A DNA stretch of 50,721 nucleotides from an uncultured Persicobacter sp. GTDB lineage: Bacteria; Bacteroidota; Bacteroidia; Cytophagales; Cyclobacteriaceae. The notes below the pieces were generated by a model. It did not search any database and was not told the DNA's origin. It was given only the letters and a program-made list of their open reading frames with translations. The translations under genes and the position numbers were made by a program. Positions 1 through 50,721 of the stretch are shown here, piece after piece (the stretch's first letter is position 1; every line of letters begins with the position of its first letter). Where the stretch lies: positions 1 to 50,721 of the forward strand of contig CANMKE010000036.1 in assembly GCA_947498325.1 (NCBI GenBank). Direction: 5' to 3'.

Positions 1-76
1 TGGAGGGACTCGAACCCACACACCTCGCGGCGCTAGATCCTAAATCTAGTGCGTCTACCAATTTCGCCACATCCGC
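1..76 (-). tRNA. tRNA-Leu (anticodon UAG), 3' end cut by window edge
   Basis: Near-identical to the complete tRNA-Leu at 99-180. The 5' end lies at 76. The anticodon arm has a 7-nt loop TTTAGGA, giving anticodon UAG, which reads CUA/CUG leucine codons. About six 3' bases (the end of the acceptor stem) fall outside the window. The acceptor begins GCGGATG instead of GCGGGTG in the neighbouring copy, so one base pair differs. Confidence 0.93.
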
Positions 77-98
77 AAAAGATATTCTGTCGTAATAG

Positions 99-180
99 TG
101 CGGGTGGAGGGACTCGAACCCACACACCTCGCGGCGCTAGATCCTAAATCTAGTGCGTCTACCAATTTCGCCACACCCGC
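99..180 (-). tRNA. tRNA-Leu (anticodon UAG)
   Basis: Complete tRNA read on the minus strand from 180 to 99. Acceptor GCGGGTG pairs with CACCCGC. The anticodon stem CTAGA/TCTAG encloses loop TTTAGGA, giving anticodon UAG. A T arm GTGGGTTCGAGTCCCTC is present. The final CCA is not encoded. It lies 22 nt upstream of a second tRNA-Leu, so the two are probably co-transcribed from the promoter at 285-314. Confidence 0.96.
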
Positions 181-284
181 AGAGAATATCTTTGTGATTC
201 ATTAAATCGCCCTTAACAGCATCTCCGTTGAGATTCCGCTGAAAACGCCTGCTTTTTGACTGCGTTTGTTTCCTTAAGGGATTG

Positions 285-314
285 CAAAGGTAAGCAACGG
301 ATTTAAAAATGCAA
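285..314 (-). promoter_or_regulatory. Bacteroidota-type promoter for the tRNA-Leu pair
   Basis: On the minus strand TTG (314-312), a 19-nt spacer and TACCTTTG (292-285) match the Bacteroidota primary-sigma consensus TTG-N19-TAnnTTTG. It lies about 105 nt upstream of the tRNA-Leu gene and points at it. The rest of 181-410 shows nothing else that could be named. Confidence 0.7.
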
Positions 315-410
315 ACAAGGGGTTTGCTTTTTTTTCAGCCCAATCACTCACCTTTTGTTAACTGCATTATTTTTAGCGACTTCCGCCACAAAAAAAAATT
401 ATCGAAAAAA

Positions 411-1313
411 TCAGTCGCACTGATAACTTGATTTCAGTGATTGTACCTCTGAATAGGAAATCTCTCCCTTTACATCATATTCAACATAGGTTAGCTTGGT
501 TGTATCGATTAACCCATTCTCTGAATAACTATGTTCAAGCTTCTCTTCCCATGCAAGCTTCCCATTATAAAGCACCTCCGTATGAGTCAGGTTATTGACT
601 GCAAATAATAGATTACCAAACCGCAAAGCAAAAGGTACTGATGCCTTACTTAAGGGCTTGTCATCATACGCCATTAAAAACTCAACTTGATCCCCGTCAA
701 ACGCATCCGTATAAGTAAGCCGACTTAAATTCCCTGCTGTATATTCAAAGTTAACTCCAACACTCACTTTTTCACCGCCCTCATAAAAATTAGACACCAT
801 TTTGTGGGGATAAAATTCCCCTGCCTTGTATTGATATTCATAATAGTCATCCTGAGTTTCACTACTACCCGAACGAGCGTTTGATGAATACCTTCGTTTG
901 GTCAAAAGCTGATACAAAGGAGAGCGAGGATGCTTCATTTTTTTATTTCGTAAAGCTCCACTTGAGTGCCTTACCGTAAAAGCTGTCAATCGATCAGTTT
1001 CATCATATTCATAGGAGGTAGTTACTCCAAAATCCCCTCGTTCTTCTTTAGCTTCACTTAATAATCCTTGTGCATTATATTGGTAAGTGCTTACGGTATT
1101 GGAGTAACTATCCGAAGAGCTAAACAAAGAAGAGATCAATTTTCCTTCTGCATAAATATAGTTATAGGAATAATCCGCATCACTTGATTCAATAACAATA
1201 GGGCAAATCACTTCCACATCTTTCGGGTGTTGATTACTGACCCCCATCTCATTGTCGGAGCCACATCCAAATAATAAAAATGCTGACAATACAGCAAAAA
1301 CAAATTTTTTCAT
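411..1313 (-). CDS. YD-repeat-like lipoprotein, paralog 1
   Basis: A 300-aa protein of unknown function, last in a run of four paralogs. The N-terminus is a lipoprotein signal with lipobox LLFGC, so the mature protein should be membrane-anchored. After a short linker comes the family motif HPKDVEV followed by ICP. The body is made of short strand units such as YQYNAQGLL and YEYDETDRL, which resemble YD/RHS repeats, then a YDDKPL motif and a final Y-x-C-D ending. Only two cysteines remain in the mature chain besides the lipidated one: one just after HPKD and one next to the C-terminus. It follows paralog 2 by 69 nt and may share its transcript. A surface or periplasmic binding role is possible but not shown. 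Confidence 0.85.
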   Translation of the reverse strand: MKKFVFAVLSAFLLFGCGSDNEMGVSNQHPKDVEVICPIVIESSDADYSYNYIYAEGKLISSLFSSSDSYSNTVSTYQYNAQGLLSEAKEERGDFGVTTSYEYDETDRLTAFTVRHSSGALRNKKMKHPRSPLYQLLTKRRYSSNARSGSSETQDDYYEYQYKAGEFYPHKMVSNFYEGGEKVSVGVNFEYTAGNLSRLTYTDAFDGDQVEFLMAYDDKPLSKASVPFALRFGNLLFAVNNLTHTEVLYNGKLAWEEKLEHSYSENGLIDTTKLTYVEYDVKGEISYSEVQSLKSSYQCD

Positions 1314-1382
1314 TTAGGTTGATTAAAAAGTAACTAAAATAAGGAATGTTATATCAATAATTTATTTTCTCTCTCAAGGAAG

Positions 1383-2267
1383 TTATTCACAAAGATAGGT
1401 AGATTGGATATAAACCGTACCCGAATTAAACACCTGGCCATCATTATCCAATTCCTTGAAATTTAAATCGGTTGTTAAGACCAAGCCATTATCATCATAT
1501 TGGTAGCGATAATCACTTTCAACACTAACGACGCCATCAATCCGCTCCTCGATGTGGGTGAAGTTATTTTCACTAATGACGAAATACATAAACCGCAGAG
1601 GAAAGGGCAGGGATGCTTCCTTAAGGGGCTTATCATCAAACTCAAATAACATTTCGTAGGTTCCTCCATCTTCATCTTCGGAGAATACTCGGGTAGCATT
1701 GCCTCCTTTGTATTCAAACTTGAGACGCCCCATCATCTCTTCCCCGTCGATAAATCCAACTACTTCCGATGGCAGGAAATTAGCTCCCTGATATCTAAAT
1801 TCATAAATCAAGAAATACTCCCCTTCCATAGTGGCCTTTATTCTTTTGGAGCGAATTTTCCACATCAAATCGCTCAAAGAAATTCCTTTACCTACCCTCA
1901 TGCTGGAGGTTTGGTCATTGCTTTTCATTTTTACGCGTGTCAATCGGTCAGCCTGATCGTATTCGAAATCTATAATCTCCCCATATTGTTTTTGCTCCGT
2001 TGCGCGAATCAAAAGCCCTCGGTCATTATATGAATAATCGGTAATAAAATATGACCCAGGAGAATAGGAGTTGATATACGAGACTAACTGCCCATTTTCA
2101 TAAACATAGACATCAGACAAGCCATCGTCACTGATATCGGATAGTAAAGGACAAACCACCTGGATGTCTTTGGGGTGTGAGTTACTAATATTAGGTTCAT
2201 CCGCTGAGCTACATGCGAATAACAAAAATGCTGAAAATACAGCTGAAACTAAATTTTTCATTTTCAT
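1383..2267 (-). CDS. YD-repeat-like lipoprotein, paralog 2
   Basis: A 294-aa lipoprotein (lipobox LLFAC) closely related to its downstream neighbour: signal peptide, HPKDIQVVCP motif, YD-like units (YSYNDRGLL, FEYDQADRL), a DDKPL-x-x-ASLPFPLRF segment, and a C-terminal YLCE. The two mature-chain cysteines hold the same places as in paralog 1. The start is an ATG at 2267. The gap to paralog 3 is 125 nt. Function unknown; the shared scaffold with divergent surface segments suggests duplication followed by diversification. Confidence 0.85.
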   Translation of the reverse strand: MKMKNLVSAVFSAFLLFACSSADEPNISNSHPKDIQVVCPLLSDISDDGLSDVYVYENGQLVSYINSYSPGSYFITDYSYNDRGLLIRATEQKQYGEIIDFEYDQADRLTRVKMKSNDQTSSMRVGKGISLSDLMWKIRSKRIKATMEGEYFLIYEFRYQGANFLPSEVVGFIDGEEMMGRLKFEYKGGNATRVFSEDEDGGTYEMLFEFDDKPLKEASLPFPLRFMYFVISENNFTHIEERIDGVVSVESDYRYQYDDNGLVLTTDLNFKELDNDGQVFNSGTVYIQSTYLCE

Positions 2268-2392
2268 GGATTAATATAAAAAAATGTCCCTTGCTATGGG
2301 GAAGCATTGTTGACATACTCCCACAGTCCAATCAAAAATTACGGAAAAGAGTTTACACTCAAATAGTTAAGTTTAATTGATGAAAAAGATGA

Positions 2393-3322
2393 CTACTGAC
2401 AATCATATTCCATGGTCATGCCTTCGATTGAGGTATCGGATGCCGCTCCGGTTTGGTCGTAAACTGTGTAGATCTTTTCAGCGGATTCTACCAATCCCAG
2501 CTCATTGTATTTATAGCTGAACTCCTCCTTTTCGATTAATACACCCGAATAATACGTTTCAGACATCAAGGGATTATTCCTACAGAAATATGATCGTTGG
2601 AAACGCAATGCAAATGGAAAGGAAGCTAAGTATAGAGGCTTATCGTCATAGGAATACTTGATCTCCATTGGAATAGACAACCCCTCATAAATTTGCATAC
2701 CTGAAATGCGTACCGCATTACCATTTTCATACTCCAACTCAAGATCCAGTACAATATCGACACCAAAACTACTTGATTTTGAGATCACTCTATTTGGATA
2801 AGCCTCAGCTTCATTATACTCAAATAAAATCTCAATATCATCAGTTTCTTGACCAACTCTTGCCCCATGTAATTTTGCTATTCTCGAGTTAAATTTTCGA
2901 ATTTTACTTTCTAAATCAGATTGAATTTTTTTACGGACAGGAACATCATATACAGAAGATGTTATACTTACCAAACGATCCTCATCGTCATAAGCCATTC
3001 TTGTCTGAGCAACCCGTGTACCCATAGTACTCGACTCTGTAATATAGGTCAAAATGCCCGCCTTTTCATAAGCATATTCAGTAGAATACAGGACGCCATA
3101 ACCTTCCACCGACTCTTCTTTAAGGGTCAGAAAACCACTGTTATAACTCATTTCAGACTGAATATCCAAAAAGCCTTCGCTCGACAACACTGTTCCCTTA
3201 AGTGGGCAAACAACTTCTAAATCCTTTGGGTGACCCATCTGAGGTGTCTCTGGATTGACCTCCTCCTTAGCGCAAGATATCAAGGCCAACGAGCACACTA
3301 CAAATAAAAATTTTCTAAACAT
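2393..3322 (-). CDS. YD-repeat-like lipoprotein, paralog 3
   Basis: A 309-aa lipoprotein of the same family (lipobox ALISC). It has the HPKDLEVVCP motif, YD-like units, YDDKPL followed by ASFPFALRF, and ends EYDCQ. Relative to paralogs 1 and 2 it has one further cysteine (SYFCRN). It lies 50 nt downstream of the beta-barrel gene at 3373-3993, so an operon of beta-barrel plus three lipoproteins is plausible. Function unknown. Confidence 0.85.
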   Translation of the reverse strand: MFRKFLFVVCSLALISCAKEEVNPETPQMGHPKDLEVVCPLKGTVLSSEGFLDIQSEMSYNSGFLTLKEESVEGYGVLYSTEYAYEKAGILTYITESSTMGTRVAQTRMAYDDEDRLVSITSSVYDVPVRKKIQSDLESKIRKFNSRIAKLHGARVGQETDDIEILFEYNEAEAYPNRVISKSSSFGVDIVLDLELEYENGNAVRISGMQIYEGLSIPMEIKYSYDDKPLYLASFPFALRFQRSYFCRNNPLMSETYYSGVLIEKEEFSYKYNELGLVESAEKIYTVYDQTGAASDTSIEGMTMEYDCQ

Positions 3323-3372
3323 TAGGTTGATTATTAGATTAAAAATTAATTTTATTTATTTAATAATATTCA

Positions 3373-3993
3373 TTATCTCCTCTTATATCTTTTTCTTCTT
3401 TTAGGATGCTTTCTTTTTTTATGGGAAGCCCCATGGCCAGTTTTACCACCGCCAATTTCAAACCCTACCTTAATGGACATATAATTAAAAGAAGGCATAT
3501 TTTCTTCCGCATCCATAATGACGTTATAAGCAAGGGCCATTCGGAAGTGGCCAAGCAGTAAGCCTAAGCGAGGAGCAAAGCCAAAGTTATTTTTTGCGCT
3601 TAGGTCAAAATCAGTGGTATTTGCATCCGCTGAAGCATTTCTGATCGAGTACATCCCCCCTCCAACACCTACAAATGGGCGTAGCGTGTTTGTACCTAAG
3701 TAATAATCACCTGTCAAAAGGTAACTCGAAACAGCAGCCACCTCTCCTTCTGCATTTTCGAGATCGACGGTAGCCAAGGCTGCAGCTTCCAAACGTAGAC
3801 CTACCGCAATATTATCATGAACATTATATTTGGGTTCTATATAGATTCCTCCACCATAATTAAAAAGTTCATCTGCTGGGAAACCTACCAGAAAACCTAA
3901 ATCTACTTTGAATGGCTTATACATGTTTTGCGCTTGAGTTTTGACGCTAAAAACACATAGCATTAAAATGGTTAAAATTAATTTTTGAGTCAT
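3373..3993 (-). CDS. Small outer-membrane beta-barrel protein with basic C-terminal tail
   Basis: A 206-aa protein with a cleavable signal peptide (ending near TQAQN) followed by alternating strand/turn segments typical of small Bacteroidota outer-membrane barrels (porin-like): GGGIYIEPKYNV, LRPFVGVGGGMYS, FGFAPRLGLLLGHFRMALAY. A barrel would be expected to end with an aromatic-terminated strand. Here the last strand (YMSIKVGFEIGGG) is followed by about 25 residues, the last 14 or so nearly all Lys/Arg/His. Such a tail could face the periplasm or the surface and bind polyanions; that is inference. It sits between YD-lipoprotein genes on the same strand and may be co-transcribed with them. Confidence 0.8.
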   Translation of the reverse strand: MTQKLILTILMLCVFSVKTQAQNMYKPFKVDLGFLVGFPADELFNYGGGIYIEPKYNVHDNIAVGLRLEAAALATVDLENAEGEVAAVSSYLLTGDYYLGTNTLRPFVGVGGGMYSIRNASADANTTDFDLSAKNNFGFAPRLGLLLGHFRMALAYNVIMDAEENMPSFNYMSIKVGFEIGGGKTGHGASHKKRKHPKRRKRYKRR

Positions 3994-4203
3994 GAAGAAT
4001 AGTGTTAAGTTGATTGAAAAAATATTTATTAAAAGTACTAAATGATGTGGGGTAGTCGTTTTAGGCGAATATCAGCAAGTGAAGCGGTTAATTGTATGTG
4101 TTATCAAAAAGCTTACTCACTACTGCAAATTCAGGTCATGGAAATGTGATGAGGGCGATTAAGAGCAAATGGTTACAAATTTGAGTCTGTTTAAACAGTT
4201 ATA

Positions 4204-5178
4204 TTAATCATTACACTCATACTCAAAAATCCCAAAGCCATACTCCTCATAACCACCGGAAATACCGTCAGAATAATGTTCCATTGCGTAGGTTCCAGAA
4301 ATAGCTTTGCCCTCCTCATCATATTCATAATTGAAAAACTGCTCGAATTGGCTGACACCATTTTCTTTGATATGAGTGTGAATTAAATTATTCTCATAGA
4401 CCAGACCACTAATGACTCTCTCTCCTTGAGGTAACTGAGATAAAATCAATGGTTTATCATCATATTCGCAAATGACTTCACGAAATACCTCTTGACCATC
4501 TTGATCAATATATGTATCCGAGAAATGCACCAAATTACCATTCTCAAGCACCAAATCATTCGTATGAATAATTAACTCTCCATCAAGATTATAGGATATG
4601 CTTATTTGGGAAGGGTACTCTTCTGCCCCTTCATAAATCAAAGTAATTGTTTCGTTTGACTCATTGACTTGCTTTTGTCGCTGATGAGCTACCCCAAAAA
4701 ACTGTTTGAAAAAATTATCTTTAAGTGTTCTTCCGACTCGGCTATTTGCTGCTTCACCTTGCAAATCAAGATAGACCTTACTCAGGCGTCCCAACTCATC
4801 ATAAGTGTATGTATGCCCCATCTTCCCTTCAACTTCAGTTCCTGTATACTCCATTGCTACACACTGCCCTTTTTCATTGTATATATATGTTTCAACAGTA
4901 GTGTATTCGGGATTCAGGTTTTGATCAACAACTGAAATCAATCTCTTGTTTTCATCATAGCTGTAGGTGGAGATCGAGTTGACCTCACCTGAATGACTAT
5001 ACCCCCCTTTCATCGTTTTCAGATAACAAGTCGGCTCAGTTGGGCTTACTTCATCATCAACGGGTACATCGACCTTGGGCGGTTCATCAATCGCATCATC
5101 AGGTTGTGGGTCTTGTGGCGAGCTTTGGCAACTAAAAAGAAAAGCACCACAAAAAATCAGGAGCCAATATTTAGACAT
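4204..5178 (-). CDS. YD-repeat-like lipoprotein, paralog 4 (divergent)
   Basis: A 324-aa lipoprotein (lipobox LFSC) and the most divergent of the four. A Pro/Asp/Glu-rich linker follows the lipidated cysteine, then TCYLKT in place of the HPKD...VCP motif. YD-like units are clear (YSYDENKRL, YIYNEKGQC, YTYDELGRL), as are EYDDKPL, YEYDEEGKA and the terminal YECND. Extra cysteines occur in the body. It is separated from the barrel gene by 210 nt and probably has its own transcription unit. Function unknown. Confidence 0.82.
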   Translation of the reverse strand: MSKYWLLIFCGAFLFSCQSSPQDPQPDDAIDEPPKVDVPVDDEVSPTEPTCYLKTMKGGYSHSGEVNSISTYSYDENKRLISVVDQNLNPEYTTVETYIYNEKGQCVAMEYTGTEVEGKMGHTYTYDELGRLSKVYLDLQGEAANSRVGRTLKDNFFKQFFGVAHQRQKQVNESNETITLIYEGAEEYPSQISISYNLDGELIIHTNDLVLENGNLVHFSDTYIDQDGQEVFREVICEYDDKPLILSQLPQGERVISGLVYENNLIHTHIKENGVSQFEQFFNYEYDEEGKAISGTYAMEHYSDGISGGYEEYGFGIFEYECND

Positions 5179-5350
5179 AAAAATAGGTTTTGGTTAAGTT
5201 TAATATTCATAAACTACCAAAACCTTCATTGAGATACTATAAGACAGGATTCAAAAATCTATTGATATCCAAAGCAGGATAAAATGACTAAAAAAAAAGA
5301 ATATTTGGATAGTAAAATATAACGGTTTGATCTTTCTCTGTGAAAATTAA

Positions 5351-6511
5351 TTACGCCGTTCTTTTGCCGCGCAATACCACATACCCCAAAGCGATCAAAC
5401 ACATTGCCCCTGCAGACCAAAAAGTAATTGGAAAATTATCCGCTTGATTATCATAAACCGCCTGCGAGGCCAAGGCCCCAATACCAATCCCCAACTCCAA
5501 AGCGATATACATGGTGGCGATTGCCCGACCACGACGGGCATCATCCGCCAGATCAATTACCCAAGCATAAATCGCAGGAATCATCGACCCGAAGCCAAAT
5601 CCAAACAGCCCAGCAGCGACCATCAACAAGGTGAAATTATTGACAAATCCCAGAAGGATCATGCCCGCACTCATGATCGTCAGGCCAATGATAGAGATCG
5701 GTCGGCGACCATATTTATCGGACAAGCGCCCCATCACCACCCGACACAACAAGGAAGCCACGGTAAAGGCGGTAAAGAAAATTCCCTTATTGGAGATGCC
5801 CAAATGCACGGTAAAATCGGGAATGATGGTCAGCACCACGCCAAAAGAATAGACGGTAAACAACATCACCACCGAAGGCACTAAAACGCGTGCATCGAAA
5901 AAGTCATCCAAGCCGACATTGAGTAATTTCAACTGAAAAGGCTGTTTCTCCTCCACCGTTTCATTCATCCCAAAAAGAATAAGCACCGATAAAATGGACA
6001 CCACACTTGAGGTATAGAAAAGGGCATCAATACCATACTGATTGGCAATCAAACTCCCGAACCACGGCCCCAATGCCATGCCCGTAGAACCAAAGAAACC
6101 ATGAATTCCCATGGCTTCTCCACGCCTTTTGGCAGGCACCACATCCGCCACATAAGCACTGGTGGCGGTGGGTTTGAAACCTGTCGATAGCCCATGAAAG
6201 AGTCGAATCATCAGAAAACCACCCACCGTCTGCATGATCGGATAAAGGAAGCCCATCACAAAACAGACGCTTGCCCCGAAGATCATTACGGGCACACGGC
6301 CAATGGTGTCGGTCAGCTTACCACTGAAGGGGCGTGAAAGGCCAGCCGTAAGGGTAAAAAGGGCAATGATCCAACCTTTATAATCCGCTCCACCCATGCG
6401 GGTCAGGTATTCGGGCAACTCAGGAACGAGCATATTGAAACTGGCGAAGAAAAGAAGGGAACTCAGGCACAAAAGCCAGAATTGGAAGTGATAGATGGAT
6501 GTTGTTTTCAA
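5351..6511 (-). CDS. MFS transporter, drug/metabolite efflux type
   Basis: A 386-aa major-facilitator protein with about 12 hydrophobic segments. Both halves carry the MFS motif A in the loop after the second helix: GKLTDTIGR in the N-half and GRLSDKYGRRP in the C-half. The substrate cannot be read from the sequence; relatives are usually annotated as drug or sugar efflux permeases. The start is a TTG at 6511: the only later Met before motif A lies inside the first membrane helix. A matching promoter lies at 6553-6582. It stands alone, flanked by a repeat-rich gap and the lipoprotein cluster. Confidence 0.88.
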   Translation of the reverse strand: MKTTSIYHFQFWLLCLSSLLFFASFNMLVPELPEYLTRMGGADYKGWIIALFTLTAGLSRPFSGKLTDTIGRVPVMIFGASVCFVMGFLYPIMQTVGGFLMIRLFHGLSTGFKPTATSAYVADVVPAKRRGEAMGIHGFFGSTGMALGPWFGSLIANQYGIDALFYTSSVVSILSVLILFGMNETVEEKQPFQLKLLNVGLDDFFDARVLVPSVVMLFTVYSFGVVLTIIPDFTVHLGISNKGIFFTAFTVASLLCRVVMGRLSDKYGRRPISIIGLTIMSAGMILLGFVNNFTLLMVAAGLFGFGFGSMIPAIYAWVIDLADDARRGRAIATMYIALELGIGIGALASQAVYDNQADNFPITFWSAGAMCLIALGYVVLRGKRTA

Positions 6512-6552
6512 GGTGCTTTTACAAAAATCGTGAGGCCACTTAGGGCAGGCTG

Positions 6553-6582
6553 CAAATTTAGCCTAAGAAAAAGCAATACCAA
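6553..6582 (-). promoter_or_regulatory. Promoter of the MFS gene
   Basis: Minus-strand TTG (6582-6580), 19-nt spacer, TAAATTTG (6560-6553): a full match to the Bacteroidota consensus. It places the transcript start about 35 nt before the TTG start codon at 6511. Confidence 0.65.
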
Positions 6583-6685
6583 AAGTCTAAGGGTTTGAGA
6601 GCGGTGAAAGTTGAAATAAAGCTATCCTGATTCAAGCACCTCGCTTGGATCACCCTCAATAATATCAAGTTAAAATCATTATCCT

Positions 6686-6709
6686 GTAGAGACGTAATTA
6701 TTTACGTCT
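6686..6709 (-). repeat. Dispersed palindrome (GACGT...ACGTCTCTAC family), copy A
   Basis: On the minus strand AGACGTAAATAATTACGTCT followed by CTAC: an imperfect hairpin ending in the CTAC tail shared with the copies at 7030, 7172, 11949 and 44174. Confidence 0.6.
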
Positions 6710-6873
6710 AACACAATACTGATCATATAGATTTTTCATTAGGTTAATTCAAATTGTAACGTGAGGGGCTGCTGCACAACCTAATTCTTAGAGTATGACA
6801 CAAAAGATTATTTTGTAAGTCGTACGGATGCACCTATGTGTGTATCCAAACCATCCAAAATTTATGAGAATTT

Positions 6874-6895
6874 GGGCAGACACCCAGGTCTGCCC
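6874..6895 (+). repeat. Palindrome GGGCAGAC / GTCTGCCC
   Basis: Perfect 8-bp inverted repeat around a 6-nt loop (ACCCAG) in the gene-free 6512-7252 gap. It resembles short dispersed palindromes seen in Bacteroidota intergenic DNA. No U-tract follows on either strand, so it does not look like a terminator. Confidence 0.5.
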
Positions 6896-7029
6896 ATACA
6901 GCGACCAAATAAAATTTGAGGGACAACTTCAGGTTATGGTTGTGCGACAGCCTCTTTACTTGAGCCCCAAAGAAAGAATCAAGAATCCTTTTAATCATGA
7001 AAATCATGATCTCCTTTCCCGGCGCAAGA

Positions 7030-7053
7030 AGACGTTAAGAATAACGTCTCTAC
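7030..7053 (+). repeat. Dispersed palindrome, copy B
   Basis: AGACGTTAAGAATAACGTCT followed by CTAC. Arms AGACGTTA/TAACGTCT are fully complementary. Same family as copies A, C, D and E. Confidence 0.65.
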
Positions 7054-7171
7054 AAATCTGAATCAAAACAAGACGTGAGACATAATGAATTATGCCTTTA
7101 CAGGGAGCCGTTTAAAAAATCAGGGCAATCCTTTTAATCATGAAAATCATGGCCCTTTTCCCACTGCGCAA

Positions 7172-7195
7172 AGACGTTAAGAACAACATCTCCAC
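7172..7195 (+). repeat. Dispersed palindrome, copy C (decayed)
   Basis: AGACGTTAAGAACAACATCT followed by CCAC. Substitutions in the second arm break the pairing seen in copy B, 142 bp upstream. Confidence 0.55.
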
Positions 7196-7200
7196 AAATC

Positions 7201-7233
7201 AAAAAAAGGGAGCTGCATCACACAACTCCCTTT
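7201..7233 (-). terminator. Rho-independent terminator of prfB
   Basis: AAAGGGAG (7205-7212) pairs with CTCCCTTT (7226-7233). On the minus strand the hairpin is followed by a run of seven T. It begins 20 nt after the prfB stop codon. Confidence 0.85.
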
Positions 7234-7252
7234 CAATATCTATGAGGGAAAA

Positions 7253-8354
7253 TTAATCCTGCTCGTTGTTGCTGCCTTGTGCGGCCAACAAATAAGCTTT
7301 GATATAATCATCCAAATCACCGTCAAGGACATTCTGAACGTCGGTGCGCTCAACGCCTGTACGGGCATCCTTGATCAATTTGTAGGGATGCAAAACGTAG
7401 TTACGGATCTGCGAACCGAAATCAATTCCCATTTTGGAATCTTCAATCTCTGCACGTGCCTCATTACGCTTATCTACCTCCAATTGGTAAAGTTTGGACT
7501 TCAGCATCTGGATAGCAATCTCCTTATTACCCAACTGCGAACGCTCCTGCTGACATTCGATCACGAGCCCTGAAGGTCCGTGATGCAGACGCACTGCCGT
7601 CTCTACCTTATTCACGTTCTGCCCACCAGCACCTGATGAACGGAAAGTATCAAACTTGATATCCGCAGGGTTCACGTTAATCTCAATCGTATCATCTACC
7701 ATTGGGTAAACATATACCGATGAGAATGACGTGTGGCGACGTCCACCAGAATCAAAAGGAGAAATACGCACCAAACGGTGTACTCCATTTTCTGATTTCA
7801 GCAAACCGTAAGCAAACTCCCCTTCGAAAGACAATGTCGCACGCTTCAAGCCTGCCACATCCCCCGCCTGGTAATCAATCTGCTTCACTTTCATGCCGTT
7901 CTTCTCACCCCACATGATGTACATACGCATCAGGATCTCTGACCAATCCTGCGACTCCGTACCACCTGCTCCTGGGTTGATCTCGAGCATGGCCCCCAAT
8001 TGATCTTCCTCTGCAGAAAGCATCTTCTTGAACTCCAATTCCTCAACATCATTCAGCACCTTTTTATAGTCCACGTCCACCTCGTCCATGTCTACATCCC
8101 CTTCCTGGTAAAACTCATAGAGTGTCTCTAAGTCTTCCAGGCCAGAAAAGCATACCGCAAAGGCATCGGTCCAGACTTTTTTATTTCTGATCCCTTTCAG
8201 GATTTTCTCCGCCTCCTTTGGATCATTCCAAAATTCAGGCTGAGCAGTTATTGTTTCTTCTTCTGCGATTTCTGATACCTTACGATCGTAGTCAAAGATA
8301 CCCCCTCAAGGCCGAAATACGCGCCTTTAAATCCTTCAGTTGTTCTACTGTCAT
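7253..8354 (-). CDS. prfB: Peptide chain release factor 2, with programmed +1 frameshift
   Basis: RF2 terminates translation at UGA and UAA. The gene is in two frames. From ATG at 8354, 20 codons run to CTT TGA (8297-8292). A +1 slip on CTT then reads GAC and continues to the stop at 7253, giving 366 aa, the usual RF2 length. The frameshift signal AGGGGGTATCTTTGAC is base-for-base the well-known E. coli signal, including the internal Shine-Dalgarno-like AGGGGG three nt before CTT. Recognition motif SPF is at about residues 198-200 and the catalytic GGQ at about 243-245. Read without the shift, only a 278-aa protein starting at an internal Met (8089) would be called. RF2 scarcity at the in-frame UGA raises frameshifting and so autoregulates the gene. 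A terminator follows at 7201-7233. Confidence 0.97.
8291..8306 (-). promoter_or_regulatory. RF2 autoregulatory +1 frameshift site
   Basis: On the minus strand AGGGGGTATCTTTGAC: internal Shine-Dalgarno-like element, slippery CTT, in-frame UGA and the following C that weakens termination. Confidence 0.95.
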
Positions 8355-8413
8355 GGATAGATAAGTTGTTGAAAATAATGATTTAGTATTTCCTTATATA
8401 GGAAACCGTTGCG

Positions 8414-8421
8414 CAAAGGTA
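8414..8421 (-). promoter_or_regulatory. Possible -7 element of prfB
   Basis: Minus-strand TACCTTTG, 60 nt upstream of the prfB ATG. No TTG occurs at the usual distance upstream, so only the -7 half is supported. Confidence 0.4.
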
Positions 8422-8454
8422 GGAAATTATAATTTCAGAACGGAAATTTATTGG

Positions 8455-8845
8455 GAAATGTGTTTTCTTCCGAACTGATTTATCATACACAAGCCGATCA
8501 ATCCCGAAGAGGTTTAATCACAAATCGAATCTCCCTTAATTTAATGAACGGTATTTATGGAGGTAACTCCACCCTTTCAGGGTTGGTGGCGGGGGTACTA
8601 AATTTCGATGGGTTTCACCCATTGCTATGATATTGAATCCTTTGGGATTAATCCAATGAGCAAAGAACCTCACAAGAAAGCAGAGGTTATCAATCAATTG
8701 ATATTGAGCTTCTTCGATATTGATCCTTGAATAGAAATAAATCCACAGCAGTAAAAGTTTAACAATTACAACATAGCGTCAAAAGTAGGTCAAAAAAATC
8801 ATTCCCGTTCGGTTGATCCGTCACCAAAATATCAACAACATGAAA
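8455..8845 (+). repeat. RAYT-associated repeat, upstream copy (X1 + Y1)
   Basis: 8455-8566 (module X1) recurs at 9784-9897, and 8567-8845 (module Y1) recurs at 9501-9775 and in part at 9898-9978. X1 ends with codons for E-R-Y-L-W-R-stop (8546-8566), which are the last codons of the transposase at 9048-9500. Y1 contains several small hairpins: CACCCTTTCAGGGTTG, GATGGGTTTCACCCAT and AATCCTTTGGGATT. No coding potential is apparent. Confidence 0.8.
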
Positions 8846-8927
8846 TCAATATTTGATTGAGGAATAGGCATTTGCTCCGTTTTCGGACATAAAAGGTTAT
8901 CAATCCTGAAGGGATGCAATAACAAAA

Positions 8928-8983
8928 CGAGGGGTAAAACCCCTCGAACAGCCCACCTCCAACACCCTAACCCTGAAAGGGTT
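8928..8983 (+). repeat. REP-like hairpins just upstream of the RAYT
   Basis: Two perfect hairpins: CGAGGGG/CCCCTCG around TAAAA (8928-8946) and AACCCT/AGGGTT around GAA (8969-8983). Stem-loops of this size next to a Y1 transposase are typical of REP substrates of RAYT enzymes. Confidence 0.65.
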
Positions 8984-9047
8984 GAACCCTTCCTCAATTA
9001 GAACCTCATCCGTTTCTGTTTCGTTCGCTCTCAAAAAAACAAAAGAT

Positions 9048-9500
9048 ATGGGACAGTCATTGATGCAATTTTATGTTCACTTAACTTTTAGTACAAAAAA
9101 CAGAGCTGTGATGATCGGAGAGGAGATAGAAAACGAATTATTTGCGTATTTGGGTGGGGCATGCCATAATGCAAACTGCCCACCACTCGCCGTTGGTGGG
9201 TACCGTGATCATGTGCATATCCTTTGCAGGCTTGACAAAAACACCCTTATTCCCAATCTAATTAAAAAGCTAAAAGTCAGTTCGTCAATTTGGATCAAAA
9301 CCAAAACACCTGCCTCTGATCAATTTGCGTGGCAAGATGGTTATGGCGCTTTTTCGGTGAATCCATCGGAAGTGGATACCGTTGTGAGGTACATTCAAAA
9401 TCAAAAAGAACATCATCAAACAAGGAGTTTTCAGGATGAGTATTTGGCCTTTTTGAAAAAATATAAGGTAGAATATGATGAACGATACTTATGGAGGTAA
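9048..9500 (+). CDS. REP-associated tyrosine transposase (IS200-like Y1 family), intact
   Basis: A 150-aa single-strand DNA transposase of the HUH/Y1 superfamily. It opens MGQSLMQFYVHLTFSTKNR, the usual N-terminus of these proteins. The metal-binding HUH motif is HVH at residues 55-57 (RDHVHIL). The catalytic tyrosine is Y115 in RYIQNQKEHH. Start: a TTG 66 nt upstream keeps the frame open but lies inside a REP hairpin, so the ATG at 9048 is chosen. No accessory tnpB is present. It is flanked by multiple hairpin repeats, the arrangement known for RAYTs, which are thought to mobilise REP elements rather than themselves. A broken relative lies at 15098-15549. Confidence 0.92.
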   Translation: MGQSLMQFYVHLTFSTKNRAVMIGEEIENELFAYLGGACHNANCPPLAVGGYRDHVHILCRLDKNTLIPNLIKKLKVSSSIWIKTKTPASDQFAWQDGYGAFSVNPSEVDTVVRYIQNQKEHHQTRSFQDEYLAFLKKYKVEYDERYLWR

Positions 9501-9978
9501 TCCCACCCTTTCAGGGTTCGTGGCTGGGGTGTTAAATTTCGATGGGTTTCACCCATCGCTTTGATATTGAATCCCTTCGGGATTAATCGAGTAAGCAAAG
9601 AAACGAATCTCACAAGGAAGCAGAGGTTATCAATCAATTTGACATTGAGCTTCTTCGATATTGAATCTTGGATAGAAATAAATCCACAGCAGTCAAAGTT
9701 TAACAATTACAATATAGCATCAAAGGTAGGTCAAAAAAATCATTCCCGTTCGGTGATCCGTCACCAAGACATCATTTTTTTGGGGGAAATGTGTTTTCTT
9801 CCGAACTGATTTATCATACACAAGCCGATCAATCCCGAAGAGGTTTAATCACAAATCGAATCTCCCTTTATTTAATGAACGATACTTATGGAGGTAACCC
9901 CACCCTTTCAGGGTTGGTGGCGGGGGTGCTAAATTTCGATGGGTTTCACCCATCGCTATGATATTGAATCCTTTGGGG
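9501..9978 (+). repeat. RAYT-associated repeats, downstream copies (Y2, X2, partial Y3)
   Basis: Y2 (9501-9775) begins directly at the transposase stop codon and matches 8567-8845. X2 (9784-9897) matches 8455-8566 and ends with another E-R-Y-L-W-R-stop coding tail (9877-9897). A truncated Y3 then runs to 9978, where it meets the ilvE terminator. Internal hairpins include GATGGGTTTCACCCATC and AATCCCTTCGGGATT. Confidence 0.8.
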
Positions 9979-9993
9979 ATTGGTTTTTTTCAC

Positions 9994-10019
9994 AAAAAAA
10001 GCCAGCGCATGCGCTGGCT
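9994..10019 (-). terminator. Rho-independent terminator of ilvE
   Basis: Perfect palindrome AGCCAGCGCATGCGCTGGCT (10000-10019), followed on the minus strand by seven T. It lies 31 nt after the ilvE stop. Confidence 0.88.
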
Positions 10020-10050
10020 CTACAATTATAATATTTTACGGTGAACCGGA

Positions 10051-11112
10051 TTAAACCTTCTCAATCCAACCGTGTGTATCTTCTTGTTTTCCGTAACGGA
10101 TCGACTCAAAATAGGAGGCAATTTTTTGTGACAACTCACGGTTTTCCATATCCAATTCAAAATCCTCGCCTCGGAAACCAATGCGACAAATTGAACTTAC
10201 GGTTACGGCTGTTCCCACACCAAAAACTTCTTGTAATTTACCCGCACGATGTGCTTCGATCACGGTTTCTACTGCCAAACGGCCAACGTGAACTTTCACA
10301 CCCCACTCTTCGGCCACCTGTAAAACAGAGGCGCGGGTAATCCCCGGAAGGATCGTTCCTGAAAGTGCTGGAGAATATAATTCGCCATCAATCACAAACA
10401 TCAGGTTCATCGTTCCCGCTTCTTCAATGTATTTGTGCTCAATAGAATCTGTCCAAATCAGCTGATCGTAGCCTTGCTGCTGCGCCAAACGTGCTGGGTA
10501 AAGCGAGCCTGCATAGTTACCTGCCGCCTTGGCTTCTCCTGTTCCACCAGAAGCCGCACGAGAGTATTCTTCCTCCACTTTTACGCTTACTGGCTGTGAA
10601 TAATATGCCCCTACAGGACAACAGAAGATCATGAAACGATACTTTTCCGATGGTTTCAATCCTACGTACTCATCCATTGCAAACATATAAGGACGAATAT
10701 AAAGGGCGGTACCCTCCAAGTTCGGCACCCAGTCGCCGTCGATTTCAAGCAAACGTTTCAAACCGCTCAAGAAGATTTCTTCAGGGATTGAAGGCATACA
10801 CATACGTTCTGCGGAACGATTTAAGCGCTTGGCATTTTCTTCCGGACGGAACATCAATACATTACCATCAGCATCTTTGAAGGCTTTCATTCCCTCAAAA
10901 ATTGACTGCCCGTAATGCAGGGCCATGTTTGCAGGGCTCAACGACATATTTCCGTAAGCTTCAATGCGCAAATCTGTCCATTGTCCATCGACATAATCTG
11001 CGACAAACATATGGTCCGTATATACTCGCCCAAAAGGGATGTTATTAAAATCAACTTGTGGGAGGTTACTTTCCGCCACGAGGTTTTCTGAAATTGAGAG
11101 CGTCTCTGCCAT
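10051..11112 (-). CDS. ilvE: Branched-chain amino acid aminotransferase
   Basis: Class IV PLP aminotransferase (353 aa) that interconverts valine, leucine and isoleucine with their 2-oxo acids using 2-oxoglutarate/glutamate. Family features: HYGQSIFEGMKAF near residues 66-78, RPEENAKR, the PLP-binding lysine at about residue 195 in GGTGEAKAAGNYAGS, and the substrate-site segment EEAGTMNLMFV. The length and motifs match the long (BCAT II) form. A TTG two codons upstream is possible, but the ATG at 11112 is preferred. It stands alone with its own terminator, separated from the RAYT repeat region by about 70 nt. Confidence 0.95.
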   Translation of the reverse strand: MAETLSISENLVAESNLPQVDFNNIPFGRVYTDHMFVADYVDGQWTDLRIEAYGNMSLSPANMALHYGQSIFEGMKAFKDADGNVLMFRPEENAKRLNRSAERMCMPSIPEEIFLSGLKRLLEIDGDWVPNLEGTALYIRPYMFAMDEYVGLKPSEKYRFMIFCCPVGAYYSQPVSVKVEEEYSRAASGGTGEAKAAGNYAGSLYPARLAQQQGYDQLIWTDSIEHKYIEEAGTMNLMFVIDGELYSPALSGTILPGITRASVLQVAEEWGVKVHVGRLAVETVIEAHRAGKLQEVFGVGTAVTVSSICRIGFRGEDFELDMENRELSQKIASYFESIRYGKQEDTHGWIEKV

Positions 11113-11278
11113 ATTCAAAAGGTAATATTTACTGATATCTTAAATTGATGTTCTTATGGAAACCAACAATTGCCGAAAGATAAGCAATTGATCCCACAAA
11201 AACTTTGTCCTGTTCATTTCAAAACTAAAAAGCCTGATTTAGTCGGTATTTCATTGACTGATCACCAAAAGAGGGCTT

Positions 11279-11824
11279 TTACTTTTTAGGCACCCACGGA
11301 ATTTCTTCCAGCTTGAGTTCATAAATGACCATCCGCGCCAATACAAAAAGGTAGTCTGACAAACGGTTCAGGTACTTCACGACCAAGTCTGGAACTTCAC
11401 TTTCCTCCGACACTTTAATCACATTGCGCTCAGCACGACGGCAAACGCAACGTGCAATATGACAGAATGATGAGGTTTCGTGGCCACCAGGCAAAACAAA
11501 AGACCGCATTGGTGGCACCGTCTCCTGCATTTTGTCTATGGCTTTTTCAAGTATGGTGATGTCTTCTTCATGCAGCTCTGGCAATGCGAATTTCACCTCG
11601 CCATCTTTGGCCAAATGCGAACCAATGGTAAAAAGTCTGTCTTGAATATCCTGCAACAGCGCTCGGCGCTCCTGATCTGTTGAACGGTCACGGATCAAAC
11701 CGATGTAACTGTTGAGTTCATCTGTGGTTCCGTAAGCATCGAGTCGGATATGCGACTTGGAAACTCGCTTTCCATTCACAAGGGCGGTGGTTCCTTTATC
11801 GCCAGTTTTGGTATATACTTTCAT
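11279..11824 (-). CDS. Cob(I)alamin adenosyltransferase (PduO type)
   Basis: A 181-aa ATP:corrinoid adenosyltransferase that attaches the adenosyl group of ATP to cob(I)alamin, forming coenzyme B12. Visible features: the ATP-binding N-terminus YTKTGDKGTTALVNGKR, a GTTDELNSYIGL segment, and the C-terminal helix with RRAERN followed by YLNRLSDYLFVLAR, typical of the PduO/MMAB fold. It indicates that the organism uses adenosylcobalamin, which fits the cobalamin riboswitch near the end of the window. ATG start at 11824. Confidence 0.95.
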   Translation of the reverse strand: MKVYTKTGDKGTTALVNGKRVSKSHIRLDAYGTTDELNSYIGLIRDRSTDQERRALLQDIQDRLFTIGSHLAKDGEVKFALPELHEEDITILEKAIDKMQETVPPMRSFVLPGGHETSSFCHIARCVCRRAERNVIKVSEESEVPDLVVKYLNRLSDYLFVLARMVIYELKLEEIPWVPKK

Positions 11825-11892
11825 AGCTTTAGATTAAAGTCATAAATTAGCATTTCTTTCTTTGATCGACAATCGAGTTTCCTCTAAAAAAT

Positions 11893-11920
11893 AAAAAAAG
11901 CCATCCTTTCGAATAGCTTT
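11893..11920 (-). terminator. Terminator of the lipoprotein-msrB unit
   Basis: Minus-strand AAAGCTATTC-GAAA-GGATGGCTTT (11920-11897) forms a 10-bp stem with two G-U pairs and a GAAA tetraloop, followed by a T run. It lies about 90 nt after the msrB stop. Confidence 0.8.
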
Positions 11921-11948
11921 CCTTGTCTGATATTTTTTCCTACGGTCC

Positions 11949-11972
11949 GAACGTTGCATGCAACGTGCCTAC
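11949..11972 (+). repeat. Dispersed palindrome, copy D
   Basis: GAACGTTGCATGCAACGTGC followed by CTAC. ACGTTGCATGCAACGT is a perfect 16-bp palindrome. It lies between msrB and its terminator. Same family as 6686, 7030, 7172 and 44174. Confidence 0.65.
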
Positions 11973-12009
11973 GAAAGTGTTTCCCTATCGCCTGAGGTAT
12001 TTTGTCAAA

Positions 12010-12477
12010 TCAATCTTCTTTCTTTATCGGCTTAAAATCCAAGGCGACAGAATTCATGCAATACCGCAGGCCTGTTGGTGGCGGACCATCATTAAATACG
12101 TGCCCAAGGTGGCTATCACAGTTTGAGCAGGTAATTTCGGTGCGCACCATTCCATGACTGCGATCCACTGTTTCTGTTACAGCCTTCTCCCCAATGGTTT
12201 TGAAGAAGCTCGGCCATCCACAGTGGCTGGCAAATTTGGCATCTGACAAAAACAGATCCTGCCCACAGGCCTTACAACTGTACAAACCGACTTCGTAGAA
12301 ATCATCAAATTTCCCCGTGAAAGCACGCTCGGTTCCTTTCTGCCTGAGTACCCGGTATTCTTCTGGGCTCAGTTTTTCTTTCCAGTAAGCTTCATCCTTT
12401 TCTTTCATCTCAGTAGATTTTTGTGCCATCGTCGGGATGCTGATCAACAACAAACCCAAAATCAGTAAATATTTCAT
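12010..12477 (-). CDS. msrB: Exported peptide-methionine (R)-S-oxide reductase
   Basis: A 155-aa MsrB that reduces methionine-R-sulfoxide in proteins. A signal peptide ([19 protein letters not shown]) predicts export, so it probably repairs periplasmic proteins. Structural zinc is held by CKAC (C68, C71) and CSNC (C117, C120). The catalytic cysteine is C140 in [13 protein letters not shown] and the [11 protein letters not shown] loop are also family hallmarks. It lies 30 nt downstream of the lipoprotein at 12508-13197 and probably shares its transcript, ending at the terminator near 11893. Confidence 0.95.
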
Positions 12478-12507
12478 CGCCTAAAATTAAATGTTCGGCG
12501 AATCCGT

Positions 12508-13197
12508 TTAGTTACTCGCCTTAATATCGTTTAGTGTGAAACTCGGTGTGAAGACATGATTACTTTCATTAAGTGCCCTGTCCTGAATCCATAATTCCAA
12601 CCGAATGGAATCTTTGCTAAATTGCCGAATCCCAGAGGAGACAATGCCATACTTAAGCTCGCCTTGCAACGGACGCTCACGATCAGTGGTATTCAATATT
12701 GGAAAGCGGCCATCGAGCGGCACACCTGTTACCTCAAGAAAGTTATACTCCTCATATTGTGCCCCTTCCACGCCTGCATCTTTGTGGTACCAGCGAACAA
12801 AATAGTTATAATGGTTCGGGTTCAGTTCAATCCTTAAAGTATCTGCCTGAAAATCCGTCTCACTCTCTGATGTACGTATTTCCCACTTGATACCATTATT
12901 TTTGGTGGTAAAAATAGGGTCTTCGGGACGACGATTCGCATAAGTTATTGGTTGGCCGTTGGCGCCAAGCACGAAATCCCGACGGTTATAAGGTGGAACG
13001 GTATCGATGGGAGCGAGCCCCAAATCGCCATTACCATCCTGAAAAGCAAGGACTAAATTGAGGGAATCACGGCGGGAATCCGTCTCCCAGTACTTCACCG
13101 ACAGGAAACCTATTTCTGGCTGATGAGGTAATTCTGGCGGCGCATGGCATGCACCTAAAACAACAGCGATTAGTAATGGGAAGAAAAATTTGCTCAT
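12508..13197 (-). CDS. Hypothetical lipoprotein upstream of msrB
   Basis: A 229-aa protein with a lipobox signal (VVLGAC). After the anchor it has a beta-rich domain including YWETDSRRDSLNLVL and AFQDGNGDLGL. The Asp/Asn/Gly-rich turn could bind calcium, but the family function is unknown to me. Similar single-domain lipoproteins occur in other Bacteroidota. The close coupling to exported msrB suggests an envelope role. ATG start at 13197. Confidence 0.8.
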   Translation of the reverse strand: MSKFFFPLLIAVVLGACHAPPELPHQPEIGFLSVKYWETDSRRDSLNLVLAFQDGNGDLGLAPIDTVPPYNRRDFVLGANGQPITYANRRPEDPIFTTKNNGIKWEIRTSESETDFQADTLRIELNPNHYNYFVRWYHKDAGVEGAQYEEYNFLEVTGVPLDGRFPILNTTDRERPLQGELKYGIVSSGIRQFSKDSIRLELWIQDRALNESNHVFTPSFTLNDIKASN

Positions 13198-13345
13198 GCT
13201 TTGTTATTCTATTGAGGTGATGGGGTGTAACAAAAGGTACGAAAAAATAAGATCAGGGATATGAAAAATACCTGAAGCGATACATTTTTGTGCCATACCG
13301 CAGCTTGGGCAAAATACTATATATAAATCAGAATAAAAAGGCCAT

Positions 13346-13379
13346 AAAAAAAAGCAGTGTCCTTGCCGAGACACTGCTT
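13346..13379 (-). terminator. Terminator of the IMPDH/GMPR gene
   Basis: AAGCAGTGTC/GACACTGCTT hairpin (13352-13379), followed on the minus strand by eight T. It lies 30 nt after the stop codon at 13409. Confidence 0.9.
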
Positions 13380-13408
13380 ACTACCTAAAGTTATGATTCC
13401 GCCGCAGC

Positions 13409-14446
13409 TTAAATTTTATTCACTCCGTGCGCAATACTTTCTTTCATTCCCTGCGTAGAAATTTCAACGAATTCCACGTTACCTTTCATGGCAGCGATGT
13501 TATTTGTACCATTATAAGTCATGCCTGATGCCAATCCACCAAGGTATTTTTTGATGATCGGCTCCACAGGTCCTTTATAATCAACCAATGTTTTCTCTCC
13601 TTCAACAGAAACAACTTCCATTGATTTCACATTGTCTTTCTTCAATTTCTGAATTGCCGCATCAAAAGAGGCCATTCCACGGTAGGTCTTATATTTTTTA
13701 CCGTCCATAGAAACAACTTCTCCAGGAGTTTCATCTGTACCAGAAACAATAGAACCAACCATTACATTGTCAGCCCCTGCGCCAATCGCTTTCACCACGT
13801 CGCCAGGAACCTTGATGCCTCCGTCGCCACAGATCGGCACTTTTCCTGCCACTGCCTGATATACATTATCAATCGCAGAAAGCTGAGGCACGCCACAACC
13901 TGTCATGATACGGGTGGTACACATAGACCCCGGTCCAATGCCCACTTTAAGGCCATCAGCACCCCATTCCATAAAATCCAATGCAGCTGCCGCGGTAGCA
14001 ATATTCCCTACCATCACATCAATCTGCGGATAATTTTTCTTGATAAACACCAAAGTGTCTTTGGCCATTTCTGAGTGCCCATGGGCAATGTCCAAAACAA
14101 TAATATCTACTTTGGCTTCACTCAAGGCAGCCAATCGATCTTCATAATCTTTAATACCCAAAGCGGCAGCACAAAGCAGACCTTCCGCCTTTACTTTGGT
14201 CACCTCAGCGGCTTGCTCTTCGATGGTCAAGAATCGGTGTAGCACACCCAAACCGCCCAATTTACCGACAGCAATACACATATCAGCTTCACAAACGGTA
14301 TCCATATTGGCGATCAAAATCGGAATATCAATCGAATGATTTTTGGTTACACGCGTACGGAATGAAACATCACGACGAGATTTAATCGTGTTGTATTTAG
14401 GGACAATCAATACGTCGTCGAAGCTGTATGCTTTTTTGATATTCAT
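13409..14446 (-). CDS. IMP dehydrogenase / GMP reductase family protein, probably GMP reductase
   Basis: A 345-aa TIM-barrel purine nucleotide oxidoreductase. The catalytic cysteine is C176 in [11 protein letters not shown]. The phosphate-binding loop ([10 protein letters not shown]) and [16 protein letters not shown] are clear. The length matches GMP reductase, and the two CBS domains normal in bacterial IMP dehydrogenase are absent. The flap reads [13 protein letters not shown], closer to GMP reductase (EGKT-V-YKG) than to IMPDH, which carries the Arg-Tyr dyad. However, YRGMAS and LGGLASGM are IMPDH-like, so the two activities (IMP to XMP, or GMP to IMP) cannot be separated with certainty. 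It is monocistronic with a strong terminator. Confidence 0.85.
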
Positions 14447-14681
14447 ATTATTTATATTTAGCCTAAAAACTAACGCACAAAAAAAAGCCTGATAAATATC
14501 TAATTATCAGCGCTGCGTAGGTGTGGAAGTGATCAGGAATTACGAAAACACTTTTTCCGTGTTTAAATATCCGACAATTTAATTGTAAAACAATAGCGGG
14601 GGTAAATTTTATTTGGGACGATGTTTATTTTATGAGATTTAGATAAAATTAAACTTGTTTAATGATAATTTATGGGCTGAT

Positions 14682-14995
14682 TTTCTACGGATTGAAATCC
14701 GCAGCTTTTGCGAAATGTACCTTCGGCACACCTGCCCTGAAAAGGGCATCTCGAAATAGACGCGGAATTTATTCCGTGGTAATACAAACCCCGATATTTT
14801 TCCTCGGATCAATTTCTACGGATTGAAATCCGCAGCTTTTGCGAAATGTACCTTCGGCACACCTGCCCTGAAAAGGACATCCCGAAATAGACGCGGAATT
14901 TATTCCGTGGTAATACAAACCCCGATATTTTTCCTCGGATCAATTTCTACGGATTGAAATCCGCAGCTTTTGCGAAATGTACCTTCGGCACATTT
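14682..14995 (+). repeat. Tandem 131-bp repeats upstream of the broken RAYT
   Basis: Units begin at 14682, 14813 and 14944 (the last truncated near 14995) with exact 131-bp spacing and almost identical sequence. Each full unit carries three hairpins: CGGATTGAAATCCG, GCCCTGAAAAGGGC and CGGAATTTATTCCG. A related but diverged unit follows the transposase at 15553-15668. The rest of the 14447-15097 gap shows nothing nameable. Confidence 0.88.
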
Positions 14996-15097
14996 GTCAT
15001 AAAAAGTACCTCAAAAAAATTCAGGTAGCATCTGTTTATACCGAAAATCATATCTCTCGTAAGTGCAAAAAACTTAACATTCATTAAATAGAGTAAG

Positions 15098-15549
15098 ATG
15101 GGTTCATCTTTGGTTCAAAACTACCTGCACATTACCTTCTCAACAAAAAATCGAGTTCCACTCATTCTACCCGCAATAGCGAACCGCTTGTTTGCCTACC
15201 TGACAACCCTTTGCAAAGATATGAACTGCCATCCAATAATAGTTGGTGGATATCTCGATCACGTTCACCTACTATGCATGCTCAACAAAAATATTACATT
15301 AGTCGACTTGGTAAAAAAATAAAAGCCTGCTCCTCTATTTGGATGAAAGAGCAAGATCATGCCCTTAAACCATTCTATTGGCAAGCGGGTTACGGGGCTT
15401 TTTCGGTGAACCCAACACAGGTAGATGCAGTTACTGAAAACATTAAAAATCAGAAAATACACCACCAAACAAAGGGCTATAAAGAGGAGTATTTGGCATT
15501 CTTAAATAAATATCAACAAGCATACGACGAGCGTTATTTATGGGAATGA
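15098..15549 (+). pseudogene. Degenerate RAYT (Y1 transposase), frameshifted and lacking the catalytic Tyr
   Basis: Homologous along its whole length to the intact RAYT at 9048-9500, from MGSSLVQNYLHITFSTKNR to ERYLWE. The HUH motif is kept (LDHVHLL). Two defects are visible. First, at about 15312 a run of seven A stands where eight are needed, so the frame stops after VDLVKK and the rest (KACSSIW onward) is in another frame. Second, the position of the catalytic tyrosine (RYIQNQK in the intact copy) reads ENIKNQK, so Tyr is replaced by Asn. Slippage on A7 could restore the frame, but the lost tyrosine argues that the enzyme is dead. Confidence 0.9.
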
Positions 15550-15552
15550 TCA

Positions 15553-15668
15553 TTTTTTCTTCGGAGTACAATCCGCAACATTTGCAAAATGTAACTTCGA
15601 CACACCTGCCCTGAAAAGGGCATCTCGAAATAGACGCGGAAATTATTCCGTGGTACTTATTCCGCGGC
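15553..15668 (+). repeat. Diverged copy of the 131-bp repeat downstream of the RAYT pseudogene
   Basis: Starts three nt after the pseudogene stop. It shares CACACCTGCCCTGAAAAGGG and TCTCGAAATAGACGCGGAA with the tandem units at 14682, with mismatches and a changed first hairpin. Confidence 0.75.
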
Positions 15669-15681
15669 AATCCTTATAAAC

Positions 15682-15711
15682 AAAAAAAGCCCCGAGTTAT
15701 CCCCGAGGCTT
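15682..15711 (-). terminator. Terminator of the POT transporter gene
   Basis: Minus-strand AGCCTCGGG...CTCGGGGCT stem (15711-15689), followed by seven T (15688-15682), 28 nt after the stop at 15739. Confidence 0.85.
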
Positions 15712-15738
15712 TCGATATTTTCAAGAAGGTAATTCCAA

Positions 15739-17232
15739 TTAGTGGATACCCTTCATCATTTTGTTCATAAATGGTGACAATGCCAACAAGACCACTGCTG
15801 CGATCACGGCTTCCACTCCGATGAAGTAGAACAATGGCAAGTCGTAAGAAGCTACGATAGACTTCATAGATGCTGCAAGGTAGTTACCCAGTGCGATCGA
15901 CCCCATCCATAGTCCCATCATGACAGAAACAATCTTAGGAGGTGACAATTTGGTGATCATTGACAAACCGATTGGTGACAAACAAAGCTCACCCCAAGTG
16001 TGGATCAAGTAAACCAACACCAACCATAATGGAGAAACTTTAATCGTTCCACCCGCTGTTGCGGCATCTGCCTGTGCCATTACAAAGAAACCAGCACCCA
16101 ACAATAAGATCCCCAATGCAAACTTTACAGGAGTTCTTGGATTGATTCCTTTCTTTCCTAATTTGGCCCAGATAACGGTAAAGATTGGCGCAAAGATAAA
16201 GATCGCAATTGCATTAACTGACTGGAAATAGGAAGCTGGAATTTCCCAACCGAAAACCAAACGGTCGGTCATATCGCGGGCAAACAAGTTGAAAGTACCC
16301 CCCGCCTGCTCAAATCCTGACCAGAAAACGATGTTAAAAATCGTCAGCAAGAAGATCACACCAACACGACTCCACTCTGTTTTTCCTTCCGTATTTTTGA
16401 AAATCGTAAACAACAAATAAGCAGATCCACCTACTGCTACAGCCACTAAAATGATGTCTTGGATATCACCATCAATAGCCGTCCATCCGAACATAAAACC
16501 AACAGCCAAGGCAATGGTTCCAACAGCATAAATGATCACGTCCATCCAGTCTTTTGCTGCAATACGCAAAGCATCGATTTTCGCTTTTGGTGGCATCCCT
16601 ACAAAGCCCAATGTTTCGGCTCTCCAATAGAACCAAGCAGTACCAAGTAACATACCGATACCTGCCGACATAAATCCATAATACCAGGCAACACTTTCAG
16701 CCAAAGAACCTGCAACCAATGGCGCAAAGAAGGCTCCAGCGTTAATTCCCATATAGAAAAGGGTGAAAGCACCATCACGGCGATCATCTTTTGCATCATA
16801 CAAACCACCTACCATTGTTGAGATATTTGGCTTGAAGAAACCATTACCCAAAATCAAGATGGCCAACCCCAGGTTAAACATAAACTGGTGATGTGCAGTA
16901 GGATCGTTACCGTGCATTGCCGAATAGGTCAGTACAAACTGACCAATCGCCATGGTAATTCCACCAATATAAATCGTTTTTCGTTGTCCTAATACTTTGT
17001 CAGCCAAGATTCCCCCAATGATAGGAGTTACATAAACCAAACCAGTAAAAATACCATAAATATCTAACGCATGCGCCTCTGTGTAGCCGAAACCACCTTT
17101 AACCAACTCGGCAGTCAAAAAGAGCGTAAGGATGGCGCGCATACCGTAATATGAAAAACGCTCCCAAAACTCCGTAGCGAACAGCGTAGACAACCCCATT
17201 GGGTGCCCAAAAAAGCTCGTGTCTTGTTTCAT
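15739..17232 (-). CDS. Proton-dependent oligopeptide transporter (POT/PTR2 family)
   Basis: A 497-aa inner-membrane symporter that imports di- and tripeptides with protons. The POT signature ExxERFxYYG is present at residues 21-30 (EFWERFSYYG), followed by about 12-14 hydrophobic helices. The N-terminal FGHPMGLSTLFATEFWERF and the late GELCLSPIGLSMITKLSP segment (with the conserved Glu) are typical of DtpT-like members. ATG start at 17232. It is monocistronic: a RAYT remnant lies downstream, and upstream is a 417-nt gap (17233-17649) in which I see only AT-rich divergent promoter space. Confidence 0.95.
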   Translation of the reverse strand: MKQDTSFFGHPMGLSTLFATEFWERFSYYGMRAILTLFLTAELVKGGFGYTEAHALDIYGIFTGLVYVTPIIGGILADKVLGQRKTIYIGGITMAIGQFVLTYSAMHGNDPTAHHQFMFNLGLAILILGNGFFKPNISTMVGGLYDAKDDRRDGAFTLFYMGINAGAFFAPLVAGSLAESVAWYYGFMSAGIGMLLGTAWFYWRAETLGFVGMPPKAKIDALRIAAKDWMDVIIYAVGTIALAVGFMFGWTAIDGDIQDIILVAVAVGGSAYLLFTIFKNTEGKTEWSRVGVIFLLTIFNIVFWSGFEQAGGTFNLFARDMTDRLVFGWEIPASYFQSVNAIAIFIFAPIFTVIWAKLGKKGINPRTPVKFALGILLLGAGFFVMAQADAATAGGTIKVSPLWLVLVYLIHTWGELCLSPIGLSMITKLSPPKIVSVMMGLWMGSIALGNYLAASMKSIVASYDLPLFYFIGVEAVIAAVVLLALSPFMNKMMKGIH

Positions 17233-17649
17233 CTCTAAATTTTAAAAATTATCCTGTTATTGTTTAATTTCAACACAATGCTAAACTTCCTATCTGCAAA
17301 GAAATAAAGGACTTTGGCGCATTCTCCAAAAACATCTATTTCTACCCGCAAAAAAACAATCTGCAAAAAGAAGTTTTGTGTACAAGTGCCGAATTTATCA
17401 AAAATTTCGTTCTCTTTTGCCCTTTCGCTTATAAGTATTGATGAATATGGCGTTATTTTTTACCAAGCAGACAGCCGCTAAGCGCGAAACAAGAATTCAA
17501 GCCTATATTATTTATACATCTTCACTGAAAATGAAAAATACCGTCTAAAATTTCCTCCTCGCGGGAATTCATCTTGCGCCGACCGATTCTTAAACATTTG
17601 GGCTGATTTTTGAACGCTGCTTATGTCCAACACATTAATTGAGGATAAA

Positions 17650-18804
17650 ATGAGCGCATTTCGGAAAGTTTTCTTACTTGTGATAAATATAATTGTTGGG
17701 GTTCTGCCCAATTTTGCTGCGGCAACTTCACGCCCTTTTCACCTTAACGGGCTCGTGAAGGTACCTCGCACCAATACACCCGACGACCATTATAAAAATG
17801 CCATTTTGCTCTCTCCCACTTTCAGTTATGCCAAAGAAACGAGTGCTACTTTTGGGTTTTTCACACTGTATCAGTTCAAGCCAAAAAAGGCAGGGCACCT
17901 TACCCGCCCGTCGAATATTATTGGCAGTGGGTGGGCCTCACTGATGGGGCAATTTACCATTGGATCGAGGCACGAAATTCTAACCACTGGCGAAAAAATT
18001 TACCTGCATGGGCAATTTAACTATCGCCAATTTCCAGAATATTTTTTCGGTGTAGGCGCATCGACAACCCCAGAGAATAAAATGACCCTCAGCTCGAAGG
18101 CTTTTCAGCTGGAGGAACAAATTTATTTTAAAATAGCCAACCGCCTGTTTATCGGTCCACAGTTACGCTTCTTCAGGTATTATGATCTCTCCCTTACAGA
18201 TGCTTCAGCGGACTATCATTTAACAGACTTTTACGGAACCGCCAACCAAAACAATATTGGCCTGGGCTTGGGTATTTTATGTGATCACCGTGATTTGATC
18301 ATGACACCGAGCCACGGTTATTACATTGCAGGAACGGTAACCTTTCATCAACCTTTGTGGGGGAGCGACTTTAATTTTGTCAAATTAACCTTCGACGGTC
18401 GGAAGTTTTTCGATTTTCAAACCGCAGGAAAAAGTGTGCTTGCCCTCCAATTCAAGACGGAATTAAACCTCGGCGATGTCCCACTGACGGAACTGAGCCA
18501 GCTGGGAGGGGAAATGAGTATGCGGGGTTATATGCTTGGCAGGTACCGAGATCGCAACTCCTTTCAGTCACAAATTGAATTTCGACAGCACCTGGTCTGG
18601 CGAATTGGCTTAACGGCCTTTGCTGGCGCAGGGACCGTCGCTCCGCAGCCCAGCAATCTGGTCAGGCTGAATAACATCAAAACTGCCGCAGGAGTCGGCT
18701 TTCGTTTCAACATCAACCGACAGGATCCCGCCAACCTCAGGATTGATTATGGGATGACGGAAGAAGGCGGCGGAATCTATATTTCATTTGGGGAGGCGTT
18801 TTAA
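17650..18804 (+). CDS. Omp85-like (BamA/TamA C-terminal barrel) outer membrane protein
   Basis: A surface-antigen-type barrel without visible POTRA domains. It has a signal peptide (MSAFRKVFLLVINIIVGVLP then AAATS) and strand-rich sequence. It carries the conserved LGGEMSMRGYMLGRYRD segment, equivalent to the VRGF/Y loop motif that reaches into Omp85 barrels, followed by RQHLVWRIGLTAFAGAG and a C-terminal strand ending YISFGEAF. Start: an ATG nine codons upstream (17623) is possible, but the ATG at 17650 places a good signal peptide at the N-terminus and is preceded by GAGG. At 384 aa it is about half of BamA, so it is an accessory Omp85 member. Its 3' end meets mscS convergently with a 3-nt gap. 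Confidence 0.85.
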   Translation: MSAFRKVFLLVINIIVGVLPNFAAATSRPFHLNGLVKVPRTNTPDDHYKNAILLSPTFSYAKETSATFGFFTLYQFKPKKAGHLTRPSNIIGSGWASLMGQFTIGSRHEILTTGEKIYLHGQFNYRQFPEYFFGVGASTTPENKMTLSSKAFQLEEQIYFKIANRLFIGPQLRFFRYYDLSLTDASADYHLTDFYGTANQNNIGLGLGILCDHRDLIMTPSHGYYIAGTVTFHQPLWGSDFNFVKLTFDGRKFFDFQTAGKSVLALQFKTELNLGDVPLTELSQLGGEMSMRGYMLGRYRDRNSFQSQIEFRQHLVWRIGLTAFAGAGTVAPQPSNLVRLNNIKTAAGVGFRFNINRQDPANLRIDYGMTEEGGGIYISFGEAF

Positions 18805-18807
18805 AGT

Positions 18808-20880
18808 CTACTGCGGTGGCTCCAGTGGCAGACTTATCTGTGGCGCTGAAGCTAATTTCAGGTTGTTTTTTACCGATAGCCGAATCACTTCATGCACCAG
18901 TTCATGACGAAGCGCCAACTCCTCATTATAGTCGTCCACATTCAGGTAAATATAAATCAGCACGTCGTAAGAATAGGCTGTCACATCATACAAATACACA
19001 CGAGGGTTCTCCCGAAGGCCGTCATGATTCTCAAAATAGCTTCGTAAACTACTGATATAGGCGTTAATCTGTGGCAAGGGGGCATTCTGCGACACTTTCA
19101 ATACCGTTCGAAACTTTCGATACTCCCTGCGCCCCAGGTTATTGATGGTCAGATCAGCCATTTTACTGTTTGGAATGGAAACCACTGAATTGTCGGAGGT
19201 ACGGATGCGGGTCGAGCGCAAGCCTATTTCTTCTACTGAGCCAGCATAAGTATCGACACTGATCCACTGCCCTACCGTGAAAGGCTGGTCGAGAAGAATC
19301 ATGACCGAGCCAAAGAAGTTCTTGATCGTTTCCTGTGCAGCCAAAGCCAGGGCAATACCCCCAATAGAAAGTCCCGTGAGGAGCCTTGTCATGTTTACTC
19401 CCGCTTCGGAAAGCAAGATCAGCACCACAAAAATCACCGTTACAATCTTCATCACCATCGCTAAGAAAGGGTACAACCCTCGCTTTTGCGCCTGTTTCTT
19501 ATGACTCCTCGAACTCCACCAGTCCAGAATTCTGAATATCGCCGTAGAGATCAAAATCATGTAAAACACCCGTACAAAAAAACGCAGGTAACTGTACATT
19601 CCCAGGGGCAATTCAATTGCTGGTAAAAAATGGAAAAACAGAATAAAGATGATGGCTCCTAAAACTGGCGCAAAAATCTCCAAAGGGTATTTATGGTCTT
19701 CCTCTTGTTTGAGGAAGGTTTTCACCAAAAATGTGAAGATCGCAACGGGCACAATGTAAATGAGCACACCGAAAGTCATCACCAATATCAGTAAGGCAAC
19801 CTGCCATCGCTCCAATCCCCAGAGTTTGTCTTTAGCTGTTTCCCCCACATAACGCTGTACTTTTTGGGCGACCCCATCAATACGCTCCTTCCCAAAAACA
19901 TAAACCCCTGCGTGCAGATCATCAATCATCGCAACGGAAACATCAGAAAGCACCCACTGCGTTCCCTCTTTTTCAAGATACAGTTCTGGCAATCGTTTGT
20001 GCACCAAATATCGGTGGTCGTTGGTGGTGGTATCAGTATAATTTACATCATTTGAGATCTCCTTAAAATTGATCATCAAACCCATTCCATCAATAATCTC
20101 CTTAAATTTTATTGCCAGGTCAATCTTTTCCTCCGCTGAATAATCCCCCTCAAGCACCCGAGCAGAAAGCTCAGGACGGTAATGGTCGGCATCCAGGAAA
20201 TAAAAAATCGTGGACAGCGCCCCGCGGGGTGTTTTCAGGTTGAACTGCTTGGGGAGGGTATAAACTTTTTTCTGCGGAACTGTTTTAACGATTGGCGTTT
20301 TGGCCTTCTGAATAGAATCATTACGGTAATCTGCCACACGAATCAGCGAATCGAGCACCGCAAGGGAGTCTATCAGTCGGGACTCATCTTCCTGATAGCT
20401 TTGCGATGGAAACAAACGGTCGTAGAGCATCGGTACACTCAGTGCGGTTTGCTTTGAGTAGAGCCATTTGCTCCCTATTTTCTCCAGATAAATTTCAGGA
20501 AACCGTTCGAAGGGCTGGTACTTTTTTTCCCCACCCAAAAAGGCGTCTTTATAATTTCTTTTGTCAGGAACCTCCTTCAGCTCAATTCCTCCCAACCTGC
20601 CAATAATTTGCTTTAACTGAATAGCAATGCCAACCTTGGTCTGCACTTGCATATCATCTCCTGCAATAGTATAGGCGGCCACCGATGGCTGATAATGATC
20701 TTTACCCAAAAAATAAAGGTGGGAAGAGATCGTGGCTTGTGGTGTTTTAGTAGAAAAAGACTGCTTCTTACCACTTTGTGAAAAGGCTGAAACACAGAGA
20801 AAAAACATCAACAGAAGGCTCAATAATAACCCTTTGTTAAATTGCTCAAAAGTTACATATTTGAAGTTGGAGGTTTTCAA
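18808..20880 (-). CDS. Mechanosensitive channel, MscS family, with duplicated periplasmic domain
   Basis: A 690-aa MscS-like channel, far longer than E. coli MscS (286 aa). A signal-like segment is followed by two homologous periplasmic domains, residues about 47-158 and 217-330. Both begin TP-x(5)-S-x(2)-YFL-x(2)-DHY-x-P and share (F/L)PE(I/L)YLEK-x-G-x-(K/Q)W. Membrane helices lie at about 361-385, 402-420, 430-450 and 470-492. The pore helix and MscS core follow: LSIGGIALALAAQETIKN and FTVGQWI. The start is uncertain: TTG at 20880 gives a full signal peptide, while ATG at 20808 would shorten it. It should open on osmotic downshock. Confidence 0.9.
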   Translation of the reverse strand: MKTSNFKYVTFEQFNKGLLLSLLLMFFLCVSAFSQSGKKQSFSTKTPQATISSHLYFLGKDHYQPSVAAYTIAGDDMQVQTKVGIAIQLKQIIGRLGGIELKEVPDKRNYKDAFLGGEKKYQPFERFPEIYLEKIGSKWLYSKQTALSVPMLYDRLFPSQSYQEDESRLIDSLAVLDSLIRVADYRNDSIQKAKTPIVKTVPQKKVYTLPKQFNLKTPRGALSTIFYFLDADHYRPELSARVLEGDYSAEEKIDLAIKFKEIIDGMGLMINFKEISNDVNYTDTTTNDHRYLVHKRLPELYLEKEGTQWVLSDVSVAMIDDLHAGVYVFGKERIDGVAQKVQRYVGETAKDKLWGLERWQVALLILVMTFGVLIYIVPVAIFTFLVKTFLKQEEDHKYPLEIFAPVLGAIIFILFFHFLPAIELPLGMYSYLRFFVRVFYMILISTAIFRILDWWSSRSHKKQAQKRGLYPFLAMVMKIVTVIFVVLILLSEAGVNMTRLLTGLSIGGIALALAAQETIKNFFGSVMILLDQPFTVGQWISVDTYAGSVEEIGLRSTRIRTSDNSVVSIPNSKMADLTINNLGRREYRKFRTVLKVSQNAPLPQINAYISSLRSYFENHDGLRENPRVYLYDVTAYSYDVLIYIYLNVDDYNEELALRHELVHEVIRLSVKNNLKLASAPQISLPLEPPQ

Positions 20881-20973
20881 ACTTGGTATAGTTAGTGATA
20901 TAACACTCCCAAATTAAGCAATCGACAAAAAATTAACTAATTTGAATATCGAAAACCAAGCATCAAAAAGAAC

Positions 20974-21007
20974 AAAAAAATAGCGCTACCACCTTTGCAG
21001 TAACGCT
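20974..21007 (-). terminator. Terminator of the YtxH gene
   Basis: Minus-strand AGCGTTAC (21007-21000) pairs with GTAGCGCT (20989-20982), then A and seven T. It lies 22 nt after the stop at 21030. Confidence 0.8.
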
Positions 21008-21029
21008 TGAATATTTTCTGGGCTGATTT

Positions 21030-21257
21030 TTATGACATCATCCCTGAAGCTTTTTTACTGATCCGATCTGCAACATCATTGATTTTTTGTCGCCCCTGAT
21101 CTGCCTGATGGCCTAAATCATCGCCAAATTCCCGCGCTTTGCGTGAAATTCGCCCTTGTGTATCTGCACCCGACTCTGGCGCAATCAACAAGCCCGCAAT
21201 CACCCCTAATGAAACACCTGCTAAAAATGCAAGTAAGCCTTTTCCTGTATTATCCAT
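21030..21257 (-). CDS. YtxH-domain small membrane protein
   Basis: A 75-aa protein with one N-terminal membrane helix (LLAFLAGVSLGVIAGLLIAPESG) followed by a charged amphipathic helix, the layout of YtxH/GvpP-like general-stress proteins. The LLIAPESG junction is the family hallmark. Function is poorly known in any organism. It has its own terminator and lies upstream of mscS on the same strand, 149 nt from it. Confidence 0.88.
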   Translation of the reverse strand: MDNTGKGLLAFLAGVSLGVIAGLLIAPESGADTQGRISRKAREFGDDLGHQADQGRQKINDVADRISKKASGMMS

Positions 21258-21460
21258 ATTGATTATATTTTTTAATGATCGATTTCCTTAATTTTATACT
21301 TTCAAAACCGCATAAAGTTCTACATATACCCATTAATCTATCCGCCACAGAAATAATATTTTTTGCCCTTGCTTCTTACAGCGCGCATAAATTGGCATGC
21401 GCTTCAAAAATTGCAAGCATTCGTATCGAAAATAAATCCTTCAAGATTAAATCTTATCCT

Positions 21461-21468
21461 TATATTTG
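21461..21468 (+). promoter_or_regulatory. -7 promoter element upstream of the pseudo-phosphatase gene
   Basis: TATATTTG matches TAnnTTTG, 52 nt before the ATG at 21521. No TTG lies at the expected spacing upstream, so support is partial. Confidence 0.4.
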
Positions 21469-21520
21469 TTCGCTGACCACTCAGTTCACACTTTTGTGCC
21501 GCTATTAAATTCCCAACACG

Positions 21521-22228
21521 ATGACTGCTCACTTTAACAGGAACATTTATCAACCGCTTTTTTTCCTCTTGCTGATTTCCTTGATTCCCTCCAAACTGAT
21601 GGCACAGGCGAACCAACACATGACAGTGGAAGACATTAAAGGAAAGCGCATCTACCCGATTATTTACAATCATTACAAAGATATCATCCCTGCCTACGAC
21701 CAAGTGGAAGGCTACCGACGCACTTCGCTTAAACAAATGGCGCAATATTTCCGCACAAAACAGGCCAATAACTTACCTGCCCGATTCCTATTTTACACTG
21801 ATCAAGACCCACAGCTCACCCAATTAGCACTCGCATGGGCGACCGTGGCAGCGCACTATTTCAAAATCAAGCAGGTATCATTTTATGCCGCCAGCGAAAC
21901 AGGTGGAAGCATTGACCATGAAACGATTAAGGTCCTTGAAAAAATGGGATTCATCGCCTATAAAGATGAGTATGGAAGGCCAATTTACCAATTGCACTAT
22001 GGTTATCAGCAAGCTCCTTTAAAAATTACTTCCCTGAGGCCCAACGAAAAAGGCGTACCCCATCAGGATTTTTGTACTGTCATTCTTGACAACAGCTCAC
22101 CCTACCTCAAAGGGGCTGACCGTGTGATTCACCTTCCCTATGAAGATCGACAGGTGGAGAACTTAACACTTGCCAATCAGCGCATCAGTACAGAAATGTT
22201 CTTACTCTTTAAGCATTTAAGAGACTAA
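21521..22228 (+). CDS. Exported protein related to LMW protein-tyrosine phosphatases, catalytic Cys lost
   Basis: A 235-aa protein with a signal peptide (hydrophobic 11-23, cleavage near LMAQA). From residue about 43 to the end it follows, from memory, the pattern of the Bacteroidota low-molecular-weight phosphatase/ArsC-like family: IYPIIYNHY, a helix before residue 88, LAWATVAAHYFKIKQV, (S)ETGGS-x-DHETIKVLEKMGF, RPIYQLHY, KGADRVIHLPYED and ISTEMFLLFK. Where the family carries the P-loop CTHNSRRS, this protein reads YTDQDPQL (92-99), so the nucleophilic Cys and the phosphate-binding Arg are both missing. It cannot use the standard chemistry. A role as an exported binding pseudoenzyme is inference; plain divergence is the alternative. 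Confidence 0.75.
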   Translation: MTAHFNRNIYQPLFFLLLISLIPSKLMAQANQHMTVEDIKGKRIYPIIYNHYKDIIPAYDQVEGYRRTSLKQMAQYFRTKQANNLPARFLFYTDQDPQLTQLALAWATVAAHYFKIKQVSFYAASETGGSIDHETIKVLEKMGFIAYKDEYGRPIYQLHYGYQQAPLKITSLRPNEKGVPHQDFCTVILDNSSPYLKGADRVIHLPYEDRQVENLTLANQRISTEMFLLFKHLRD

Positions 22229-22313
22229 AAATGCAATTCAGCTTCATAAAGTACATTTTTGTTCTTATTATTATATACTTTTATTTCATCAATCAACAAA
22301 TACTTTTACTCAA

Positions 22314-22841
22314 ATGGAATTTTTCGAAAGAAACATCCGCTCATGCCGCTGGGGATTACTATTGGCCGTATTCACTATTTTTTGTGGCTTTGCCTTAGGA
22401 GGTGTTTTCGGAGCTAATGAAGCAGCTCTGAAAGGTCAATTAAAGTCAGATGGTCAAGCTGTTCTTTCGAGCGTGTACAAAGGCGATCAGAAAAAAATGG
22501 ACAAGACCGTCAGTAAATCATGGTCATACCTTAAAAGAGCCCACCTTCATGCAGGAGCAATCGGAGCGGCTGTTGTTGGTTTATTGCTGTTACTGGCATT
22601 CTTACCCACCAACGCGGTTTTTAAATTGATCATCAGCTGGATGCTCGGACTTGGAACTTTAGGTTATTCATTGTTCTGGCTATTGGCAGGGTTTTCCGCA
22701 CCAGCTATTGGAGGGACGCATGAAGCCAAGGAGGCGCTTGAATGGCTCGCCATCCCAAGTGCTGGTATGCTGCTGATCGGCACACTCGCGGTCTTCTTAT
22801 TGCTGCTCAGTGCCTGTTTCACTCGAAAACGATACTACTAA
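22314..22841 (+). CDS. Hypothetical four-helix inner-membrane protein
   Basis: A 175-aa protein with four clear hydrophobic segments (about residues 14-32, 81-98, 103-125 and 147-168). A soluble loop between helices 1 and 2 contains YKGDQKKMDKTVSKSWSYLKRAHLHAG written over two segments. No family recognised. The H-x-H-x-G-A sequence at the start of helix 2 is of the kind that can hold metal or heme, but there is no further support. It is followed by a good terminator and lies 85 nt after the pseudo-phosphatase gene, so the two may form a unit. Confidence 0.8.
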   Translation: MEFFERNIRSCRWGLLLAVFTIFCGFALGGVFGANEAALKGQLKSDGQAVLSSVYKGDQKKMDKTVSKSWSYLKRAHLHAGAIGAAVVGLLLLLAFLPTNAVFKLIISWMLGLGTLGYSLFWLLAGFSAPAIGGTHEAKEALEWLAIPSAGMLLIGTLAVFLLLLSACFTRKRYY

Positions 22842-22850
22842 GATTTGTCA

Positions 22851-22879
22851 AACCTTGCCTGACCGCAAGGTTTTTTTTT
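22851..22879 (+). terminator. Rho-independent terminator after the membrane protein gene
   Basis: AACCTTGC/GCAAGGTT stem with loop CTGACC (22851-22872), followed by a T run to 22879. Confidence 0.9.
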
Positions 22880-23012
22880 GACCGCATCCGGACAACAATG
22901 TCCGATACCGAACACCCTTAAAAGTAAAAATCATGCCTCAGCGCCTGTATTCAAGCATTATAAGTTTGGCACAACTTTCTCATTAAAACAGGCAAATAGA
23001 AAATAACTACCT

Positions 23013-23531
23013 ATGAAAAACATCATCATACCCTCAGTGCTTTTTGTCCTGCTCTTTGTTACAGGGCAATCTATCGCTCAAAACATCAAAATCGAAACAT
23101 GTAAAGAAAGCGAACTAAGTAAATTTACGGTGACCAACGAGGAAGGGAAAGAAATTGAAGGCGAGGCTTTTTTTGAACAGTGGGCAGAAACTTTCGGAAA
23201 CCGCATGGAGCATGCAGATGAAAAAGGTTTTGCGGAAATTTTTTCAGGCTTTGGGATGTCGATGAGTGAGCTTGGGGAAGCCCTGGGCAGAATGAATATT
23301 GAGATAAAAAATCTTGCCCCTGATGAATTTTGCGATCAGGCCAAATCGGAAGGTTCCTGCGAGCAATGGGAAAAATTACGCGCTAAACTGGAAAAAAGAC
23401 ATCACAGCACGATAGAAAATATTGAGCGGCTGAAGATCAAGCTGCACGACAAAACTGTTGCCATGGTCATGGACTTACGTTTTGAAAATGGCAAAAGATT
23501 GGGTAATTACGAGTGGGAAGTACAAAAATAG
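23013..23531 (+). CDS. Hypothetical secreted protein
   Basis: A 172-aa protein with a signal peptide (MKNIIIPSVLFVLLFVTGQSIAQ). The mature part is acidic and mostly helical, with three cysteines (CKES, FCDQ, SCEQWE). No family recognised. A hairpin GGGAAGTAC/GTACTTCCC (23515-23539) overlaps the last codons, with the TAG stop inside its loop. The second candidate terminator is at 23638. Confidence 0.75.
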   Translation: MKNIIIPSVLFVLLFVTGQSIAQNIKIETCKESELSKFTVTNEEGKEIEGEAFFEQWAETFGNRMEHADEKGFAEIFSGFGMSMSELGEALGRMNIEIKNLAPDEFCDQAKSEGSCEQWEKLRAKLEKRHHSTIENIERLKIKLHDKTVAMVMDLRFENGKRLGNYEWEVQK

Positions 23532-23637
23532 TACTTCCCATTATTTCGGGCTACTTAACCCAATAGGTATTGACACGTTACATTAGAAAAGAACATCCTT
23601 ACGAATAATCTTTTCATAATAAGTAGTACATATTGTG

Positions 23638-23670
23638 AGCCATCTGCTGTTTAGTAGATGGCTTTTTCTT
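23638..23670 (+). terminator. Terminator overlapping the end of hldD
   Basis: AGCCATCT/AGATGGCT hairpin (23638-23663), followed on the plus strand by TTTTTCTTTC. It serves the plus-strand gene ending at 23531, and its sequence includes the hldD stop codon of the opposite strand. Confidence 0.65.
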
Positions 23671-24625
23671 TCATCAGGTAATTTTGGACATAGTCCGTTA
23701 CCCCCTCTTCTAAAGTATGAAAGGGCTTGTGGTAACCTGCCGCGCTCAGCTTGTTCATTTTTGCTTCCGTGAAATACTGGTATTTATCTCGAATATCCTC
23801 TGGCGTTGGAATATATGAGATCTGTTCTGTTTTGCCCATCGCCTTGAAAGTTGCCTGTACCAACGACTTGAAAGTTCTCGCTTTGCCTGTACCTACATTG
23901 TATAGCCCGCTGTGCTTACGGCTGTTCATCAAGAAAATCTGCACATCAACGACATCCTTCACATAAACGAAATCCCGCATCTGTCCACCATCCTCAAAAT
24001 TGGGGTTATGGCTTTGGAAAAGCTTCATTGCACCATTTTCATTGATCTGGTTAAAGGCGTGATGCACCACAGAAGCCATGCGCTGTTTGTGATATTCATT
24101 AGGCCCGTAAACATTGAAGTATTTCAAACCCGCCCAAAAGAATGGCTTTTCTTCCTGAGCCAAAGCCCAGATATCAAAATTGTTTTTCGATTCCCCATAC
24201 AAGTTTAGAGGCTTGAGCTTTTCAGGAAACGAATGGTCATCGTCATAGCCCAACTCCCCATTGCCATAAGTGGCTGCTGAAGAAGCGTACACGATCGGTA
24301 ATTGATATTCCACGCACTGCTGCCAAAGCTTGATCGTATAATTGTAGTTTAACTTATCAAAAACGGCCTTGTCAAAGATGGTCGTTGCCGAACATGCCCC
24401 ATTGTGGAAAATGAACTCTACCTCTGCCTGATGCTCATCAAGCCAACTGTGGAAGTCCTCCAGGTCCACCCGTTGCTGGATCGTCTTTCCTGTAAAGTTG
24501 CGCTCTTTTTCTGGTGTAAGATTCACAAAATCATCCACCGCAATAATGGCATTAAATCCTAATTCATTCAATTTGGCAATTAAGGCGCTGGCGATAAAAC
24601 CCGCTGCTCCAGTAACGACTATCAT
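23651..24625 (-). CDS. hldD: ADP-L-glycero-D-manno-heptose 6-epimerase
   Basis: Extended SDR epimerase (324 aa from this start) that makes ADP-L-glycero-D-manno-heptose for the LPS core. It has the NAD motif TGAAGFIAS, a dinucleotide-binding acidic end (AVDDFVN), HNGACSATT, and the active-site YGESKNNFD with Tyr and Lys of YxxxK. FNVYGPNEYHK and MRDFVYVKDVV are typical HldD/RfaD segments. The frame extends six codons further to a TTG, but the ATG at 24625 gives the usual MIVVTGAAGF N-terminus. Neighbouring lpxB also serves LPS synthesis but is transcribed separately on the other strand. Confidence 0.93.
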   Translation of the reverse strand: MIVVTGAAGFIASALIAKLNELGFNAIIAVDDFVNLTPEKERNFTGKTIQQRVDLEDFHSWLDEHQAEVEFIFHNGACSATTIFDKAVFDKLNYNYTIKLWQQCVEYQLPIVYASSAATYGNGELGYDDDHSFPEKLKPLNLYGESKNNFDIWALAQEEKPFFWAGLKYFNVYGPNEYHKQRMASVVHHAFNQINENGAMKLFQSHNPNFEDGGQMRDFVYVKDVVDVQIFLMNSRKHSGLYNVGTGKARTFKSLVQATFKAMGKTEQISYIPTPEDIRDKYQYFTEAKMNKLSAAGYHKPFHTLEEGVTDYVQNYLMKEKAIY

Positions 24626-24844
24626 ATATTTTTGATTTATCAATGGCTATAAACCAAGGCCAACAGGCCTTGCAATGAACACAAATATCTTATTTGAAAA
24701 CAGAAATAGAAAACTTCCACTGGCTTATTTCCTACAACTTGAAATTGAGTAGTGAATAATTGTATTATTCTAATTAGTTGTAGCAGATGAACCACTCAAT
24801 TACTTGAAATATTTTTTTGAGCATCAGCTTTTTTGACACAATTT

Positions 24845-24873
24845 TTGATTACCATCTTTATGGATTATATTTG
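24845..24873 (+). promoter_or_regulatory. Promoter of queD
   Basis: TTG (24845-24847), 18-nt spacer, TATATTTG (24866-24873). It places the transcript start some 15 nt before the ATG at 24895 and rules out an upstream start for the reading frame. Confidence 0.7.
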
Positions 24874-24894
24874 CACGCTATTTTCAAAAGAGAC

Positions 24895-25317
24895 ATGGTA
24901 TATTTAAGCAAAGACGTAAGCTTTTGTTCTGCACACAAACTTTACAACGACAAATGGTCTAAAGAGGTCAATGAAGAGATCTTTGGTAAATGTGCAAACG
25001 AACATTTCCACGGACACAATTATGACCTTACAGTGACCGTGAAGGGGGAACCGCATCCAGAAACTGGTATGGTAATGAACTTCCGTGACCTCAAAAGAAT
25101 CATTAAACAGGAATTATTGGCCAAGGTGGATCATAAAAACCTTAATGTAGATGTTGATTTTCTGGAAGGAAAAATGACTACTGCCGAGGTGTTTATTAAA
25201 GCCATCTGGGAGGTTTTAGCCCCTAAGGTCGCCGAAGCCAGTGAAGGTCATGCTGAACTGCACAAGCTTAAACTGTACGAAACCCGTACCAGCTACGCAG
25301 AATATTACGGCGAATAA
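24895..25317 (+). CDS. queD: 6-carboxytetrahydropterin synthase / PTPS family
   Basis: A 140-aa member of the 6-pyruvoyltetrahydropterin synthase fold. In most bacteria it converts dihydroneopterin triphosphate to 6-carboxytetrahydropterin, the second step to queuosine. Zinc ligands are H14 (FCSAHKL) and H39, H41 (HFHGHNY); the catalytic cysteine is C33 in GKCANEH. The frame is open 26 codons further upstream, but the promoter at 24845-24873 lies inside that stretch, so the ATG at 24895 is the start. Followed by its own terminator. A biopterin-type activity cannot be excluded. Confidence 0.92.
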   Translation: MVYLSKDVSFCSAHKLYNDKWSKEVNEEIFGKCANEHFHGHNYDLTVTVKGEPHPETGMVMNFRDLKRIIKQELLAKVDHKNLNVDVDFLEGKMTTAEVFIKAIWEVLAPKVAEASEGHAELHKLKLYETRTSYAEYYGE

Positions 25318-25362
25318 TTTCAGCGGTAAGATTTTTTACTACTGAATTTAACAATAAATTCA

Positions 25363-25388
25363 AGCACCAATATCATGGTGCTTTTTTT
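25363..25388 (+). terminator. Terminator of queD
   Basis: AGCACCA/TGGTGCT stem with loop ATATCA, followed by seven T. Confidence 0.9.
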
Positions 25389-25431
25389 ATACCCAAAATT
25401 GGCCGCTTGAAAGCGGACCGCAACAAATGCT

Positions 25432-26562
25432 ATGAAGTATTATTTAATCGCAGGAGAACGCTCTGGAGACTTACACGGAGGCAATTTAATCAAGGCTATC
25501 AAAGAACAGGATGCCGAAGCCACTTTCCGCTATTGGGGCGGTGATGAAATGCAGGCGGCCTCGGGTGTGGCGCCAGTTACTCACTATAAAGAAACGGCCT
25601 TTATGGGGGTAGTTGAGGTATTGGCTAACCTACGCACGATTCAGGGCTTTCTGAAGAAATGTAAAAAGGACGTCATGGACTATCAGCCTGATGTATTGAT
25701 TCTGATCGACTATGCAGGGTTTAATCTGAAAATTGCTGAATTTGCAAAAAAGAAAGGGCTGAAGGTATTTTATTACATCTCCCCGAAAGTATGGGCATGG
25801 AATACCAAACGTGCCTGGAAGCTTAAAAAGTACGTGGACAGAATGTTCTGTATCATGCCTTTCGAGGAGGATTTTTATGCCAAATTTGACTGGAAGGTTG
25901 ATTACGTCGGTAACCCAGTGGTAGATGCCGTAATGAACCATCAGGTAAATACTGATTTCCGATCAAAAAACAACCTTTCTCCCGACGAAGATATTATCGC
26001 TTTACTTCCTGGCAGCCGAAAAATGGAGCTGACCAATATGTTACCTACCTTTGCCGAGGTGGTAAAAAAATACCCCAAACATCAGTTTGTGGTGGCAGCA
26101 GTAGCGAACCTCGACCGTCAGCTTTACGCCCCAATTGCCGATTTACCGAATGTAAAATTGGTCACTGGCCAAACCTACGATTTATACGCCAATGCCAAAG
26201 CTGCCTTGGTTACCTCTGGAACAGCTACCCTTGAAACAGCCCTATGGAAAGTACCTCAGGTGGTTTGTTATCGCATCAACGCGATCTCCTACCATATCAT
26301 GAAGTTCGCCATTAAAATTTCATCCACGATCAAATACATTGCATTGATGAATTTGATTTTAGATAAAATGGCAATCAAGGAACTGATTCAAGACGAAATG
26401 ACGGTGGAGAATATTACCGCAGAGCTGGACCAGCTATTGGATGAAAACAGCGACCGCCGTCAAGAAATCATGGCAGATTATCAGCGTAACATTGAACTTT
26501 TAGGAACGGAAAGTGCTTCGGAACGCGCCGCAAACAAAATGTGGGGCTATTTGAATCAATAG
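25432..26562 (+). CDS. lpxB: Lipid-A-disaccharide synthase
   Basis: A 376-aa GT19 glycosyltransferase that condenses UDP-2,3-diacylglucosamine with lipid X to form the lipid A disaccharide at the inner membrane. Family features: the N-terminal YLIAGERSGDLHGG, FMGVVEVLANL, LILIDYAGFNLKIA, ISPKVWAWN, the VGNPVVD sequence and LLPGSRKMEL in the nucleotide-binding half, and TSGTATLETAL. ATG start at 25432. The last 48 bp, with the stop codon, have been copied downstream (see 26515-27054). Confidence 0.97.
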   Translation: MKYYLIAGERSGDLHGGNLIKAIKEQDAEATFRYWGGDEMQAASGVAPVTHYKETAFMGVVEVLANLRTIQGFLKKCKKDVMDYQPDVLILIDYAGFNLKIAEFAKKKGLKVFYYISPKVWAWNTKRAWKLKKYVDRMFCIMPFEEDFYAKFDWKVDYVGNPVVDAVMNHQVNTDFRSKNNLSPDEDIIALLPGSRKMELTNMLPTFAEVVKKYPKHQFVVAAVANLDRQLYAPIADLPNVKLVTGQTYDLYANAKAALVTSGTATLETALWKVPQVVCYRINAISYHIMKFAIKISSTIKYIALMNLILDKMAIKELIQDEMTVENITAELDQLLDENSDRRQEIMADYQRNIELLGTESASERAANKMWGYLNQ

Positions 26563-27054
26563 TCTTTTCCATCATGGTTCGCTATCACGAGAGGGACTCT
26601 CGCGACAGGGAATCTCGTGATAGGGATTAGCGGTTATTTGTCCACAGATTACACCGATTTCCACAGATTTTTTACGCTCATTAAGTAAATAAGCATAGCA
26701 ATCTTTATCATCAGGGTAATCATGGTCTATAACACCTTACACTGATTCAAGCATCTTGCCTGAACCAATAAATACCAAAATGTAAGCTTCGGAACGCGCC
26801 GATAATAAAATGTGGGGGATTTGAAGCAGTAGTCTTTTCCATCATGGTTCGCTATCACGAGAGGGACTCTCGCGACAGGGAATCTCGTGATAGGGATTAG
26901 CGGTTATTTGTCCACAGATTACACCGATTTCCACAGATTTTTTACGCTCATTAATAAATAAGCATGGCAATCTTTATCATCAGGGTAATCATGGTCTATA
27001 ACACCTTACACTGGTTCAAGCGTCTTTCTTGAACCAATAAATACCAAAATGTAA
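26515..27054 (+). repeat. 271-bp tandem duplication including the 3' end of lpxB
   Basis: Unit 1 (26515-26785) starts inside lpxB at the codons for ASERA. Unit 2 (26786-27054) repeats it at about 95 percent or better over the noncoding part, with a 2-bp deletion. The lpxB-derived part has diverged more: it would read ASERADNKMWGI-stop. Each unit also has a large inverted repeat, CTATCACGAGA/TCTCGTGATAG, and a TCCACAGATTACACCGATTT stretch related to 44069-44090. No gene is visible in 26563-27106. Confidence 0.9.
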
Positions 27055-27090
27055 AAAGCCCTCAGCGAAATCAATCGCTGAGGGCTTTTT
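27053..27090. terminator. Bidirectional terminator between lpxB and clpX
   Basis: AAAAAGCCCTCAGCG/CGCTGAGGGCTTTTT, a 15-bp stem with loop AAATCAAT, with T runs on both strands. Serves convergent lpxB and clpX. Confidence 0.93.
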
Positions 27091-27106
27091 AGTATCTTTT
27101 ATCTGC

Positions 27107-28339
27107 TTAGGCTACACGCAACTTTGAAAATTTAGACTTCTCAAATTGTTGTTGTGCATATTCCTTTGTAACCACAAATTTCTCGACCTCTTTGCCTGGC
27201 AACTCAAACATGGCATCCGTTAAGATGGCCTCACATATTGAGCGTAAACCACGTGCACCCAATTTAAATTCAAGGGCTTTAGCAACTACATAATCCAAAG
27301 CCTCAGGTTCGAAAGTCAACTTAATGTCTTCCATTTTGAAAAGCTTGGAGTATTGTTTGGTCAAAGCATTTTTAGGCTTGGTAAGGATCATCTTCAGGAT
27401 ATCCTCCGTCAATGGGTTCAAATGTGCCAATACAGGCAAACGACCAATCAACTCAGGGATCAATCCAAAGCTTTTCAAATCCTGTGCAGTAATGTACTGC
27501 AACAAGTTTTCCTTATCCACCTCTCCTTTTTCAAGGCTTTCGTCATTGGAAGCAAAGCCCAAAGGGCGGGTATCCATACGACGGGCAATGTCTTTTTTAA
27601 TTCCATCAAAAGCACCACCACATACAAAAAGGATGTTTTCTGTGTTTACAGCAATCATCTTTTGATCTGGGTGCTTACGTCCACCTTGCGGCGGAACATT
27701 TACTGATGTTCCTTCCAAAAGCTTCAACAAGGCCTGCTGTACACCTTCACCACTTACATCACGGGTGATCGATGGGTTATCAGACTTGCGGGCAATTTTA
27801 TCCAGCTCATCAATAAAAACAATACCACGTTCTGCTGCCTCCACATCGTAATTCGATGCCTGCAACAAACGGGTCAAAATACTCTCTACATCTTCACCAA
27901 CATAACCTGCTTCTGTAAGTACTGTCGCATCGGCAATACAGAAAGGGACCTCAAGCATCTCTGCCAAGGTTCTGGCCAAATAGGTTTTACCCGTACCCGT
28001 CTCCCCTACAAGAATAATATTGGACTTCTCAATCTTCACTTCTTCATTCACGTCTTTCTCTTGCATCAGACGTTTATAGTGATTGTAAACCGCTACTGAA
28101 AGTACCTTCTTGGCATCATCCTGACCAACAACATACTGGTCGAGATATTCCTTGATTTCAGCCGGTTTGCTCAATTGGAATTTTGGAGATTTCTTATCTT
28201 TTTTCAGCTTCGAGTCCTCCTGAAGGATCTGCGATGCCTGATCGATACAATAGTTGCAAATGTGAGCATTGATGCCCGAAACCATTAAATCGACATCTTT
28301 TTTGGGTCTCCCACAAAACGAACAAGTAATCTGAGCCAT
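27107..28339 (-). CDS. clpX: ClpX, ATP-binding subunit of ClpXP protease
   Basis: A 410-aa AAA+ unfoldase that recognises substrates and feeds them into ClpP. The N-terminal zinc domain has C6, C9, C28 and C31 (CSFC, CNYC). Walker A GETGTGKT is at 112-119. Walker B is [11 protein letters not shown], followed by a sensor region and the C-terminal small domain ([12 protein letters not shown]). It lies 59 nt downstream of clpP on the same strand and is clearly co-transcribed. Ends at the bidirectional terminator 27053-27090. Confidence 0.98.
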
Positions 28340-28398
28340 ATATAACTACATTTTTTAAAAAGCATCCCGCATCCCAGATGCGGAATGCCATTGGTCGC

Positions 28399-29067
28399 TT
28401 ATCGCGTTAACACTTCGTCGATAAGACCATACTCCTTGGCAGCATCTGCTTTCATCCAGTAATCACGATCAGAATCACGCTCCACCTCTTCAAAGGATTT
28501 GCCTGAGTGATGTACCAGAATGTCGTATAGTTCTTTTTTCAACGTTAAAATCTGACGGGCTGTGATTTCAATATCGGAAGCCTGTCCTTGAGCTCCACCG
28601 AGTGGCTGGTGAATCATTATGCGTGCATGTGGAAGTGCTGAGCGCTTGCCTGCGGCTCCACCTGCTAACAAAACAGCGCCCATAGAAGCTGCCAAACCAG
28701 TACAGATTGTCGCCACATCAGGGCGTACATACTGCATGGTATCGTAGATTCCAAGACCTGCATAAACACTACCACCAGGAGAGTTTACATAAAGTAAAAT
28801 ATCTTTACCTGGATCCACTGATTCCAAGAATAGCAACTGTGCAGTAATGATGTTTCCGATATGGTCATCCACTTGGGTTCCCAAGAAGATAATACGGTCC
28901 ATCATCAAGCGGCTAAATACATCAATTTCACGGAAATTCGTAGGGCGTTCCTCAATTACTGAGCGCGTCATACCTTCTACGTGAGTGGCGTAGCTGTCAT
29001 ACAGACTACTCGAGATGCCTTGGTGCTTAGTGGCAAATTTTCTGAATTCGTCTTTGTCAAACATCAT
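28399..29067 (-). CDS. clpP: ClpP proteolytic subunit
   Basis: A 222-aa serine peptidase that forms the tetradecameric chamber used with ClpX. The catalytic triad is S128 ([14 protein letters not shown]), H153 (MIHQPLGG) and D202 (RDYWM). [15 protein letters not shown] is also conserved. A consensus promoter lies just upstream (29099-29127), and a terminator separates it from tig, so clpP-clpX can be expressed independently of tig. Confidence 0.98.
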
Positions 29068-29098
29068 GTTGTTGGAGGTTAATTCAGGTTGTAAATAA

Positions 29099-29127
29099 CA
29101 AAGATAAAAAAAAAGACCCCATCACAA
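29099..29127 (-). promoter_or_regulatory. Promoter of clpP-clpX
   Basis: Minus-strand TTG (29127-29125), 18-nt spacer, TATCTTTG (29106-29099), 32 nt upstream of the clpP ATG. Confidence 0.65.
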
Positions 29128-29231
29128 AGAAGGACCTTATAATTTCCGAAGCTCTGCTTGCTATTTACGCTGACTTATAATTATTACTTCATTGAATACG
29201 AATATAATTATCTATTCGTTTGCCAAAGTAT

Positions 29232-29263
29232 AAAAAAAGTCGGCACCGAAGAAGTGCCGACTT
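29232..29263 (-). terminator. Terminator of tig
   Basis: AAGTCGGCAC/GTGCCGACTT stem with loop CGAAGAA, followed on the minus strand by seven T. It lies between tig and clpP. Confidence 0.9.
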
Positions 29264-29285
29264 AAATATAATTATTCAAAGAGAA

Positions 29286-30626
29286 TTAAGCTTCAGAAAC
29301 TGCTTTTGTAAACTCCTCGAAAGTAACATCTTGCTCATTCAAAGTCGCTTTTTCAGTCGCCAATTTGATGATCTGATCGAAACGAACTTGGTTGTAGATG
29401 TTCATGTAGTTTTGGCCGTTGTTTTCTTTCAAGTAGTTGTCAACGATACCTTTCAACATCTCTTCCAACTGCTCGTTATCAACGCCGCCGCCCATAGCAC
29501 CGAACTGCGCTTTGAACATGTCACCAGCACGTTTTTTAACGTCTGCGTCTTCTACACGGATTTCGTTATCAGCAGCGATTTTATCTGCCAACAACATCCA
29601 TTTGAATTCTTTTTTGTAGTTCTCGAAATCTTCTTCTACTTTCTCAGCAGTCAAACCTTCTTGCGTTTCTACCAACCAACGTTTCAAGAAAGTCTCAGGA
29701 AGTTCCATCTCCGCTTTCTCTACCAATTGGTCTTGGATTTGGCGCGCAGTGTAGTTTTCTACTTGCTGATCGTAGTTTTCGCCCATCACTTTAGCTACCT
29801 CTGCACGGAATTCCTCCTCAGAAGTTACTTTGTCTGGACCCAAGATTTTGTCGAAAAATGCTTGGTTCATTTCTGCTTCTTCGATACGAGAGATCGATTT
29901 AACAGTCAATGTAACGTCGCCTTTAATTTCTTTTACTTCTTCTTCCTCGCGGTTCAAGAAAGTCGCTACTTTCTCGTTTGAACGGTAAGCTTTACGGATG
30001 TCGAAAGTAATTGTATCTTCAGCTTTAGCACCGATAAAGATTTCTTTACCTGTTTTTGTTGCCAATTCAGCGATATCCACCATTACGTGAACTGCTTCTT
30101 CTTCGCCTTCGATTGCCAAGTCACCTGTTACTTTATCAGTTTCTTCAGCTACTTCAGGAGAAGTCTGCTCGCCACCGTTTTTCAACAAGTTCTCGATTGT
30201 TTCGTTCAATTGCTCTTCACCAACATTGATTGAGTAAGTATCAATTGTCAAGTCAGTGCTATAAGTGATATCGTTCACCAAACCAATTGAGTACGAGAAT
30301 TCAAATTCTTTCTGCGTCTCCCAGTCAATGTTAGCGTTGTTCTCAACGTTAGGCAATGGCTGACCAATGATTTGCAATTTGTTGTCACGAATGTAATCTT
30401 CTACTGCGTGCGACAAAAGGTGATTCACCTCGTCAACAAGAATTGAAGTTCCGTACATTCTACGCACTACGCCTGCAGGCACTTTTCCTTTACGGAAACC
30501 TTTGATGTCAGCTTGCTTTGCGTACTGCTTGATTTTTTTATCAACCTTCTCACTGTAGTCCGCCTCTGTCAACTTGATGGAAATAGAGGCTTCCGTGTTC
30601 GAGCTTTTGTCTAATGTAATATCCAA
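29286..30626 (-). CDS. tig: Trigger factor
   Basis: A 446-aa ribosome-associated chaperone. The ribosome-docking signature GFRKGKVP lies near residues 43-50, followed by VVRRMYG. The middle FKBP-like domain is weakly conserved, as in other Bacteroidota, and may have little prolyl isomerase activity. The C-terminal part is a long helical chaperone domain. The start is TTG at 30626: the frame upstream is closed by TAA within five codons, and no ATG fits the expected N-terminus. A strong promoter is at 30757-30786. The downstream clpP-clpX genes complete the classic tig-clpP-clpX order, though a terminator intervenes. Confidence 0.95.
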   Translation of the reverse strand: MDITLDKSSNTEASISIKLTEADYSEKVDKKIKQYAKQADIKGFRKGKVPAGVVRRMYGTSILVDEVNHLLSHAVEDYIRDNKLQIIGQPLPNVENNANIDWETQKEFEFSYSIGLVNDITYSTDLTIDTYSINVGEEQLNETIENLLKNGGEQTSPEVAEETDKVTGDLAIEGEEEAVHVMVDIAELATKTGKEIFIGAKAEDTITFDIRKAYRSNEKVATFLNREEEEVKEIKGDVTLTVKSISRIEEAEMNQAFFDKILGPDKVTSEEEFRAEVAKVMGENYDQQVENYTARQIQDQLVEKAEMELPETFLKRWLVETQEGLTAEKVEEDFENYKKEFKWMLLADKIAADNEIRVEDADVKKRAGDMFKAQFGAMGGGVDNEQLEEMLKGIVDNYLKENNGQNYMNIYNQVRFDQIIKLATEKATLNEQDVTFEEFTKAVSEA

Positions 30627-30756
30627 AGTAGTATACTTTTAATTGAGTTGCCAATTAACTGAAAAACCCCCGAATGACAACAAATTGCATGCGAGGGTGA
30701 TAATTTGTCTTTCACCAAAAAAGTCATCCAAAGAATGACTTAATGATTTAGTCGTG

Positions 30757-30786
30757 CAAAGGTAATTAATTTATTGATAATCTCAA
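30757..30786 (-). promoter_or_regulatory. Promoter of tig
   Basis: Minus-strand TTG (30786-30784), 19-nt spacer, TACCTTTG (30764-30757). It leaves a leader of about 125 nt before the TTG start codon. No other element is evident in 30627-30989. Confidence 0.75.
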
Positions 30787-30989
30787 TGATGTTGATATAA
30801 TTTGTCTGATAATCATGGCGGTTTCCTTACGTTTGGAAAAAAAATTCCATAAAAAAATATACGAATGCGTGATTGATTAGCCTTTTTGGTTGAATTATCA
30901 GTAAAAGCACGCCTACACAAACGCTAACTCATTGATAATGAGCTTTATTTTTTGTATATTCTATATTATCAAACTAAAACTCAAAGCTT

Positions 30990-31445
30990 ATGAACTTCAC
31001 ACCCGCACGGAAGGAACCAGTTGACAACCGCTATCAGTACGAGAAAGTAACGCGCTTTATGAACAAGCAACTGGTCAGCTTGAGCCCTATTGAAAACGCT
31101 TTTGACGCTATGGACTTTTTGCTGGAAAAAAGAATCAGTGGTGCACCTGTGTTAGACGACCGTGGCCATATGATTGGCATAATTACAGAAAAAGATTTTC
31201 TGAAAATGATCCTCGACCGTGCTTATAACAATCACCCTGTTCGCGGTACGATGGTTAAGGATTACATGACCACCGAGATCACGACTGTTTCACCTGAAAT
31301 GGACCTTTTAGATGTTGCACAGATGTTCCTGCGTTCGCCTTATAAGCGGTTTCCTGTCGTTGAAAATGGGAAATTATTGGGGTTGGTCAGTAGAAGGGAT
31401 ATTTTAAAAGCGGCTCTTTTAGTGAAACACACTTCGTGGAAATAG
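30990..31445 (+). CDS. Protein with a pair of CBS domains
   Basis: A 151-aa stand-alone CBS-pair protein. CBS1 covers about residues 22-80 (LVSLSPIENAFDAMDFLLEK, ISGAPVLDD, IGIITEKDFL). CBS2 covers about 88-145 (YMTTEITTVSPEMDLLDVAQ, KRFPVVENGKLLGLVSRRDIL). CBS pairs bind adenine nucleotides and act as energy sensors for partner proteins; the partner here is unknown. ATG start at 30990. Terminator at 31470. Confidence 0.93.
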   Translation: MNFTPARKEPVDNRYQYEKVTRFMNKQLVSLSPIENAFDAMDFLLEKRISGAPVLDDRGHMIGIITEKDFLKMILDRAYNNHPVRGTMVKDYMTTEITTVSPEMDLLDVAQMFLRSPYKRFPVVENGKLLGLVSRRDILKAALLVKHTSWK

Positions 31446-31469
31446 CCATTGTAAAGTTCTTTTATATTT

Positions 31470-31503
31470 AACCGTTGCGTTTTTCAAGCTCAACGGTTTT
31501 TTT
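31470..31503 (+). terminator. Terminator of the CBS gene
   Basis: AACCGTTG/CAACGGTT stem, followed by T to 31503. Its end overlaps the stop codon of the opposite-strand gene at 31502. Confidence 0.85.
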
Positions 31504-32158
31504 ATGCCGAGTGCGCTTTATTGCTGAGCACATAAAGGTCGCCTGTTTCCTGTGGGATAATCTCCAGCACATTGGTCAACACAAGGGTGATCAAACGTTT
31601 GGCGGCCATTTTTTTGGAGATGGAAGCCAATTCCGAAAGCCCCGCCACAGTAATGCTGTTATTTTCCTCCACGGCAACCAACAATTGTTTTTCGATCGGC
31701 CCGACTTCAAACTGAATATTCTTCGGATAGGCACGTCGCCTGAGGATTTCTTTCAGTGGCCCAGACGCCTGAATACTTCGGTCTTGCTGCCGAATATATA
31801 CTTTGGCATGTTCTGCCGTTTTAACCTTGTAAGGTTTCTGCACCCCTTCGGGGATATCGTAAATAATCACTGTAAACCCATTATCAAGCGTAATGTATGA
31901 TTTGTACATCGGCAGGGCAGGAAAGATCATCTGATCGAAAGCACGCTCCAAAACAAAGGCTTCCTCTTCAGGGTAACGGCAACCCGCAAGGCCGCCAAAA
32001 TCATCCACACCAATCAGTAACCGCCCCCCTTTTGCATTGGCAAAAGCGACGACTTCCTTGACGATCTTCTCTGGATGGTTGGCTTTTTTCTTAAACTCCA
32101 GCTCTTGACCTTCTCCTTGCCTCACTAATTTTTTTAAAGCCTGAATTGTCATTTCCAT
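31502..32158 (-). CDS. AlbA_2 (Schlafen-type) domain protein, putative DNA-binding regulator
   Basis: About 218 aa from this start. The N-terminal part is an AlbA_2/AAA_4 domain: GEGQELEFKKKANHPEKI, VVAFANAKGGRLLIGVDD and the later IYDIPEGVQKPY. A short C-terminal winged-helix-like region (SITVAGLSELASISKKMAAK) follows. Members are often called putative transcriptional regulators; the target is unknown. The frame extends to a TTG at 32221, but the ATGs at 32158 or 32152 give the usual N-terminus. Divergent from the SixA-like gene. Confidence 0.85.
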   Translation of the reverse strand: MEMTIQALKKLVRQGEGQELEFKKKANHPEKIVKEVVAFANAKGGRLLIGVDDFGGLAGCRYPEEEAFVLERAFDQMIFPALPMYKSYITLDNGFTVIIYDIPEGVQKPYKVKTAEHAKVYIRQQDRSIQASGPLKEILRRRAYPKNIQFEVGPIEKQLLVAVEENNSITVAGLSELASISKKMAAKRLITLVLTNVLEIIPQETGDLYVLSNKAHSA

Positions 32159-32267
32159 GATTCCTGTAAATGCCTGGACAAAATTAAATAAACTAATCTG
32201 ATCAACTGCGCTTATACTCAATAGACGATTTATGAAACAACATTGTTAATAAGCCCTTCCATACAAT

Positions 32268-32807
32268 ATGAAATATATCCTAATCACAAGACATGCAAAA
32301 TCAAGCTGGGATTTCCCTGAACTTGACGATATCGACCGACCACTTAATTCAAGAGGAGAAAAAAATGCCATGAGTCAAGGGCTGGAAATCAAAAGGCTGA
32401 AAATGATCCCTGATAAGGTGATTTGCAGCCCGGCAACACGAACCGTCGCTACGGGTGCAATTATGGTTGATTTATGGCACCTGTCACAAAAAAACATCTC
32501 GGTGGACGAGCACCTGTTTCATGGCCGTATTAAAGATTATTTCAAATCCATTGAACAAACTGATCCGCAGCACAATCGGCTGATGTTTATCGGGCATGAG
32601 CCTGACCTCTCAGCATTAATCAGCCACCTGACGGATGTCGATATTGAGCATTTCCCAACAGCGGCCTACTGCCAGATTGAATTCCCTGTAAACAGCTGGA
32701 AAGAACTGAGCGATGGGCAAATTAAAGGTCGTATAACACACCTGAAAGCCCCGAGGAAATCAACTGAAGAGATGGCGCCTGGTTTAGAACTTCCTGACGT
32801 CGAGTAG
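32268..32807 (+). CDS. SixA-like histidine phosphatase
   Basis: A 179-aa histidine-phosphatase superfamily protein. The catalytic phospho-acceptor motif is TRHAKSSW (an RHG variant, RHA), followed by D-x-x-RPLNSRGEKNA, CSPATRTVAT and FIGHEPDLS with the second catalytic His. This is the SixA type, which can dephosphorylate histidine-phosphotransfer domains; the substrate here is unknown. The 3' end overlaps the convergent SDR gene by 24 nt. Confidence 0.92.
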   Translation: MKYILITRHAKSSWDFPELDDIDRPLNSRGEKNAMSQGLEIKRLKMIPDKVICSPATRTVATGAIMVDLWHLSQKNISVDEHLFHGRIKDYFKSIEQTDPQHNRLMFIGHEPDLSALISHLTDVDIEHFPTAAYCQIEFPVNSWKELSDGQIKGRITHLKAPRKSTEEMAPGLELPDVE

Positions 32808-33509
32808 CACCTCCGAAAAGCGATCGGGAAAGTTGATGACCTCCAACAGCTTTTGCGCTACCGATGCAGGAGCACTGAGCATCTGCTCTTCTTTCAGCTT
32901 CACGAATTTGCCTTTGGTTCTGAATTGCTCTGGCGCCGCCTCCCTGATCTGCGATTGCATTTCAGTATCAACCACCCCTGGCGCTACGGAAAAGACCTTG
33001 ATGTCATTTTCATTCAAAATACATTCTTCCGCCACCACTTTGGAGAACAGGTCAAGTGCCGACTTGGAAGCGCAATATGCCGACCAGCCATCCACAGGGT
33101 ATTTTCCTGCACCAGAACTGATATTCAGGATTACTTTCTCGGCCTGAACCCCAGAAAACTGTCGCACAAATTCATTCATCAGTATGGTGGGTGTGGTCAC
33201 GTTAAGGTTCATCACTTGCTCCAGCCCATCCGCCGAAAGACTCCCTACATGTCCTATTTCCCCCAATGTCCCTGCATTATTAATCAGTACCACGCGCTTG
33301 GGAGCTTTAACGGTTTCAAAAAAATGACTGACCTGTGATTTCAGCTCCTCAATATTACCGAGATCAAACTCAATATGGTGATAATTTTTCTTTGCCTGCT
33401 GATAACTTCTTGCAATGCCTATCACTTCATTTTCAGGATCATTCGTAAGCTGATCCACCAAAGCACGACCAATTCCTCTGCTACTCCCCGTAATAATATA
33501 ATAGTTCAT
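32784..33509 (-). CDS. Short-chain dehydrogenase/reductase, sepiapterin/benzil reductase-like
   Basis: A 241-aa classical SDR. NAD(P)-binding TGSSRGIGRAL, an Arg-rich region after strand 2 suggesting NADPH, VLINNAGTLGEIGHVG, serine in ILNISSGAG, and the catalytic YCASK. The NNAGTLG stretch and the EVLLDVRKF tail resemble the sepiapterin reductase / benzil reductase group. The substrate is not evident. Overlaps the SixA-like gene tail to tail. Confidence 0.9.
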   Translation of the reverse strand: MNYYIITGSSRGIGRALVDQLTNDPENEVIGIARSYQQAKKNYHHIEFDLGNIEELKSQVSHFFETVKAPKRVVLINNAGTLGEIGHVGSLSADGLEQVMNLNVTTPTILMNEFVRQFSGVQAEKVILNISSGAGKYPVDGWSAYCASKSALDLFSKVVAEECILNENDIKVFSVAPGVVDTEMQSQIREAAPEQFRTKGKFVKLKEEQMLSAPASVAQKLLEVINFPDRFSEVLLDVRKF

Positions 33510-33570
33510 TGTGGTTGCTTTAAAGTTTGAAATTCTTTGAATGATAAAATATACTCAACTGTAGGCAAAT

Positions 33571-33596
33571 AAAAAAGGAGGGAAAAACCCTCCTTT
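33571..33596 (-). terminator. Terminator of porQ-hslU
   Basis: AAAGGAGGG/CCCTCCTTT stem with loop AAAAA, followed on the minus strand by a T run. It lies 24 nt after the hslU stop. Confidence 0.85.
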
Positions 33597-33619
33597 AAAT
33601 ATTATAATTTTACCTGCTC

Positions 33620-35005
33620 TTAAAGTATAAAATGAGAGAGGTCTTTGTTTTTTACCGCACCCGATAGCTTCTCCAGCACCAATTCTTTGGTAACAACCAC
33701 ATGGGCGTTCTCACCAATTACATCGGGAATATCAAAAAGGAAATCGTTCAGTAAATGGCTCATCACTGTGTGTAAACGACGTGCGCCAATGTTCTCTACT
33801 TCCGCATTAATATCAAAAGCGATTTGTGCCAATTCATGCAAAGCCTCATCATTGAAGGTAAGCTTCACTTTCTCGGCATCAAAAAGCGCCTCATACTGCT
33901 TGGTCAAAGCATTCTTAGGCTCTTTGATGATCTGATAGAAATCGTCTTTTGTCAAATCCTTCAATTCAACACGAATCGGGAAACGCCCCTGAAGCTCCGC
34001 AATTAAATCAGAAGGTTTCGCAACATGAAAAGCCCCTGCTGCAATGAACAATACGTGCTCGGTATTCACCACCCCGTATTTTGTAGTCACGCTTGAGCCC
34101 TCCACAATAGGAAGAAGGTCACGCTGAACCCCCTCACGGCTAACATCCGCACCACCATTTTGACCCGAGGCTTTGGCGATTTTATCAATCTCATCAATGA
34201 AGATCATTCCTGTATTCTCCGCACGGCTGATCGCTTCCTCTTTAACCTCATCCATATCGATCAGCTTGCTTGCTTCTTCATCGAAAAGCAATTTTTTCGC
34301 TTCGCCAATCGTTACTTTACGCTTCTTGGTCTTTTTCGGCATCATGTTGCCCAGCATTTCCTGGAGGTTAATCATGGAGGTTTCGTCCATCATTCCACCG
34401 CCAACCATGCCCATGCCACCACTCGAAGCCTGCGCTACAGAGATTTCAATCTTGCGATCATCCATCTCTCCATTTTTTATTTTCTGACGGAAATGCTCAC
34501 GGGTCTGCTGATTCAGCTCTGCATCATTTTTTGGTGCTTCTTCCGTAGTAGCTACCGGTACATTTTTTGCACCAGAAACTGGGGGAATCAAAGCATCAAG
34601 AATGATGTTTTCTACCGCTTCAGTAGCACGTTCTTTTACGCCTACTTCCTTTTCTTTTTTCACCAAATTCACGGCCTGTTCTACCAGGTCACGAACCATG
34701 CTTTCTACATCACGACCGACATAGCCCACCTCCGTAAATTTCGAGGCTTCCACTTTGGTAAAGGGTGCACGGGCAATTTTAGCCAGACGGCGGGCAATTT
34801 CGGTTTTACCAACACCAGTGGCACCAATCATCAAAATATTATTGGGAACAATTTCTTTTTGAAGCTCCGAGCGAACGCTCATTCTTCGCCATCTATTTCT
34901 GAGTGCAATAGCAACGTTGCGCTTTGCATCCGCCTGTCCGATAATATACTTATCCAATTCAGAGACAATCTCTCTTGGGGTCAAATAGCTTTTATCTTCT
35001 AACAT
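33620..35005 (-). CDS. hslU: HslU (ClpY), ATPase subunit of HslVU protease
   Basis: A 461-aa AAA+ ATPase. The N-terminus LTPREIVSELDKYIIGQADA is the HslU/ClpX signature. Walker A GATGVGKT is at 61-68. The family-specific intermediate (I) domain lies at about 110-250, and Walker B is MIFIDEIDKIA. The C-terminus ends DLSHFIL, the tail that docks into HslV. hslV usually lies next to hslU but is not in this window. It lies 38 nt after porQ on the same strand and probably shares its transcript. Confidence 0.97.
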   Translation of the reverse strand: MLEDKSYLTPREIVSELDKYIIGQADAKRNVAIALRNRWRRMSVRSELQKEIVPNNILMIGATGVGKTEIARRLAKIARAPFTKVEASKFTEVGYVGRDVESMVRDLVEQAVNLVKKEKEVGVKERATEAVENIILDALIPPVSGAKNVPVATTEEAPKNDAELNQQTREHFRQKIKNGEMDDRKIEISVAQASSGGMGMVGGGMMDETSMINLQEMLGNMMPKKTKKRKVTIGEAKKLLFDEEASKLIDMDEVKEEAISRAENTGMIFIDEIDKIAKASGQNGGADVSREGVQRDLLPIVEGSSVTTKYGVVNTEHVLFIAAGAFHVAKPSDLIAELQGRFPIRVELKDLTKDDFYQIIKEPKNALTKQYEALFDAEKVKLTFNDEALHELAQIAFDINAEVENIGARRLHTVMSHLLNDFLFDIPDVIGENAHVVVTKELVLEKLSGAVKNKDLSHFIL

Positions 35006-35043
35006 GATCTATATTTTCTATTTAATCAGTTTGTGCTGATCAA

Positions 35044-36042
35044 TCAATTTCTAAATTTAAAATGAGAGAGGTTGGTGCTGAGGCTGACGAAGTGCGCTCC
35101 ACCAGCAGCATGATAGGCCGCATAAGTGTAATCGATCGTCCATTTTTTAACGAGAATTCTCCCTCCGAAGGCGAAACCTGACAAACCTTTTTTGTCCTGT
35201 AAACCGAGCGATGCTCTAATATCTTGATTATAACCCGCCATCAGGTGCACATTTTTATGAATCAGGAATTCCGTACCGATATTAAAGTAGCGGAAAGCAT
35301 CCTTCAGCGTGGTATTTTCCTGCTCATTTTGCCCAAGATAGGGGGCATTATGAGGTAAATAAGACGCCGCTACAGAAAAACGCACAGGCATATGATCGGG
35401 CTTGAAAGTAGCGCCAAGCTGAACATCGAATGGGAGGTTCACGGGCTCGGTATCGAAATTCCGTAAGTTGAAACCGAAATTCTTCAACACCAATCCTGCG
35501 GAAAATTCATGTTCAGGGTGAATAAACAAAATCCCCGCATCAAAAAGCATGGCACTGGCGGCATAGCTTTCGATTTTACTGTTGATAAATTTGGCCGAGA
35601 GCCCCACACTGAAGTTACCCACTTGATGCTGCTTGGTTATGGCGATCAGATAATCGCCTGCGGTGAAAGTCCCTTCAGGGTTTCCCGACGGGTCATAACC
35701 CTGCATTGTGCCAAAATGTAAATACTGTGCCGACACTGCCCACGAACCTGTTTTGGGCATCGAGAACTGATAAGTGACCAACCCCTGCTGTATGCCTGCA
35801 AATCTGCTGGTGTAGTGTATGCCCAAATGCTGATCGAAGGAGGGTAATGCCGCCGCAGGATTACTGACAAAAGCGGCGCCATCATCAAAATAATTGGAGG
35901 GCATGACGGTGCCCATCGCCGCAGATTTGGCAGAATATGGCGCATTCAGCAATGCATATGCCCCACCTTTCAGGGACTGCCCATAGGAATACTGAACCAA
36001 CAAAAGTAGTCCTGAAAAAAAGAGGGTAAAACGGGTGTTCAA
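35044..36042 (-). CDS. porQ: PorQ-like type IX secretion system outer membrane protein
   Basis: About 332 aa. The signal peptide is MNTRFTLFFSGLLLLVQYSY, followed by GQSLKGGAYALLNAPYSAKSAA split over a turn. This is the PorQ/PorV pattern (a FadL-like barrel starting GG-x-x-x-Y-x-x-L-x-x-P-x-SA-x-x-AA-x-G). PorQ is part of the T9SS attachment machinery with PorU, PorV and PorZ. No ATG is available: TTG at 36042 gives a clean signal peptide, while the frame extends 11 codons to another TTG at 36075. Lies between lon and hslU. Confidence 0.82.
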   Translation of the reverse strand: MNTRFTLFFSGLLLLVQYSYGQSLKGGAYALLNAPYSAKSAAMGTVMPSNYFDDGAAFVSNPAAALPSFDQHLGIHYTSRFAGIQQGLVTYQFSMPKTGSWAVSAQYLHFGTMQGYDPSGNPEGTFTAGDYLIAITKQHQVGNFSVGLSAKFINSKIESYAASAMLFDAGILFIHPEHEFSAGLVLKNFGFNLRNFDTEPVNLPFDVQLGATFKPDHMPVRFSVAASYLPHNAPYLGQNEQENTTLKDAFRYFNIGTEFLIHKNVHLMAGYNQDIRASLGLQDKKGLSGFAFGGRILVKKWTIDYTYAAYHAAGGAHFVSLSTNLSHFKFRN

Positions 36043-36096
36043 ATCGGTAAGGTTAATATGACCAATGAAGAACAATTTGCAAAGAATTCTTCAAAG

Positions 36097-36131
36097 GCAA
36101 AAAAATAACGAGGAGAAGCCCCTCGTTATTT
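36097..36131 (-). terminator. Terminator of lon
   Basis: AATAACGAGG/CCTCGTTATT stem (36104-36130), followed on the minus strand by a T run. It lies 11 nt after the lon stop. Confidence 0.85.
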
Positions 36132-36141
36132 TATATTTATT

Positions 36142-38619
36142 TTACTTCTCTTTTTTCTGTTCAAGAATGAAATCAATAGGCTCACTGACTTTCTCCTCAA
36201 GCAAGGCATAATCAAACACCTCACGGGCTTCCTTCACATAATTGATGTTCAGGTCGCTGATGTATTCCACCTCGATTTCCTCGACATCTTTACGGTTTTT
36301 CTCACAAAGGACTATTTCTTTGATCCCCGCCCGACGTGCCGCCAAAAGCTTCTCCTTAATTCCACCCACAGGCAACACTTGCCCCCGAAGGGTTATCTCG
36401 CCAGTCATGGCCAGTTTGGAACGCACTTTTCGCTGGGTAAATACCGAAGCAAGGGAGGTCAGCATAGTGATACCTGCCGACGGGCCATCCTTAGGCACCG
36501 CACCTGCAGGTACATGAATATGCAAATCGTAATTATTGAAAATACGATAATCAATGCCCATACGCTCTGCATTGGATTTCAGATAAGTCAGGGCCGCCAT
36601 GGCCGATTCTTTCATGACATCGCCCAACTGACCAGAAAGGGTCAATTTGCCATTTCCTCGACTAAGCGCCGACTCAATAAACAAAATCTCACCACCTGCC
36701 TGCGTCCATGCCAATCCTGTTACTACGCCAGCAGTGCGGTTATTTTCATATAATTCTTTATCAAACAATTGCGCTCCAAGGATTTCCTCCACACGGGCGT
36801 TATTGATCGTTTTTGAATACTCTTCTTCCATTGCTACCGATTTGGCAACATTACGGCAAAGCGCACCCAACTTGCGTTCAAGGCTACGCACACCAGACTC
36901 ACGGGTGTAACCGTCAATCACTGTTTTGATTGCGCCTTTATTAATCGCAATATCAGCAGCCTTCAGGCCGTGCTCTTCACGCTGTTTAGGAATCAGGTGT
37001 TTTTTCGAGATTTCAACTTTCTCTTCCTGTGTATAGCCTGTCAATTCAATAATCTCCATACGGTCGCGCAATGCAGGCTGAATGGTCTCCAGTGAATTTG
37101 AGGTGGCAATAAACAATACCTTGGAAAGGTCGAAACCAATTTCCAGGTAGTTATCCACAAAAGCGTTGTTCTGCTCTGGGTCCAGTACCTCCAATAAAGC
37201 GGACGAAGGATCGCCACGGAAATCAGCACTGACCTTATCAATTTCATCCAATACAAAAACAGGGTTGGCTGTTTTGGCACGTTTAAGGTTTTGCAAAATT
37301 TTCCCTGGCATGGCTCCAATATAAGTCTTACGGTGACCACGCACCTCCGACTCATCATGCAAACCACCCAACGACATGCGGACATACTCACGGCCCAAGG
37401 CATTCGCTATAGAGCGCCCCAATGAGGTTTTTCCCACACCAGGAGGGCCATAAAGACACAAAATCGGCCCTTTCAAGTCACGCTTCAACTTCAGCACGGC
37501 AAGGTACTCAATGATGCGTTCCTTTACTTTATTAAGGCCATAGTGCTCTTTATCCAAAATTTTACGGGCACGCTTAAGGTCGAAGTTGTCTTCGGTAAAT
37601 TCTCCCCAAGGCAAATCGATCATAAACTCAGCATAACCCAGGTTCACCGCGTATTCTGGTGCCTGAGGGTTTACCCGGCTCAGCTTATCAAGCTCCTTCA
37701 TGAAGTGTTCCTTCACCTCTTTGGGCCACTTTTTGGCTTCTCCTTTTTTGCGGAGGTTCTTCACATCAGATTCCGGGCCACCTTGCCCCAGTTCATCCTG
37801 AAGAACTTTCATTTGCTGGCGCAGAAAATAATCCCGCTGCTGCGCATCAAGGTCAGAGTGAACTTTGGACTGAATTTCATTTTTCAGCTCCAGCATGTGG
37901 ATATCCTTGGACATGAACTCCAACAGCAATGTAGAACGCTCACGACCTTGGTCGGTCTCCAAAATACGCTGCTTCTCTTTTGCTGCCACTGAAAGGTTGG
38001 ACGACAAAAAGTGCGTAAGGAACGCCGGAGAGTCGATATTCTCAATCGCCGACTGTGCCTCCTGAGGCATCTCAGGGTTCAGGCGTAATATTTTTGCCGC
38101 AGCATCTTTGAGTGTTTCCACCAAAGCGGCCGCTTCTTCTGTTTCTTTTGCAGGGAAGCTCTCCTCCAGGCTGATGACTTTCGCCTGGAAATAAGGATCT
38201 TCAGAAATAATATCCTGAAGCATAAAGCGACGCATCCCCTGAATAATGATGGTGGTGTTACCATCAGGCAATACCAGCATTTTTACGATTCGCGCTACGG
38301 TTCCGATATTGTAAAAATCATGAACCTTAGGGTCTTCAACGTCTTTATTTTTTTGAGCTACCACCCCAATGGTACGGTCTCCTTTGTAAGCGTCCTTCAC
38401 CAATTTAATGGATTTGGCACGCCCAACGGTGATCGGTATTACCACACCTGGGAAAAGTACTGTATTTTTTATTGGCAGGATTGGCAGTTCGTCAGGAATT
38501 GTCGTTGCTTCCACCTCAGCCTCATCCATCTCGTCGTTGATCGAGATAAACTCACCATTCTCGGTTTCTTCCATTCCCACAAGAACTGCGTTTTGAAACA
38601 TGTCGTTCTGTGAATCCAT
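36142..38619 (-). CDS. lon: Lon protease (endopeptidase La)
   Basis: An 825-aa ATP-dependent serine protease. The N-terminal substrate-binding LON domain starts about residue 43 (ELPILPIKNTVLFPG). Walker A GPPGVGKT is at 391-398 and Walker B FVLDEIDK at about 455-462. The proteolytic dyad is S714 (KDGPSAGIT) and K757 (GGIKEKLLAA), spaced as in E. coli Lon. It carries an acidic N-terminal extension of about 40 residues, common in Bacteroidota. Own terminator, then porQ-hslU on the same strand. Confidence 0.98.
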   Translation of the reverse strand: MDSQNDMFQNAVLVGMEETENGEFISINDEMDEAEVEATTIPDELPILPIKNTVLFPGVVIPITVGRAKSIKLVKDAYKGDRTIGVVAQKNKDVEDPKVHDFYNIGTVARIVKMLVLPDGNTTIIIQGMRRFMLQDIISEDPYFQAKVISLEESFPAKETEEAAALVETLKDAAAKILRLNPEMPQEAQSAIENIDSPAFLTHFLSSNLSVAAKEKQRILETDQGRERSTLLLEFMSKDIHMLELKNEIQSKVHSDLDAQQRDYFLRQQMKVLQDELGQGGPESDVKNLRKKGEAKKWPKEVKEHFMKELDKLSRVNPQAPEYAVNLGYAEFMIDLPWGEFTEDNFDLKRARKILDKEHYGLNKVKERIIEYLAVLKLKRDLKGPILCLYGPPGVGKTSLGRSIANALGREYVRMSLGGLHDESEVRGHRKTYIGAMPGKILQNLKRAKTANPVFVLDEIDKVSADFRGDPSSALLEVLDPEQNNAFVDNYLEIGFDLSKVLFIATSNSLETIQPALRDRMEIIELTGYTQEEKVEISKKHLIPKQREEHGLKAADIAINKGAIKTVIDGYTRESGVRSLERKLGALCRNVAKSVAMEEEYSKTINNARVEEILGAQLFDKELYENNRTAGVVTGLAWTQAGGEILFIESALSRGNGKLTLSGQLGDVMKESAMAALTYLKSNAERMGIDYRIFNNYDLHIHVPAGAVPKDGPSAGITMLTSLASVFTQRKVRSKLAMTGEITLRGQVLPVGGIKEKLLAARRAGIKEIVLCEKNRKDVEEIEVEYISDLNINYVKEAREVFDYALLEEKVSEPIDFILEQKKEK

Positions 38620-38758
38620 AGATATATTAATATGTCATATTGACAGTTATTGCAAAAGATGCAAAATTTATAAAGATGTTTAAATAATTAGACAAGGGAT
38701 GTGCCAAAAGCATTATCTTGCAAAGTAGAGATGTTAATTGTATTTTTCACGTGCCAAT

Positions 38759-40816
38759 ATGCACTATATGAACGCAAATAATCAACAAACTGTCAGCCTT
38801 TCCCCTTCTGTCCTTCGTTGGGCACTATTTTTTATGTCAATTTTGCACCCTTTTTCGGAAGGCGTGGCACAAAAGCGACAAAAGAAATCTGCGATTGTTA
38901 GCGAACAACCTCAAAATTTTGATATAAATCAATTATTCTCCTTCCCGAATGTGAATAAAGTAAGATATTATTCCGATAAGTCCCAACTTAATCGATTAAG
39001 AAAGTTGGATAAGACAGGTAAAACTGAGCAATTGTACCCATTGTTATGGAAGTATGTCAGTAAATTTGGCATTGACAATTTCAGGAAAGATACTTACTGG
39101 CTTTGGAGGCTCGCTAACCTGACCGAAGAAAAAGGGGCTTTTCACGATGCCCAGCGCCTTTACAAGTTGGTCCTCAAGCACCATCATGGTGGGGTGGATT
39201 TCCAGAAGGTGCAATCAAAATATTACAAAATGGCAGGGCGATCGCCGAAGGACTATGTGCCACTGGACTACTATTATGACCTGATTTCCTTCCGCGAAAA
39301 ATTAGACACCCTCCGTCCGCCGCAAGGCATTGACCTGAACATGGGATTCTATGTAAATTCCAATAAGTCAGATTATGGACCAAGTATGTCGTGGGATAAC
39401 CAGACCATGATTTTCACTTCACAACGTAATGCCGTACGCCGATCTTTTGACCCTGAGCCTAATGAAGATTTATTCATGATCCGCTCCCTTGGAGATGGTT
39501 ACTGGGATGAAGCTGTGCCCGTCAAAAGCCTGAATACACCCGCCAATGAAGGCTCCCCCTTCCTGACCCGAGATGGTTCAAAAATATATTTTTCAAGATG
39601 TAATACGCCTCAAAGCTATGGCAACTGCGATTTGTTTGTAGCACATTTGCAGGCAGACAGCACGTGGGGGGAAATCAGTAATCTGGGGCAGAATGTCAAT
39701 TCTGTCGCCTGGGAATCTCACCCAAGCCTAAGCCCTACGGAAGATACGCTCTATTTTGCTTCGGATCGTATAGGCGGATTCGGAATGTCTGATTTATATT
39801 ATACCACCAAAAATAAAAACGGCCAGTGGAGTAAAGCCAAAAACCTCGGCCCGAACATCAACACAAGGGGCAGTGAAGTCAGCCCATTTATCCATCCTGA
39901 ATACAATGTTCTTTATTATAGTTCAAGTGGGCAACTGATTAATTTTGGGGAATTCGATATTTATAAGGCATACCACCTGAAAAACAAACAATGGACCGAG
40001 CCCCAGAACATTGGGCCACTCGTCAATGGCCGTGGTTCAGAGTTCTACTTCACCATAGATAAAGAAGCCAAAAACCTGTACTATGCGAAATCCATCGAGA
40101 ACAACATGAAAAATCTCGACCTCTATTCCTTTCCGCTGCCCATGGAAGCACAGCCCCTGGCCACAACCAAACTGAAAGGCCAGTTATTGGATTCGCTAAG
40201 CAACACGCCATTTAACGATGGTATTGTATCCATTATAGACCTCGACAAAGGCGTTGAAATTGCACCAAAATACCTCAGGGATGACGGTACCTATGAATTT
40301 GACCTGATCAACGAACGAAAATATCTGATGGTCATTCAGGGCGATGAATTTTTCAGGATAGAGAAGATTTTCACCCTGCAAGGTGACACCAATTTTACCG
40401 ATGCTACACGGCCAATCTCCTCAAGAATGCAGTTTGAGTCGGTGGTGTTCGATAATAATTCCTTTGAGCTGAAATCTGCCATGTATTATGATTTGGATAA
40501 AATTGGCAACTTCCTGCTCGACAACCCTTCCTTCAAACTAAAAATTGCAGGACATACCGATACCAAAGGAAACAAACAGGCCAACATCGAGCTGTCACAA
40601 AAACGTGCCGACGCTATCAAAGACTATATTGAATACTTTGGCGGCATTAAAAGCGACCGTATCGAAGCGATAGGCTACGGCGCACAAAAGCCACTCGTTG
40701 AAGAAAAAACCGAAGCCGACCGCGTACTGAACCGTCGGGTGGAGTTTGAGATTTACAGGGACGCTTCCGCAGAAGACCATCGAAAGAATGATGAAAATGA
40801 CCCCAGCAGGTGGTAA
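38759..40816 (+). CDS. PorE-like OmpA-family protein with beta-propeller
   Basis: About 685 aa. Domain order: signal region (LRWALFFMSILHPFSEGVAQ), helical TPR-like part (about 60-170), a WD40/PD40 propeller (about 185-455: MSWDNQTMIFTSQR, FLTRDGSKIYFSR, LSPTEDTLYFASDR), a carboxypeptidase-regulatory-like fold (about 475-550), and a C-terminal OmpA domain that binds peptidoglycan (LKIAGHTDTKGN, NRRVEFEI). This is the architecture of PorE of the type IX secretion system, and porQ is nearby, but similar proteins exist outside T9SS. The frame opens at a TTG (38738); the ATG at 38759 or 38768 is preferred. Confidence 0.85.
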   Translation: MHYMNANNQQTVSLSPSVLRWALFFMSILHPFSEGVAQKRQKKSAIVSEQPQNFDINQLFSFPNVNKVRYYSDKSQLNRLRKLDKTGKTEQLYPLLWKYVSKFGIDNFRKDTYWLWRLANLTEEKGAFHDAQRLYKLVLKHHHGGVDFQKVQSKYYKMAGRSPKDYVPLDYYYDLISFREKLDTLRPPQGIDLNMGFYVNSNKSDYGPSMSWDNQTMIFTSQRNAVRRSFDPEPNEDLFMIRSLGDGYWDEAVPVKSLNTPANEGSPFLTRDGSKIYFSRCNTPQSYGNCDLFVAHLQADSTWGEISNLGQNVNSVAWESHPSLSPTEDTLYFASDRIGGFGMSDLYYTTKNKNGQWSKAKNLGPNINTRGSEVSPFIHPEYNVLYYSSSGQLINFGEFDIYKAYHLKNKQWTEPQNIGPLVNGRGSEFYFTIDKEAKNLYYAKSIENNMKNLDLYSFPLPMEAQPLATTKLKGQLLDSLSNTPFNDGIVSIIDLDKGVEIAPKYLRDDGTYEFDLINERKYLMVIQGDEFFRIEKIFTLQGDTNFTDATRPISSRMQFESVVFDNNSFELKSAMYYDLDKIGNFLLDNPSFKLKIAGHTDTKGNKQANIELSQKRADAIKDYIEYFGGIKSDRIEAIGYGAQKPLVEEKTEADRVLNRRVEFEIYRDASAEDHRKNDENDPSRW

Positions 40817-40898
40817 TCTGTAAGAAGAATCAAGGATTTAAAAACTCTTGAAAATCAATTGCGTAATTCATTACAATTAGAAGGCAAATAACTCAATG

Positions 40899-40938
40899 AA
40901 GCCTGACTGCAATCCGACCAGTCAGGCTTTGTATTTTT
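40899..40938 (+). terminator. Terminator of the PorE-like gene
   Basis: AAGCCTGACTG/CAGTCAGGCTT stem, followed by TGTATTTTTT. In the remaining gap up to 41270 the only structure seen is a CCCTTTATT/AATAAAGGG inverted repeat at 40993-41021. Confidence 0.88.
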
Positions 40939-41272
40939 TAAGCCAGCGCCACAAAAAAAGGCCCTTGGCATACCACCCCTGACCTTCTTTTTCCCTTTAT
41001 TTTACTCTAATTAATAAAGGGCTCAAAGCTGAAAATTGTTTGAAACACCGACAAAAAGCACCTAAAAATCACTCAGGCACTCTTTTTATTCAAACTGATG
41101 ACCATTTTTAATCCATCGAATACCACACCAATTACATTTCGTATTCAAAAGCATTCTATAATTTAATTCTAAATCACTACATTGCAAGTATTGTTCTTTC
41201 GTTTAAGATGAAAAACAAAGACAACATAGCAAGGACAACCCTTAGCTATTAAAAAACTGATGATTTGACAGT

Positions 41273-41344
41273 GTTCTGGTACAAAACACCAGAACCGTCC
41301 AGGGGGTCTTGAGATTTATCCCTATGGACCAATAAGAACTTATT
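41273..41344 (+). promoter_or_regulatory. Structured 5' leader of the DEAD-box helicase
   Basis: Three successive hairpins lie directly before the start codon. The first is GTTCTGGT/ACCAGAAC (41273-41295). The second is GTCCA...TGGAC with an inner G/C stem (41297-41329). The third is AATAA-GAAC-TTATT (41331-41344). None has a U-tract, so they are more likely a leader controlling translation or stability than a terminator. Confidence 0.5.
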
Positions 41345-41356
41345 AACCAATAGGAT

Positions 41357-42634
41357 TTGAAATTTACAGACTTTAATCTGAATCCCAACATTGAAGACGC
41401 CATTCAGGCAATGGGATATCAAGATGCCACACCGATCCAGGAAGCGGCCATTCCTTTGGCCATCGAAGGAAAAGACCTTATTGCCTGTGCACAAACAGGA
41501 ACAGGAAAAACTGCCGCCTATTTATTGCCTGTGATGCACCTACTTTTAGAAGGCGATGCACCCAAAAGTAATTCTGTGAGCTGTATCATTATTGCCCCTA
41601 CCCGCGAATTGGCAATACAAATTGACCAGCAACTGGAGGGGATGAGCTATTTTGCTCCACTTAGTACTGTGGCCATTTATGGCGGAAGCGATGTGGGCAA
41701 CTGGGAAAAACAGCGTAATGCCATTAAAAATGGTGCCGACATCATTGTCGCGACACCAGGCCGTTTGATTCAGCACTTTAACCAAGGCTATTTAAAAACA
41801 GATGACCTGAAATTTTTGGTGCTTGACGAAGCTGACCGTATGCTCGATATGGGCTTTCAGGAAGACATTAGCAATATTGTCAGTAAGCTACCCAAAGAAC
41901 GCCAAACCTTGATGTTCTCGGCGACCATGCCACCAAAAATTCGTGGATTAGCGAAGAAAATCCTTCAGGATCCTGAGGAAATCACCTTTAAGGTTTCAAC
42001 GACCGCTGAAGGTGTTTTACAGGGCGCGTATATGGCTTTTGACAATCAGAAGGCCAATATCCTTAAAGGTATTTTGGTGGGTAATGAAGAGAAATTACCT
42101 ACGGTATTTGTTTTCTGTGGCACCAAAATTAAGGTAAAAGAACTGGCCAAAGACATGAAAAAATGGGGGCTTAAGGCCGAACCGTTTCAGTCTGACCTTG
42201 AACAACGTGAGCGTGAGCAAATCATGCAGGACTTCAAGAACAAGCAGTTTCAGGTTTTGGTAGCGACCGATATTGTTTCACGGGGTATTGATATTGATGA
42301 TGTATCGATGGTGATCAATTATGATGTGCCTAACGACCCAGAAGATTACGTCCACCGTGTTGGACGTACAGCCCGTGCTGAACGTAAAGGATATGCCGTT
42401 ACTTTGATCAACCCACGTGATTGCGGTAAATTCCGTCGTATCGAGGAACTGATCGAGAAGGAAGTCGTGAAAGTTCCATTGCCAGAAACTTACGGTGAAC
42501 AACCTTCCTACTCTACTGAAAGAAGAGGAAACGGTGGTGGCCACCGAGGAGGCAACCGCAATGGTGGTGGCAACAAAGGAGGCAGCCGTAAGCCAAGAGG
42601 AAACTACAACAAACGCCCTCGAAAAGCAGAATAA
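41357..42634 (+). CDS. DEAD-box ATP-dependent RNA helicase
   Basis: A 425-aa RhlE/CsdA-type helicase. The Q motif (GYQDATPIQEAAIP, Q28) is followed by Walker A AQTGTGKT (45-52), PTRELAIQI, TPGRL, LDEADRML, SATMP, and in domain 2 TDIVSRGIDID and HRVGRTAR. A glycine/arginine-rich RNA-binding tail (from about 388) ends the protein. The start is TTG at 41357: the frame is closed by TAG two codons upstream, and the next ATG is codon 19, which would remove the aromatic residue upstream of the Q motif. The structured leader suggests cold or growth control, as known for related genes. Confidence 0.95.
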   Translation: MKFTDFNLNPNIEDAIQAMGYQDATPIQEAAIPLAIEGKDLIACAQTGTGKTAAYLLPVMHLLLEGDAPKSNSVSCIIIAPTRELAIQIDQQLEGMSYFAPLSTVAIYGGSDVGNWEKQRNAIKNGADIIVATPGRLIQHFNQGYLKTDDLKFLVLDEADRMLDMGFQEDISNIVSKLPKERQTLMFSATMPPKIRGLAKKILQDPEEITFKVSTTAEGVLQGAYMAFDNQKANILKGILVGNEEKLPTVFVFCGTKIKVKELAKDMKKWGLKAEPFQSDLEQREREQIMQDFKNKQFQVLVATDIVSRGIDIDDVSMVINYDVPNDPEDYVHRVGRTARAERKGYAVTLINPRDCGKFRRIEELIEKEVVKVPLPETYGEQPSYSTERRGNGGGHRGGNRNGGGNKGGSRKPRGNYNKRPRKAE

Positions 42635-42658
42635 ACTTCTTTTTGAATGCCCAATTAA

Positions 42659-42691
42659 AATCCAAAACAGTCCGCTGTTTTGGATTTTTTT
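42659..42691 (+). terminator. Terminator of the helicase gene
   Basis: AATCCAAAACAG/CTGTTTTGGATT stem with loop TCCG, followed by a T run. Confidence 0.93.
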
Positions 42692-42777
42692 GTTTCAACA
42701 CCCCCCATTCGTATTGACATTTGAGTGAAATAAATTACTTTTAACCTTATTCTTTTTTTAATAGTAAATCTACCTTT

Positions 42778-43116
42778 ATGTCAAAAGCATTATTAGCGAC
42801 CATTGCAGGAGATGTTAGCCCTGAAGCATTAGTTCAATGCCAACATTTATCCGATGACGAAGCAGCACAGGTTTTAACCGTGTTCAATCAAAACAAAAAT
42901 TCTGTTGTGATGGGCTACCTTTTCTTGCTTATTATTTTTAGTGCGCATTATGCTTATAATGGAAAATGGGGAATGCAGATTCTATTTTGGCTTACCGCAG
43001 GTGGTCTCGGCGTTTGGTGGCTGATTGATATTTTCAGAATGAGCTCCATCATCAAAAAATATAATGACAAGCAACTGGCAAATGCCATTATATCGGTAAA
43101 GGCATATAGCCATTAA
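42778..43116 (+). CDS. TM2-domain protein, paralog 1
   Basis: A 112-aa protein. A soluble N-terminal part with paired SPEALVQCQ/LSDDEAAQV helices is followed by a TM2-type domain: two membrane helices around a short loop (MGYLFLLIIFSAHYAYNGKW, then LFWLTAGGLGVWWLIDIFRM). TM2 proteins are widespread and mostly uncharacterised. About 80 percent identical to the next gene, with which it forms a tandem duplicate. Followed by a hairpin at 43132. Confidence 0.85.
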   Translation: MSKALLATIAGDVSPEALVQCQHLSDDEAAQVLTVFNQNKNSVVMGYLFLLIIFSAHYAYNGKWGMQILFWLTAGGLGVWWLIDIFRMSSIIKKYNDKQLANAIISVKAYSH

Positions 43117-43131
43117 ATTTCGGTCATGAAA

Positions 43132-43170
43132 AATCCCACACTCAGCAATGAACGTGGGATTATTATTTTA
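43132..43170 (+). terminator. Terminator of TM2 paralog 1
   Basis: AATCCCAC/GTGGGATT stem (43132-43161), followed by ATTATTTT. The loop ACTCAGCAATGAAC is shared with the terminator of paralog 2. Confidence 0.75.
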
Positions 43171-43258
43171 AGAACTATTTACACATGATAATGGATATTA
43201 TCGGTATGATTCATGCTTATACTAAATCGAAGAACATTTAATTAAACTTACTACCGAT

Positions 43259-43597
43259 ATGTCAAAAGCATTATTAGCGACCATCGCAGGAGAAGTATCC
43301 CCCGGGGCATTGGCACACTGCCAGCATTTATCCGACGAGCAAGCCACTCAGGTATTGACGATCTTTAATCAGACTAAAAATTCTGTTGTGATGGGCTACC
43401 TTTTCTTGCTCCTGATTTTTGGGGCACACTACGCATACAATGGAAAGTGGGGAGTACAGATTATTTATTGGATCACCTTTGCGGGCTTTGGGATCTGGGG
43501 GTTGATTGATATTTTCAGAATGAGCTCCATCATCAAAAGCTACAACGATAAACAATTGGCCAAGGCAATCATTTCCGCAAGAGCACTTACGCATTAA
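43259..43597 (+). CDS. TM2-domain protein, paralog 2
   Basis: A 112-aa tandem copy of the preceding gene. The first eleven residues and the membrane segment (NSVVMGYLFLL, YNGKWG) are the same, and differences cluster in the second helix and the N-terminal linker. The same IDIFRMSSIIK motif follows the second helix. Own terminator at 43606. Function unknown. Confidence 0.85.
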   Translation: MSKALLATIAGEVSPGALAHCQHLSDEQATQVLTIFNQTKNSVVMGYLFLLLIFGAHYAYNGKWGVQIIYWITFAGFGIWGLIDIFRMSSIIKSYNDKQLAKAIISARALTH

Positions 43598-43605
43598 TTA
43601 TCCAT

Positions 43606-43645
43606 AAAAAAAGTCCACACTCAGCAAAGAATGTGGACTTTTTTT
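43606..43645. terminator. Bidirectional terminator after TM2 paralog 2
   Basis: Seven A, GTCCACA, loop CTCAGCAAAGAA, TGTGGAC, seven T. T runs on both strands serve the TM2 gene and the convergent gene ending at 43664. Confidence 0.92.
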
Positions 43646-43663
43646 CATCTCTTTAAATACGTT

Positions 43664-44050
43664 TTAAATCACCTCTTTTCCATCCTCTGGATAAGGGATA
43701 AAAACGAAATTGGTAAAGGCACCATCCATTACGAACAGACAACAGAACTCGTCAGGGTCTTTGAAAGTCGCCTTGAAAGCCTTTTCCTTCTCTCCTGCCT
43801 CAATCATCCCACGCTGAACAAACTCATCAAGATAAGTGATGTTGTAATTCCACGCCAACGACAGCTCACCCATTTTCAGGAACTGCTGACCAATGGGCAT
43901 CCCCATTTTTGATACTGGGAAGATGGGATAATCAGAAAACCCCTTAGATTTAATCGCATAAGCCGCCTCTTTGAGCGTATCTGCCACTTTTACAAAGTCC
44001 TTGGTGATCTCTCCTAAGTATTTACCGTCTAATTCTGGATCGTTTTGCAT
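43664..44050 (-). CDS. Hypothetical conserved protein
   Basis: A 128-aa soluble protein without signal peptide or membrane segment. It starts with an amphipathic helix (EITKDFVKVADTLKEAAYAI), then FSDYPIFPVSKMGMPIGQQF, WNYNITYLDEFVQRGMI and a beta-rich end (FCCLFVMDGAFTNFVFIPYP). I do not recognise the family. It lies 151 nt downstream of the RlmD-like gene on the same strand, with a palindromic repeat in between. Confidence 0.75.
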   Translation of the reverse strand: MQNDPELDGKYLGEITKDFVKVADTLKEAAYAIKSKGFSDYPIFPVSKMGMPIGQQFLKMGELSLAWNYNITYLDEFVQRGMIEAGEKEKAFKATFKDPDEFCCLFVMDGAFTNFVFIPYPEDGKEVI

Positions 44051-44173
44051 GATCTATTTTGTTTTTTTGTCCACAGATTTCCACTGATTATTTTTGCAGA
44101 AATATTGAATATGCGACAAGATTAAATCAATGTCTTTTTGGGGTCATAGTCAAGATCCTACAACCTATTTAAA

Positions 44174-44197
44174 GGACGTTGCATACAACGTCCCTAC
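44174..44197 (+). repeat. Dispersed palindrome, copy E
   Basis: GGACGTTGCATACAACGTCC followed by CTAC: perfect 8-bp arms GGACGTTG/CAACGTCC. It lies just downstream of the rlmD-like gene. Nearby, 44069-44090 holds a TCCACAGATTTCCACTGATT stretch related to 26641 and 26911. Confidence 0.65.
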
Positions 44198-44201
44198 TGA
44201 T

Positions 44202-45608
44202 TTATTTCAACTCCAAAGCCACCACATTCTCGATGTGATGTGTGTGAGGGAACATATCCACTGGTTGAATTTTAGTCACTTTATACTTCACATCCAACAG
44301 GTCCAAATCGCGTGCCTGCGTTGCCGGATTACAGCTTACATACACAATGCGTTTGGCCTCAAGCTTCAACAACATATCAATAACCTCCTTATCCATTCCT
44401 GCACGAGGCGGATCAGTTACAATAACATCTGGCGCAGCATGCTTGGCAATAAACTTGTCGTTAAGCACTTTTTTCATATCGCCAGCATAGAACAGGGTAT
44501 TCTCTATATTATTGATCTCTGCATTGATCTTGGCATCCTCAATTGCCGCATCCACATACTCAATACCAATAACCTGTTTGGCTTTTTTAGCAATAAAGTT
44601 GGCAATAGTTCCTGTCCCTGTGTAAAGGTCATAAACCACTTCATCCCCTTTAAGGTCAGCGAAATCACGCGTGATAGAATACAGCGTAAAGGCCTGCTCT
44701 GAGTTGGTTTGATAGAAAGACTTTGGCCCTACACGGTAAGTCAGGTCTTCCATGGTTTCTTCAATATATGGCTTACCATGATGAAGCACCAATTCCTGAT
44801 CGAAGATCGTTTCGTTGCCTTTTTTATTCACCACATAAAACAAAGAAGTGATCTGTGGGAAAGTATCCTGAAGATGCTGCACCAATGGTAAAGTCCACTT
44901 TTGCTCATCCGTAAACACCTGTAAAATCACCATCACCTGCCCAGTAGTATTGGCCGTACGGATCGTTACGTTCCTCAAGTGCCCTTCCGCAAATTTCACA
45001 TTGTAAAACGGAATTTCATTTGCAAGTGCAAACTCATGAATTGCAGTACGAATCTGATTTGAAGGGTCTGGCTGCAACCAGCATTTATTGACATGAATAA
45101 TCTTGTCGAAACCACCAGGAACATGCAATCCCAAACCATTACGGTTGTGGGCTTCCTCCTGCGAAATTTCTTCTTTTGTCAGCCAACGGAAATTCGTGAA
45201 GGAATATTCCATCTTGTTGCGGTAAAATTCTGTTTTCTCAGAGCCCACCGCCTGAGGAATCTCAGGAATTTCAATCTTCGCCAAATGCTCCATGGTTTCA
45301 CGAACCACCTGCGTTTTAAACTCCAACTGATGCTCATATTTCAGGTGTTGCCACTTACAGCCACCACACAAACCGAAATGCTCACAATGTGGCTCCTGAC
45401 GCATATCCGAGAACTCATAAACCTGCTCAGGTGCTGCCTGAATAAATTTACGGCGTTGTTTTACCACGCGAACATCCATTAAATCGCCTGGTGCCGAATG
45501 CGATACAAAGATCACTTTGCCATCTTCTGCATAGCCCAAACAATTCCCCTCAGCGGCAAACTTCTCAATGCGAAGCCCCTTAATATCTTTAATTTTTTTT
45601 CTACCCAT
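44202..45608 (-). CDS. rlmD: 23S rRNA (uracil-C5)-methyltransferase, RlmD/RumA type
   Basis: A 468-aa SAM-dependent RNA m5U methyltransferase. A TRAM domain comes first (IEKFAAEGNCLGYAEDGKVI). The 4Fe-4S cluster ligands are C75, C81, C84 (CEHFGLCGGC) plus the later Cys in VNKCW. The C-half is a Rossmann methyltransferase (YDLYTGTGTIANF, VTDPPRAGMD) with nucleophile C426 in VSCNPATQARDL. Position U1939 is the usual target, but the family also contains RlmC and TrmA members. The frame opens at TTG 45647; ATG at 45608 (MGRKKIKD) is preferred. Confidence 0.92.
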   Translation of the reverse strand: MGRKKIKDIKGLRIEKFAAEGNCLGYAEDGKVIFVSHSAPGDLMDVRVVKQRRKFIQAAPEQVYEFSDMRQEPHCEHFGLCGGCKWQHLKYEHQLEFKTQVVRETMEHLAKIEIPEIPQAVGSEKTEFYRNKMEYSFTNFRWLTKEEISQEEAHNRNGLGLHVPGGFDKIIHVNKCWLQPDPSNQIRTAIHEFALANEIPFYNVKFAEGHLRNVTIRTANTTGQVMVILQVFTDEQKWTLPLVQHLQDTFPQITSLFYVVNKKGNETIFDQELVLHHGKPYIEETMEDLTYRVGPKSFYQTNSEQAFTLYSITRDFADLKGDEVVYDLYTGTGTIANFIAKKAKQVIGIEYVDAAIEDAKINAEINNIENTLFYAGDMKKVLNDKFIAKHAAPDVIVTDPPRAGMDKEVIDMLLKLEAKRIVYVSCNPATQARDLDLLDVKYKVTKIQPVDMFPHTHHIENVVALELK

Positions 45609-45802
45609 TTTTCTTGCTATCCTTCGCCCTGAACTGAACCAAAGCAATAATTTTTAACATGCAAAGATAAGCAATCGAAGCTCAACCTTTAATCTTTTAA
45701 CTTCAAAAAAGTATCAACTGCACGGAAAAGCGCTTAAAATCTATTTCAAAAAATGGTACATTAGAAGGAATAACTGACTTAACCTTACCGAAAAGCGCTA
45801 CA

Positions 45803-46594
45803 ATGAAGGATTATATCAAAATAAACCAAAACCTGTGGAACAAGAAAACCCCTGCGCATATCGCTTCTGATTTTTATGACAATGAAGCATTCCTTGCGGG
45901 GAAAAACACCCTGAACGATATTGAACTGGCACTTTTCCCTGCCATGGAAGGGCTGAAAGTATTACACAGCCAATGCCACTTTGGGCAGGACAGCCTGAGC
46001 ATGGCACGCATGGGCGCCGAAGTAACAGGCGTCGATTTCTCACAGGAAGCCATTGCCCAGGCCCGGAAAATGAATGATCTATTGAAACTGGAGACACAAT
46101 TCATTCAGGCCAATGTACTGGAGCTGGAGGCACATATTCCCCAAAATCATTTCGATATGGTCTTTACCTCTTATGGAACGGTTGGCTGGCTTGATGATAT
46201 CCGCCTATGGGCAAAACAGATGAGTTATGCACTGAAGCCTGGTGGGCAGCTCATTTTTGTGGAATTTCACCCTGCAGTATGGATGTTCGACGACGCCATC
46301 GAAAAGCTCACTTACCCTTATTTGAATGCTGAGGTGATCATTGAGCAGGAAGAGGGAACTTATGCCGACACCAATGCCCAGATTCATGCGCAATCTTTTT
46401 GCTGGAATTACGGCCTTACAGAAGTACTCCAGGCATTGCTTGATGCTGGAATGCGCCTCGATTTCTGCCGGGAATATGACTATTCACCTTACAATTGTTT
46501 TCAGGGATTGATAAAAACCGACAAAGGCTATCAGTTTGAAAAACACCAGGGAATACTGCCGATGGTATATGCACTGAAGATGACAAAAAATTAA
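45803..46594 (+). CDS. Class I SAM-dependent methyltransferase
   Basis: A 263-aa protein. Motif I is the variant LHSQCHFGQDSLSMARMG followed by VTGVDFSQEAI, motif II region FDMVFTSYGTVGWL, then LKPGGQLIFVEFHP. This matches a common bacterial family of small-molecule methyltransferases whose substrate is generally unknown. ATG at 45803. It stands 94 nt before the acyltransferase gene on the same strand. Confidence 0.9.
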   Translation: MKDYIKINQNLWNKKTPAHIASDFYDNEAFLAGKNTLNDIELALFPAMEGLKVLHSQCHFGQDSLSMARMGAEVTGVDFSQEAIAQARKMNDLLKLETQFIQANVLELEAHIPQNHFDMVFTSYGTVGWLDDIRLWAKQMSYALKPGGQLIFVEFHPAVWMFDDAIEKLTYPYLNAEVIIEQEEGTYADTNAQIHAQSFCWNYGLTEVLQALLDAGMRLDFCREYDYSPYNCFQGLIKTDKGYQFEKHQGILPMVYALKMTKN

Positions 46595-46688
46595 GCCCAA
46601 ACAATTGACTTTCAATTTTGAGGACAAAATCTTAATTTGCGACCTGAAAGCAATCCCGCCTTGGTGGTGGGCAAAATTTAAATAAACG

Positions 46689-47321
46689 ATGGAAAATCCA
46701 GTATTAATATTCGGCGCAAACGCAATTGGCAAAGCCGCCCTTGAAATTTTCAACAGCAATGGGGTGGAAGTTTATGGTTTCTTGGATGAAAACGAAGAGC
46801 TACACAACACCCAAATTGGCTTGGTGTCGGTTTTGGGATTTACAGATGATGAAGCCATGACACAGATGGTGGGAGAAAGCTGCAGTGCTTTTGTGGCTAC
46901 GGATGAAAATCAGCTACGCAAAAGCCAGGTGGAAATGCTGAATGAAAGCCGCAAAGTGCAACCAGCCAATGCCGTTCACCGCTCGGCGCTACTTTCAGAA
47001 AGCGCATCGATTGGTTATGGAAACATGGTCAATGCCAAAGTTTTCCTGGGTGCTCATGTTGAGGTTGGCAGCCATACCATTCTACATACGGGTGTAAATA
47101 TAGATGCTGACTGCAAGATAGGTGATTTCGCCCAAATTGGCACAGGCAGTAACATCAATGCCGGGGTAACCATTGAAGAAGAGGTCTTCATTGGCTCAGG
47201 CGTAACCATTGTTGCGGGGGTAACCATTGGAAAAGGTGCCCGTGTTGGTGCTGGATCTGTAGTAATTGCTGATGTAAAAGCAGGACAAACAGTATTTGGT
47301 AACCCTGCCGCTACGATCTAA
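46689..47321 (+). CDS. NeuD/PglD-type hexapeptide acyltransferase
   Basis: A 210-aa protein. The N-terminal Rossmann-like domain (VLIFGANAIGKAALEIFNSN, VYGFLDE) that binds the sugar nucleotide is followed by a left-handed beta-helix of hexapeptide repeats (about residues 95-205: IGYGNMVNAKVFLGAHVEVG, IGDFAQIGTGSNINAGVTI). NeuD and PglD O- or N-acetylate sugars in glycan synthesis. Here no other glycan gene is adjacent, so the substrate is open. Terminator at 47340. Confidence 0.9.
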   Translation: MENPVLIFGANAIGKAALEIFNSNGVEVYGFLDENEELHNTQIGLVSVLGFTDDEAMTQMVGESCSAFVATDENQLRKSQVEMLNESRKVQPANAVHRSALLSESASIGYGNMVNAKVFLGAHVEVGSHTILHTGVNIDADCKIGDFAQIGTGSNINAGVTIEEEVFIGSGVTIVAGVTIGKGARVGAGSVVIADVKAGQTVFGNPAATI

Positions 47322-47339
47322 TTTCCGCCGAACAACAAC

Positions 47340-47377
47340 AAAGCCCTTGAGTATAATCATCACTCAAGGGCTTTTTT
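47340..47377. terminator. Bidirectional terminator
   Basis: AAAGCCCTTGAGT/ACTCAAGGGCTTT stem, with T to 47377 on the plus strand and a shorter A-rich flank on the other side. Lies between the convergent acyltransferase and B-repeat lipoprotein genes. Confidence 0.88.
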
Positions 47378-47395
47378 ATTGGTGGAATGGTAAAA

Positions 47396-48742
47396 TTACT
47401 CCTGCTCAAGCATCGATAAATCTGCGGCTTTTGTGATCTCTGGTGACAGTTCCCCAAGCCAGCCCGCAATCTCGGTGGTGGCGGTGTACACTTTCACAAA
47501 ATCTACCTGAATGAGGGTAACCTTATTGCCCATGGCATCTACGGCATTCGAAAGGTCAAAAACATCGGCACCTGCAAGCACAGATCCTCGCTCCTGCTCA
47601 TAGCCAGCATTATCAGCATAACCCCAGTCAAATTTTGGACTCACATAAAAAGGATATTCACTGCCTGTACCCTCATTCTGATCATAGGTTTTGGATTTCA
47701 GCAAAGTACCTTTAAAAGTAACCGATCCTTCGGTATACATGGCAGGGAACATCGGCTGATCGTGGAACGGTTTAATGTCCGTAAAATCCCTTGTGCCTAC
47801 TTTTTCCTGCCCATCAATAATTTCTTTATAAGGAATGATGTGGGTGTCTTGCCCCGCCTCCGGACGGTAATAGGTAATTTCATAGTTGTGTGTCGTTTCT
47901 GGCAGATCGTAATCACTTCCTGCCAGTTCATACCACGGCTCATCGGCATCAGGCTGCCCGTTACCATTCAAATCCTGACAAACCATCACGATTCCTGGCT
48001 CACTGTTCCCTTCAAAAGAATTACCATAAATCGCCAAATCATTCCCCTCACGGTTCACAATTGGGTGGTCAAACTTAAAAGATACATTTCCGCCGAAAGT
48101 TCCCAGACTCACAAACTGATGGCTATCCCCCACAAGGTTCTCTTTGGCTGCCGCAAGTTCATCGTCGACTTTGTTGATAAACTGCCCTGGTGCTGGTCTG
48201 AAGTCCAGCACTTCAGAAATCCATGGAGACTTGTCCGTCAAATCGATTTGCTCACGTGCCCAGTCTGCCACAAGCTGAAGGTCGGCAATAACAGGCGTAG
48301 AAAAATCAAAAAGCTCGTCGTTGCTTTTCCACCCTTCAAAGGTATATCCATATTTTGCAGGTACGGGCGGCTCCGTCACAAAGTCCCCTGCATCAATAAC
48401 CTGCGCTTCAATTTCCTCCGCCCCATCAGTATCGAAACTGACCGTATAAGTATTGCCTGTCCATTGTGCCGAAAGGGTAAGCGATTGGTGCACAGGCGCG
48501 GAAAAGTCGTACAGCTTGTTCCCCTCAAACCAGTTAATAAAGGTACTTCCTTCCTGCTCGGGATCTTCAGGTCGGGCAGCCAAATCGCCATCCTCTACCA
48601 TTTGAGGGGCGATTTCCGTGCCTCCGTTGGCGTCAAAAGTAATCGTATGAAAAACGGGCTCTTCATTGATTTCCGAAGGGGTACAGCCCCAAAAGAGGGT
48701 CGCCAAAAATAAAGCGACGAATACATTACAAATTTTCATCAT
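47396..48742 (-). CDS. B-repeat surface lipoprotein, cobalamin-regulated (second gene)
   Basis: A 448-aa lipoprotein (lipobox LFWGC). Two InlB-type B-repeats (Listeria-Bacteroides repeat) lie at about 33-92 and 98-158, each with F-x-x-x-GG-like opening, GD, W and a final Q-W or D-W (TFINWFEG, FEGWKSND). The C-terminal domain of about 290 aa has GTFGGNVSFKFDHPI, SEPGIVMVCQDLNGNGQPD, EPWYELAGSDYD and HNYEITYYRP. From memory this resembles a surface protein encoded in Bacteroides cobalamin-uptake loci. DLNGNGQPDADE looks like a calcium-binding loop. It starts 17 nt after the preceding gene and is controlled with it by the riboswitch at 50201-50387. Confidence 0.85.
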   Translation of the reverse strand: MMKICNVFVALFLATLFWGCTPSEINEEPVFHTITFDANGGTEIAPQMVEDGDLAARPEDPEQEGSTFINWFEGNKLYDFSAPVHQSLTLSAQWTGNTYTVSFDTDGAEEIEAQVIDAGDFVTEPPVPAKYGYTFEGWKSNDELFDFSTPVIADLQLVADWAREQIDLTDKSPWISEVLDFRPAPGQFINKVDDELAAAKENLVGDSHQFVSLGTFGGNVSFKFDHPIVNREGNDLAIYGNSFEGNSEPGIVMVCQDLNGNGQPDADEPWYELAGSDYDLPETTHNYEITYYRPEAGQDTHIIPYKEIIDGQEKVGTRDFTDIKPFHDQPMFPAMYTEGSVTFKGTLLKSKTYDQNEGTGSEYPFYVSPKFDWGYADNAGYEQERGSVLAGADVFDLSNAVDAMGNKVTLIQVDFVKVYTATTEIAGWLGELSPEITKAADLSMLEQE

Positions 48743-48759
48743 CAGTAAGTAATTAAAAA

Positions 48760-50037
48760 TTATAGGTTGTTGAAGGTTTGATAGACTTGAGGGTTGCCAT
48801 CTTTAAGCAGGGACTCGTAATGGCCATTTTGCTGAATGACATGTACAAATACATTGGTGCCCACTTTATCGGTCAGTTGTTGTAAAGCGGCTCCTGTTAA
48901 TTCAGGAAGGCTGATTTGCTGAGAAGCCACGGTAATGGTGGTATGCCCTGCCGACGATTCCACCTGCTGAAGATTTCCACGAAGAACGGCATCAAAATAT
49001 TCGATACCATAGCGGGTATCACCCGTCCATCGGCTGCCATTATAGCCATCGGTACTGTTCTGCCCAAAGCCCAGCTGAGGACTGCTCATGTAGGTGTCTT
49101 TCACCAAATCGAACACATAAGTTTGATCGAAAGTAAAGCCATCACTTTCCCGAAGGGGAAAGGTAAACATCCCGAAATTGGAATGGCTGTACAGGTCTTT
49201 GGAACTGTTGCCCTGATCATCGACCAAGTAAGTTTCTGTGCCCCACGCCCAGCCATTCATCATTTTATGAATGCTCGCTTTCACTAAAATATGCTGATTT
49301 TGCACCATCCCCTCAAAGCTGGCTTTGGCGATGTCGTCATAAGTAACCGCCGTTTCACCGTCAGGAATACTCCACTGCGCCTCAAGCTGAATATTTTCAG
49401 TAACTGATGCTGAAAAGTCATAGCTTTTACCATCACAGAACCAGCCTTCAAACACTTCATTTTCCTTTACAGGAGTCTCAGGTGCTTCCAGTTGATCACC
49501 TGCTTTTATCGTTTGCGGAGCAAGTTCGCTTCCTCCATTGGTATTGAACACCACCGTAAGCGCTTGCGCCCAATGTGCCTCAAGCTGAAGGTGATCGGTG
49601 ATTGTTGCTGAAAAATCAAACAACTGACCATCGACATACCAGCCATCAAAAAAGTAATTTTCCTTTACGGGTTCTTCAGGAGGGCTAAGGGTATTTCCGT
49701 GAGCAATCAGCTGATCTTCTACCGCCGTGCCTCCTTGTGCATCGAAACTGATTTCATACTGATTACCAGTATATTGGGCGATCAGTTTTAAATCCTGATG
49801 AATGGGTGTTGAGAAATCAAAAATTTTTGTTCCCACCGCCCAATGGGAAAAAGTAGCTCCTTCCTTTGCTGGATCGGCAGGTTGTTCCACCCTTCCGCCA
49901 TCGGAAATTAGCTGTGGCGCAATCGGGTTGTTGGTTTGGGTGTCAAAAGTAATTTGATAGGTGGCCATCTGTTCTTCCGAAGTACATGCTGTAAACAGAA
50001 AAACGAAGACCAATAAAAAGTAAGGTAACCTCTTCAT
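48760..50037 (-). CDS. B-repeat surface lipoprotein, cobalamin-regulated (first gene)
   Basis: A 425-aa lipoprotein (lipobox LFTAC). Three B-repeats lie at about 27-88, 93-153 and 158-219 (each with G-x-x-F-x-x-W and YDF or FDFSA-x-(I/V)). A C-terminal domain of about 200 aa that I do not recognise follows; it contains MMNGWAWGTETYLVDDQGN and many Trp/Tyr/Phe residues. The gene is the first after the cobalamin riboswitch, with a leader of about 160 nt between the aptamer and the ATG. By inference it is a surface binding protein for B12 or for a B12-loaded partner, made when cobalamin is scarce. Confidence 0.83.
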   Translation of the reverse strand: MKRLPYFLLVFVFLFTACTSEEQMATYQITFDTQTNNPIAPQLISDGGRVEQPADPAKEGATFSHWAVGTKIFDFSTPIHQDLKLIAQYTGNQYEISFDAQGGTAVEDQLIAHGNTLSPPEEPVKENYFFDGWYVDGQLFDFSATITDHLQLEAHWAQALTVVFNTNGGSELAPQTIKAGDQLEAPETPVKENEVFEGWFCDGKSYDFSASVTENIQLEAQWSIPDGETAVTYDDIAKASFEGMVQNQHILVKASIHKMMNGWAWGTETYLVDDQGNSSKDLYSHSNFGMFTFPLRESDGFTFDQTYVFDLVKDTYMSSPQLGFGQNSTDGYNGSRWTGDTRYGIEYFDAVLRGNLQQVESSAGHTTITVASQQISLPELTGAALQQLTDKVGTNVFVHVIQQNGHYESLLKDGNPQVYQTFNNL

Positions 50038-50200
50038 TATAATGGTTTATGTAAATATGAAAAGCCAAACATTCGCTTGGCAAAAATTCAAAAAAACATA
50101 TGTAAACCTTTCAGCAAGAATGAACAGCGCGCTCCTACCCTAATGAAAAAGAGCGAAAAGACCACCATATTTTTTATGCTTAACTCCCGAAGCTTAAAAG

Positions 50201-50387
50201 TTTACAAATGATGGCAGGTCTCCTGACTTATGCCGTGATTGTCCGCCTTCCCATCTTTTCAGACAGTGGCAAGAGGTTATAACAACCACACGATTGGCAT
50301 TTTACAGTTGCGGGTACAGTTCTGGATTTTCACCAGATTCCCTATTATCCGACCGTGAGGATATCACGATCAGCACCATAGTGTAAA
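50201..50387 (-). ncRNA. Cobalamin (B12) riboswitch
   Basis: Read on the minus strand from 50387. P1 arm TTTACA...ATGG pairs with CCAT...TGTAAA at the 3' end. The conserved core has GGGAATCTGGTGAAAATCC, then CTGTACCCGCAACTGT, the GCCACTGTCTG segment, GGGAAGGCGGA, and the 3' AAGTCAGGAGACCTGCC. These are the hallmark boxes of the AdoCbl/cobalamin aptamer in order. The expression platform (between 50200 and 50037) is not clear: only a weak GCTT/AAGC stem without a U-run is seen, so control may be at translation. It points at the two B-repeat lipoprotein genes. Confidence 0.93.
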
Positions 50388-50613
50388 GCTAAGAAAAATT
50401 TGATGAATTATAATAATCTAAATTCATGATTGATGTCATGTGGGTGGATAAGCACCCAATAGCAGGAGAAGCTAATAAACCATGATGACCATGACGACCT
50501 TAATTTTAAGGATGACCATGATTCTTCATTTTACTTAGAATATTGATTTGTGAGCGAGGTTTGGATAGATCTCCTCAAAAAATCTGTGGACAAATATAAA
50601 AAAGTATAGACCC

Positions 50614-50641
50614 AAAAAAAGCCCAGAATTTCTTCTGAGCT
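50614..50641 (-). terminator. Terminator of tRNA-Asp
   Basis: Minus-strand AGCTCAGAA/TTCTGGGCT stem with GAAA loop, followed by seven T. It starts six nt after the tRNA 3' end. The stretch 50388-50613 shows no gene; it holds a TCTGTGGAC fragment of the 26641-type repeat. Confidence 0.88.
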
Positions 50642-50646
50642 TTCTG

Positions 50647-50720
50647 CGGTCTGGACGAGACTCGAACTCGCGACCTCCTGCGTGACAGGCAGGCATTCTA
50701 ACCAACTGAACTACCAAACC
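50647..50720 (-). tRNA. tRNA-Asp (anticodon GUC)
   Basis: Complete 74-nt tRNA read from 50720. Acceptor GGTTTGG pairs with CCAGACC with one G-U pair. The anticodon stem CCTGC/GCAGG holds loop CTGTCAC, anticodon GUC. T arm GCGAGTTCGAGTCTCGT. CCA is not fully encoded. Confidence 0.96.
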
Positions 50721-50721
50721 A

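Follow-up and report, generated by a model that had tools for sequence, protein, structure and literature searches.

Bacteroidota take up vitamin B12 with the help of surface lipoproteins, a set that is still growing (BtuG, BtuH, BtuJ and BtuK) and that has been investigated chiefly in gut Bacteroides. BtuH2 of Bacteroides thetaiotaomicron (BT_1956; structure 7biz) is described in PMC8941943 as a lipoprotein with a C-terminal B12-binding domain on a stalk of three PKD domains, encoded with btuB and btuG in a riboswitch-bearing B12 locus; eight of its residues are named there as B12 contacts (Q333, N399, F401, H476, Y510, W511, W577 and L578). BtuJ, a DUF4465 protein, is presented in PMC12751083 and PMC13398666 as an extracytoplasmic B12-binding head. 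The former account credits the four B12 operons of B. thetaiotaomicron with ten cobalamin-binding proteins; it also describes two lipoproteins of such operons, BtuK2 and BtuL, for which it reports no detectable cobalamin binding, and an effect of BtuL on vesicle release.

The window analysed here is the whole of contig C36 (50,721 bases), from a genome of 5.66 Mb in 194 contigs. It holds a riboswitch-preceded pair of lipoprotein genes (Table 1) that is very probably an accessory B12-scavenging operon, with BtuH and X capture lipoproteins (X being the C-terminal head of the first product, protein A) and with the transporter encoded in trans. The two open reading frames (ORFs) lie on the riboswitch strand with 17 bases between them, and are followed by a terminator-like hairpin and then by a convergent gene (46689-47321, forward strand), in agreement with an earlier reading made from the letters alone (the sequence-only reading), which had placed only two genes between the riboswitch and the terminator. 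Upstream of the riboswitch, the ORF list contains no ORF of at least 80 amino acids (aa), and tRNA-Asp alone stands before the contig end. Since the contig ends in this tRNA, just upstream of the riboswitch, the operon itself is uncut. Both breaks of the contig fall at tRNA genes: at its start (positions 1-180) are two similar ones, a whole tRNA-Leu (98-180) and a second (1-76; Rfam only) that is cut by the contig end.

Table 1. Features of the riboswitch-preceded lipoprotein operon, in the direction of transcription (window coordinates).
Feature	Coordinates	Strand	Basis
Cobalamin riboswitch aptamer (RF00174)	50196..50395	-	Rfam match, model 1-189/189
Post-aptamer hairpin, CGGGA in loop, candidate L13 partner of the aptamer's CCCG loop	50178..50193	-	Predicted fold of leader
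Terminator-like hairpin GCCAAGC-GAAT-GTTTGGC-TTTT, 27 nt before start codon	50064..50081	-	Terminator scan; weak
Lipoprotein A, 425 aa: signal/lipobox, three B-repeats, X head	48760..50037	-	ORF list, Pfam
B-repeat 1, protein A	49774..49959	-	Pfam
B-repeat 2, protein A	49582..49758	-	Pfam
B-repeat 3, protein A	49375..49557	-	Pfam
X head, uncharacterised domain (residues 222-425), only beside B12 uptake genes in genomes searched	48763..49374	-	
Lipoprotein B, 448 aa: signal/lipobox, two B-repeats, BtuH head	47396..48742	-	ORF list, Pfam, PDB sequence match
B-repeat 1, protein B	48464..48649	-	Pfam
B-repeat 2, protein B	48266..48448	-	Pfam
Predicted BtuH B12-binding domain (residues 169-447)	47402..48238	-	7biz_A E 7.7e-46, 8blw_B E 2.3e-36
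Terminator-like hairpin, 14 pairs, end of operon	47340..47374	-	Terminator scan

The cobalamin aptamer that the sequence-only reading had placed at 50201-50387 was recovered by a covariance-model search: the RF00174 match covers all 189 model positions and reaches 106.6 bits (gathering score 31.5; E 8.6e-26). Cobamides probably control expression of the pair, in the OFF-switch direction. Just past the aptamer, the predicted fold of the leader (z -1.84) contains the CGGGA-loop hairpin, which we take to be the L13 kissing loop of the cobalamin riboswitch. By eye, CGGGA stands shortly 3' of the aptamer in all 11 leaders examined, namely those of the window, the three other riboswitches of this genome and seven of the nine Flammeovirga loci described below (all but L026 and L028; 13 leaders are known in total). 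The terminator-like hairpin nearer the start codon is weak evidence, because the scan finds such sites at close to chance frequency (six in the region; shuffled sequences average 4.2, sd 2.1).

Both products have N-termini that are lipobox-like as judged by eye (FTAC and FWGC), followed by InlB-type B-repeats (Flg_new/List_Bact_rpt in Pfam) and by C-terminal heads that are unlike each other, as had been proposed. The repeats of protein A (three, E 4.8e-36) and protein B (two, E 5.6e-25) all exceed the curated cut-off of 27 bits, with scores of 35.2-52.4 bits. The genome has many such repeats (44 matches, 43 of them above the cut-off), which likewise carry an unrelated DUF285 head, so we regard them as a general stalk and not as a hallmark of B12 proteins. 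We found no paper linking InlB B-repeats to vitamin B12 (cobalamin) lipoproteins. BtuH matched 23 of 395 genomes of the phylum: this one, 11 with strong matches (at least 93 bits) and 11 with weak matches (27 bits or less) that were excluded from use. None of ten BtuH-bearing proteins scanned from seven of the 11 strong genomes had a B-repeat (Pfam, E up to 0.01; the BtuH proteins of loci L067, L073, L131, L132 and L133 and the second of L071 were left out): three had PKD domains above the cut-off, five had weak PKD-like matches, and two had a DUF5074 propeller.

The sequence-only reading had put no name to the second head. Judged by sequence, the head of protein B is a BtuH domain, matching both B12-bound BtuH2 (7biz_A) and BtuG1 in its H domain (8blw_B). 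Six of the eight contacts named for BtuH2 are identical in protein B (Q333, N399, F401, H476, W577 and L578), and the remaining two are aromatic swaps (Tyr510 to Phe and Trp511 to Tyr); by this homology the window BtuH head would bind B12. In a tree of 27 rows (six of which, having no start motif, were trimmed to their last 290 residues), the window BtuH clusters with ten Flammeovirga BtuHs with a support of 100/99. A second BtuH of this genome, encoded on contig C5, is 40% identical to the window BtuH and sits on a long branch of unsure place, and the program warned that long branches may meet. By eye, two of the contacts, the Trp of W577 and the His of H476, seem to be missing from the C5 protein (L005 10559-11476), which would make the window copy the better preserved of the two.

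X has proved as hard to place as the sequence-only reading had said. It matched no family above the cut-off in Pfam or NCBIfam, and its matches among PDB sequences were not convincing (best E 0.12 and 0.15). Three known heads were considered for X and rejected: DUF4465 (BtuJ), from which it differs by Pfam and by profile comparison; BtuH, to which it has no detectable similarity; and the DUF5074 propeller of BtuG or BtuK, for which there was no profile match. A Pfam match to CDH-cyt in six of ten X members (best E 0.0036) was taken as chance, the window X reaching 14.4 bits where the cut-off is 27.

All nine Flammeovirga genomes (genus g115) encode X, in one copy each. Among 390 genomes of the order, X was found in this genome and nine others; among 146 relatives, two genomes besides this one matched, one strongly and one weakly. 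The weak match (G026; E 8.5e-4) is a 129-aa ORF with no B12 gene within the 3.3 kb examined, and was set aside as chance. This genome alone matched among 395 genomes sampled from the phylum (two-row alignment), and alone at significance among 295 sampled from the class (ten-row alignment), where four more matches with E values of 0.03-0.06 were taken as noise; since every Flammeovirga has X, these two samples can contain no Flammeovirga. A pattern-based scan of a genome collection described as holding 84,980 species returned five X loci, all named Flammeovirga, and no relative of X was present among 600 pattern matches in viral contigs.

Structure prediction and a fold search did not place X. 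Two AlphaFold2 runs with six sequences gave models too poor for a fold claim, which was dropped (pLDDT 47 and 36). The first model has a pLDDT of about 80 for residues 131-170, 66 for 171-180 and about 51 for 181-200, and between 129 and 188 its elements run beta-beta-beta-alpha-beta-beta; the second (pLDDT 36) did not reproduce this confident part. Foldseek found nothing at E <= 0.001 (best E 0.016, query TM-score <= 0.26 among the best 50 matches listed). Nearly all of these 50 are presumably OB-fold proteins; as the model is poor this is a lead only, and at most hints at OB folds in X. We know of no OB fold in any B12 receptor, and we found no paper on OB-fold vitamin B12-binding proteins in Bacteroidota, nor on Flammeovirga BtuB. 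Given the poor models and the dissimilarity of X to BtuH and DUF4465, a binding site in X cannot be located. Across ten X sequences, 13 of 49 invariant columns (27%) are Trp, Tyr, Phe or His, compared with 15% of window X residues, which is in keeping with a ligand site, though unspecific.

A survey of genomes for the X-BtuH pair near btuB found it in every one of the nine Flammeovirga loci (L020-L028). In each, a cobalamin riboswitch (84.2-101.3 bits) has X as its first gene, and B-repeat-X and BtuH are followed by a btuB-like TonB receptor and a btuG-like propeller; in two (L023 and L024), a B-repeat-DUF4465 gene is inserted before the receptor, and L023 also has a second BtuH. Pfam was used to check the receptor in L020 and DUF4465 in L023, the other Flammeovirga genes being named by similarity or by eye. 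The X proteins carry one to four B-repeats (by eye; the four of L020 by Pfam). The order of riboswitch, B-repeat-X and BtuH is common to the window and these loci, with X heads 43-46% identical (nine rows) and BtuH heads 60-64% identical (seven rows) to those of the window, whereas the window pair stands alone and the Flammeovirga pair shares its operon with the btuB-like and btuG-like genes. This genome and the Flammeovirga genomes belong to the same order; NCBI puts Flammeovirga in Cytophagales. Horizontal transfer of the pair was considered. Flammeovirga receptors (six loci) are 46-47% identical to the btuB of this genome and the propellers (four loci) 43-48% identical to its btuG, a divergence much like that of X, so shared descent with loss in relatives would be as likely as transfer.

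The absence of a TonB receptor, which had been put forward for the pair, holds for this operon and fails for the genome, and we rejected it as the remarkable feature of the locus. Four cobalamin riboswitches are present, on C36 (the window), C5, C7 and C1. That on C5 heads an operon for a BtuH-only lipoprotein, a Plug-domain receptor (btuB) and a DUF5074 propeller (BtuG); that on C7 precedes CobT-, CobS- and CobC-like genes (named by eye); and that on C1 (L007 13550-17541) is followed by genes for two DUF4465 (BtuJ) lipoproteins, which flank the gene for a 545-aa protein. The 545-aa product is lipoprotein-like and, by eye, MACPF-like; it has no Pfam match (E up to 1), and BLASTP found no similarity between it and the L133 MACPF protein described below. 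A B-repeat-DUF4465 (BtuJ) lipoprotein is encoded on C17 (L123 4133-5419), where no cobalamin riboswitch was found within 9 kb around the gene, even at E up to 5; DUF4465 also stands on B-repeats in L023 (by Pfam) and L024 (by eye). The enzyme B12-binding domain has three matches in the genome. X, H, J, B and G, which form one operon in two Flammeovirga loci, are distributed over three contigs here.

We propose that, when intracellular cobalamin is low, the riboswitch would permit synthesis of both outer-membrane lipoproteins, and that high cobalamin would turn expression off. In each protein, two or three B-repeats would form a stalk between a lipid anchor and the head. The BtuH head would bind B12 by its corrin ring and its nucleotide loop. 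X would be dedicated to this uptake system too, most likely as another cobamide binder of a different build, which captures B12 from the medium or relays it; it is the genomic context that suggests cobamide binding by X. B12 would then go to the transporter BtuB-BtuG, whose genes lie in trans on C5; both lipoproteins would presumably be displayed on the surface. The B12-responsive surface capture pair of the sequence-only reading, with two heads on B-repeat stalks, fits this proposal, although its B12 response, its surface location and binding by X are conjectural parts. Tentatively, X could well be a new family of cobamide-binding surface domains, possibly an OB-fold pair, so far confined to Flammeovirga and this genome and mounted on exchangeable B-repeat stalks that also bear BtuH and BtuJ heads.

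It is possible, though we doubt it, that X binds no B12 and is a structural or docking accessory, which might position BtuH or the transporter or act in vesicle release as BtuL does. BtuK2 and BtuL, as lipoproteins of B12 operons with no cobalamin binding detected according to PMC12751083, show that X could be such an accessory, and X is unlike both BtuH and DUF4465. However, X is built like the BtuH and DUF4465 heads of the same operons (a C-terminal head on a B-repeat stalk), the same source counts ten cobalamin binders in the four B. thetaiotaomicron operons, and the aromatic and His-rich invariant columns fit a ligand site, if unspecifically. An unlikely alternative is that X takes another ligand (a B12 precursor, an incomplete corrinoid or a foreign B12-protein complex) for remodelling by the products of the CobT, CobS and CobC genes: the C7 genes would make incomplete corrinoids usable and an adjacent X and BtuH would share out ligands, but nothing in the Flammeovirga loci points to a particular ligand. 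The same pair heads the longer Flammeovirga operon, and it might be a decaying remnant of such a btu operon, functionless since it was parted from btuB and btuG; this is highly improbable in view of two intact ORFs, a riboswitch that scores above any of the nine Flammeovirga loci, mostly conserved BtuH contacts and a closing terminator-like hairpin.

Other loci show further arrangements of these genes. In the genus of G377, a cobalamin riboswitch precedes a lone BtuH gene with btuB not adjacent (L132 6438-7837; gene at 6438-7289), as in the window; unlike the window pair, this is a single gene, without B-repeats and without X. In the same genus, a lipoprotein with a Pfam MACPF match (L133 7292-8962; 28.2 bits, cut-off 21.5) is encoded between btuG and btuH, in a series of btuB-like, btuG-like and btuH genes with a riboswitch at its head, and a pore-forming-type domain is odd in a B12 operon. 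L066 (7741-12580) and L067 (7473-12272) each encode three consecutive BtuH-type proteins and then one aligned as DUF4465, with no btuB seen by eye in the 18 kb listed. L131 (7609-10358) encodes two proteins that we call BtuK-like solely from their place in the operon. The first combines a PKD-like domain with a DUF5074 propeller and the second has PKD-like matches only, which suggests that BtuK may be a relative of BtuG.

The operon represents a relative of the B12 system of gut Bacteroides, in a genome from the order of Flammeovirga, with one type of B-repeat stalk bearing three unlike heads; judged by title, none of the papers found on Flammeovirga and cobalamin is about B12 uptake. X adds one further head family, ready for expression and a B12-binding test, and the locus offers a case in which capture proteins and their presumed transporter share a kind of riboswitch, yet are encoded apart. 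Compared with BtuH2, protein B has a similar lipoprotein build with a C-terminal BtuH domain and a comparable riboswitch-bearing setting; it differs in having two B-repeats in place of three PKD domains and in belonging to an operon without btuB. The window pair thus appears to be a split-off part of a known type of B12 capture system: as a riboswitch-bearing B12 capture operon it is ordinary in kind, and its B-repeat stalks, its X head and its transporter in trans are new in detail.
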